Positions 1-64,000 of a stretch of DNA of 64,000 nt are shown in pieces. Each line of letters starts with the position of its first letter. Position 1 is the first letter of the stretch. The notes under the pieces were generated by a model. That model saw nothing but the letters and a program-made list of their open reading frames with translations. It made no database searches and was not told the origin of the DNA. Source of the stretch: Eucommia ulmoides (taxonomy: Eukaryota; Streptophyta; Magnoliopsida; Garryales; Eucommiaceae); NCBI GenBank assembly GCA_016647705.1, contig CM028332.1, positions 31,253,300 through 31,317,299 on the forward strand. The letters are read 5' to 3'. Both the position numbers and the translations under genes were made by a program.

Positions 1-903
1 TACTTGTCAACCTGGAATGAATCTCCAAATTAAGTCCCTTCTGGAATCGTCTACATTTTGCCTCTTTCGTTTTCACCAGAATAGGGGCAAAATGGGACAA
101 AGCATCATATTTGACTTCGTATTGCTGAACGGTCATTTTCCCATGCTTCAGAACTATACATTCTTCTTCCATCTGGAACCGGTAAGACTCAAGAAAATAC
201 TTCTCATTAAACACAGCAACGAAACGATCCCACGTGATCTCCTCGCCAGAACCGGTAATCAGTCTCTTCATTTCTTCCAACTAATGGTTGACTTTCTCCC
301 TCAGCTGAAAAGTGGCAAGGGGAACTCGACTATCGTCAACAATCCCCATAGCCTCAAATACGTGACCCACGCCTTGAATCCAATTCCCAACATCGGCTGG
401 ACTCGCTGTTCCAATAAACATCGAAGGGTCCAACTCCTTGAATCTTTTCAATCGTACTGCCTGAGATGTAGCAGTATCACTTTGGGCCCTTTGACTTTCC
501 ATGATCCTCGCCTGCTACTCTGTCAACTGAGCAGGAACTTGCAAAATTCTTTCAACGGCATCCAAGCTCCCTTACACCCTATCACCCTGTTCATGGGGTT
601 CCACTTGCCTCGGGGGTTCCACCTACCTCTAGGGTCCCACACTCCCAGAGCTCTCGTTTCCACGCTCCATACCCATTATCTGTAATAAAATTCAACTCAA
701 CACCCAACTAGGCCGACCAAAAATGATAGTAATTATTTTACCTAAATAACTACCACGTGAGTGCCAACCTCACCCACTGACATTCTATCTCAAGGTCCCC
801 TACCGACTAGACGACTAGCACGTCTTCCTATCTCATAGTCCACTACCGACACGACAACTAACAAGTCTATAAAACCTATAACCTAGGCTCTGATACCACA
901 AAT
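1..903 (-). mobile_element. Ty3/gypsy fossil, 5' interior with gag remnant
   Basis: Minus-strand remnant of a Ty3/gypsy retrotransposon, cut by the window edge. A gag-like peptide lies at 281-502 (motif FKELDPSMFIGTASPADVGN, typical of the start of plant gypsy gag). The primer-binding site is at 887-898, reading TGGTATCAGAGC on the minus strand, complementary to initiator Met-tRNA. The element is broken, with several breaks in the part seen. The long plus-strand reading frame over 17-685 is an antisense shadow. Confidence 0.75.
887..898 (-). other. Primer-binding site (initiator Met-tRNA)
   Basis: TGGTATCAGAGC on the minus strand, next to the LTR edge at about 904. It fixes the element's orientation and the inner edge of the LTR. 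Confidence 0.8.
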
Positions 904-1639
904 TATCACACCCCACCCCGGATACACGTCACCCCGGGGCTGGCGTAACGTCGACATGACCTCCCCTGAACTACCAACCAACTAGAAACCACGACATATA
1001 TATACAAACATATACAGGCACACAACCATATACATCCTCTCAAATTGGGAAACATCTGTCCCTGAATATATATACAACAAAAATAGTAACAACGAAATAA
1101 TAATGTTGAACCTCCCATGGGTTCGCCTTAAACAACCTACTCCCAAAACAACGCTGCAGCATGACTCTACCTAGTGCCAGTAGAGGACCGACTCCTGGCC
1201 GCTGCACCTGAAACCAAAATTTTATTAGTATACTGTCTTCATAATATATGGATAAAGTATAATAATAATAATAATTTAAATATTGCATTTCAAATAGTAA
1301 TACAAAAATCACATACCAATTGGAAAACTCTGTTTTCTTGTCACCTTAGAAACAAAATCATAGATTTATAACATTCCAACCAAGCAGTGAAAATCCACCA
1401 GAATACTATATCTATTTGATAGGTGTGATCTACCTATGTATTTCCAAACCGAATTAAGTTGGTTTTCGAGTGTTTATATAGTATTTTATTATGTTTTAAT
1501 TAGTTTTTATCTTTTTGTATTAAATCAGGTGTGTGGGGCAAAAAGATAGAAAATTGGAACAAAAACGATAAGATTGAACCGAAGGCAAGTCGAAGTTATG
1601 GTGGATAAATAAGCAAAGAGGCAAAAATATGAAGAAAGC

Positions 1640-2095
1640 CCACCGCCTAGGCGTCTAGACCTCCGCCTAAGTAGTGAAGATGTTGAGAATGACAAAAGGT
1701 TACTGACAACCCACTGCCTAGGTAGGAAATTCCTCCGCCTAGGCGGAAACCCTAGTAGAAACATTTCCAAGTCCACCGCCTACTTCTTCGCCTAAGTGGT
1801 CACCAAACCTGCAAAGTTGGTACAGGTGTTGTAAATTTAAGACTATTTTAGACTATTATAAAATCCTATTTTGGAAACACTCAAAACATAGAAGTTGCAT
1901 ATATTTTTCTTATCTTTCCATAGGTTTTTAAATCACCGCAATCGGAGTTTGGTTGAAGAAGTTACAGTCAAAACAAAATACACACTTGCAGTTCATTCGC
2001 CTAGGCGAGAATTCCAGCGCCTAGGCGGAAAAGCAGCAGAAAGTTAACCGAACTACCTCCGCCTAGGTGAAAAACCCTATGCCTAGGCGAAAACC
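1640..2095. repeat. Cluster of CGCCTAGGCG palindromes (first block)
   Basis: The perfect 10-bp palindrome CGCCTAGGCG and near copies (CCGCCTAGGCG, GCCTAGGTG, GCCTAAG) recur about ten times, often in pairs 15-35 bp apart, in otherwise AT-rich LTR sequence upstream of the plus-strand TATA box near 2140. Confidence 0.75.
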
Positions 2096-2628
2096 CCTGA
2101 CACAGCCTTGATATTTATTAGATATTTTGAGATATTTTGGCTATAAATACCATTCCCTCTCCTCTCCTTGTGAACCCCCCCGCCATTTGGGCACCTTAGG
2201 CTATATTTAGGCCTAGGTTTAGGAGTTTTAGAGGTGGAGCTCACATCCCGAAGTGGAGAAGACGGCGAATCGATCGTTGAGCGTTCTTAGCGGTTTATCT
2301 TCGGACGAGGCTAAGTTCTTCAATTGTTTTTCCTTATTTCTTTATCTTAGGATCATGTGAGCATGTTTAGCTTATTATTTCATTGTAAATGCAGCTATGG
2401 ACATAGCTAAATATGGATTGTAATAGGAATTAATATTATATTTATAAATACGATGTTTGGATGACATCGGTGTTTCGTTTGTGATTGTTCTTCGTAGTTT
2501 GATTGTATTTATCGTATTATTTGTTTATCATGTTTAGTTAGATAAATGGAGAATACGGGGTTTTGACAAACCCCGAATTCAGATTTGGGTAAACAAACGC
2601 CACGATTTTATAACCTGGTCGGGGTTTG

Positions 2629-2990
2629 AATCGTGGATAATCGATGACGTTGGGACAAAACTCACGCGACCTAGAGTCGTTAAGACGTTGAGGGAGACTT
2701 CTTCGTTGACACGAAGTTGCATTATATCCCTCTTCTTACACTCGGGAGTGGTGGTGAGAGAGTTTTAGAATGGAGATTGTCGATAGGGTAAATACAACGT
2801 GATGATCCATTAACCCGGGAGGGAGTTGGATTGTGTGTAATCAATGACGCTGGGCGAGACTCACGTGACCTAGGGTCATTAAGGCATTGAGGGGGACTTC
2901 TTCGTTGACTCGAATTCATGTATTCCCCCGTCTTACACTTAGTAGAGGTGGCGGTGAAGTTTACGTACCGAGATTGTCAAATAGGTCGAA
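2629..2990. repeat. Two-copy direct repeat, period about 200 bp
   Basis: The segment from about 2629 (GATAATCGATGACGTTGGG) recurs from about 2828 (GTAATCAATGACGCTGGG). Both go on with ACTCACG-GACCTAG-GTC, GACTTCTTCGTTGAC and a TCTTACACT tail. It lies inside the LTR-like region. Confidence 0.7.
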
Positions 2991-3381
2991 CACCGTAAAA
3001 GTGAGTAAATCGAGATCGAACACGTATTTGTAAACATGTTAATCCCTAGGCAATTCTTGATCCTAAAACATATTAGCATATTAATGTAGTTAATTTAGGT
3101 TATATTAGTATTAGTTTTATTAATTAAATACATTTGTTTTTCGTCTAGATAAAATTAGGTCACGACAAACACGGTATTCGATAGTAACGACACCAATCCC
3201 TGTGGATACGATAACCCGATCTTAACGATCACACTATACTAAAACTTTGACCTTGTATACTTGCAAGTAGTCATATACGCGAAGGATAGTAGAATCCTTC
3301 GGCGTACACTAACCAAATAGTGTAAAGCAACCAAAATAATAGATACACCAACATATATGGATATACCAATCCAGGGTAAAG

Positions 3382-3421
<40 letters not shown>

Positions 3422-3557
3422 TTATTCAACCGATTCACCGTATACAACAAAAAACCACACCACCCTCCGATTAGCCATATAATCGTTTTAACCTCATGAT
3501 CGGGAGTTGCAACGGTACCATACCACCCGTAGGATTTGCCTTCCTAGCGGGTCACAA

Positions 3558-3692
3558 CAACGCTCTGCCGGATTTTGCCTAGCAGATAATCAACGCTCTG
3601 CTAGACTATGCCTAGTGGATAAACAACGGTCTCCAGGACTATGCCTAGTAGATAAACAACGCTCTGCAGGACTATGCCTAACAGATAATCCA
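3558..3692. repeat. 33-bp tandem repeat, four copies
   Basis: Units start at 3558, 3591, 3624 and 3657, each close to CAACGCTCTGCAGGACTATG followed by CCTAGTAGATAA. As the period is a multiple of three, the plus-strand frame at 3507-3776 reads as 11-residue repeats (QRSAGLCLVDK and variants). Probably non-coding LTR sequence. Confidence 0.8.
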
Positions 3693-4344
3693 CATCCCTT
3701 TCGGGAAGAAATAATATGGCATAATCAGGCCAAACAACAAACGACTCGGTCCACAATCATTTTTCCACTTTTTTAGAAACCAACTAGATTCAACAAATCA
3801 TTTTTTTACCTTTTTAAAACCAACGTAATCCACAAAATATTTTTCCACAAGCACCCAAAATCACTTAATCCATATAAGTTGCAAATTCGTTTAATTTTTA
3901 AATAAACACATTTTCCATAATATATACGAAAATACAATTTGTAATTTACGTAGAAGACAGTACACTCACCTCGATATCCGCTCTGCAAAATTGCTACTGA
4001 TCACCCTCTATCAATACGCCGGTGCCTGTGAAGCTAATAGTGATAGGGCCTAAATTAATAATCTATTTAAAATAACCTAATCATGCAATGTAGGCCCTAA
4101 GTTTTACAATTTTCCCGTCCCCACATTTTACTATGAAAATTTATTATTAGGCTAGTTTCGCTTCGCTAAAATTTACTGTACAAAATTTAGTAATACGAAT
4201 GGTCCCAAAATTTATTATTCCGGTTACGAAATTTTGATGCTAATATTTAAATTTAACAAATCATAAAATTTAACGAGAAACGTTACCCGTTCCAAAACGG
4301 TTGTCGATTTCTTTTTTCCTAAAAAAATTTAGTTTCTGCTCCTG

Positions 4345-4530
4345 AACTCACCGCCTAGGCGAAGGATCCACCACCTTGGCAAACACACTTCTTCTTTTCT
4401 TTGTTTTGCTTACTGACTCATCACCGCCTAGGCCGTTATCTCACCGCCTAGGCAAACACACTCCCTGTTTTCTCTATTTTGCGTTCTGATGCTTCACCGC
4501 CTAGGCGAAGTTGTCACCGCCTAGGCAAAC
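4345..4530. repeat. Cluster of CGCCTAGGCG palindromes (second block)
   Basis: Five more copies of CACCGCCTAGGCG or CACCGCCTAGGCAAAC between 4351 and 4530, about 2.3 kb from the first block and again inside the LTR. Confidence 0.75.
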
Positions 4531-5390
4531 GACCATCTTTCTTGATCAGCTTCTGGTTCGCTCCCAACTAACCGTCTCTCTCTCTCTCTCTTCTCACCAG
4601 CTTCGACGGCTTACACTGCCATTCCCAAAGGATCAAACACCCACACACCACTCCAATGCTCCCCCACTCATCCACCCACACACATACACTACAAGCATAA
4701 GAGAAAGCACACACACACGCACATGCTGTCGACACAAAACAGAAAAATAGAGCACACTCACACGTACGACGGACAAACGGACGAGCACACACATGCACAT
4801 ACCCAGCCAACGTCTGAACAGACCCTTACGCACAAAATAACCCACTGAACGGCGATGCCACACCTACACCCACCGGAGGAACGCCGATCACCCTCCGATT
4901 CTCTTTCTCTCTATAGATTTCTAGATTTTTATTTTCTAAATTTACTTCTTTTGAGATGTTTGATCATCGTACAATGCATGGGGTATTTATATGCATGAAG
5001 ATGGTGGATGGATTTTCTCTACACGCCACGTCGTCCCTCACTCTCTTGGTCTCCAGCTGAGCTCACGATCACACACACACATATATATATATATAAAATA
5101 AACTTTGTTTTAATTACTCTTTTCCCTCCCTTAATTTCTTTAAATCCTTCTTTTAGTCCAATTCAACCTTTTTGGATTTTCTTAAATTGTAATTTCACCC
5201 CTAACATTTTAAATTTTAGATTTTAATTGACAATTTGCATCCTAAGTCTAGAATAAATGTTTTTAAATTTGCGATTTAACCCATAAACTTTTAATTTGGA
5301 TATGAATTAACACAATTTTATCCCATATTTTTTCAATTACTCTAAAATGCAACTAAAATGACGTACGTGCTAAAATTCGGGTATTACAGG

Positions 5391-5755
5391 TACCGAGTTC
5401 GGGGTTTGTTATAGTACATTAATTGTAAAATCTTTAGTTGTCCGTAGGGGAACAACCTTAAATTGGTCAAATAAATAATGAACACTCTGATTAAAATGAA
5501 GAAAAATTTTGAATGAGGAAGAGCGAAACAATTGGATAGATAATGAGCAAGATTGGAATGAAATAGGGTATATTTATATAGCGGGGGTCCAGCTGCCTGC
5601 CTACCAAAGGAATCGGCCTTCTTCAAAAAATGAAGAAGGTTGCCATCTTCTGTAGCCTTTGGTCGGTCACGTTTAACCGGCCAAGCAAACGGCGAGTCGC
5701 CGTTTGCATTTAAAAAATAAAATAAAATGTTTGATTCCAGCCTTTACAAGGCTGG

Positions 5756-5791
<36 letters not shown>

Positions 5792-5907
5792 GATCCCAGC
5801 GTTCTGATCGCCGAAATGTGTGCCTCCGGTAAATAAGTTGAAACCTCAACTGTTTCCGTAATTTTTTTAATTTATTTTTTTAAAATATTTATTCCGTAAA
5901 CAACTTG
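5391..5907 (+). mobile_element. Truncated MULE: transposase N-terminal scrap joined to a right TIR
   Basis: 5391-5455 matches the large neighbouring MULE at about 7880-7945 (shared GTAAAATCTTT-GTTGTCCGT, AGGAACAACCTTAAA). It is followed at once by sequence like that MULE's right TIR: on the minus strand a TATA motif GCTATATAAATA, a C/T-rich leader, dyads such as CCAGCCTTTACAAGGCTGG, and an end GTAAACAACT like the neighbour's. This is an internally deleted relative. Its left side is replaced by the gypsy LTR at 5388. Confidence 0.6.
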
Positions 5908-5933
5908 CACATGGCATGGCGTATTTTGGGCAG

Positions 5934-5942
5934 TGTTTTGGG
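5934..5942. other. Target-site duplication of the MULE, left
   Basis: TGTTTTGGG, identical to 16618-16626. Nine bases is the Mutator hallmark. Confidence 0.85.
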
Positions 5943-6303
5943 GAGTTGTTTACACGAAAAATATATTTTTTTAAAAAAAATCTGAAAACGTGTGTATTAT
6001 GACTTTAATATGAAACCCACGTTATCTGGCATTCGGAACACCGGGTACATATTTATTTTTATTTTTTTAATTTGTTGAACCTGACGTTCATAATGTCGAG
6101 TTCAATTAAAAATCAAACGGTGTATCACCGTTTGATCAAAACAGTAATACACCGTTTGGGTTAGTCAAACAGTACAAATGTACAATTTGACCAACCCAGG
6201 TGCAAAGGCTGCCTGCAAAGGCTGCCTTTGCAGCTAGCTTTGCAAACTGCAAAGGTACAGTCTGCAAAGCAGTCCCGATGTTGTGAATGCCAAGACCAAA
6301 ACA

Positions 6304-6313
6304 CTATATATAG
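6304..6313 (+). promoter_or_regulatory. TATA box in the left TIR
   Basis: CTATATATAG, followed by a pyrimidine-rich leader and a splice donor at 6543. The matching element in the right TIR is at 16301-16308 on the other strand. Confidence 0.6.
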
Positions 6314-6723
6314 CTTTTGAAACTCATTCTTGTTTCATTTCCCTCTTGTGATTTTTTACTTCTGAGTGTACATTCTTCATTTGCCAATCCAATTTTCTTC
6401 TTCTTGACAAATGTATCTCCTAAGTGTTCAAATCTTCCTCCTTATACCGATTTCGTTCTTGTTCCTCCTTCACAGTTTCTCTAAATAGTGTTTGTTCATC
6501 AAAGATTTCACAACTTCACAACTTTTTCCTCCTACTATAAAGGTAAGTTTGTTTTAGTTTTTTTATTTAATTTATTTGTTTGTTTGATTAGCATATTTTT
6601 TACTTATTTAATTATTTAGTTTGTTTGTTAGTTAGTTAGTCTATTTGTTTAATTTGTTAGTTAGTTAGTCCACTTGTTTAATTTGTTAGTTAGTTAGTTA
6701 ATTTAGTCATTTGATTAAAAAAT

Positions 6724-7600
6724 GTGCACTTTGGCCCCTCAAAGTTTGACAAATTATTCATGTAGAAAAATATAACTTAAAATAGAAATTATAATATATG
6801 TTTTAAAAAAAGTTGTTAGTTAGTTAGTTAATTTGAGTTTGATTTGTTAATTTAGTTGTTTTAATTAAAAATGTGCACTTTGGCACTTCAAAATTTGACA
6901 ATTTACACATATGGAAAAAATTAATTAATGAATGTACACTTTGGCCCCAGATAGTTTTTTTTTATACATGTGAGAAAATATAGGTTAAAATAGAAATAAT
7001 AATATATTGTTTTAAAAAAATAGTTAGTTTTTTAATTTGAGTTTGTTTGTTAATTTATTTGTTTAATTAAAAAATATTTAATTAAAAATGTGCACTTTGG
7101 TCCCTGAAAGTTTGACAAATTATACATGGGGGAAATTATAGGTTAAAATAGAAATTATAATATATTGTTTTAAAAAAAAATAGTTAGTTAGTTAGTTAAT
7201 TTGAGTTTGATTTGTTAATTTAGTTGTTTAATTAAAAAATGTGCACTTTGGCCCCTCAAAATTTGAAAAATTACACATATGGGAAAATATAAATTAAAAT
7301 AGAAATTATAATATATTGTATTAAAAAAAAAAATTGTTAGTTAGTTAGTTTAATTTATTAATTTAGTTGTTTAATTAAAGAGTGTACACTTTGACCCCAA
7401 ATAGGTTTTTTAATACATGTGGGAAAATATAGGTTAAAATAGAAATAATAATATATTGTTCTAAAAAAATTAGTTAGTTTTTTAAATTGAGTTTGTTTGT
7501 TAATTTAGTTGTTTGATAAAAAAAAAAAATGTTTAATTTAAAAATGTACACTTTGACCCCTCAAAGTTTTCCAAATTACACATGTGGAAAAAATAAATTA
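6724..7600 (+). repeat. ~150-bp tandem subrepeats in the left TIR
   Basis: The word GTGCACTTTGGCCCCTCAAA or a close variant starts near 6724, 6872, 6933, 7090, 7241, 7383 and 7545. The units also hold a (TTAG)n stretch and AAATAGAAATTATAATATAT. The right TIR has four inverse copies near 15535, 15672, 15829 and 15986. They lie in the putative leader intron. Confidence 0.8.
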
Positions 7601-7833
7601 TTGAGTTAATATTAACTAGACGTGGAATTTTTATTCGATCAAAGTTAAAGTTAATTAATTTATTGAATAAATTAAAAATAAATAAAATGATAAAGAATGA
7701 AAATAAATTACTCAAAAATATAAAAATGAACACTATAAACAATTGGTATGTAAACATACTTTTGTGATTGAGTTTTAGTTGACGATAATATTTTCTTGTT
7801 CTGTTTTGGGTTGTAAAATGATAGCCGCTTGAA

Positions 7834-10690
7834 ATGGAGAACGTCAGGTTATTATTGTATTGGGGTGGTAGAATATTGGATGGTACCGATGTCAGAGTTT
7901 CTTACAGTACCTTATCTGTAAAATCTTTGGTTGTCCGTCGAGGAACAACCTTAAACAAATTAATTGAGATGCTCAGACCATGTATTCTTCAGGATAGCGC
8001 TAATGGAAGTTTGAAATTAAAGTGCAGGATGTCGATGGCTCTTTTCGGGAGGAATTTTAAATATACCTTGTTTTCTATCGGGGACGACTCAGCATTAGAC
8101 TAAGTGTTTGAGTTACCTCTATACATACCCTCCATTCTTGTTGTTGAAGTGTATGTAGAGGTAGAACAAGCATTTAATGATGGTCCGAATTTTTTTCTCG
8201 TAAGTGGTCATTTTACCTATTTAATGACTCAGAGTTTTAATCCGCACAGTACCCAATCTGACAGATAATTTTTTAGCTATAATATTCCCATGTCGTACCC
8301 CCAAGTAGTCTAGTCTAATTACACCATCTCACCCCCTACATTCTAGAACAATATCATTCCCACAGTATTCTCATGTCGCACCCCCAATTACTTGAGTCTA
8401 ATTACACCGTCCCACCACATATATTCCAGAATAAGATCATTCTCATAGTATGATTGACCATGATTATGGCACCAGCTCTGCTCTTTCACATCACCATTAT
8501 TCGCCAAGTAGTCCACCGCAAGACAACAGAAATAATTATGGTGGTGAGTTTGATACAATTGATAGTCGTCACGGTATGTCAGAAGAAGACTTAGATGTGG
8601 ATGTTGCGTTGGAGCCAGAGGAGAATGATGGAGATGGAGACAAAGATCGATATAATGGGCCTAGTGGGTAAGGGAGTTAGAATCAACAATTGGAGTTGGA
8701 CATGGTTATTCTATTTTTCAATAACTTGGATGGGGGTGACGATGACGACATGGCAAAATACGAGCCAAAGTTGTGGAAGAATTTCTAGACACCAGAGATG
8801 GATGAATTCCATACTGTTATGGTCTTTAAGGACAAGAAACATGTCCAGCATGCCGTGAAATATTACCATGTTAAGAAGAACAAAGAGTATTGTGTGTTGG
8901 AAACAAACAAGAAGATTTAGTCAATTAATTGTTTGCATGGATACAATTGGATGTTACGGGTGATTATGAAGAAAAAAAATCATGGTATATTTCAGATTAG
9001 GCAGTATGAAAGGCAACACATATGTTTCTATAATCATACTACTGTAGATTATAAAAACTTGGATTCTGGTGTCATTTTAAATTTAATACTTAGACAAGTT
9101 GAACAGGATCCAGAATTGAAGATTGGCGTCATTGTAGTTTATGTGAAGGAGTCTCAGTAATTCATTATCTCCTACTGAAAAGTTTAGTTGGCTAGATCTA
9201 AAGCCATCGAGACCTTGTTTGGAGATTGGGATGAATCATATCGAAAGTTGATGAAGTATATGGTTGCATTGCAGCACTACAATTCGGGTACAATTGTCTA
9301 GTGGAGCATTGTACCGAATGATATAATTGGTTATATGATGTTTGACATGGTATTTTGGGCATTCAAACCTTCAGTTGACGGATGGTGTTATTGTCGGCCC
9401 GTCATCATGATTGACGGGACCCACTTATATGGTAAATACGAGGGAAATATCTTAATCGCCATTGGAATGACGTCGTCCAACAAGTGTCATCCTTTCGCGG
9501 TCGTACCGACCGAGGGCTACCGATGATAGAGATGGTTCATTTACATAGTTAAGTGTCACATTGTCGGTGATCGTTCTGAAGTGACATTGATATCTGACAG
9601 ACACGCCAGCATTACTAGTTGGTTAACAGTCTTTGGCTTAATCAATAGAACGAGCCCCTCTGATATCACCGATTTTATTTGCAGCACCTTTGCAGCATTT
9701 TCAACAAGATTGCTAAAAATTAGTATCTCAAAGATCTTGCTTGGAATACGGGTGTTGCGACATAAATTCAAAAGTACGATGCTATCATGGAAGAGATAAA
9801 AAAAATTGATGTTCGAGCGTATACATGGTTGAACAATATTCTAACTTACAAATGGACCAAAACACACGACAATGGTAAACGTTGGAGAGTGATGACGACC
9901 AATTACACAGAGGTATTTAACAATTGCTTGAAGGGTGTAAGAAATATTCCAATTACTGCATCCGTAAAGATTATGTTCTATAAGATGGTTAAATACTTTG
10001 ATATTGGTTGACAAGAAGCTCTAAAGGACTCAATCGATGGTTACCTATACACTAAACACGTCGTTCAAAAAATACAAAAATCTCAAGTCAAGTTCAAAAC
10101 ATACGAGATGCAAATATTCAATCAGTAAGTTAGTATTTATTATTTACTTTTTTTTTTCTTTTCTTTTTTTCACATTACATATAATTGTTGCCACACATAT
10201 TTTAATTAAATATGATATTATTTTTCTAGAGAAAATGCAATTTACCACGTTAAAACTAGAAAAACTCTTACTGGGGGCCTGATCGCTCACCAAATCACAT
10301 TAGAGGATAACACTGATTGCATATGTGGAAAGTATAAAATTTGACAATATCCGTGCTCCCATATGCTTGCGGCCATCGAGTATTGTGGCATTGATGCGTT
10401 ACGCTATATTGCAGCTGAGTAGATAATGACGAATCAATTTATAGTGTGGGAGTCATCGTTTTGGCCGATTATTCACGCGAACTACTGGCCACAGACCAAT
10501 TTTTCGAACCTAATTCTGGACCATAATAGACTTCGAGTTGTGTATCGTGGTTAACCAAACTCCACTCACATTCAAAACGAGATGGATCAGTCGCCAAAAA
10601 CAATAACAAATCGGTGTGGTTTATATTCCTAGACTGGACATGATAGGCAGAGCTATCCATCCCGACCCCGCCATACACTCAATTGATCTT
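7834..10690 (+). pseudogene. MULE transposase (MURA/MudrA type), decayed
   Basis: DNA transposase of the Mutator superfamily, which cuts at the TIRs and inserts with 9-bp duplications. Parts in order: N-terminal region from ATG 7834; MuDR-type DNA-binding region near 8800-8950 (VFKDKKHVQHAVKYYHVKKN); DDE core near 9335-9600 with CRPVIMIDGTHLYGKYEGN (first catalytic Asp) and LISDRHASI (second Asp); helical region 9787-10010; intron about 10125-10230; SWIM zinc finger CICGKY...CSHM near 10318-10365; and a C-terminal zinc-knuckle-like RCGLYS-TGHDRQSYPSRP near 10610-10670. About ten stops or frame changes interrupt it (for example TAA at 8101, TGA at 10009), so it is inactive. The start is chosen because a 3' splice site lies ten bases upstream. 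Confidence 0.85.
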
Positions 10691-10859
10691 GTCGGTTCAT
10701 TGTAATGAATGTTTATGTTACTTTATCTGTTTGTTTTGTCAACTTTTATGTATCATAAATTCCATGCACTTGTTGTACATATTTTTTTTGTAATGAATGT
10801 TATATTTTGTTTATAAATGTGATTAAATTTTAATTTCATACTAACAAATTTGACACAAG

Positions 10860-13180
10860 TGTTGGGGGGGAGGGGGGAAAATTTCAACTATGTCAAACTC
10901 TGGGCCCATAGATCTTTGAGTTCTACACATGCAGTCGGAGCACAGGTCCGCATTAGTCTGCACAGCATAGGTAAATATTTAAGTTATTACATTAATTTTT
11001 TTATTTTAGTTTTTAAAATATTTAATATTATTTATTGTGTCTTAATTAATGTTTCAGAATATTGGTGCGCTTGATTGTGTTGGATTTGATGTAGAGGGAT
11101 AGAGAGAAAACACCCCCCTCGAGTTATACAGCTGATAGAATTAGCCGATTTGTACGGCCCATTCAAGTTGTGGCCGAAGTGGTTAGATAGGTCCCTTATA
11201 ACCATGTTTGTAGAGAGATGGTGTCCAAAGACACACACTTTCCATCTACCCGTTGGGGAGATGACCATCACACTACAAGACGTGGCCGTCTTGTTGGGGT
11301 TACCCGTGCATGGGCAACCAATTATCGGCCCTTAGGACACGTGACTGGTAGATAGCTGGCAGACACTTTGTTATGGTCTCCTTGGAGTGGCACCGCCAGT
11401 GGATAAGATTAGGAATGGTTGTTTGAAGCTCAATTGGTTACGGAGAACCTTCTCCTAAGTTCTTGAGGAGGCCGATGAAGAGGCCATGCATTGCTACGCA
11501 CGTGCGTATTGCTTGATTATGCCTAGCACGATGTTGTTGCCTAATAAATCACATAACAACATCAAGCTAGCCTACCTCCCATTGCTCAGCGACTTGACAC
11601 CTACCGTCAAGTATAGCTAGGGCAGTGCGACACTAGTGGTCCTCTAACGCGAGCTATGTAAGGCATCAAAGGCCATGACGAAATACATAGTCGACTGCCT
11701 ATTTTTGTTAGAGCGTTGGGCCTAAGAACGGTTACCGAGGTTTCGACCTGAAGTTGTCCTTTTCTCCCATTATAATATATCATTCAGAGAGCTAGACTAC
11801 GATGAGAGCTTGACGTTCCCAGCCACTCCGTGGGGTGCTTAGGAAGTAATTAGTATTTTTTTTTTTTTTTTTTAATTTCATTTATCATGTAATGGATATT
11901 AAACTTATGGTTTATATTTTTTGTGTACAGGTGGACCCTTGAGTTCAATTTGAAAAATGTGTCGATGCATGTTTTGGTGGTCTATTGCGCGATCAGTTAG
12001 ATCGGTTGCAGAATAACGAGCTTAGTTATTTATTTACATCAAAATTTTAATTTTTTTATTTGTTTATTTATATATTTTTTACAGGTCATTTGGATGCCCT
12101 ATCTCCTGTCGACTTTACCTCTATATACTAGAGATAGAGAAGATATATGGATGACAATGTCGCCCCCTATTTGCTAAAAGATCGTCGAATATACGTATCC
12201 CATGTGCGTGATACGACAATTTAGTTATCAGCAAGGGATTCCTCAACCGATAATTATAGATAAGAAGTTGCACAAAATTACTCGGCGATGACACTTCGGT
12301 GCGAACTGGACTGAGAAGCACCACACACATATAGTTGCGTGGAATAGGCGACGAGCATCAAATGTGGGCAGCTTCGAGTAAGAGATAGGGGTTAACCAAG
12401 AATACATGGACTGGTATTGGAGAATCACACGAAGGTTATTGGTCAACCTGGGGTACCGACTTGAGTTCAGTTATCTAGCAACAGGAGGACTAGCGCAGTT
12501 AGATGTATGATCACATTGAGTATACCATCTATTTACTTATATGAGTTTGATTTTCTTGCTATTATTAATGTATTAACTTAACGATCACATGTGTTTCGTA
12601 GGATCCAAAAATATCGTATCTGATGCGCTTGGGTCATCTTTCTCCACGGACGCATACTCTGGACTCATACCAAGAGACTTGTCAAGCCAACTGACGTTCA
12701 TCTATCTCCTCAGCCTGCTCCTCAGCCATGGATTTGTGACACCTACCATCCAAGTAGTGTAGATGATGCCAAATCTTCTACAACGTACAATATGAGTGCT
12801 AATGTCAAACCATCTAGTACGTACGACATGGGTGATGATGTTGAGCCGTTCGACGTGTACCAGATGCATGACCCTTATTCCCATTACACATTACAGCTAC
12901 GTACACAACCATCATCGTTATTTATTACTCCGGCAATGGGCGAAATTGTGTCTACTTCAGGCGTGATTCCTCCGATGGCATTTTTCCAACCCACAAGATT
13001 GGAAAGACAAATGTCACTGGTGCCGTAGTTCGGGGAAGACGAGGATACCACCTGGGGATGATGCAACAACCGTTCATGGAGTTTGTACAGGTTACATAGG
13101 TTTATGAAGAGGCTGAGGAACCTCCTATTACTCAACGCCGAGGGCAGAAGAACATCCGACGTAGAGGTTGTGGTACATAG
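10860..13180 (+). pseudogene. Plant mobile domain (PMD) gene inside the MULE, decayed
   Basis: Resembles the plant mobile domain of MAIN/MAIL proteins and 'phosphatase 7 long form' annotations. MAIN/MAIL1 act in plant silencing and genome maintenance; many PMDs travel in transposons. The signature is clear at 11150-11335: WLDRSLITMFVERWCPKTHT then FHLPVGEMTITLQDVAVLLG. Later blocks are RELCKASKAMTKYIVDCLFL (near 11650), the VIWMPY block (from 12088) and YMDWYWRITRRL (near 12402), ending RRGCGT with TAG at 13178-13180. Introns fit at about 10971-11057, 11849-11930, 12020-12085 and 12509-12601. Several in-frame stops (for example within GP-DT at 11333) mark a pseudogene. It follows the transposase in the same direction. 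Confidence 0.8.
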
Positions 13181-13269
13181 TTATGTAAATACTTTTTTTT
13201 TTCCACATAGTTATATAGGAATGTACATAGTTAGTAAATACCTTTTTTTGTAATGTTTGTAATTTTAGA

Positions 13270-13541
13270 AAGTTGTTGATCTACCGTATATATTGCTTCG
13301 CAAATGGATAAAGCATTTGAATGGGGGATCGAGAAGGTGTCTAAGATTCTGGAGAAATTCTTAAAAGGCATACGGAGTGGAAAATGGTTGAGTATGTGTG
13401 TATATATATATATATATTCAACCATTTTCCACTCTGTATACTTTTTAAGAATTTCTTCGGAATCTTAGACAGCTTACTCGATCTCCTATTTAAATGTTTT
13501 ATCCATTTCAGAAGCAATATACACAGTAGATCAACAGCTTT
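13270..13541. repeat. Long hairpin: ~125-bp inverted arms, ~20-bp loop
   Basis: 13270-13394 is the inverse of 13415-13541 with few mismatches. Paired words include GTTGATCTAC with GTAGATCAAC, TGGATAAA with TTTATCCA, and GGAGTGGAAAATGGTTGA with TCAACCATTTTCCACTCTG. The loop is a TA/TG repeat. It lies just past the 3' end of the PMD gene, between the convergent gene sets, so transcripts from either side could fold into double-stranded RNA. Confidence 0.9.
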
Positions 13542-14059
13542 TTATATAAATACATATTGATGTACATTATTATACACGTTTGTTGAATTTTCTACTCCAT
13601 CTTCGAGACTTGTATATTTTCATCGTAAATTTGAAAGATTATTTTTCGAAGGCAGACATGATATAGACAAGGTATATTAAAGACAATACATAACAAACAC
13701 CACCACCTATTAATTGAAACAACACTTAACTAAAGGATAATTTCATTTATTTCACCTAATATATTATAGAGCACATTGAAAGAGTATAATATTAAAGACG
13801 AAACAACTTAATATAATCATAAACATCATATTGAAATTAAACATGTTAACAAGTACAATTAATTATAAAAAGAAGAAAAAAATATTACATAAATTAGAAA
13901 CATGTTTAACGGTGTTTGTTAAAAAACTCATAACAAAGACAATAAATAAGAAATACAATACATAACATCACGGAAATAGTGATAAGAAAACACTTAAAAA
14001 GACAATTGAATTGCCAAAAATTCTTTATTCTTCATTGGACATGTACCCCTTAAACAAAT

Positions 14060-14579
14060 ATTCATTGTTATTTCTGACGTTATGGTATTCGTTTGGAAAG
14101 AGTACTCAGTTAGTTGCGGTAGCCATTTCATTGGTTAGTTGTAGTAGATAATATCAATTCCTGTGCAACAATATTCGATTATTCTCCAGGCGAATTCGTG
14201 TAATAGCATCTTCAATCTCGGTTGTGTCAACAATTATACATCATCTAGGCATCTGAAGACTTTGACGATACGGAAAAGGTGCATTAAGATCTCTCAAACA
14301 AGATACGAGGTTGTTAAACTCATTCACCCTGTATTCCCATTCTTGGCATAGACCGACGCGATACTCTATCGGGTTGGTGTTTTGATCACTCCACTAGTCA
14401 TCATAATATAATTGTAGAACCCAACATCTTTGGTGATTCCAGGGTCCAGGCCAACCCCAAACACAATATGAGTTCTCCTCACTTGAAAAACCAAATGAGC
14501 TTTCTTCACTTGAATTAATATTTGAAGACATCACAAAAATTATAGGTTGAGTAATTTCTTTACAAATATTATACTGCAC
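14060..14579 (-). pseudogene. Minus-strand MULE ORF 2 (unknown protein, broken)
   Basis: No family recognised. On the minus strand the frame from ATG 14579 reads a Ser/Glu-rich start (NINSSEESSFGFSSEENSYC), then EWEYRVNEFNNLVSCLRDLN and IEDAITRIRLENNRILLHRN. Stops interrupt it near 14394, 14250 and 14160. It shares the spacing of YRVN, L..A..R.R.ENNR and a closing MA with the ORF at 14918-15256, so the two look like diverged copies. Both point away from the right TIR as a mudrB-type second gene would. Confidence 0.45.
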
Positions 14580-14917
14580 ATTACGAATTTACAAAAAAAA
14601 AAAATAGTTTTTTTTTAAAACCTAATTACTGAAAAATGATGTTTTAGAACTTATGTACAGGAGACTTAACTAAAAAAAGCTAACCCAACACCACTTATCA
14701 ATTGAAAGAGATAAAGTCAGCTATTTGGTAGAAGTAGCGTTATTATAATTTAACGTAAAAATGATATATTAGACTTAAAAGGAAATACATAGTTAAACTG
14801 CAATTCATCAATGCAAAAATATTAAACATTACTCTCATCATCAGACATTTCAATATCTTAATGATATTGAGGTTGTCTTGCGCATCCCATGTAAGTATGC
14901 GCTTCGGCAACCAAACC

Positions 14918-15256
14918 TTATTCGAGATGCTCACGTGCCATCATTTTAATCTCGTGTAGAAAAATTCGAATTTGCATTCGGTTATTTTCTTTGCGGTAGC
15001 GATGCAACGCCATTTGAAGATTATGCGGCGTGTCTATTGGCATTGTTCTGACCAATTGATACACTATTGCAATATTATATTGCTTGCATTCGTCCACCAT
15101 AATCTCTGTTTGGTTGACACGATAAGTGTATTCCTCCCGCATCCTTGCAACCCATCGTGAAGAGTAACGAACTATTAGATCTAAAGAGTATGAAAATTCG
15201 TCTTCCAAAAGCCAGTGACGTCCTATTGAACGATACAGATTTCTCACCATGTACAT
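14918..15256 (-). CDS. Minus-strand MULE ORF 1, 112 aa, unknown function
   Basis: An open 112-residue frame on the minus strand starting at ATG 15256, right at the inner edge of the right TIR, whose TATA box and splice donor lie upstream. No known domain recognised. It is basic and helical-looking, with RYSSRWVARMREEYTYRVN, then MALHRYRKENNRMQ and a closing HEIKMMAREHLE. It is the longest frame on this side and has no stops, unlike the plus-strand genes. A second ATG at 15263 opens a different frame and seems less likely. The position matches the second gene of two-gene MULEs, but I see no similarity to MudrB. Chance cannot be excluded. Confidence 0.45.
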   Translation of the reverse strand: MYMVRNLYRSIGRHWLLEDEFSYSLDLIVRYSSRWVARMREEYTYRVNQTEIMVDECKQYNIAIVYQLVRTMPIDTPHNLQMALHRYRKENNRMQIRIFLHEIKMMAREHLE

Positions 15257-16617
15257 TTTTCAATCGTTTTCATTTTATTTATTTTTAATTTAGTCAATAA
15301 TTTAATTAACTTTCAATGGAATATAATTTCAACATCAAGTTAATATTAATTCGATAGATTTAATTAATTTGATTTTAATTGAAATACTAAAATTCATTTT
15401 AAAATATTAAAAGACTAAAAATATATTTTTTAAAAATAATAAAATAGTTTTTTCAAAGACATTAAAAAAAAAAAACTAACTAACAACTAAATTAACAAAT
15501 TAAATTAATTAAATAACTAACATTTTTTGAGGGGCCAAAGTGTACATTTTTTAATTGAACAACTAAATTAATAAATTAAACTAACTAACTAACTAACTAA
15601 TTTTTTTTAAACAATATATTATAATTTTTTTTATATTTTTCTACATGTGTAATTTATCAAACTTTGAGAGGCCAAAGTGCACATTTTTAATTAAATATTT
15701 TTAATTAAATAACTAAATTAAAATTTTAAACTAATTAACTAACTAACAATTTTTTTTAAAACAATCTATTATAATTTTTATTTCAATTTATATTTTTTTA
15801 CATGTATAATTTGTCAAATTTTAAAGGCCAAAGTGCACATTTTTTAATTAAACAACTAAATTAACAAATTAAACTCAAATTAAGTAACTAACTAACAATT
15901 TTTTCTTAAAAAAAAAAATAATATATTATAATTTATATTTCAATTTATAATATCTCAAATGTATAATTTACTCAAATTTTGAGGGGCCAACGTGTATAAT
16001 TTTTAATTAAACAACTAAATTAACAAATTAAACTAACAAACTAACTAAGAAATTAAACAACTAATTAACAAATTAAATAAGTAAACTAACTAATTAACAA
16101 ACAGATTAACTAATTAATTAAAACAAGTAAAAAAAACATAGTAATCAAACTAACAAATAAATTAAACAAAAAAAATAAATTAAACTTACTTTTATAGTAG
16201 AAGGAAGAAGTTGTGAAATTATAAATTTTTTGATAAACAGACACAGCAACAAAAAGTATGAAGTAGGAAGAAGGCAAATGTAAGTTAAAACGTGAGGGGT
16301 TTTTATAGCATTTTGGTCTCAGCGTTCACAACGTCGAGACCGCTTTGCAGACTGTACCTTTGCAGTCTATAAAGCTAGCTGCAAAGGCTGCCTTTACAGG
16401 CAGTCTTTGCAGCTGGGTTGGTCAAATGGTATATTTGTACCATTTGTATTTTAATTGAACTCGACATTATGAACGCTGGGTTCAACAAATTAAAAAAATA
16501 AAATAAATATATACCTGGTGTTCTGAACGTCGGGTAGCGTGGGTTTCGTATTAAAGTTACAATACACAAGTTTCCAAATTTTTTTTTAAAAAAGATATTT
16601 TTTGTGTAAACAACTCA
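15250..16617 (-). repeat. Right TIR of the MULE: mirrored promoter and splice site
   Basis: Read on the minus strand it repeats the left TIR: same dyads and GCTGCCTTT words, TATA box CTATAAAA (16301-16308), C/T-rich leader, 5' splice site AAAA|GTAAGT (GT at 16188-16189), and about four ~150-bp subrepeats against seven on the left, which explains most of the length difference. Its inner edge reaches the start of the minus-strand ORF near 15256. Confidence 0.85.
16301..16308 (-). promoter_or_regulatory. TATA box in the right TIR
   Basis: CTATAAAA on the minus strand, in the same TIR context as the left-hand box, about 1.05 kb upstream of the minus-strand ORF. Confidence 0.55.
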
Positions 16618-16626
16618 TGTTTTGGG
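16618..16626. other. Target-site duplication of the MULE, right
   Basis: TGTTTTGGG, identical to 5934-5942. Confidence 0.85.
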
Positions 16627-18190
16627 TGCTTTCTATAGTATTGTTGTCAGTTTCAAGGTTACTAAGTAGTTGGGGAAATGCAATGCTCATGACGCGGTTT
16701 GCACTTACACCCTCCCTTATTTTATTCCAAACTTACTATTTATTTTTGGGGCGCTTACCAGATGGTCCTCAAAGGAGGAGAAAACTACAATATAATGTTT
16801 TTCCAAAAACATGTTACCAAATAGTCATTTTCGTTTTTTGGACCATTTTACCCCTGCATTACTGTTCATCCAAGATCCATTACGAAAAAACTCCTCGTTG
16901 CAACTCCAAATCCATTGTTTAATCAACAAAAATAAAGAGATTCATTGCATAAATCTGTGCAGAAAATTCATCAAACACATCGATTTGAAAAAATCCGAAC
17001 AGATGATGAAAAACGAACAGATATGAACGACGAACGACGATTTTGGAAAAATTCGAAATCGATAATAACTATGGATAGGTCGATTCTAAACTAACAAACA
17101 AAATTAAAAATCGAACATCTGAATGAAATTCTTATGTGCAATACAAGTTGATGTTGAATATAACACGAGATCATATTATATTTAACATTATTAAGTTTTG
17201 AATTGAAAATGGTTTAATATTTTCATACTGCCAGATTTATGTTGAATATAATATCATATTATATTCAACATGATATCATCATATTTTAAATCATGATAAT
17301 TCTTAAAAAATACGAAAAATATTTTGAAAAAAATAAATAATGTTTGTAAATAAAACATTGTTGAATATAACACGATCGTGTTATATTTCAACATGATATC
17401 ATGTTGTATTCAAATGAAAAAATAAATACAACAAATCAACATCATGTTAAAAATAATATGATGTTATATTCAATATCACATATTATCATAAAAACACAAA
17501 ACAATTATAGCAAAACTCTTTCAAAAAATTAATGCATCACATTAAAAAAAATAACATTATGTTATACTCAACATCACATTGTTGCATAATCAATTCAAAA
17601 ATCTTGATTCACGTAATTATAATCTTGGAAACTCCACAAGTATTTCAACATCATATTGTTGCACAATCTATTCAAAAATCTTGATCTACGCAATTAAATC
17701 TTGATCAACGCAAATTCCTTTGAAAATAATACCGTGTTGAATATAACATGAGGTCGTGTTATATTCAACACGGTATCATGTTGTATTAAACAATCTCAAC
17801 ACAATCTTCAACTACACATACAAATCCGTTCGGCAAAGAAAATCAAATCATTGATAACCAGAGAAAACAAACCAAAACTTTCTGGAAACAAAAGAAAAAA
17901 CCAAAATCAGATCAACGATGAGTAATGATAACAAACCTTCATCAATCGACGTAGAAAACAAACCAAAACTCATCTCCATTGTTGTAGATACTTACATATT
18001 CTATAGCCATTTAGATTCTACTAGAATTTCGCTGAGGAATTTGATTTGGGGTAGAAATGTAGAATGTATTTCCCTAATTAGAACAATTTCTTCGCGATTT
18101 AAAATATTTTTGGTGCGTTTTCTGTTATGTTTTTCTGGGTTTTTCAGTTTTTGAAAGGATTAGTGATACATTCTCTCTCTCTCTCTCTAG
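16627..18190. other. Intergenic DNA right of the MULE
   Basis: AT-rich, no gene recognised. Holds the stem-loop repeats at 17130-17800. A short frame at 17918-18154 has no recognisable domain. The block from about 18160 is pyrimidine-rich and ends in the 3' splice site of the expansin fragment. Confidence 0.5.
17130..17800. repeat. Stem-loop repeats built on TGTTGAATATAACA
   Basis: About six copies of TGTTGAATATAACA face its inverse TGTTATATTCAACA. The clearest are 17361-17400 (GTTGAATATAACACGATCGT) and 17733-17790, each followed by GATATCATGTTGTATT. A second word, ATTCAAAAATCTTGAT, also recurs. No coding sequence seen. Confidence 0.7.
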
Positions 18191-18381
18191 GTGGAGCTTG
18201 TGGGTATGGTAACATGTACATTCAGGGTTACGGCGTGAACACGGCGGCGCTGTTCAACAATGGGTTGAGTTGCGGGGCTTGTTTCGAGATAAAGTGTGCC
18301 AACGACCCCAAATGGTGTCATCCCGGCAGTCCGTCGATCCTCGTCACAGCAACCAATTTCTGTCCGCCGAACTTCGTCTAA
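18191..18381 (+). pseudogene. Alpha-expansin exon fragment
   Basis: Expansins loosen plant cell walls. This frame, preceded by a (CT)n tract and TAG splice site (18188-18190), reads [42 protein letters not shown] and [12 protein letters not shown]: the opening of the second exon of alpha-expansins, with the conserved Cys residues of domain 1. It stops at TAA 18379-18381, where expansins continue LPN; similarity is then lost. It also lacks about four residues after NTAA. First exon, rest of domain 1 and the pollen-allergen domain are not nearby, so it is a gene scrap, perhaps carried by a transposon. Confidence 0.85.
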
Positions 18382-18809
18382 CCCAACGACGACGAAGACG
18401 AAGCTTGAAGTTGACTGTGAAGCTCACGGGAGGGCAAAATCGTCCAAGGAAAAAGCCTACTTAAAAAACAAGACTATTTGATAACAACTGCCGCCTACTA
18501 TAGAACTATTCGGTGCACAAAAAAATTTGTGGGGCCATCTTGTAATTTGAGCCTTTTAACTAGATTATATGGTAATTTTTCCTTTATTTATTTCTCAATT
18601 TTCAATTCCAAGATTCTTCACAGAAAAAGGCACCAAAACCGACCAAGCTTTTAATTAATCCTTTTTCTTTTTTTCTATTCAAATTACATTTCTGCACCTA
18701 TAAAGTTTGGGCGTAGCCACATTATGTCCCTTTAATTTTTCGATCATTTTTCAGAAATTTGTTGTTTTAATTAATTAATTCTAATTTAAATTGTCAAATC
18801 AAAAAGGAT

Positions 18810-19515
18810 ACTTCCAATTAAAGAGTTTATTTCATAATTTATCTTATTTTAATTTAAAATTGAGTAAAAATCTTTTAATTATGTTTTACATTGTGTTTTA
18901 GTCATATGATCAATGTTCTCTTATATCTCTAATCAAATGCTTTTATTCAAGATTTTGTATCGGCGATCTTCAGCACCACTCTTTGTCCCTACCTGTCGTT
19001 TCCCATCGTCGGACTAAGACCTCCGACTGGCAAAATTTGCCACCAGCCACTAAATTTTGTTAGTTACATGTGATTATTTTTTTTAGTGTATTTGTTAGTT
19101 CCATATAATTATTTTTAGTGTATTTGTTTAGTTTCATGTAACTATTTTCTAATGTAATTTTTTAAAATTTATTTTATTTTTTGACAAAAAAATAGTTAAA
19201 TGTAACTAAAGAAATAACTAAAAAGTATATTGCAAAGGTGTTAATAAAAATTTGTTGAATAGATTAATTGAATGTAATTATAAAAAAATTCAACGACCGG
19301 TGAACATAGTTCTGACTACTGTTAATTGAAGGTGGTTAAAATTCAACGATCAAAGTTTACTAATCGGCAGCGGTAGAACAGTAATTGGCGACGCAATCCT
19401 AATTAAAACATTAATATTTCTATAAATTCTAATAGATAAAACTAAAACTAAAACTAAATTACCTATTTAGTTTGAGAAATTTTATTAATTTAGTATCACC
19501 CCCCACCAACTATCA
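18810..19515 (+). repeat. Dispersed repeat, copy A
   Basis: A ~700-bp non-coding repeat whose inverse is at about 56050-56720. Shared words include AATCTTTTAATTATGTTTTA, ATCAAATGCTTTTATTCAA, GTTACATGTAACTA and ATCTATTAGAATTTATAGAA. The outer end reads GTTGGTGGGGGGTGATAC in inverse. Superfamily unknown. It ends about 150 bp before the acetyltransferase start codon. Confidence 0.65.
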
Positions 19516-19582
19516 GAAAATTAAAATATTGAAAGAAACGTGAAAGCACTCATAAAGTTTAGGGATGCAAAGTGTAATTTAA

Positions 19583-25661
<6,079 letters not shown>

Positions 25662-28580
25662 AGCCATAAAAAGGAATGCGTACTTCCATTAAATTAAAAG
25701 CAATACCCAATCTTATGTTTAGGTTAATGTTAAATTTATGATCCTGCGTCATAAATTGATATGTATTCTGCATATATTTCTTCTTCTCGTGTTATTCAGC
25801 ATTTTTTATCCACTTGATTTACATATAATAGAAAACATAGAGCATTTTAAAAGATAAATTTTTTAGATATTCACTTGAAATTTATCTAAATTAAAAAAGT
25901 ATATGAAATTTTAAAGATTGTAATTGATTTTTTATTTTTATTTTTATAACTAAAGGGGTAAAAATATATATTTTTGAAAAATTAGGGATGATTAGTTGAT
26001 AGAAAATGTAGAGTAAGAATATTAATTGTAGGAAAAAAAATCTTGGCCATTGATTTGATTGAAATAAAGAGATTAGAGAGATGCCTTATTTTGAACTGTG
26101 GTTCATTCTTAGTTTTGACTTCCACTTTTAGTATATAGTATATGATATAATTTGTGTATTCATGCATGGGTAAAAAGAAAAAGAAAAAAAAACCTTGTGT
26201 TCAATTTATTTTATTCTTTTTTGCAAAACTTTATGAATTTTAGGTTAGTTTGAAAAATATGATAATTTGAATTTCTTAAGAAGATGAACAATTATTTCTA
26301 AAAATAAAAATAAAAAAACATATAAAAAGGAAAAAGAAAAGTAGGACAATTGTACTGAAATGTCAAATTACTAGGGAAAATAGAGACAGAAAATGTTGAA
26401 ATTGATTTTCTTCACCATAACTCCATTTTAAGTGTTTTTATTCATATCACATAAAGACTATAATATAAGTCTATTGAATAATTACTTTTTTCTTTGCAAA
26501 ATTGATGTATGAATATTTTGTTATTTGAAAAAATATAAACAGTGTTAAGAGTAAAAGAGTAGTGAAATAAGATTTTGGGTTGCATAAAAAAATTATCCTT
26601 CTTTAAATTTGATTTGGGTGGTGGTGACGTGTCTGAGTAATCCTTTATTGTAAACTCATTAATTATCTAAGTTTAAATGAAGAGAATTAGTGGGGGAGAA
26701 ATAATATTGGACGTTGATTTTGTGGGAATAAGGAGATGAAAGGAAAAAATAATTCTCAATTGTAGTTGAGTGGAAGATTTTGTCTTTCACTTTTAATATT
26801 ATAATAATATTTAATATATTAATTTTAAATATCGTATAATTAGTTCAAATATTTTAATCAATTGATCGTGAGAATATATTTTGTTGGGAGTTTGTTATTT
26901 AATTTTTCAGCAAAATCTAATCAACGATTAAAAATATAATCAACCCTCTAATGGTAAAAATATCTCAAATATAACTAACATAAATAACATTGATTTTAAT
27001 TTAACACATTCATCTTGAATATCTTATTGGACTAGTTAGGCCAACTCAATTGGGCCTTGTTGGGCCTATAGTGTTGAGTCATGTGGGCTAGGTTTGTTGG
27101 CCCATGGGCTAGACCCCAAGGCCTAATATTAATTTCATAAAATCTCCATTATTTATCTTAATTTAAACAAAAATTCATCTTCCAAATGATATTTGCTACA
27201 CAGTAATATTTTACTACACAACAATATTGTAAACCATGTTGCAAAATGTCTACACCGAGTTTTCAAATATTTATTGCATAACAATATTTGCAAAATTAAA
27301 TCACATTGAAGTAATTACTACTATGTAGTAACTTTTATATCAGATATTGACGATGCAGTAACTTTTATAGCACATATCGACGGTCGTATTAAGAATAAAA
27401 ATTGGGTAACAAATATTTAATCATATCCATAAAAAATTGATGCACAACAAATATTTACAATTCAGGTATCGTTGTCATAAAATACCATCAGGACACTCTA
27501 CGCGGACACCCTTACCACTGAAAAAACTTGTCATCAACCGTCTTTCCCGTAGGAAGAATCTTGCCACCGCAACACTTGATCTCTCCCAAATTGAAGTACC
27601 CACTTGACAATGAAGTATTTTGCAACTTAGGGCCACATGAAAATAAAAAAATAAATAAATAAAATAAAAATTGAATCAACCAAAATCTTTTCATTTCTGA
27701 CACTTGATTCATGTTATTTGAGTAAATGATTCCATTTTTTTAATCTGTGTTATTATTTCCAATTTGGCTTTGCATGATATATTCTTCTTCATTAGCCAAA
27801 CGCGTACATGTGTGTTTTGATAAAATGGAGTTTTATTTAAAAAAATAAATGAATTAATGGGTTTAAGATGATATGAGCTTTATTCCTTAGGGCCCATTTT
27901 AATATGTTGACTAATATTGGGTATTAGCCTAAAAAGTTCTTAAATCTAAACAAGTCAGATTAAACCCTAACCTGGCTAGATTAGGGCCAATCCTCTTGCT
28001 TTACTAGCCTTGAGGTCTACCCTAACCCAGAGTCTCTCCTTGTATATATGGCCATACCCTTGAGGTTTCAAGTATCACATTTATTACCTTTCAAACCGTA
28101 CTATTTGTTCGGTTTAGAGATTATGCTTGAGGGATTTTGTTGGGGAATTCCCCAACTAGTCTTTCTTTAGGTTTTTTCTTTCAACATGTCAAACTCTTGG
28201 CGGACTAACAACCCTCTCACACCCCTGGATTGAACGAGCACAACTCGGTCCCAATTTCCTTATTTGTCGGCATGTTTTGAGCAAGAGCAGGAGGAAAATG
28301 GCACTCATTTTAATACATCTAGAAAATGTTGGCCTATTCAGATCTTTAGTTTGTGTTTAGTTAGTATACATTTTTTAGGCTTAAAAAATGGAGCGAATGA
28401 GACAAGAAGCCAAACAAAAATTATTTTTTTGTTCTACCTCTAGATAATTGTAGTTAATTCCGTAGACGAAAATAATTTTTTTTCTTTCTTATCTTTATAT
28501 ATGTTCCATATTCAAAAATAGAAGAATAAACACAAATTAGAGTTGGCCATGCCAGGTGTATTTAGTAGTTACCTAAAAAA
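25662..28580. other. AT-rich intergenic DNA
   Basis: No gene recognised. Around 27010-27120 and 27850-28260 are GGGCC-rich stretches like LTR or transposon debris; a TATA-like TGTATATATGGCC lies near 28041. A minus-strand frame at 27512-27712 (66 aa) has no clear relative. Confidence 0.5.
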
Positions 28581-28584
28581 TTAA

Positions 28585-29026
28585 TGTTGCGTTTGGTACA
28601 AGAAATTCGAGATGGGATTAGAATGACCATGGAAATGGTCATTCCATTCTTATATTTGGTACATAAGATTAAATCTTATTTCATTAGCAAAGATGCGCTA
28701 ATCCCACAAAACATGAAATTAACTAATATCAAGATAAACTTGGTATTAGTTAATCTCAATTACATGTGATTATATTTTAATCATTCATCGGCCAAAAAAT
28801 AAGGTCAAATACTAACTAAATATTTGAATTGAAATGAAATTTAATTAAAATAACTATTATACCGTTCAAAAATTTAATTAAATTACTATTTTACCCATGT
28901 CATTTCAATACTACATGTATTTTTTTTGTCATCAAATATAAGAATAGTAATAACCATTCATTCTATTACCATACTCATTTTAATTCTATTGTCATTCTTT
29001 TCCATTTCAGCGCACCAAACTCAACG
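28585..29026. mobile_element. Tourist-like (PIF/Harbinger) MITE
   Basis: 442 bp with ends TGTTGCGTTTGG and the inverse of CGTTGAGTTTGG, flanked by the 3-bp TSD TAA (28582-28584 and 29027-29029). No coding capacity. Interior words such as TGGTCATTCCATTCTTA are typical of this MITE class. Confidence 0.75.
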
Positions 29027-29199
29027 TAAATGATTTTAACATAAATATTAATTTTTTTTGGAGATAATATGATAAAATAAAAATTATAGTGTAAAAGATA
29101 ATTCCATATATTTTTACCATACAAACTACAAAGTATAAGTAAAATTAATTGTGGATTGAAAGATGTGATTGAGGACAAATAAAGAGAAAAATAAGTGGT

Positions 29200-29536
29200 T
29201 GTTAGAAATAATATGATTTTATCTATGTATTTTGTTTGTCAAAAGAATATATATATATTTTATAGAATGAAAATTAAATACTTCCAAATTTCAATACAAG
29301 AGTGGTGCATTGCGAAACATACAAACAAGGGACAAATTAACACAAGAAGATTCAAATTGATCTGTTAATGTAAGATATGGGTTGGCCCACTTGGCTCATT
29401 AGGTCAAAATCTTATCCCCAGATTTTCCCACTTCTTTTATAAATACTCCTATTGTATATTTCGGTAAAGTACTTTTCCTACACATCAATATATCGTTCAT
29501 GTTCTCTATATATTTCACTTCTCAATTATTCTAACA
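29200..29536 (+). repeat. 5' LTR of the plus-strand copia fossil
   Basis: 337 bp, starting TGTTAGAAAT and ending ATTCTAACA (perfect TGTTAGAA inverse at the ends). The primer-binding site TGGTATCAAGAGCC for initiator Met-tRNA follows directly at 29537. A TATA-like TTATAAATA lies near 29437. Confidence 0.85.
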
Positions 29537-32500
29537 TGGTATCAAGAGCCAATGTTTCCTTACTCTATTTCTGTTAAAATTTTCGAAACCCTAATCTTAA
29601 GCCTTCCACTGCACAATTACATCTATTGACTGCTACGATCCCATCATTGCTCCAAAATTAACTCTCATCATAGCAACACCTTTGTCTCAAAGAGACGATC
29701 ACAACGCTATCAAAATCAACGCCAATGGAGTTTTAACGTGCCCTCACGTGCCACCAACGCTAGCAACAATACTCCCACCAAATCGTCACTGATTTTGGGC
29801 TCTACCGCCTCAACCAAGGTTCCAAATCCATTGCAAACCATATCATCGGAACCGTCTCGACGAGATGATTCCAAATCCACCAATAGTGTCCTGATCCGAT
29901 ACGTGCCTACGCTACTATTCAACGATTTATCCCTACCACGCTAGCCCTAATCAATGCCCATTAAATGCCCACATCAGCCATTGACTACCACGTCAGCCGT
30001 TGACTCTACCACATCAGTGTCCAATCATCTTATTTGCCACGTTAGCTATTCTTAGAAGTACTATTCTTTGGACCAGTTCAGGCCTTTTTAGACCGATTTT
30101 CTACAAAGTTAGATTAGTTCCTAGGGTTTTTAGATGTTCTAATTTTGTTTTCGGACTCTGTTTTCTGATTTGAGACTCACATAATATACTTCCTTTTATA
30201 TTCGTGTGGTTTCTACACAGGTTTACCCCCTTCTTTTCACCTATGGTTAACTCAGACTCATCCTGGGTTGTCACTACTGTTCTAAATGAATCTAATTATG
30301 TTATATGGGCTCAAGAGATGTCTATTTTTCTTCATGGACATAAATTATGGCGTTTCGTAATTGGAGAAATTACTAAACCCAAGAAGAATGACGATGAAGA
30401 TGTTGCAGGATATACAAATCTTCTAGAAGAATGGGATAGCAAAAATCATCAGATTATCACATGATTTTGTTCTACTATCATCCAATCTTTTAAAATCCAA
30501 TTTGGTAGACTTCAGACAGTTAAGGAAGTTTGGGATCTTCTCCAGCACTACTACACCAAGGCAGACATATCGTATCAATATCACCTCATTTCCACCCTCC
30601 ACATCATGCACCAAAAACTTAGGCAAACCGTCAACAGTTTTCTATCTTAGATAACTATCGTGTGGGATCAATTGGCTATCACTGAGTCAATCTGGGAATG
30701 CACAAAAGACGCAACCATTCAGATAAGCTACCAAAATGAGACGCACATTATGCAATTCGTGAAGGCTTTGAGGGAAGAATTTGAGTCTGTATGAGCTTAA
30801 ATCCATTACCGGGGTAAGATATCTTCCCTAAATGATGTCATTTTTTATCTACTCAGCGAGGAAACATGCCTTGCTACATTATAGAGATCAAATACAAATG
30901 GTGTTCTTGCCTCACCAGTTACTTTTGCTACACTAGTTGCCAAGCCAAACTCATCCCAGAAACCCTTATACTGCAGGTATTATCATTCACAAGGGCACGA
31001 ATTGCTCAAATGTTCTTCTCGCCTGTGTAAGGTATGTAAAGAACCAAGCCACTATATTGTAGATTGCCCTAAACTTCTAGCATCATCATTTGAAAATCAA
31101 TCAAATGAGAATCTGTATCGCTTTCGAGGCTCTCGCAATTGGTCTTATCGCAAGCCAAAGAATGCTTCCGCTGCAGCCACTGATGCTGCCTTGACTTTTT
31201 CAAACTCTCCACTTGATTGAACTGGTTTCTGCACCGTGCTTACCGAGACTCTATCTAAAACTGGTAATAATATAGTCATGTCAGCTACACCAGGTACATC
31301 TCGATGGTATTTTGATTCTGCCTGCTGTAATTACTTGACATATGATGCCTCTATCTTTTCTCTAAAACCCGTGATGAGCGTGCACCTACTATTCACACTG
31401 CTGATAAATCAAATATGTCAGTTAGGCATACTGGACATGTTGATAGTTCTCATTTATCTCTCCTTGATACATATTTGGTCCTTAATCTTACGCTTAACCT
31501 TATATCTATTGGACAACTATGTGATCTTGGATTTGATTTGCATTTTTCTTCTACTAGTTGTCGTGTGCAAGACCCTCAGACAGGAAAACTCCTTGGATTT
31601 GGCTGTAAAGTTGGACGTCTCTTTGAGCTTACTCACCTCCAAGTCATCCTCATCATCACCAAATCAATCAGCCGTATTTATCCTATCACTCTCACCCGTG
31701 GAATTGTGGTATTCTCGGTTAGGTCACACTTTATCCAGTCGTCTTCATTTTCTTATTTCTAGTAGTTAGTTAAGTTCAATTCAGCATGAATCTTTTCATT
31801 ATATTCATTGTCAACTTACAAAACAATCAACTTTACCTTTTAATGGGAGTCAGTTTGTTTCCCTTACACCTTTTGATTTAATGCATTCCGATGTTTAAGG
31901 GCCTTCTCCTCATGCAACAATAGGTGGTGCTCGCTATTTTGTTATATTTGTGGATGACTACTCTCGATATGCATGATTGTTTCTTATGAAAAATAGACTT
32001 GAACTATTTCAATTATATTCTTATTTTTCTTCTATGATTCAAACTCATTTTTCTTAGAATATCACAATTTTTCTTTCATATAATACAATGGAATACAAAG
32101 ACCGTGGTTTTCTCAACCTGCTTCACAAAAATGACACACTCTCCTACCGCTTGTGTCCTTAAACTTCACAAAAAAATGGACGAGCCAAACGTAAACATAG
32201 ACACATTCTTGACACAATTTGTGCTCTACTCATTTCTTCATCCTGTCCTAGCGCTTTTGGGGTGATGCTACCTTAACTGCAGTATATACAATAAACTGTG
32301 TCCCTTTTACCACGATCTAGCATCAGTCTTCATTTGAGCGTCTATTCAGTAACATCTCTCTTACTCTGAATTCAAAGTCTTTGGTTGTGCTTGTTTTGTT
32401 CTTCTCAAACCACGTGAACACAACAAACTGAAACCAAGGGCTCACCTGTGTTGTTTTATTGGATATGGTATTGAACATAAAGGGTATCGGTGCTAGGATC

Positions 32501-33469
32501 CTAAAACTCTTTGTATCTCTCGTCATGTCATTTTTTGGGAACATCAAATGTTCTCTTCCTTACGGTCATTTGACATGTCAACCGTCACTAACTCCAAATT
32601 CTTTACTGATCCATTTGTTGAATTATTTCCTAAGGATACAGTTTCAGGTACTGTTGAACCCATCTCAGAACCACCAACTGATCTCACCCCTTCAGTCCAA
32701 AAACCACCAAATAGTATCACATTTCCAACTCCAGCTCCAGAACCACCAGTTGACCTCACCCCTTCGACTCAATCGATTGTGCCTAAGGATATTCCTATTT
32801 CTGATGAGTCTGCACCGACTCCATTTGAGAGTCATCCTCCAGATCAGTCCCATTGGTCTACCATGGTTACTCATCATTCTCCTTATCTTACTAATTATTA
32901 TTGCTTTTCTATTATATTTTATATATACGAGCCTCAATCCTACAAGGAATGTAGTATTAATCCTCTTTGGTAGAAAGTAATGGACGAAGAACTACAAGCC
33001 CTAGCCAAAACTCATACCAGAGATTTTGTTGATCTTCCTCCCTAGGAAAACTCTTATTGGGTGCAAATGGGTATTTAAGATCAAAACAATTTCTGATGGT
33101 TCTATTGAATGATATAAAGCTTGACTTGTTACCAAGGGATTTGCTCAGGAATATGGCATTGACTATGAAGAGACGTTTTCTCCAATGGCGAGGCTCAAAT
33201 CTATCCGTACTCCTCTTGTCGTTGCTGCCATTTGAAAATTGACTCTCTTTCAGATGAATGTCAAAAATGCATTTATCAATGGTGATCTTCTTGAGAAAGT
33301 TTATATACATACCCCTCCTAGTCTAGTTTCCCCTCGAAATAAAGTTTGTCGCTTTCGTTGTGCCTTATATGGGTTGAAACAAGCTCTACGTGCCTGGTTC
33401 GCAAAATTCAGTACTACCATTCATCAGTTTGGGTTCACATCTAGTGATGCGAATCTCATCAAGAATTAG
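29200..33469 (+). mobile_element. Ty1/copia fossil, plus strand, lacking its 3' part
   Basis: 5' LTR at 29200-29536, then gag-like sequence near 30243-30640 (ESNYVIWAQEMSIFLHGHKL), a CCHC knuckle region near 31000-31070, a pre-integrase block near 31700-31760, and reverse transcriptase near 33239-33469 (QMNVKNAFINGDLLEKVYIH, CALYGLKQALRAW). The order gag-integrase-RT identifies copia. It is broken in many places and ends abruptly at 33469; RNase H and the 3' LTR are not seen in this orientation. Confidence 0.85.
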
Positions 33470-34330
33470 TGAGACCCGAAACCAACTTAGAATTTCTTCA
33501 CGAGGATCGAACTAAATTCAGATTTATAAACAAAAATACAAGAACACGAAAATATAGTATTTAGGATAGATTACATTGACCTAATGTTTATGAATGAAAC
33601 GCGAACCAATGGTATAAGTAACAATCTTGACCCAATGATTATAACGAATCACGAACCAAAGATAGAGAGTTTGAAAGCCACAAGAAATTCTTGATAAGTT
33701 CAAGAAAATTTCTCTGAAGAACTTACGAGAAAACTCTCACAATTGTGTTAAGCAAAGTATTGTAATTCATTTTCCCATGGGATACAAACGTATTTAAATA
33801 AGAGGCCAAGATAAAATAAAGAAAACCCTAGTCTAATGAACAGTATACGGTCGCACACTGTTCACGGCAACAATAAACAGTAACCCTAACTATGAATAGT
33901 GCGACCAACCCTAGGATGCCTTGCATTGTTACTACAAGACAAAAACAAAAGAATAAGGAAGCTTCATAACTTGCTTTACACTCCTAGTTTAAAAAAGAAA
34001 AGACAAATTGGAAATCATACCTTATAAATCATCAAATAAATAACTTAAATTAAAATTAAAAGACTAATTGATAAAATAAATAATCCAAAATTTTGTGGGC
34101 CTTATGACTAGGCCCATTCTGATTCACGCTTAAGCCCATTTGGTTGCCTTAATGAGATAGATCACACCTTAATCACCCTTTGGGCCTAATTTGGACTTCA
34201 CCATTGCAGACTCGGCACAAATCTCTTGAATTAGCCCATTAAATGTTTCTTTGAATCTTTTAGCTCTTACCCTTGTTATTGAGCCAATTGGAACTTACAA
34301 AGGATCTCTTGGTGCAACTGATATATTCTT
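33470..34330 (-). other. Unassigned LTR-like segment between two copia fossils
   Basis: Starts TGAGACCCGAAACC on the plus strand at 33470, so the minus strand ends in TCA. A minus-strand TATA-like TATTTAAATA lies near 33791-33800 with a leader-like stretch beyond. It may be a solo or truncated LTR on the minus strand; the other end was not found. Confidence 0.35.
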
Positions 34331-34759
34331 TGTTGGGGATTAAACCGACTCCTAACAATACAACAATGATTTAAAAACAAGGAACACCAAAGATTCACGA
34401 GCAAAGAAAGAAACAACACAAGAATTTAATGTGGTTTGACGTAAGTCTAATCTATGCCACAAGAAGAAATTACTGTGCTGAGAGAATGAGAGTTCAACAA
34501 CCAACCACCACTACATTTATAGGGGAAGAGTTCAACAACCAACCACTTCATTAATGGGGCTAGCCAATAACATCATTAATGAGGGAGACAATTCTTCCAC
34601 TACATTAATGATACTTGTTAACCATTCTCATTAATAATATCAGCCAACCTCTTTCATTAATGATACTAGCTAACCACTTTCATTAATAATACTAGCTAAC
34701 TACTCATTAATGATGATAATCCATGGTAATACTATTGTTTTAGTCTCCAACTCTTAACA
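34331..34759 (-). repeat. 3' LTR of the minus-strand copia fossil
   Basis: 429 bp; on the minus strand it starts TGTTAAGAGTTGGAG at 34759 and ends AATCCCCAACA at 34331. It contains several near copies of CATTAATGATACTAGCTAAC. Confidence 0.75.
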
Positions 34760-36722
34760 ATCTCCTACTTTGGAGGCTAAAACATGATTGTCCGCAAATC
34801 TATTATCTCCAACTCCTACTTATCAGAGAAACTTCTCTCTGTCATAGTAATTCTTCTGGTCTGTGCCTCGAAGTTACTGTTCGAGGCTAAATGTGGTTAT
34901 ACACAACTTCAATTTGTTAATTGTCACCGTCTTCATCAACATATCCACATAATTTTCTTGAGTATGGATTTTCTCAAGTGCAATCAAGTCTTCCTCCAAC
35001 AATGATCGAATGAAGTGGAACTTGATGTCGTTATGCTTTGTCCTTGAATGGAAAACAGAGTTCTTCGCCAAGTGTATAGCACTTTGACTGTAGCTATACA
35101 ACTTAGGATCATTCTGAAGTTGTCCCAAACTCTTCCATCAAGTGATTGAGCCACACCATCTCCTTGCACGCTTCTGTAGCTGCAACATATTCCGCTTTAG
35201 TTGTTGAAATGGGCACCATTTTTTGCAATCAAGATATCCAACTTATCACCGCACTACCAAGGGTAAAGACATACCCTGTGGTACTCCTTCTGCTATCAAT
35301 GTCGCCCATAAGATCCGAATCAACATATCCTCGCAAGCTAACAGTGTCACCCCCATAACACGATACCCAATCTTTAGTACCGACAAAATACCGAAAGATC
35401 TACTTCACCGCCTTCCAATACCTTTTTTTTAGGATTGCTCATAAATCTACTCACAACTCCCACTACATGAGCAATGTCTAGATGCATGCAAATCATGGTG
35501 TACATGAGGCTTCTGATAGCCGAAGCATATGGAACTTTAGCCATCTCTTCATGTTCTTATTCTGTTATTAGTGATTGTTCCTTGGAGAGTGGGAAATACC
35601 CAATTGGAGGTGTACCAATCGATTTGGCATCTTCCATGTTGAATCTCCTGAGTACCTTATCCACGTACTCAGCTTGTGACAATTTCAAGATCTTCTTCTT
35701 CTTGTCCCTGTGAATTCGTATCCTAAGGATCTATTTTGTCGCACCAAGATCCTTTATTGCAAATTCCTCAGACAATCTTTGTTTAAGACTAGATATCTCC
35801 TTCATGCTAGGTTTTGTAACTAGCATGTCATCCACATTTAACAGAAGAATCAAATAAGAAATCTTTATTTCCTTGAAGTAACAACAATGATTAGAATTAC
35901 ACTTGCGAAAGCCATTGTTCTTCATGCAACTCAAACTTCTTATACCATTGTCTCAGAGCTTGTTTCAATCCATACAAACTATTTTTCAGCTTACACACCA
36001 ATTCGTCTTTTCCCTCAACCACATACCCCTACGGTTGATGCATGTAGATATTTTCTTCAAGATCACCATGAAGAAGTAAAGTTTTCACATCCAACTGCTC
36101 TAGGTGTAGATCATGCATTGCGATTAGATTTAACATAATTCGGATAGTCATGTGTTTTACCACTGGAGAAAGATCTCGGAGTAATCAATGTCAGCTTTCT
36201 GGTTAAAGCCCTTTACTACCAATCTTACCTTGTACCTCTGGGTACCATCGTGCTCCTCCTTCAACTAGTAAACCCATTTGTTATGAAGTGATTTCTTTCC
36301 CATTGGAAGTTTAACTAACTCTCGAGTTTGATTCAACAAGAAGGAGTCCATTTCGTCTTTCATGGCAAGCTCCCACTTGTCGTGTGTTTCTACTTGCAGA
36401 GATTCTTCATAGCAAGATGGTTCACCATTATCTATTAACAGTAGATAATGAAGAGAAGGAGAATACCATTGTGATGATCTGAATTCACGGGTAGATCTTC
36501 TCAAAGGAAGAGTTGATGGCTCTGGTTGATTTGTTGGATCGGCGTAGGGCCTTTCTTGATCCCCCACACCTAGAGTCATCTAACTTTAACTATCTCTTGT
36601 TCAGTATCAATCTTTTTTTTCACCTCAAAGTCTGTCCTTGCATATGACAGACTCATTAAACACAACATCCATGCTCCTGACAACTTTGCGCTTCTCAAAA
36701 TCCTAAAGTCTGTAGCCATAAC
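34331..36722 (-). mobile_element. Ty1/copia fossil, minus strand, 3' half with LTR
   Basis: Read on the minus strand: a linker with DPTNQPEPSTLPLRRSTREF (36265-36579), RT with YLILLLNVDDMLV (35731-35934), RNase H end with HLAKNSVFHSRTKHNDIKFH (34874-35128), a polypurine tract AAAGTAGGAGA, then the 3' LTR. Gag and integrase are missing; the element stops where the gypsy LTR begins at 36723. It is broken in several places. Different family from the copia fossil to its left. Confidence 0.85.
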
Positions 36723-37023
36723 TGTAATACCTCAAAAATTTATATTTTTAAAAATATTATTTTTATATAAGTTTAATATTTTTGGGATTATTTTGTATTT
36801 TTATGGTATAAAAAATATTTGATAATTTTTGGGGGTTAAATGTTCATTTTAAATTGACTTTTAAAATCCAAAACTTTTATGTTATTTAAAATATACTTTT
36901 AAGAGTTTTGAAATAGAATTAATATATATTTTTTTTATTTTAAAGGGGATATTGTATAAATAAATAAATAAATATATGACCAAAATGGTTTCATTCTTAA
37001 AGAAGGAAACCAAATGCGACCAC

Positions 37024-37061
<38 letters not shown>

Positions 37062-37075
37062 TACATGTGTTATAC

Positions 37076-37140
<65 letters not shown>

Positions 37141-38131
37141 AAGAAGAAGAGTGATTCTCATTAGGATCATCATATATAGCAAGGATTGAAGCCGCAGAAT
37201 AAGAATTAGAATTGAAACCATGAGTTTTCATTAAAATAATCATTATAGTTATTTATTTAACTATAATGGGTTTTGAAATTTTTTTGAGTATTTCGATTTT
37301 GGTTCGAATTTTGGTTTCGGATTTCAGGTAGAATTTTTAACTCTTTTAATATATATATTTAATTTCTCTATTGTATGATTTATATTATTGCTATTGTTAA
37401 ATTATAATTAATAATTATGATTATGTGAAAATTATGTGTGATACATGTATATGTATTTATTTATTATATTAATTAAATACACGTATTAGAGGGGTTGAAA
37501 TTCTATTGAGGCTTAGCTCACAACCCCACAGTTGTTATTACAGGGCCGATGAAAATGGTTGCGCCAGAAATTATAATTATAGTTGAATTTCTATCTGTAA
37601 TAATTGTATTCATTATTTATCAATTAAATAATATGTATGGAATATGAAATTATTTGTATGGAGTTATTTGTCAATTAAACCACAACGACCTATATTTGTA
37701 TGAAATTATTTATCAATTAAATAATATGTTGAATATGGAATTAATATAAACTGTATAGTAATTCCATACACATGATCCTAATAGAAATTGAATTCTATTT
37801 AGTTTCTATTTAAATGTATTACTTACTGTTGGAATTGGAATCCAAATCCATGGAATTGGAATCCAAATCCATGGAATTGGACTTTGTTTTTCTTTTAACA
37901 TTTTGTACTCCTGAAGTTTGACATAAATCTTGCTTTGGTCCTTTTGGTTTCAATTTGAACATATTAAGTTCTTAGTACAAAAATTGATTAGATAAATTGA
38001 TAATTATAATTATCGCCACAGTTTGTAAATTTTTTTGGATTTTTATGAGATGAAATATTGGTCATTCGATTTTAGTATTAATTCTCCAAAGGGAGAAACC
38101 GCGCGATGGCCCGAAAAATTGAGTTGTTATA
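36723..38131 (+). repeat. 5' LTR of the Tekay-like fossil
   Basis: Starts TGTAATACCTCAAAAATTTA and ends near GTTGTTATA. It carries (TG)n, (AAT)n and (AAG)n microsatellites at 37025-37150 that make spurious frames on both strands. Confidence 0.75.
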
Positions 38132-38499
38132 AAGTGGTATCAGAGTAAGTTTGCGATCGCCCTAGATTTGGATTATAGTACCCATTACTCATAATAAGTG
38201 AAGTAATGCTTAAAAAAAATAAAAATAAATAAAAAATCATATAATTCATTAATTCATCCAAAAAAAAAAAAAAAAAAAGAGCATTCAAAATAAGAAAAAT
38301 ACTAGCGTAATGATAATGTGCACAATACACTTTAGCCCATTAGAATAATTAACAATAGAAGGTATGATAAACATATGAGAAATTAGAAATCATTTAGATG
38401 TAAACTTAGTTCCAGAAAAATTTAGAAAAACAGTTAGCTCAGGAGTAAGAATAATGATGATGGTAGACCTAAGCATTATGACACATCACTATTAGATGC

Positions 38500-38860
38500 A
38501 TAGCTTAATTTTACACAAAGTAGTAGAACGGAAAAATATTCGTTACCTCAGGTTTGGTTACATCCAGTGGAACATAATTGTAAATTTATTTTAGGATATC
38601 AATTTTTAAACAATATGAGCGGTAGTGTAACAATAACCCCTAATAATGTTATTTTAAGTAAGTGTTTTGTAGAAATACCAATCATAGCATCAGAGTTTGT
38701 ATATACAAATCATGGTGGAACCCATAATTGTAGTTGTTTAGCAAATCAGAATAGCATAGTTAAAAACAATTCGGTAATAGCTTTTTCAGAAAAAGATAGT
38801 TTTAGCAATGAAAAAATTAGTGGATATTGGAGACTTGTAAGTATGTTCAGAAAAATATAG
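38500..38860 (+). other. Possible protease-like remnant in the Tekay-like fossil
   Basis: A frame ending at 38860 reads LPQVWLHPVEHNCKFILGYQ, then FLNNMSGSVTITPNNVIL. ILGxxFL after a run of beta-strand-like residues is the C-terminal pattern of retroviral-type aspartic proteases, also seen in plant pararetroviruses. Similarity is weak. A ~67-bp direct repeat follows (about 38785-38915). Confidence 0.3.
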
Positions 38861-39269
38861 TTTTAGCAATGAAAAATTTGGTGGATATTGGAGACTTGTA
38901 AGTATGTTCTTAATTTTGTTCTTTGAATTTTGTTATGGAAAAAGTGATACCTATAAGAACAGTGTATCTAATGTTTTTGTTTTGGTCTTGAAACTTTGTA
39001 TCTTCGAAGTTAGACCAAAATCTCACTTTGGTCCCTATAGTTTCAATTTAAACATATAACACTTTAACGGTTAGCCTACTTAGTGAGTGTCATGTTAGTT
39101 GTGGACTATATGATAAGTTATTAAAATGATCGGTTTAAAGGTGTTTAGTCTTCTATATGAATAATCAAATTATATTTTCATATTAAATTGAAAAAAAAAA
39201 AAGTGTTGATGAAAATTAAAAGTTTTATGATCAAGTAAAATTTTAATGGTAGAAAAATTATTTTTATTA

Positions 39270-40460
39270 TCCTACTATACCATGGTTGTCTCATCAGAAG
39301 GACATGTCCTGTAAGATATTGTTGGTCCTTACAGGAGGACATGTCCTGTAGGACATTGTATTATGACCTGACAAGAGGGCAAGTCCTGCAGGTGGTTGAA
39401 TATGTTGTTGATATGTTGAGTTGAGACCTAACATGAGGGCAAGTTCTGCAGGTAGTTGAATATGTTGTTGATATGGTAGTTTATACCATCGTGTTGGCTC
39501 TTACCATTAGAGATACTAAATGGCCCTAACACTGATGACAACCTTAGATTATACAGTTATACAGGTTATGATACCGTCGTAACTCCCGATCGTGAGGTGA
39601 AACGATCTTATGGCTAGTAAGAAAGTATGTTTCAAGTATTTTATTATATAAAAGTGATTTGATTGGTTGACTTAAATTATTTTATCATAATGATATTTGT
39701 GGAATTTTGCTACTGCTCATTATGTAGTTATATTCTATTTTGAAAAGTGGTGTTTGATAAATATACTTGATCTATAAATTATTTTTATATTATAAAGACG
39801 GTACACCAATAAAGTGAGTATATTGTATTCTATATAAATTGTCAAATTACATTTTTGTACTAAAATGTAAAAAGAAAAAGTTTATTAAAATGAATTATTT
39901 TATAACGTAATGCGGATCAAATAAATTTTTAAATGTGAAAAGTGATTTTATTATCCGATTATGCCATAGTTGTCTCGATAGGAGGACATGTCCTGCGAGA
40001 TGTAGTTGGTCTTTACAGGAGGGCATGTCTTGTAGGATATTGTATTGTGATTTAATAGGAGGATAAGCCCTACAGGTGGTTGATATTTGTTATTTTTGTT
40101 GTCGTTATTGTTGTTAACGATGATGATTATCATTATGATGTGGTGGTTTACACTACGTGTTGGCTCCTACTATTGAAGATATTAAATGACCTTGACGCTA
40201 ATTACAACCTTAGATCGTATAAATGGACAGGTTACGGTACCGTCATAACTCCCGATCGTGAGGTAAACGATCCTATGGCTGGTAATGAAATATGTGATAC
40301 TTTATTATATAAAAGTTAATATGTTGATTTAAAATAAGTTGTTTATTTTGATATAGCCTAGCGTGTGGCTATATTTTATTGGAACGTGGATTCTGATAAA
40401 CATGCTTGATCAATAAAATTATTTATTTTGTATTATGAAGACAGTACACAGATAAAATAT
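39270..40460 (+). repeat. Tandem duplication, period about 675 bp
   Basis: Block 39285 (CCATGGTTGTCTC, GGAGGACATGTCCTG) recurs at 39964 (CCATAGTTGTCTC, same words). Both copies share ACTCCCGATCGTGAGGT (about 39582 and 40249) and end GATAAACATGCTTGATC-like and GACAGTACAC-like words (about 39750 and 40397). Each holds the dyad TACAGGAGGACATGTCCTGT. Confidence 0.8.
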
Positions 40461-40609
40461 TCAGATAAATATTGGTTCACTACTAACGATTGGTATAGTT
40501 GGAGTTTGGGAAAATTATTGAGACTTTTGGCGGACTTTATATAATATTTTTATATACATGTTTTGATTGAGTATTGGACTTGTCATGTTACATGAGTATT
40601 CAACTTTTG

Positions 40610-40940
40610 AGACGAAATATCCTTTATGTGTTTGAAACATATTTTTATGTTTGAGATATAATTTTGTGATTAGAACGTATTTATATAGTTGAGATGTAAT
40701 TGATTTTTGTAGTTTGACACGTATTTATGTGTTTCGAAGCGTATTTATGTGCTTGACACGCATTTATGTGTTTTGAGACGTATTTATGTGATTGGGGTGT
40801 ATTTATGTGTTTTGAGTTGTATTTATGTAGCTGAGATATATTTATGTGTCTCGAGACATATTTATGTGGTTAAGATGTATTTATGTGGTTAAGAAGTATT
40901 TATATGATTGAGAAGTATTCACGTGTTTTCAGAAGTATTG
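40610..40940 (+). repeat. ~20-bp minisatellite, about 15 copies
   Basis: Repeats of GACGTATTTATGTGTTTGA with drift (GTATTTATGTGATTGGG, GTATTTATGTGGTTAAGA), in the interior of the Tekay-like fossil upstream of its 3' LTR. Confidence 0.85.
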
Positions 40941-41613
40941 CGGAAAAAATTATTATTTGAAGTTTAGATTGTGATGATATTTATGGAAAAATATACCAGA
41001 TTATAGAAATTTTAATGTGGATATTGGAAATGATTGTTTTTAGTCACATGGGGCAGTCCACGAGGAATTTGGGTTATCTATTGGTTAAGATGCTGATTGT
41101 TGCGATATGTTGGATGAAATTGATAAATATTGGTTATGAGATATGAAAATAGACTTGAAAAGTTATGCTAAGTGAAAAAATTATTGAGGTCGTTGACTAA
41201 TTGGAATTGAAGTAGACACAATCCAAGTGAGACTACCGTGATATTTTAAAAATATATTTGTTGGTTGTATATATATATATATATATTGTTATTTTTATCA
41301 GAGTAATGCAGCAGAAACATTTAGAAATATAATATTTTTTGGCAATTGGTTATTTATGTTAGGTGTTACCGATTAAAGTGCACCATGTTGCTATGTTGGA
41401 TATAATGGGGGTCATCGCAAATGCGGAGGTGGCAATGTGTGAAATGGATTTTGTCAGTTATGAATTGTGGATGACTTTTGGTTATGGGACCCTACATAGA
41501 GAATGATTATCCTAGAATCGAGTATGACTAACATAACCATGCGATGCGATTCTAAATTATTATTGTTTTGAACGAAATTTCGAGAACGAAATTTATTTAA
41601 GGGGGATAGATTG

Positions 41614-43561
41614 TAATACCCTAGAAAATTTATATTTTGAAAAATATTATTTTATATAAATTTAATATTTTTGGAACTATTTTATAAATTTATGGTATAA
41701 ATAATATTTGATAATTTTTTACGATCAAATGTTAATTTTAATTTGACTTTTAAAAGTTTTGGGACTATTGTGTTGTTTAAAATATACTTTTAAGAATTTT
41801 GGGATATAATTAATATTTTTATTTTTTTATTTTAAGGGGGTATTCTGTAAATAAATAAATAAGGCCCCGTTTGGTAACCCATCCCATCCCATCCCAAAAA
41901 TTCTCATTCCATTCCCAGATTTTTGGGAATTCTGTTTGGGAATAGCGTTTGGTAATTTTTGTTTCCGTTTCCATTTCATTCCCATTTGAGAATTGTGCCC
42001 ACTTTTTTCTTAAGAAATGAGAAACAAAAAAAAGTTGTTTCTCATTATTCCCATTCCATTCCCAAAACACATGGTTACTATTCACTTACCGGCCGACCAC
42101 CGCCCGCCGCCGCCACCACTGCCCGCCGCCGCCGTCGTCGCCGTCCGGCCGGAAATTTCCCGGCCACTCCGGCCGTCGCCGGCGACGGCGCCATTGTCTT
42201 CCGGCCGGCGTCGCCGTCTCCGACGTCGGAGCACCGCCGGCGGCCGTTGCCTGGAGCACTGCCGTCGCCGGCGCCGGAGCACCGCCGGCGCCGGAGCACC
42301 GCCGGCCGCCGGCGATGGCGCCACCGCCGTCAGGCCAAAATAGAAAAAAAAAAAAAATAGATTTTAGGATAAAATGGTTACCAAACACAATTCCCTTTCC
42401 AAAACAAAAAAAAAAAATTATCGTTACCAAACGTGATTCTACTCCCAAAAAGAAAACAAAATTCTCATCCCATCCCATCCCATTCCCATCCCACTGCTGG
42501 AATGGAAACAGAAACAGTAACCAAACGCCACCTAAATATACAAATGCCTAATAATGGGTTTCCTTCAGTTAGAAGGAAACCAAATATAACTTATATATGC
42601 GATTTATGTGTATTGTGTGTATATATTACACGTGTATTGATAATAATAATAAAAAAAAAAAAAAAAAAAAACTAATGGTGCATATATATTAAGGTTATCG
42701 TATTAATATGAATACGAAGATTAGAGTTTAAAGAATAAAAAATGCTTTTGGCGAGAATATTAATTATATCCCTTTCGTTATTTCAGGTAGAATTTCTAAT
42801 TTTTTTAATATATGTATTTAATCTCTTCATGTATCGTGCGGTTTATGTTATTATTGTTATAATTGTTGTTTTTCATGAAATAGTTATGAGTACGTATTAT
42901 GTAAAAATTATGTAAGATACACGTTTATGTGTTTATTTGGGATTTGATTGGATACACGTATTAGAGGGGTTGAAATTCTATTACTTTTGACTCAAAATGC
43001 TACAGTTTTGATTGCAGAGCTAGTGAGAATGAAATTGCGCTAGGAATTTTATTTGAATTTCTATTTAATTTGTAATAGTTGTATTTATTATTTACAGTTG
43101 TAAAATCGACACGATAATTCGATAATTATAATTATCGTCATAGCAGTATAATTTCTTGCCATAATTGTAATTGATTATTTATGTTCAAAATAGAATCGAC
43201 GATTATTAATTGATTATTATAAATGATCATTATTTTATTATGCTGTTGTGATCATTATTCTATTATGTAATCGATTATTTAAGCTCATTTTATAAATTGA
43301 GTATAATTATTTTATTAGATGTTGACATAATTATTTATTATTTTAACACAATTCATTGTGTTGTAATCGATTATTTTAACATAATCGATAAATCGACTCG
43401 GAAAATCAATAACTATAATTATTTCTATAATTTGTAAACTTATCACCGTAGTCGTAACATTTTTCGAATTTTTATAGAATGAAATATTGGTCATTCGGTT
43501 TTAGTGTTACTTCTCCAAGGGAATAAACCGTGTGGCAACCCTGGAAAACCGGGCTGTTACA
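41614..43561 (+). repeat. 3' LTR of the Tekay-like fossil, carrying a MITE
   Basis: Starts TGTAATACCCTAGAAAATTT and ends GGGCTGTTACA. Without the 670-bp MITE and its TSD it is about 1.28 kb, close to the 1.41-kb 5' LTR. Confidence 0.75.
41863..42532. mobile_element. Tourist-like element with a GC-rich core
   Basis: Ends GGCCCCGTTTGGT and the inverse of GGTGGCGTTTGGT, with the 3-bp TSD TAA at 41860-41862 and 42533-42535. Subterminal CCCATCCCATTCCCA words are typical of PIF/Harbinger MITEs. The core at about 42085-42330 is very GC-rich and made of GCCGGCGCCGGAGCACCGCC-like repeats. Frames of 70-130 codons there on both strands are products of base composition. Confidence 0.85.
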
Positions 43562-45111
43562 AAACCAGTGCTTTTAAAACCCTTTCTCTTTACGCATTTA
43601 TTATTTTATATTCTTTTACCTTTCAGAAAATCAGGACACGTCAACAATGATAAAACCCAACCTAGAAAACAAAGTGTACATGCAGAGCAGAAGATAACTC
43701 CCAAAATGCCAGCCTGCAAAAGCTACCAAATACAAAAATTACTACCCCAAAATCAACGACCCAGATTGCCCAATGCCTGCCCAGTCCCTTAGGCCCTAAG
43801 CCCCTCTCAATTCTTGGAAAGGAGAACAAGGCCCAAGGTCCCACCATAGGATTGTCCCTTCACCGCCTTTATCGCTATCTCTAATTTACCTGAATCCCTA
43901 AACCCAACTCTTGTTGAGATTTCTTATCCCGAATCCTAGAAACATCTTCTTCCCAAACCCATGGACGATTCTATTAGCCTCAGACTATCCTATGTAAAAT
44001 CCAGACTTAACCTTACTCCTGAGACACCCTCTCGCCCTCTATGTGGAACAAACGGAGGAGGTGATGAGGATGGTGGAGATTTTGGGTGATAAAAATAGTA
44101 ATAATTGAAGCAAGAATAACAAAAATGAGCATAAGTGAAGATCCATTCCTCGTGGTGCATGTGGAGCTAGTAGAACCTTGGATGCAAAACATCAGGAGAT
44201 GAAAACTGCTGATAGGTTTAAGGGAATTAGAGTTTTTCCCAAGTCTACCAAGTAAAAGATCAATGAGGACACTCGCCTGAAACGGTCGTGGAACAGGGAG
44301 CATCAACTTCGAGAATGCTTTTAAAGATTTGATAAGCACCTATAGTTCTGATATCACTATTCTCCTGGAGACTAAAGTGGAGATTAGTTCCATGGGAAAT
44401 TTCTTCAACATTTTGGGATACCCTACCTCTTATCGTTTAGATTTGCAAGGTAGAGCTAGGGGTATATGATTTCTGTAGAACTCTGATAAGGTTTTAGTTA
44501 ACTAGATCTTCGCAAAAAACTAGGTCATTTATGCTACCATAACAAAATATGATTTTGACACCTGTGCTCTCTTTACTATTTACGCTAACCCAAACCCTAG
44601 GGAGAGAGAGCTATTTTGGAACGACATGAATGAAATCTCATTGAACAACTCATTCCTCTGGCTGGCTGTGAGGTATTTTAATGACATATTTTCTCTCAAT
44701 AAAAGGACTGGAGCGTGTAGTTCCATTGATATAAACCGTATGAACAAGTTGAACACGAATACTAGTGATTGCGATCTCAACGATATTGGAGCCAGTGGCC
44801 CCCGGATGACTTGGTCAGACACCAATAGGAATGGAATGAAGGTTAACAAACGCTTAGATAGAGCCATGGCTAATGAGGATTGATGTTCTACATTCCCTGA
44901 TGTGACGATTGAAAATATCCTATATACATATTTCGACCATTCTTACATGGTAATACATGTTTTGGGGTCTCCGGTAGCTAACACTTGCATTAGACCATTC
45001 AAGTTTGAAGCAATGTGGCTAACGCACCCGGGATTTAATGGATTAATTAACAAATCATGGACAACTACCTAACTCTAATTTGGAAAGTAACCTGGAAAAA
45101 TTTACTAAAGA

Positions 45112-45163
<52 letters not shown>

Positions 45164-46069
45164 CTGGAGGTATTTATAGGAAAACATCTTAGCTAGGTTA
45201 AAATGAATCCAGAAAGTTGAGGAATGTAATTACTCGCAATCTCTTGATATCTTGGAGCTTGAATTACATAATAATAATATAAATTTATTTAGACAAGAAG
45301 AGATATTCTAGTATAAAAAATCTAGAGTTTAAGGGCTCTTGCTGGGAAATAAAAATAATAGATTTTTCCAAATTACCACCACCTAGAGAAGAAGGAAGAA
45401 CACAATTCTTGCTCTAAAAGTAAACCTTGAACACTTGAATTGAGGACCATAATCTAATTAAAATTCACGTAAATGACTTTTTTAATAACTTCTACTGCGA
45501 CCCAAACCCTAGATGTTCAAATAAGGGTTGGAGTGAGAACCATCCCATGCTTAAAGATAGGGTTCACTAGAACTTAATTGAGGAGCCATGTGACGGTGAG
45601 ATCAAGGACACCCTCAAAGTCATGAAGGATTTCAAGGCTCCGGGTCATGATGGCTTCCAGGCCATTTTTATTATAAAAAGAATTAAGAGATTGTGGGAAA
45701 TGATCTGTGTAACTTCACCAAACCTGCTTCATGAATAGGTCTATGCCCCCAAAGCTAACCGAATCTTCATTGCCCTTATTCTGAATAAGGGCAAAGATTT
45801 TACTTACTTCAAACGAATCCTCTCCCCATAGAGCTATGTAGAAACTCGACAAACATATGGGAAGTTCTTGTGGAGAAGAATAGATTCTAGGAAAAAAATT
45901 CCATCTTGTGAAATAGGATACTGTCTGTAGCCCTCGAAACTTGGGTGATTTAAGAATAAGAGAGACTAAAAATAACAATGAATCACTCTTATCTAAATTG
46001 GGTTGGAAAGTTGCTACTAATGACCAAAGTCTTTGGGTGGAAGTGTTAAGAAAAAAATATAATACGGAC

Positions 46070-48133
46070 TGTTGGCCCAGTAGAATATCCAAGAGGGGGG
46101 TGAACTGGGTAATTAAAAAATATTATCAAAATATACTTGAATAAATCAAATACTTAATTTTATGCCTAAATTAATTATTATCTTTATATCACAGCGGAAT
46201 TAAAATAAATCTAAGTGTACACCCAAACAACAAAAATAAATAAATTAAGAAAGCAGCACACCAGAGATTTATACTAGTTCACCAAGTTACTCTTGGCTAA
46301 TCCAGTCCCCCGAGCTCCACGGAGGTTGCACCCACTAAAACCAAGATTCCTTTAAAGGTAGGAACCAAACCCGTACACTGATTCTTTTACAGGCTCAGAA
46401 TCAACATTTACAATTTTCTTTTCTCAGGTTAAGGAATAACCTCTACTTTTTACAAGGTAAAGAATAATCTAATTCTTTTTAACACAAGGCTCAAGACTCA
46501 CAACCTTACCAAAACACTCCAAATATCCTTTTACCCAGTAAAGATTGAACCGTTACACAATCACTCAAAATAAAAGCGCAATTCTTATCTAGGAAGAATC
46601 ACTACCTTAATCTCTTTACAGGAAGAGACTAAAACCCTGCTACCCTTGATTAAATATCCCCAATGATATTTAATCTGTCACAACTCACCAATACAAAAAT
46701 TGATAAGTAAATCTCACTCGGAGCTTCTACCATCCCAGATAAATAAAACTCAATCAATATCCCAACTAATGATAGAAATATGTGAGATGCAGAAATCTGA
46801 TTTTAACAAGATATGAGTAGCAAATTGGAGCACGTAATCAAATTCAAGAAATTGTTTGAAAAAATATTTTCTTCAAAAATCAAAAACAATTTCTAAGATC
46901 AATTTTCAAAAATAAAATAATGAATAAGCAATAATCAGTATGAAAAGATCTCACCCGAAATCTATAGTATTAATGATTAGAACAATGTAGCTTTAATTCC
47001 GGTATCAGCAAAAATTGATCGCAGTTAATTATCAGAATAACTCTTAGAACAACTCACAATGACTTAGAAAGATAACTCTTATAAAAGCTCTCTCAAAATG
47101 ATATAAAGTGATTATCTTTCTTAGAATGATTAGTTATACTTAGAAAATTCGCAGGTCTATATAAAGGCATATGTAATCAGCCTAACGACTAGTTTACAAG
47201 TGTCATGACAATAAAATACTCTTATAGACCCCTTATAACACCAGGACTTCATTTAGGTTCAATTTTACTTAATAACAACTTTTAAAACTCTCAATTAAAT
47301 CCCCAAAGCATTTCTCAATCAAAATAAATAAGTGTAGAATCTATTTTAATTACCAAATTGAGAAACATTAATATTTAATGAACTATATTGAAAGGATTTA
47401 ATTAGTGTATGAGCCATATCTTAAATATAGAGAATATCTCTTAAATCTCTCTCAAATTCTAACAAAAAATGGCTACTTTTGGATTTAAAATCAAATCAAA
47501 TAATATCCTGAATCAGCACATTCAGTCGACTGCCCAACGCCGCTTGCAGCCAAACCATCGCCGCAGCGATCATAGGTCGACCGCTTGGTTGACTTGTAGA
47601 TTCAGAGAGTTCAGATGTTTTCATAGGTCGACCGGTCGGTCGACCCTTCAATTCAGGATGTTTCATCTTCTTTATCCAGTCGACTCCTCAGTCGACTGCC
47701 TCCTTTAGAATCACTTCTCTGATCTCGTTTTTAACCTACTTTCTTTTACGATTTCGTCCCTTTATCCATTTTTATATTTAAATAAGCTCCACTAATACTC
47801 TTATATTCCATTTTAGTTATTCAAAAATATTTCTTTTTAATTCACATATGAGCAAATAAATATACTTAACAAAAACACATATCAAAGATAAGATTCATTT
47901 CATGCCATGTGTGTGTTCCTAAATAGGATATTAAGAGTTAATATTTACCTGGGTTATTTTCCCTAATTTCTTCAAACTCTTAATTCTTCAATATCTTCAA
48001 CATCATGATTTAGCATCCATTTAATCTACGTCATCTTCATCACTAGAACTTAGATCACTGAAACACTCAATTAAAACATTAGTTCTACCAAAATATCAGT
48101 ACTTAATTGTTTATCAAAATCTTAGGATCAACA
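46070..48133 (+). mobile_element. Solo LTR, 2.06 kb, inside the LINE
   Basis: Begins TGTTGGCCCAGTAG and ends GGATCAACA, flanked by the perfect 5-bp TSD CGGAC (46065-46069, 48134-48138). Just inside the left end is AAGAGGGGGGTGAACTGGGT, a known start of plant copia LTRs. TATA box TCTATATAAAGG near 47156. No interior, so recombination between LTRs probably removed the rest. Removing it leaves the LINE frame continuous across the site. Confidence 0.9.
47520..47705. repeat. GTCGAC palindrome cluster in the solo LTR
   Basis: CAGTCGACTG, GGTCGACC and GGTCGACCGGTCGGTCGACC occur seven times within 185 bp, downstream of the TATA box. Confidence 0.8.
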
Positions 48134-49566
48134 CGGACCTTAGCACAAATTCTTGGGAAAATAAAAAAGCAGGTTCCCATATTTGGAGATGAATCTTTAG
48201 ATATAAGAATACCCTTAGTAAAGGCCTAAAATGGATTGTGGGTAATGACACCTCTATATGTGCCTTTGGACGGACTGGTGGTATAGGAATGGTCCTTTCA
48301 GAAATTTACTTTTGCAAGAAGAACTTAACTTGAAAGTTGTTGACATAATCGATTATTCGGATAGTTTGTTTCTGTTACCAATCATTTATCTCTTGGTAGA
48401 TGACAAAGAAAGTATATTCTTGAGTTGGATTCGCTAGGCATTTCCAAGGAGGATAAGGCCACATGGTACTTGGAAGTCTCTGGTATATTGTTATCAACCT
48501 CTGCTTATACGATTTCTTTTATCTTGGATTCTAACAATAGAATTTCGAAATGGGAATGAATATGGAAATCCAAAGCCCTGTAGAACATTAAATTCTTTAT
48601 CTGGACCATTTTCTATCGAAAACTATTGACAAATAAATTGAGGGCTAGATGATCCGATGATGCCCTGTGTTTATGCCAAAGATATTTAGGTACCCAAGAA
48701 TCGCTGGACCACGCCCTGAGAAAATACCCTAAGGCTCATGCAATTTGGTCCATTTTCCTAGATTGAAATATTGAAGCGGGATCTTCGTCTTGATGTGCTG
48801 GATTGGATTATGAAATATATTAAAGGGAGTTCTCTCAACCCTCATAGAGTTAATTGTTTCATTGCAATCATCTGGGAGGTGTGAAAAGATAGAAATAAGG
48901 AAATGATCGAAGGTTCTATTAAGGAATCATTTCAAGTAGCTTTGAAAATATCTATGCTTTCAGAGATCTTTTGAAAGCTTATTATCCTGCATACCCCCTA
49001 GGTGGTCCTACACGATTTCACTCTTCTAATTGGAATTTTTTCTTGGCATGTTTCTATAAATTAGACACATATAGAAGTGCAAAAGGGAACCCAGTGAAAA
49101 GAGCCATAGGAGGGCTTATTCGGGACCATTAGGGTGTCTGGTTGGTCAGTTAGTATGGACAGCTTCCTTCCTGCACCGGTCTTGAAGCAGAGCTTCGGAG
49201 TATACACTTTGGGATCCTCATTGTGGCAGCTAGAGATTACCCAATGGTCATGGTTGAAAAGAATTCAGTAGAGGCGGTTTCCCTCATAATTGAGGATTGT
49301 TTGGAAACTCATCGATACAGGCCGTAGGTGGAAGACTGCAAGAGATTTTTGCAAAATAACAATCACAAACTCCAATTCAACACAAGAGAAAACAACAACC
49401 GCACTGATTTCCTCGCCAAAAAAGGAATGGATGGAGGAGTGGATTTGAAGTACCTTGATTCGCACCTAGTTGAGATGACAAACTTAATCTTGAAAGAGGT
49501 AAAAGCAAAGACTTTAGATCGTTGCCCTTAGTTTTTTCATTTTCGTTTTGTATTAAAAAAAAAAAG

Positions 49567-50818
49567 GGTGAACATAACCCGTAAAATAAAAAAATTAATT
49601 ATTTAGAAAAAGGGATAAATGAATGTTTAATCTCATGTCAGAATTCCTATTTTTTTTTAGAATATGAAAAAATAAATAAAAATGATTGACTAGAAATAAG
49701 CTATATTTTCAAATCTATAACTCAATCTCTCTGTGCTTGTGATTCCACTGGTTGATTTGGGATGAAGTTAGAGAGGGGAGGTGGGGTTACATGCAACAGT
49801 GACACCTTCGAACAACGATGTTTTTTTTTTTTGGTAGATGGGAAAAGAAATAGAAACATAAACAAAGCAGTTCAACAAACACAGATAAAACAACTCAAAA
49901 AACAAACACAACATAAAAGGACCGAACTAGCTAGATAAGCTAGAATCCGAAGTCCTTTGTTCCATCTCTTCTACAACCATGTTCTCAATTTCCGGAGTAG
50001 GCTCCTCCAAGATCTTTAACGCACAATTTTCTTTGGCTTCCTTTTTTGCAATAAGTGCTTTGCTGTGTTTCTGCGTTTTTCACGCCGTCTGTTCCCAAGA
50101 TTGGGGGAATTGTAAATTTTTTTAATTTTAAGTAAAATTTTGTGACATTTTGAAAAAATCAAGGGGAGGTTTTTGATATTCACGCCCTAATTAAATCTCT
50201 CACTTTGAATGGTTTGGAACGAATGTCGGTCGCGTAATTGCACCACTCCCCAAGACTTAAGGATAAGAAGTAATTGTGGGTTAACTTTGTTTTTACCCTT
50301 TTAGATGTGAACCAGGATTTTTACTCTTTTAGATGGGTTAATTGTCCAATTTCTTTATCCATCAGAGTTCAACTTTCTTAAAAAATATTTCAAAAATTAA
50401 ATTTTAAATTTACCCTTAAATGAATCAGATCGATATGTGAGAGTACGCCCTTAAGATTGTTCGGGAATGTGATTAGTCAAGATGCGCGTAGTTAGTCCGG
50501 ATAACATTTTACTGTAAAAAAAAAAGTAATATTATTGATGAATTAAATTAAAAAAATATATTTTTCCATTTAATTCAATATAATAGGTTAAAAATAAATA
50601 AAATTAAGTTTTCTATCTAAATTTTACGTGAATTCATCAACAAAATTATCATATATTTTAATTTAATTTTGTTTTTATTTAAAGAAGATAACTGCAGAGA
50701 GTTAGAGAGAAAAATATTATTATTTTTATATAAATTTTAAATACTAAATTTAAATTAAAAAATAAAATAAAATAAAATAATTTTATATTCAATATTAAAA
50801 CGTGAGTAAGGAGATTAA
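49567..50818. other. AT-rich DNA between LINE and Tourist-like element
   Basis: Apart from the minus-strand LINE tail at 49821-50095, nothing recognisable; long A/T runs, no gene seen. Confidence 0.5.
49821..50095 (-). mobile_element. 3' tail of a second LINE, minus strand
   Basis: On the minus strand it reads a short ORF end (EEPTPEIENMVVEEMEQR then TSDSSLSS and a stop), a T-rich 3' untranslated region, and a poly-A tail (poly-T at 49821-49834 on the plus strand). That is the usual shape of a 5'-truncated plant L1 insertion. Confidence 0.5.
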
Positions 50819-51931
50819 GGCCCCGTTTGGTTAGTGTTTTCATTTCAACCCAACCCAACCTAAAAATTCTGGGATTGGTTTTCGGGAATGCATTTGGTAA
50901 CACAAAACTCAACCCAACTCAACTCAAAAAATGAGAATTGATTCTTAAAATCCTAAGGAAATGAGAAACAATTTTATTTTATTTTTGTGCCCAAAAACCC
51001 AATCCAACTTTAGGGACGCAGTTGGAATTTTCTGAAATGTTAATGAGACCTCTATTCGAATTATAGCACACTCATTTTCGAAGCTTCATTATTTTGACAT
51101 TTCTGATTGTTCCTCCTACTCGTCGTTGTAAGCGTACATCGCATTCCTCTCCTTCCCATTGTCGTCTTCCCCGTCCACCTCCTCATCGCCATCGTCGTCG
51201 CCATTGTCTTCGCCAAACTCGTCCCCGTCGTCTTCCTCGTACATCGCATCGCCATCGCTTCTCGCCAAACTTATCGCTATCGTCTTCGCCGAACAGGGTT
51301 TCGAAGCTCACGATTTCAATTTCAATGCCTACAGTATGTGTATTTCAATTTCAATTTCGATGTAAGGTTTAGTTCAATTTCAATTTCAATTTCGATTTAG
51401 GGTTTGGTTATTGGTTTCAAATCGATTTAGGGTTCAGGTTCTTGGTTTCAAATCTGGTATATGCATGCTGCAGTTTTCCAATGATCTTTGAAATGTGTGT
51501 ATTTCTTCTTCAGGCAGTGTTTGCATTGTTGGTTGCTGTATTTTTTTCTTGAGGCAGTGTTCTCGAATGTAAGTGGTTGCTGTATTTACGTTTCTTCTTC
51601 GATTTCAATTTTTTTGTTTGGATAATTTGATAAATTCTCTGTTAGGATGATTTGATAAATTCTCTATTTAGATGATTTTATTTGGATGATTTGATAATTT
51701 TTGTTTGGATGATTTATTTTGTTTGAATGATTTTTGTTTGGATGAAAAAACAATTTCAAAATAATGTTGTTACCAAACGCGATTCTATTCCCAGCACAAA
51801 AAAAAATAAAAATTCTCATTACCAAGCGCAATTCTGTTCCCAGAAGGAAACAGAATTCTCAACTCAATTCAACCTAACCCGACTCATCCCAATTGGGTTG
51901 AGAAAAATGGGAACACTAACCAAACGCCACC
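50819..51931. mobile_element. Tourist-like element, 1.1 kb
   Basis: Ends GGCCCCGTTTGGT and the inverse of GGTGGCGTTTGGT, identical to the element at 41863-42532, with TSD TAA at 50816-50818 and 51932-51934. The interior differs: a CTC/CGTC-rich block (about 51100-51300) with overlapping frames of 60-97 codons, and T-rich GATGATTT repeats near 51620-51740. No transposase recognised. Confidence 0.85.
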
Positions 51932-52121
51932 TAAGTGATTTTATTTTTTTTTCTAATGAAAGCTGAGTTTCTTTCTTTAGGCAGAAATAGAAGGGGTGAT
52001 GTGTGGATTTTAAAAGTATTGTGGTAAAAATAAAATAAAATCAAAGTAGATGGGCTAAAAGAGAATTTAATCATGTAATTAATAAAAGCTTTCATAATGT
52101 AAAGCTTTAAGCTATCACTAT

Positions 52122-52385
52122 GAGTTTTTATTTTTTTGGGTATGTAAAGTTTGAAGGTTATCAAAATGGGTCATCTTTTAACTTATTTACCAAATAGGGT
52201 CTTCCCAATTTTGGCAAGGCCGGTTTCATGTATTATATTTTTTTATTATTATTATTTTTAGAAACCGACCTTGTGAAGGCTGGTTTCTAAAAAAGGGGCT
52301 GCCAACTTGGCTGCCCTCCTCCCCCCCACCCTCACCCTCACCCTCACCCCATGCTCATCCCCATCCGATTATATATATGTGTGTG

Positions 52386-52446
<61 letters not shown>

Positions 52447-53047
52447 AAAATTTATTTAATATTTAATATATTTATCTATAATTATAAATAAATATATATA
52501 TTTATAATTTTAAAATTTGTATATATAATTTTTTAATGTTAAAATATTAAATATTAATTAGTTATATATACAAATTAATTTGTATATATAATTTTTAATT
52601 TTAAAATATTAAATAAATTTTAAAATTATATTTGATAATCACATCATTTGTTCTTCCAGCATCAAAATGAGTAAGTGTGCCCTCAATATGTCTAGAGGTT
52701 TTCGTTCGTTTTTTGTTTCTTCATCCAAATCCAACATCATTTCTAGGTCATTTGTTGGTAATTTTTTTAAATGTTAATATATGTTTTTAGGTCAAATTTT
52801 ATTTAATTATTATTTTATAATTAATATAATTATGTTTTTATGTTAATCACTTAGATTTAGACAAAAAGTTAATTTATTAACTTTAGTATAATATGTCATT
52901 TAAGCTAACAAGTTCTATTATTTTTTTAACAACAAAAAGATATATTAAATTAATAATCTTAATAAAAATTATGATTAATACATTTTATTAGGAAAATTTG
53001 TTAAAAAAAATTGACAAAAAAATTAGTTATTATTTAAGAAACAAACG

Positions 53048-53090
<43 letters not shown>

Positions 53091-54294
53091 GTTTTTTTTA
53101 TAGATGGGGTGGTTGCCCACCATATAACATATATATTTTTTATTTTATTTTTACTATTTTTTATTTATTTTTTACTGTGTCAATCACCTGATGCATGCAT
53201 CATGACATGAGATGTAAGTGGAAGTATATATATATATATATAAACATCTTATTTGTTTGTTTCGTTTGGGCATTACTCAGTTTTTTTAATTTTTTTTTAA
53301 TTTTTTTAACATTTTTTAATAAATAATAACTAATTTTTTTTGTCCATTTTTTTTAACAAATTTTCCTAATAAAATTTATTAATCATAATTTTGATTAAGA
53401 TTATTAATTTAATATATCTTTTTGTTGTTGAAAAATAATAGAACTTGTTAGGTTAAATCACATATTATACTAAAGTTAATAATTTAACTTTTTATCTAAA
53501 TCTACGTGATTAACATAAAAACATAACTATATTAGCTATAAAATGATAATTACATGAAATTTGACCTAAAAACATATATTAACATTTAAAAAAATTACCA
53601 ACAAATGACCTAGAAATGATGTTAGATTTGGATGGGGAAGAAGAAGAAACAAAAAACGAAGCAAAACCTCTAGACATCTTGAGGACACACTTACTCGTTT
53701 TGATGGTGGAAGAACAAATGATGTGATTATCAAATATAATTTTAAAATTTATTTAATATTTTAAAATTAAAAATTATATATACAAATTAGTTAGTTATAT
53801 ATACAAATTATATATACAAATTAATTAGTATAAATATATACAAATTATACTAATTACTTTGTATATAATTTGTATATATAACTAATTAATATTTAATATT
53901 TTAACATTAAAAAATTATATATAAAAATTTAAAAATATTAAACAAAATTTAAAATTATAAATATATATATATTTATTTATAATTATAGATAAATATATAA
54001 AATATTAAATAAATTTAAAATTATAAATATATATATGCGCACGCGCACGTGCACACATATATATATATAATCGGATGGGGGTGGGGGTGGGGGAGAGGGG
54101 GCTGCCAAGGTGGCAATCCCTTTTTTAGAAACCGACCTTCACAAGGCCGGTTTCCAAAAATAATAATAATAAAAAAATATAATACATAAAATCGACCACG
54201 TCAAAATTGGGAAGACCCTATTTGATAAATAAGTGAAAAGGAGATCCATTTTGGTATTCTTCAAATTTAACGGACCCAAAAAGGTAAAGAAGTG
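52122..54294. mobile_element. Foldback MULE: near-complete palindrome
   Basis: Flanked by the perfect 9-bp TSD TATCACTAT (52113-52121, 54295-54303). The left arm (52122 to about 53045) is the inverse of the right arm (about 53310-54294) with scattered differences; shared words include AAATAGGGTCTTCCCAATTT, AAACCGACCTT-AAGGCTGGTTTC, and CATTTGTTGGTAATTTTT. The ~0.26-kb spacer has TA microsatellites and GATGCATGCATC. No coding sequence. Single-stranded DNA or RNA from it would form a hairpin of almost 1 kb. It ends about 520 bp before the pectin acetylesterase ATG. Confidence 0.9.
52390..52441. repeat. (TA)n microsatellite in the foldback arm
   Basis: About 25 TA units. Other TA tracts lie at 3383-3418, 5759-5788, 53053-53085 and 58145-58157. 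Confidence 0.9.
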
Positions 54295-54507
54295 TATCAC
54301 TATCTTTCATGTGAAAACGCGCATAATGACTTGTCGGTCGATTGCAGGCTTGCAGCCTATAGCGGGTCCTATTTTCCAGCTCCAAAATTAAAATACCCAT
54401 CAGTGTTTAATCCAGATTCTAATAAAAGAAGCTCATTTGGGTTCTCTCTCTCTCAGGTCAGGTATCCTTCAAGCACTTCAATATCTTAAATTTTCTTTTC
54501 GCAGCAG

Positions 54508-54807
54508 GTAGATCGCCATTAAAGATTCGACAGGTTTTAGTTGTTAGCTGAAGAAATAATTATGCTAAGATTTTTCTAGATCTCTGTAAAATATAAACCG
54601 AAAGCGACAGATGTCAAGTTGTGGGTGTACATTTAATTTCTTTGAAATTATGTGTTGTTTGTATTTTGATTTGAACATGTTAAGCTCTGTTTTCTCTCCC
54701 TCTCTTCGCGTTATCTTATCCTCTCTCTCTCTCTCTATATATATATTATATATATATTATTGTAGCTTTACGATTTGCTGTTTTTGACAATCACTGAAAT
54801 CGTGCAG
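54508..54807 (+). other. Probable 5' untranslated intron of the pectin acetylesterase gene
   Basis: Donor CAG|GTAGAT at 54508 and acceptor GTGCAG ending at 54807, five bases before the ATG at 54813. The interior is T-rich with a (CT)n-(TA)n tract, as in plant leader introns. Confidence 0.5.
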
Positions 54808-54812
54808 AATTA

Positions 54813-57800
54813 ATGGGTAATGCGAGATCAGGCCAATTGCTATTTTCTCTTGTTTGTGTTCTGATTTTTCTGCAAACGGAAGGATTCTTTGTCGGAATAA
54901 CTTATCTTCCGGATGCTGTAGCTAAAGGAGCAGGTGAAAAATCAATGTTTTTATTGTCTTTTTTTTCTCCTGTTTGGTCTTGAAAACAGTAATTTTAGTA
55001 AGCAATTAAGCAATATAGTTAGTGAGAGATCTAAAGTATTAGATTATTTGATATACAAATTACCACTTGGTTTAAGCATTTTTAGGCCGCGTGTCGAGAT
55101 AATTAAAAAAGATAATTAAAAGCATTTTCCCTTTGTTTTTTTTTTTTTTTTTGCTTTAATTGTATGAATGTTTGATATGGAACAGTTTGTTTGGATGGAA
55201 GTCCACCAGCGTACCATATTGACAAGGGATTTGGAGGAGGGATCAACAATTGGTTGGTTCATCTGGAGGTCTGTTCATCAGTCAAACCTTCATCATCTTA
55301 ATTTGTTAAAAAAAAATATAGCTTCACATATTTCTTGACATTGTTCATAAACATATATATATATATATATATTTTGAGTTTTTAGGGAGGAGGATGGTGC
55401 AACAACGTGTCAACTTGCCTTGCCCGAATTGATACCCGCTTAGGTTCCTCAAGTAAAATGGTGAAACAAGTTGTCTTTTCTGGGATTTTTAGCAACAAAC
55501 AGAAGTTTAATCCAGGTTTATATACTTACTCATTACAGTCTGCAATGCATACATTCATGTCGCTATCATTCATATGTTCTCTAATCTCACTTTAAAAAAA
55601 TGAGTTGAATTTTCAGACTTCTATAATTGGAATAGGATAAAGGTTAGGTACTGTGATGGAGCATCATTTACTGGAGATGTGGAGGCAGTTGATCCGGTGA
55701 GTCACATTAATCTCTATTAACTTACTTTAAAAGTGTTGGAATATTTAACATTAATGTATTATTTATGTCATGTTGATCAATTTGGTTATTTCTTTTTTCC
55801 ATTGATTAACTCATTCATGCTGGCTATGAGAATCAGTGGCTCTAGGAAAAATTTAAAAACGGGCCCGTCGGTGTTAAATAGTTTTTTGAAACTTCTCATA
55901 ATTATTTTATAAAATTAAAATGTCAAAAAGAAAAAAATAGTTTATATGGTGTATGAATCAAGATTGATTTTTTTTTATTTTTTTATTTGACATGATATCA
56001 ATACAAATATTTTGAAATAAAAAAAATATGTGGATAATTGGTGGGAGGTCCTAATAATGATACCATATTAATAAAAATTCTAAAACTAAATAAGTACTTT
56101 GGTTTTAATCATATCTATTAGAGTTCATGGATGCACTAATGTTCCAATTAGGATTGCAGCCAACCGTTGCTCCATCGCCACTTACCACTAGACTCTGTGT
56201 CGGATTTCGGCCATTGTCGGTTGCTGTAATTTTTTTAGTTACATTTAACTGATCTTTTAGTAACATCTTTTTAATATAATTTTTAGTTGCATTCAACTAA
56301 TTTTTCGGTTGCTGGTCACTGAAAAATTACATGAATATAATTGAAAAATAGACTAAAAATGTAAGTAAAAGTAAATAAAAAATACATTAAAATAATAGTT
56401 ATACGTAACTGGAAAATGCATTAAAAAAAAGTTACATGTAACTAAAAAGTACAATAAACAAATAGTTACATGTAACTAAAAAAAATTTCGGTAGGCGGAC
56501 TTCGCAATTGGAGGTCTGTGGTCCGGCGGCAGGTGGCAAGGGAAGCTGGTCCTGACGACCGACGATGCAAACTTTAATTGCAAGTATTTGATTGAATATA
56601 TGAGAAAGCATCGACTCTGAGACTAAAACAAGACAAAACATAATTAAAAACATAATTAAAGGATTTATGCTCAACTTAAAACTAAAATAAGAAAAATTCT
56701 GAATTAAACTCTCCAAGTGGGATTATTAGCCAATTATCTCAATAATATATAGGGGTCAATTTGAAGGGGAGGCGAATGCCTTGGTGGCCTTTTCAACAGG
56801 GAAAAATAGTCTCGAAATATACAAATTTATTCTATTCTTTTAAAAGATCTAATCCTTACCCCCAAAAAAGAAAAAACAGAAGCTAAAACAAAATAGTTGA
56901 GAAAATTGTGGAGAGTTTTTCTATGTTCAATCAACGTACATTTGGCGTCATCCTTATTTTTTTTAAAATCTCACTGATATGACAATTTGAACTGAGCAGG
57001 CTACTAATCTTCACTTCAGGGGTGCAAGGGTTTTTCAAGCTGTTATTGACGATCTATTAGCTAAAGGAATGAAGAATGCTGAAAATGTACAATCCCATCT
57101 CTCATCGCCATATATATATACATATATATATATATACCCTCGTTTTTAGTCGCTGATAAATTCTTTTTCCTATAAATATTAGGCTATTCTATCAGGATGT
57201 TCAGCCGGTGGGCTAGCTTCAATATTGAACTGCGATAGGTTCCGAGCTCTCCTACCCACTCATACTAAAGTAAAATGCCTTTCGGATGCCGGTTTCTTTA
57301 TTAATGCGTGAGTGTTTGTTTCCAACTTATTTAGGAAAAAACTTGCGTCATGATTTCTATTTCTGTTTGCGACTCACCGTCTTTTTTTTTGTTTTTTTGG
57401 CTTGTGTAACAGAAAGGATGTCTCCGGAGCACAACACATCGAAAGCCTCTACAATGATGTCGTCACAACACATGTACAATCTCCTTCTCTTTCCCCCTCT
57501 CTCTATATATTTATATTAGTATATCCTCTGTGCTTGAAGGCAACGGTTTTAATTTGAATAATTAAACTAAAAGAAATAAAAATAGAATAAGCATTAGTCT
57601 GGTGATTCAAATAAAAAAAATAAAATAGAATAAATATGTAACTGAGAGAGGCGGGAGCGAGCATGAACGGCGATGACGTGAGCATAAGTGAGATTAAAGA
57701 AAGATGCGACAAACCCTAATATTAAAATGTTGTTTGATCCAATATTTTTAAAACTGAACTGGACCAAACATCGAACCGGGAAAGTCAAAGGGTCACAGGT

Positions 57801-58142
57801 CACCTGTAGACGAACCGCGGTTGAACCTGTGACGTAATAATTATTTCATTAATATTTATATAATATTAGCTAAATAAAAAATATTAAAAAATACAAAATA
57901 TATACCAAATCGTGCTTTTAAAACCACTAGGAATTGGTATAATTGACCAAATGAACTAAGATTTTTGACAAAAAAATAAGAGCTTTTGACAAAAAAATAA
58001 GAGCAACACAAGCAATTCTAGGCTTTCAATGCAGAAACTTCCATGGCAGTGAAATGTTATCTTTTGACGCGATGAATGCTAAAAGCACAAGCATATGCAA
58101 TGCGATAGATAACAAGAAGACGACAGTTGACAGATGTGTGTG

Positions 58143-58183
<41 letters not shown>

Positions 58184-61100
58184 TTTTCTAGAGAGAGAGC
58201 GCGCTTAGGACTGTCCTCTGTAAATCAATCGATGCAACGCAAGGAGTAGAGAAGATTACGTCAGTTGTCCATCGTCTGTCATCCACCGTCCACCGTCCGC
58301 TGTATCCTGTCGGAGCCGGTCGGGAGGTTGCAGCAGCAAGGACGTCGTCGACTGATATCGGAATCGGACAGAAAAACAGGGGAGTGGCTGAGATCGATAG
58401 TGGAAATGGTTAAAATCGGAGATGATTTGGGATTTAGGTCACCGAAAATGGGGGAATAGATGAAATTTGAGATGGGTTTTTGAGAGAGAGAAACATCGAC
58501 AAGGAGAAGGCACCGTTATGGGCTGCTTGGCAAGACGTTAGGGCTTTTTTTGGGGGAAGTATTTACACAAATTGGAAATTGTGAATAATCGGCCGGTTCA
58601 CCGGTCGAACCGGTTAGAACGGCCGGTTGGCCAGTTTTTAGGGTAGAACGGTGCTAGGGCGTTTTTCGGACCAGAATTCGAGCCGGTCGACGGTTCAATT
58701 GGTTGAACCGGCCGGTCCGATTTGGTTTTTAAAACATTGGTTTGATCTCAACCATTGGATTGAAATTTGATTACACATTGTAAAATGTCTCATTGGATAA
58801 AAACTGAGCTCTTTCACGTTGAAATTTGATTACACGTTGTATCTGACCATGAATCTTTTTGTTTTTCTTATTGGCCTCAGGGATCAGCAAAGAATTTGCC
58901 TCCATCATGCACTTCAAAAATGAGACCAAGCTTGGTAAAGATTTGTGTGTAATTGTGGATATATATATCTATCCATCTATATATATTATCTATACACATA
59001 TATATACATATAGTATGTCTGCTGCACGCTAGAGAATTATACCAATGCCGCTATATAATCTTGCAGTGTTTTTTCCCCCAATATGCGGCACAATATATAC
59101 GGACTCCGCTTTTCCTCACAAATGCAGCGTATGATGCATGGCAGGTTAGATAATTTTTCTGCAACAATATATATTGTTCGATAATCAAAGTTACCACCAA
59201 CCAGTCAATAAACAAGTTGATATATTCCCCCCCCCCCCCCCCCCCCCCCCCGCCTTTTTTTTTTTTTTTTTTCCAGATAAAGAATATTTTGGCACCAGGT
59301 GTTGCTGATCCTCATGGCCTCTGGCACAGCTGCAAGCTTGATATAAACAAGTGCTCGTCCAGTCAACTCCAAACCATGCAAGGTTAATATTTTTAGCTCG
59401 TGCTTATCTCCCAAAATTAAAAACGCTGGTAATGATTTTGGACATATAATGAGTTATGCGTAGCTTGTTCCCGTACAATGGGATATTTTCGTTATTTCCT
59501 CATCTCACTAAATCTGAGATGTTTTTTCCTAATCTTTCCATAACAACGATTTGTTTGAAAAATGAGAGAAAAGAAGCTAAATCGGTGTGAAGGAAAAGTT
59601 AAGGGAAAACGTCTTAGGTTCAGTATAGTAATAAACTGGTGAAAATATCCCTATTAGAAGTTTGCATGTTGAGTACGATCAATTTTCTGTCCAAAATCAT
59701 TAAAACCGTTTTTAATTTTGTGGGATTCAAACAAATGTGTAACTTGAGAAATCAAATGTGCAATTTGGCAATCTCAGAGTCCACATATATAGACACCCAC
59801 CCCATACTTTAGGGAGCAAAAATATAATTTTTCTCGTATTTTGATGAGGCTCGGACTTTTCATTTGTTAAAATTCCATCATTGCCCTTTTTTCCCCTCCT
59901 CATCATTATCATCACTTGAATCGGAATAAGTGAACTTAATTTGGCAGCTATATATGTTTGGCATCTGAATCCTTACCCTTCATTAGTTCCCCCATGGGAC
60001 TGCCAATCACCAAAATAGTTAAAATATTTATTTCAGTTTATTATTTTAGGCCCCGTTGGCCAACATGGTATTTTCTTTTATTCCATTTATTAGCCTGTTT
60101 ATGAAAGGTAGAATGTAATTATACAAAACACGAAAAATACATCAAAGTCGTTAAGTCGTTCCGAATACCTGAAGCATTGAATGATGTTCAGCTTTCAGGT
60201 TGCAATTTTTGAGCGCCTTAACAGGATTGGGAAACTCTACAACACGAGGAATGTTTATAAACTCTTGCTATGCTCACTGCCAAACTGAGACACAGGAGAC
60301 CTGGTTGAGGGATGACTCCCCACTCTTAAAAAACAAGGCAAGGGCTTTTTTTTTTTTTTAACCAAATATACGGGATATTTGACACTTTGCACCTCTGAAG
60401 TTTGACCAACATTTCACTTTGGTCTCTGTTGAATACATAATAACCAAATATTTTCTGATAATTCCACTTCAGTTCAAATCATTATAAACCCATTACGATT
60501 TTTACCGCAAATGGTCAGCACCTAATTGTTTTAAGGGGTTTAATGAACACTTTCAACCTCCTCCCTTTTCCATCCCTGTTGAATCCCACATCGCTTGTGT
60601 TAGCTGATCCTGAGCTATATATAAAACCGAAGGCAAACCTCATCTTACGAGCCGTCTTTTGAGAGTGAGTTAGGCCCATTGCGTTCCAACAATCCCCATC
60701 CACAAGTTTTCTGCAAAATGCCGCATAAATATACATATTGTTGATGTCAAATATTAGTTAATTACAACAGTATGGTCTGGTTAGGGAATATTCGCCTTTT
60801 CTTTGTTGAGGTGAAATTGGAGAGGTCCTAGATCCGTTCTATTTAATCAAATAATCTGAAAAATCCTGAGGTCTGAGATGATTCCTAGTCTGTCTTTGGA
60901 TGAGCTACGAGCTGGTACTTACACAAAGACCCGTCGGGGTTTTGCTTGGCAAAGTCCTCGGGGGAAAAGGGCTACAGTATGCTTCAGAGAAATAGCTGAG
61001 CATTAGCGGGTTATTCAGAGTACCTGTGGGCATTGATGACCCTACCGTTTATAGGTGAGAAGGCAGATTAGCGTTTGGAGGATTAGTGGCCTAAGCTGGG

Positions 61101-61989
61101 ATAATTACCCTAAACTTGGCTCGTGACCACTGTGCGGGCACGTGGAGAGATTAAGCCTGTGGGCTTGGGCTTTTTGGCCTTCTAAGGAGAGGCCCATGGG
61201 TGATTCATGTACAGAAGCGGAGAGATGGCCTAGCCCATGGTGCTTTAGGGGTTTTCCCTTTGTTCTTTTCGGTCCATAAAGTTCTCTCCCCAGCTCAGCT
61301 CGGCAAAACGAGATGAGCAAGGGATGTTTTCACAGACAAGTTCGCTGAATCAGGTTACCAACCTGGGGAGTGCTGGCCTGGGAATATCTCGAGAAGAGGA
61401 AAGGTTTCTCCAACCTTGCAGGGGATTTTGCCCTATGTCACCAAGGATGCTTTCTTGAACGTGACCGGTTAGAGCAGGGTTGGGTCCCTAGTCGGTGGAG
61501 TCTTTGGGCTTCGCCATCAGTAAAACCGGGTCCCACTTGGAACTCATATACACGTGGCGGTCTTCAAGTTTGAGGATGACTGATTTGTACACTCATCACA
61601 TATATTCCATTGTTTGTGTGGGGAGGAGAATGGGATATAGGAAAATGTTAGAGATACGCATAAAGCCCCTTAAAATCAGTAAAATGTGATGGATAAAATT
61701 ATAATGTAGTTAGTAATTTGTACTAAAGTGGGATGATTAGAAAACTTGTGTTATGCATTTGCATTATGACCGCAAGGACCAAAGTGAAATAGTAGTCGAA
61801 CTTCAAGGGTAAAAGGTGTAAAATAAACCCCATAATATACGCTGATTATGTATTATGCAGAGCATTGCAAAGGCCATTGGAGACTGGTATTTCGAGCGGA
61901 GTCCTTTCCAGACCATAGATTGCCCGTACCCGTGTGACAAAACTTGCCACAATCGTGTTTACGATCCGAATGAGAACTCAAAAATTTAG
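54813..61989 (+). CDS. Pectin acetylesterase (PAE/Notum family, CE13), 12 exons
   Basis: Removes acetyl esters from cell-wall pectin; secreted. Exons: 54813-54933, 55186-55268, 55386-55515, 55617-55696, 57000-57086, 57183-57307, 57413-57473, 58881-58934, 59067-59144, 59277-59382, 60192-60337, 61861-61989; all phases fit and give 399 aa, normal for the family. Residues 1-25 form a signal peptide ([16 protein letters not shown]). Family blocks: [18 protein letters not shown] (42-59), [34 protein letters not shown]. The nucleophile is Ser174 in GCSAGG; Asp270 (TNAAYDAWQ) and His337 ([10 protein letters not shown]) fit the rest of the triad. Intron 11 has a GC donor. Introns 4, 7 and 11 hold transposons. 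The frame is intact. Confidence 0.96.
56050..56720 (-). repeat. Dispersed repeat, copy B, in esterase intron 4
   Basis: Inverse of copy A at 18810-19515, with the same end (TTGGTGGGAGGT...ATGATACC), the GTTACATGTAACTAAAAA core, and ATTTGATTGAATATATGAGA near the other end. Non-coding. Confidence 0.65.
57740..58739. mobile_element. hAT-type non-autonomous transposon in esterase intron 7
   Basis: Exactly 1,000 bp, flanked by the perfect 8-bp TSD GTTTGATC (57732-57739, 58740-58747). TIRs are CAATATTTTTAAAAC and the inverse of CAATGTTTTAAAAACC. Subterminal CCGGTTGAACCGGCCGGTCC dyads lie at 58570-58725 with relatives at 57775-57830. The 64-codon frame at 58265-58459 matches nothing known to me. 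Confidence 0.9.
59227..59276 (+). repeat. Poly-C then poly-T tract at the esterase exon 10 splice acceptor
   Basis: About 25 C, then GCC, about 18 T and CCAG, directly before exon 10 at 59277. It forms an unbroken pyrimidine tract except for one G. Exact lengths may be affected by sequencing. Confidence 0.85.
60577..60691 (+). mobile_element. TRIM-type solo LTR, 115 bp
   Basis: Begins TGTTGAATCCCACATCGC and ends GCGTTCCAACA, with the perfect 5-bp TSD ATCCC (60572-60576, 60692-60696). Size, TCCCACATCG near the start, TATA box and GTTAGGCCCA near the end fit plant TRIM LTRs. It sits inside the intron-11 transposon, so it arrived later. Confidence 0.85.
60583..60626 (+). promoter_or_regulatory. 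USE-like plus TATA promoter in the TRIM LTR
   Basis: ATCCCACATCG (60583-60593) matches the upstream sequence element of plant snRNA genes (RTCCCACATCG). TATATATAAAA follows at 60616-60626 after 22 bp, near the shorter spacing known for Pol III snRNA promoters. No snRNA sequence follows. Confidence 0.5.
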
Positions 61990-62211
61990 AGACTATTTTC
62001 AAGCAAAACCAGTATAGCTACGTGAAAAGGGTAAGAATCTGCAGTGCACTAAACTAAGTGCTTGGTTTTGGTGCTATTATTATTATTATTAATTATTATT
62101 CAGTGTTATTTCAATTTCATTTGGCGTACCTGAAGGGGCAGTGTAATTCTTGTTGCTACAGTGTGAACTACGATTATCATCACTAAATGTATCCATGTTC
62201 AGCTGGATTTC

Positions 62212-62217
62212 AATAAA
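62212..62217 (+). terminator. Poly(A) signal of the pectin acetylesterase gene
   Basis: AATAAA 223 bp after the stop codon, in an AT-rich 3' untranslated region. Confidence 0.55.
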
Positions 62218-62889
62218 ATCAAGATTTTCAATTAGATTGCAAGGGCCAATGAGCTATGGTTAAGACAATCTCTTAATAAATTCACTGAATTAATTTGAGG
62301 AAAATGAATGGTTTGGATGAATGGAAGAAATATTTAAGAGAAAATTCTGGCTGAAATTTTCAGATCGCCGCTTTCAAAGCGTTTGGGTTAAGTTATATGT
62401 TGTACTTTATTAAGTTTCATAAGTGCATTTTTTTTAATATTTACTACTATTTTGCAGTTCAAAATTTAAAAATTGATATACCTTGAGCTTTTTGTCGTCT
62501 CTCTCTCTTTCTGTGGAATTTGTCTCTCTTTGTTCTCTGTGCGTTATTCGAGGGAGTTTCACTTTAAAAGAAATATTTTTAAGCCTCGGTCCAATACTCT
62601 AATCTTAAATCAATCTCTCTCTTGGAACTTTGAACTTTCATATTGATTCTGAAAGTGTTTTTGAAAAACACCATGAGGCACTCTTGATTTTTGTGGAGAA
62701 AGATTAAAAAATGGGCTTTTGGAAATACAAATAATGAAAGGGGTTTATTAAAGAGAATTTTATTATTTAGTCCTCCATAGAGACCCTATTGAGAATTCAG
62801 GTTTCACTAAATCTTTAAAAAAAAATCTTTCATTCTAGTCTCCCTGTTAACATTTATTTACGATTTCTACCATTTTGTCCTATACAAAA
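62218..62889. other. Intergenic DNA after the esterase gene
   Basis: AT-rich; no gene, TIR or LTR recognised. Confidence 0.5.
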
Positions 62890-64000
62890 AGACAAAATAT
62901 GCACATTAACGTTAACCCAGTTTTCATTTTCAGCAATATATCTTTACTTGTGCTTTATTTTTTTATTTTTTTTTGTATGCGTTAGCTTATTTTTGAGCGT
63001 TAACGTTAATTCATTTTGTACGCGTTAACTCTTTTTTTTGTGCGTTAATATTAACGCATTTTCATATTTTTATTTTTATTTTTTTGTGTGTGTTTCAAAT
63101 CATCATATCTTTTTTCATCTGTTTTTGTACATTAAACATTAACGCATTTTTTACTATCACGTTGTGAGTTTTAAAGTTAACGTATTTTATTTTTTAGTGA
63201 TTTTGTGTGTTAACATATTTTATTTGAATATTTACATTAACGTCCATATATTTTTATCTTGTACGCATTAACGTTAACTACCATATGTAGTATTTTATCA
63301 TTTGAGTCGAATGTATGTTTGGGTTCAATTTGCGTTAGCGTTAATACATATTTTTAGGTGGTTTTTTCTGCGTTAACGTTTACGCATTCATGTTGTCTGA
63401 AAAATCATATGTAATAAATAAAAAACAAAACACTAACGTTAGCGTTAAATACACATTTTTTAGGGGCTCGTTTGTATTAACGTTAACATGTCAGTATTGT
63501 CAAAAAAACACATGTGCAAAAATTAGAATTTAGTATGCGTTAACGTTAACTGTCATATATGGTATTTGTCCTTTTGAGCTGAATATGAGTTTTGATTGGA
63601 TTTGCGTTAACGTTAATGTACATTTTGTTGCCTCTGTGTGTTAACGTTAACGCATTTAATGTTGTCCACAAAATATGTGGACAAAAATCATGTAAAACAC
63701 ACTACGCTAACGTAAATTTAACACCCCCCATTTTTACCACTATTCATAGCCACAACAGAAAACCAATTCAGATATGAAAATTCCCTAAAAAAATCAAGAA
63801 CGAAACAAGCCGTAAAATATTTTCCAATTCAAATCTGAATGTATGTTTAGATTGTGTTTGCGTTAACGTTAATGCACATTTTTGGGAGGTCTCTTCTGTG
63901 TTAACATTAACACATTCACGTTGTTCCAGAACACATATGTGAAATAAATCACATAGCTACTAATGTTAACGTAAAAAAATGAACACCCCACCATCCACCT
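62890..64000. repeat. Array of GTTAACGTTAAC palindromes, ~265-bp higher-order repeat
   Basis: GCGTTAACGTTAACGC and near copies (AACGTTAACG, TTAACATTAAC, GTTAGCGTTAA) occur about 17 times, spaced 30-90 bp. A longer unit starts GAATGTATGTTTGGGTTCAA near 63308 and recurs near 63581 and 63837, each with four or five motif copies. The array reaches the window end; its true size is unknown. Confidence 0.85.

Follow-up and report, generated by a model that had tools for sequence, protein, structure and literature searches.

In the case of MuDR, the founder of Mutator in maize, long terminal inverted repeats (TIRs) of ~215 bp carry promoters, with transcription starts near +165 or just inside; two gene sets are expressed from the two ends, and the MURA transposase binds within the TIR (PMC3440606, PMC3310237). 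The MuDR passages of these papers describe neither an array nor a leader donor inside the TIR. The usual account of long MULE TIRs is transposase binding plus promoters. Abermu, an 8.2-kb MULE of barley and other plants, is described with a transposase and a second ORF on one strand, an ORFR on the other and TIRs of 138-145 bp, the functions of ORF2 and ORFR being called unclear or unknown (PMC9168764). In several groups of plant MULEs (MUDR, MUDRAVI2, MDR, MULE-Monocots and others), the transposase of most members is accompanied by a plant mobile domain (PMD), sometimes antisense, and MULE-PMD fusions are reported as well (PMC6446971, PMC5418596). The survey covering these groups gives TIRs of 14-500 bp, and the Mutator group usually has SWIM and a TSD of 9 bp (PMC6446971). 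VANDALs, which are MULEs (PMC6446971), have degenerated TIRs (PMC10398659), and VANDAL21 of Arabidopsis has several ORFs and noncoding tandem repeats (PMC5735166, PMC10398659). The MULE/Foldback types MuTAnT (Medicago), Tm1 (nematode) and FARE (Arabidopsis) have long TIRs that are modular or internally repetitive, and MuTAnT inserts in TA microsatellites (PMC4486113, PMC3169594); the passages on these elements in the two papers mention neither a leader exon nor a splice donor within the TIRs. Among the matches listed in the open-access literature, the titles and abstract starts likewise make no mention of MULE TIRs that contain a leader exon or a splice donor.

Here we describe a MULE at positions 5943-16616 of a 64-kb window, the whole stretch of Eucommia ulmoides DNA analysed. 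Our best explanation, to which we assign as a whole a probability of roughly two in three, is that it is a copy of a large multi-gene MuDR-type MULE family, elsewhere in the genome abundant and partly young, whose TIRs would act as expression ends with a leader exon and a splice donor. PMD-bearing, multi-ORF MULEs are already known. Like MuDR, it has long TIRs with promoter-like sequence and two convergent gene sets; unlike MuDR, its TIRs measure 0.7-3.7 kb, hold a leader and donor, and enclose in addition a PMD gene and two ORFRs without a Pfam match above cut-off. The window element resembles Abermu, as the latter is described, in its large size, two genes on the + strand and an ORFR opposite, and the family shares the combination of transposase and PMD with the PMD-bearing plant MULEs. 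Its TIRs, of 1.4-1.8 kb for the window copy and reaching ~3.7 kb in a subfamily termed A, extend far beyond those of Abermu and of the surveyed groups. With VANDAL21 the element has in common several ORFs and noncoding tandem repeats; unlike those of VANDALs, its TIRs are neither degenerate nor absent, being long and array-bearing.

The left, transposase-side TIR (5943-7735, + strand) aligns to the reverse complement of the right, ORFR-side TIR (15250-16616, - strand). This end-to-end alignment, proposed in the earlier note, comprises 1,341 aligned columns at 82.4% identity, with 478 gap columns. The right end lies at 16616 and not, as first given, at 16617. The motif tgttttggg is identical at 5934-5942 and 16618-16626 (9 bp); the preferred reading of the TSD is one of 10 bp, with a single mismatched position (gtgttttggg at 5933-5942, atgttttggg at 16617-16626). 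Either version agrees with the ~9 bp of the MULE superfamily, and terminal inverted repeats are a further feature shared with it. The arrays within the TIRs are AT-rich and self-similar, and low-complexity repeats of an AT-rich region might by chance mimic a TIR. The likelihood of this is practically nil: it is refuted by the Smith-Waterman score (824, whereas 50 dinucleotide shuffles gave no more than 56), by 87.7% identity over the non-repetitive terminal 163 columns and by the TSD, and related ends recur across the genome.

Domain matches to MULE, SWIM and PMD agree with TIRs and TSD on the identity as a MULE. A two-gene organization as in MuDR, claimed at first, is ruled out by the presence of four coding units, transposase and PMD on the + strand and ORFR1 and ORFR2 on the - strand. 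The first transposase exon listed here (7825-10124, +) combines an N-terminal part starting at ATG 7834, which we take to be PB1-like and which has no Pfam match, with the MULE domain, and is interrupted by stop codons and a shift of frame. Its counterpart in A is open over 754 codons, and that in a second subfamily, B, is broken, running out of frame past 369 codons. An intron at the GTAAGT of position 8200 was ruled out, since the A exon is open for all these codons from the transposase ATG and the B frame continues through the corresponding position. Beyond an intron at 10125-10229 follows the last transposase exon (10230-10703, +, end approximate) with a SWIM zinc finger (PF04434, 4e-6), open in both A and B. 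The PMD gene (10890-13180, +) has several exons and is broken; as in MuDR-type groups it holds a PMD ORF (PF10536, 7e-48 and 1e-13 in the window, 3e-60 in A). One 81-aa PMD piece used as query found no relatives in the viral_contigs scan or in the PDB sequence search. SWIM and PMD of the window copy score above the Pfam cut-off, and MULE (PF10551, 7e-5) stays below it with 23.6 bits against a curated 27.6; in the A relative, MULE (2e-17), DBD_Tnp_Mut (PF03108, 8e-8), SWIM and PMD all lie above, in agreement with a MULE/MuDR transposase. ORFR2 (14027-14531, -) and ORFR1 (14822-15256, -, with two internal TAA) are both broken in the window and have open homologues in A and B; neither in the window copy nor in the A relative did they match a Pfam family above cut-off. 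Among 1,469 candidates for ORFR1, 150 places were scored, and all 150 (own copy included) proved to be relatives, 42 of them by hand count without any stop. The window copy itself is dead, as seen from its many stops and a strong C>T/G>A excess, and it was probably scarred by methylation in the past.

In each TIR of the window copy, as described in the earlier note, a TATA-like box, a leader, a GTAAGT motif and ~150-bp subrepeats can be seen directly. On the left (+), the box, of presumed function, is found at 6305-6312, 238 bp upstream of the putative donor GTAAGT (6543-6548), and the pyrimidine-rich putative leader exon would span 6335-6542, its 5' end being guessed ~30 bp past the TATA. On the right (-), the equally presumptive box lies at 16301-16307, 118 bp upstream of the putative donor (16184-16189, beginning at 16189), with a putative leader exon at 16190-16277 whose 5' end is also guessed. 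The hexamer by itself is weak evidence, since the two strands of the 64-kb stretch contain 15 and 16 copies of GTAAGT, but the motifs at 6543 and 16189 coincide when the TIRs are aligned. Between the arms of the window copy, no other part is as poorly conserved as the leader (71.1% over 114 aligned columns, with 120 gap columns), a strong difference that counts against the leader-donor cassette explanation. The left leader intron (6543-7824) would end at a putative 3' splice site at 7823-7824 (+, ATGATAG/CC), and ATGATAG/CCGCTTGAAATGG is common to the window copy, A and B, the three subfamilies compared. A second putative acceptor stands immediately upstream of the PMD ATG, TTTCAA in the window and TTTCAG in A and B. 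On the right, no convincing acceptor was found upstream of ORFR1 in the window copy or in aligned window-type relatives, although subfamily B has a putative right-arm acceptor. From these motifs we infer splicing from the TIR donors. The TIRs had been said to extend to the starts of the ORFs; this is true of the right arm, which includes the ATG at 15256, but the left TIR ends ~100 bp short of ATG 7834, and the innermost columns align poorly between the arms.

A search for full-length relatives in the window's own genome, the sole plant sequence used, found long elements with two cassette arms, which belong to subfamilies A (14.2 kb, TIRs of ~2.9-3.7 kb) and B (13 kb, TIRs of ~0.7 kb), both younger than the window copy. 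Element A at C5:545773-559928 has TATA boxes at -135/-134 and CACAG/GTTAGT in both arms, and element B at C2:4223607-4236651 has them at -152/-153 with AGGAG/GTAAGT in both arms. Neither of these full-length relatives is entirely intact: the PMD of the A copy has one stop, and the B copy has the frame break in its transposase exon. In eight younger elements (five B and three A, hand-picked from the best matches, none dropped), all 16 arms, located using the donor motif, carry TATA, leader and donor, with the GT of the donor in 16/16. The cassette plan is a family trait, and in three diverged subfamilies the repeat itself includes the leader and the splice-donor motif. Element A is inserted in a TA microsatellite, like MuTAnT. 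It also shows an internal inversion, by which PMD, and not the ORFR, adjoins the right cassette; PMD is on the strand of the transposase in the window and in B, and opposite to it in A. A remnant of the transposase 3' end is present at both edges of the inverted block, and we therefore take the gene order of the window as ancestral.

According to the sequence comparisons, left and right arms are separate lineages; against this, three of the 23 arms with an assigned side are misplaced in the tree. An upstream block is arm-specific, with ~47-74% identity between the arms of one element and 96-99% in four same-side pairs. For example, the block from -351 to -152 of B on C2 has 110/166 identities between arms and 198/200 between the left arms of two loci, and that from -273 of A on C5 has 39/67 between arms versus 88/89 on the same side. 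On the other hand, a 50-bp window spanning the donor is identical between arms at 49-50 of 50 positions in 8/8 younger elements. The proposal that both gene sets are forced to share their signals thus holds for the termini and for the leader-donor blocks, near-identical between arms, but not for the upstream block. The identity of the leader-donor blocks could reflect local exchange instead of selection. In old copies, the first G of the donor was kept in 18 of 25 arms, below the local mean of 0.92 and thus giving no sign of constraint (25 of 29 rows, four being dropped for poor alignment); the donor GT is present in 20/29 arms of the full panel.

This poor retention of the donor G is what one would expect if arrays and long TIRs were products of neutral, Foldback-like growth through slippage and unequal exchange, with only terminus and promoter at work and the donor-like motifs incidental. 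Array unit and copy number indeed vary freely. In the window, where TRF gave periods of 150-159 bp, the left array (6700-7592, +) lies in the putative leader intron and has seven cores, and the right one (15523-16034, -; TRF and core search) has four; the 16-nt core, allowing up to 3 substitutions, is absent from the rest of the window. The A arrays comprise 15.0 units of 191 bp and 8.2 units of 190 bp. B has a left-arm array of 6.1 units of 316 bp and none on the right, and in further elements, too, array counts are unequal between arms. Variable, internally repetitive TIRs are also described for Tm1 and Foldback elements (PMC3169594). We nevertheless consider this explanation rather unlikely, as it would leave unexplained why the donor-spanning 50 bp and not the upstream block are held identical between arms, why a consensus-like donor is found at equivalent positions in three diverged subfamilies, and why the acceptor-like site at the transposase ATG is conserved in all three.

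By analogy with the VANC proteins of VANDAL elements, which bind short motifs in noncoding tandem repeats (PMC5735166, PMC10398659), the leader-intron arrays might serve as targets of an element-encoded anti-silencing factor, be it ORFR1, ORFR2 or PMD. Such a use of MULE-captured PMD has been proposed (PMC5418596), many copies have kept the extra ORFs open, and a core close to AAAATGTGCACTTTGGCCCCTCAAA recurs in the arrays of both arms. The array units are unlike between subfamilies, though, and the arrayless right arm of B and the lack of Pfam matches above cut-off in both ORFRs speak against it as well. We regard this role, which is compatible with our best explanation, as quite doubtful.

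The convergent gene sets are separated by a near-perfect palindrome with arms of ~140 bp (13266-13544). Over 21 copies, G-U pairs number 197 versus 104, and the + strand is the more stable one in 17 of the 21. As these copies are kin and were oriented by their similarity to the window, this bias is not proof of RNA selection. Covariation was found with a structure drawn from the same alignment, and it is equally compatible with RNA selection and with arm-to-arm DNA repair. Since subfamily A retains only one palindrome arm, we left the palindrome out of the mechanism.

In the leader-donor explanation, each TIR would be composed of a terminus, presumably bound by the transposase, an arm-specific upstream control block, a TATA box, a leader exon rich in pyrimidines and a 5' splice site, beyond which an intron would begin, often with a tandem array. 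Transcription from the two ends would converge. The left cassette would serve the transposase, its leader being spliced to the acceptor directly upstream of the transposase ATG, and PMD, with an acceptor-like site directly upstream of its own ATG, would probably be reached via alternative splicing or through read-through. The right cassette would serve the adjoining gene, which is ORFR1/ORFR2 in the window type and B, and PMD in A after the inversion. A more far-reaching version is tentative and, taken jointly, unlikely: the TIRs would be portable expression cassettes in two separately evolving arms, either of which could drive any internal gene block that has an acceptor at its start codon; inversion would re-assign genes between two expression programmes; one leader may splice to more than one gene; and the intronic arrays would dock an element-encoded factor.

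Since the family is abundant and many ORFR1 copies are open, RNA and chromatin tests should be possible in the living plant. The greatest difference between arms is found in the upstream block, whereas the leader and donor motif sit in the repeat of three subfamilies. The cassette family would thus separate the parts that seem compulsory at both ends (terminus, leader and donor) from those that each arm may have for itself, and the inversion in A is a natural gene swap that bears on arm-specific expression.

The two ends of the dead MULE at 5943-16616 align as terminal inverted repeats (TIRs), as an earlier note had proposed: the left, transposase-side TIR (5943-7735) matches the reverse complement of the right, ORFR-side TIR (15250-16616) with 82.4% identity over 1,341 aligned columns (138 transitions, 98 transversions, 478 gap columns), scoring 824, where the best of 50 dinucleotide shuffles reached 56. 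Identity is 87.7% at the terminus (163 columns), 86.7% in the upstream promoter region (150 columns), 71.1% in the leader (114 columns, 120 gap columns), 85.0% within 20 bp on either side of the 5' splice-site (donor) motif (40 columns) and 82.0% in the subrepeats (645 columns). A 9-bp duplication (10 bp if one mismatch is allowed) flanks the element. Allowing up to three substitutions, a 16-nt repeat core was found seven times in the left TIR, four times in the right and nowhere else in the 64 kb. The subrepeat units of the two arms are not in one-to-one register; that L3 and L6 are the best-pairing units (92%) suggests a later duplication within the left arm.

On the + strand, the copy carries a MULE domain (PF10551, 7e-5, below the Pfam cut-off in this broken copy), a SWIM domain (PF04434, 4e-6) and two matches to the plant mobile domain, PMD (PF10536, 7e-48 and 1e-13). 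The transposase N-terminus, which we take to be PB1-like, matched no Pfam family. At the right end lie two - strand ORFs, ORFR1 and ORFR2. ORFR1 gave only sub-threshold Pfam matches (TATR, 0.0026; AAA_19, 0.17) and its open homologue in subfamily A (see below) none up to E 0.1; ORFR2 had none in either copy. Stops interrupt the N-terminal part of the transposase (1), its exon (10 and 4 in two frames), PMD exon 2 (9), ORFR1 (3, native stop counted) and ORFR2 (4). The transposase exon also contains an 83-bp tandem duplication (81% identical, 8283-8451). At 1,348 sites where subfamilies A and B agree, 86 of 134 window-specific changes are C>T or G>A, compared with 25 of 90 A-specific changes where window and B agree; this excess would be the expected mark of long methylation. 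Elsewhere in the window, ORFs at 31221-32973 resemble what is left of a copia-type retrotransposon.

MULEs with several ORFs including one on the opposite strand (Abermu; PMC9168764), PMD-bearing MULEs (PMC6446971, PMC5418596) and TIR promoters, in MuDR (PMC3440606; PMC3310237), have been described, and a broad survey gives TIR lengths of 14-500 bp (PMC6446971). We file the window element as a PMD-bearing kind of MULE with an unusual TIR.

Relatives were sought across 946.7 Mb in 391 contigs, where the window occupies C8:31253300-31317299; its PMD and MULE genes mark the genome as a plant's. The left TIR gave at least 99 matches from the best 40 of 1,815 candidates, and ORFR1 at least 150 (all 150 scored places, own copy counted, from 1,469 candidates), at least 42 of the matches listed being free of any stop by hand count. 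A run of equal scores in the transposase search (40 scored of 1,046 candidates) points to near-identical copies. The full-length relatives for which the earlier note called were found in two younger subfamilies, A (C5:545773-559928) and B (C2:4223607-4236651), and read end to end. The B copy has the gene order of the window copy, with PMD exon 2, ORFR1 and ORFR2 open and the transposase exon out of frame past codon 369. Three genes of the A copy, which lies within a TA microsatellite, share a strand: the transposase (754 open codons, then a SWIM exon), ORFR1 and ORFR2. The PMD is on the opposite strand, and its exon 2 holds one stop. Remains of an A-like relative adjoin the window element at 5388-5463 and 5812-5905 (a piece of the transposase start sharing 93% identity with A, and a right terminus sharing ~73% with A's end). 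At C2:1324706-1326221 and C15:28902907-28904605, a stretch of ~1.5-1.7 kb contains TIR pieces in both orientations; these look like Foldback-type non-autonomous relatives.

In A, the PMD-ORFR block is inverted relative to the window copy and B (C5:545300-565299) and flanked by a 204-bp inverted repeat of 93.6% identity that includes the transposase 3' end, so that the right-end cassette (TATA-like box, leader and donor) now faces the PMD. Since a remnant of the transposase end still precedes the PMD in A, the window/B order is taken as ancestral.

Both arms of A read CCTATAAATATCA..leader..CACAG|GTTAGT, with the TATA at -135/-134, and both arms of B CTATAAA..leader..AGGAG|GTAAGT, with the TATA at -152/-153. 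The left TIR of A spans ~3.7 kb and the right one ~2.9 kb, with arrays of 191 bp x 15.0 and 190 bp x 8.2; the TIRs of B span ~0.7 kb, with a 316-bp x 6.1 array on the left side only. In the three subfamilies read, the leader and putative donor thus lie within the TIR, and the array, differing in size and presence between A and B, is a variable extra. Promoter use and splicing of the cassettes are inferred. A putative acceptor ahead of the transposase ATG (ATGATAG|CC) is kept in window, A and B; upstream of the PMD, A and B have TTTCAG and the window copy TTTCAA; for ORFR1, only B among the three offers a good candidate. Donor GT is present in 20 of 29 arms of an older panel and in all 16 arms of younger A and B elements; in old copies the donor showed no extra conservation (its first G was retained in 18 of 25 rows, versus a mean of 0.92 elsewhere).

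Between the convergent gene sets of the window copy lies a near-perfect palindrome (13266-13544), with a folding energy of -190.5 kcal/mol against an average of -57.0 (sd 4.7) for 100 shuffles. At least ~40 similar places exist in the genome (82 matches; best 40 of 606 candidates scored), and by coordinates at least seven other palindromes lie inside or within ~12 kb of the family's arm, ORFR1 or transposase matches. Among 21 copies (the window's and 20 fetched from the places listed, L043-L062), 95.6% of 2,159 cells pair, versus 35-48% in slid controls, and two-sided pair changes number 21, versus 12.9 in shuffles (0 of 500 reach 21). The palindrome is retained with compensating changes in all 21 folded copies, the + strand being more stable in 17; RNA selection and DNA arm repair are candidate causes. 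B has both palindrome arms, ~1.3 kb apart, and A a single one; the hairpin is therefore dispensable for the family. MuDR antisense is reported to arise from failed termination between its two genes (PMC3440606), and by analogy we would guess at a terminator role.

Of the 29 arms with alignable donor entered in a FastTree phylogeny, 12 were from the transposase side, 11 from the ORFR side and 6 unassigned. The tree groups 9 of 11 ORFR-side arms with one transposase-side and one unassigned arm (local support 0.953); O_C19_L and O_L029 fall on the transposase side and T_C12_111_L on the ORFR side. Excluded were, by hand, A_L, A_R, B_L and C16_422_L (not alignable there), L021 (the same place as L014), loci overlapping used ones, and also L011 and L024, which lacked a donor alignment. 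Directly ahead of the donor, 10 of the 12 transposase-side arms have the four bases aaag, and 8 of the 11 ORFR-side arms have aaaa. In agreement with the tree, genome matches to the B left arm either span all 703 bases (82-100%) or stop near base 689 (81-84%); going by extent, we interpret the former as left and the latter as right arms, though the identity ranges touch. For a firmer test, both arms of eight elements were compared (five from B, three from A; 16 arms, with every fetched arm kept), and in each subfamily a branch with support 1.000 splits left from right. In all eight elements, 49-50 of 50 bp across the donor are identical between arms. An upstream block is ~47-74% identical between arms of one element (B_C2, 110/166; A_C5, 39/67), and same-side pairs match at 198/200 (left-left) and 191/200 (right-right) in B, one pair each, and at 88/89 and 98/100, respectively, in A.

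We consider the best explanation, at odds of roughly two to one, to be that each TIR is an expression end, with an arm-specific upstream block, TATA, leader and a donor opening into an intron; confidence is slightly lowered, since each of the two full relatives has an interrupted gene and A lacks the palindrome. The earlier expectation that both gene sets share expression and splicing signals holds for the leader and splice donor, common to both arms, but not for the whole promoter, given the arm-specific upstream block.
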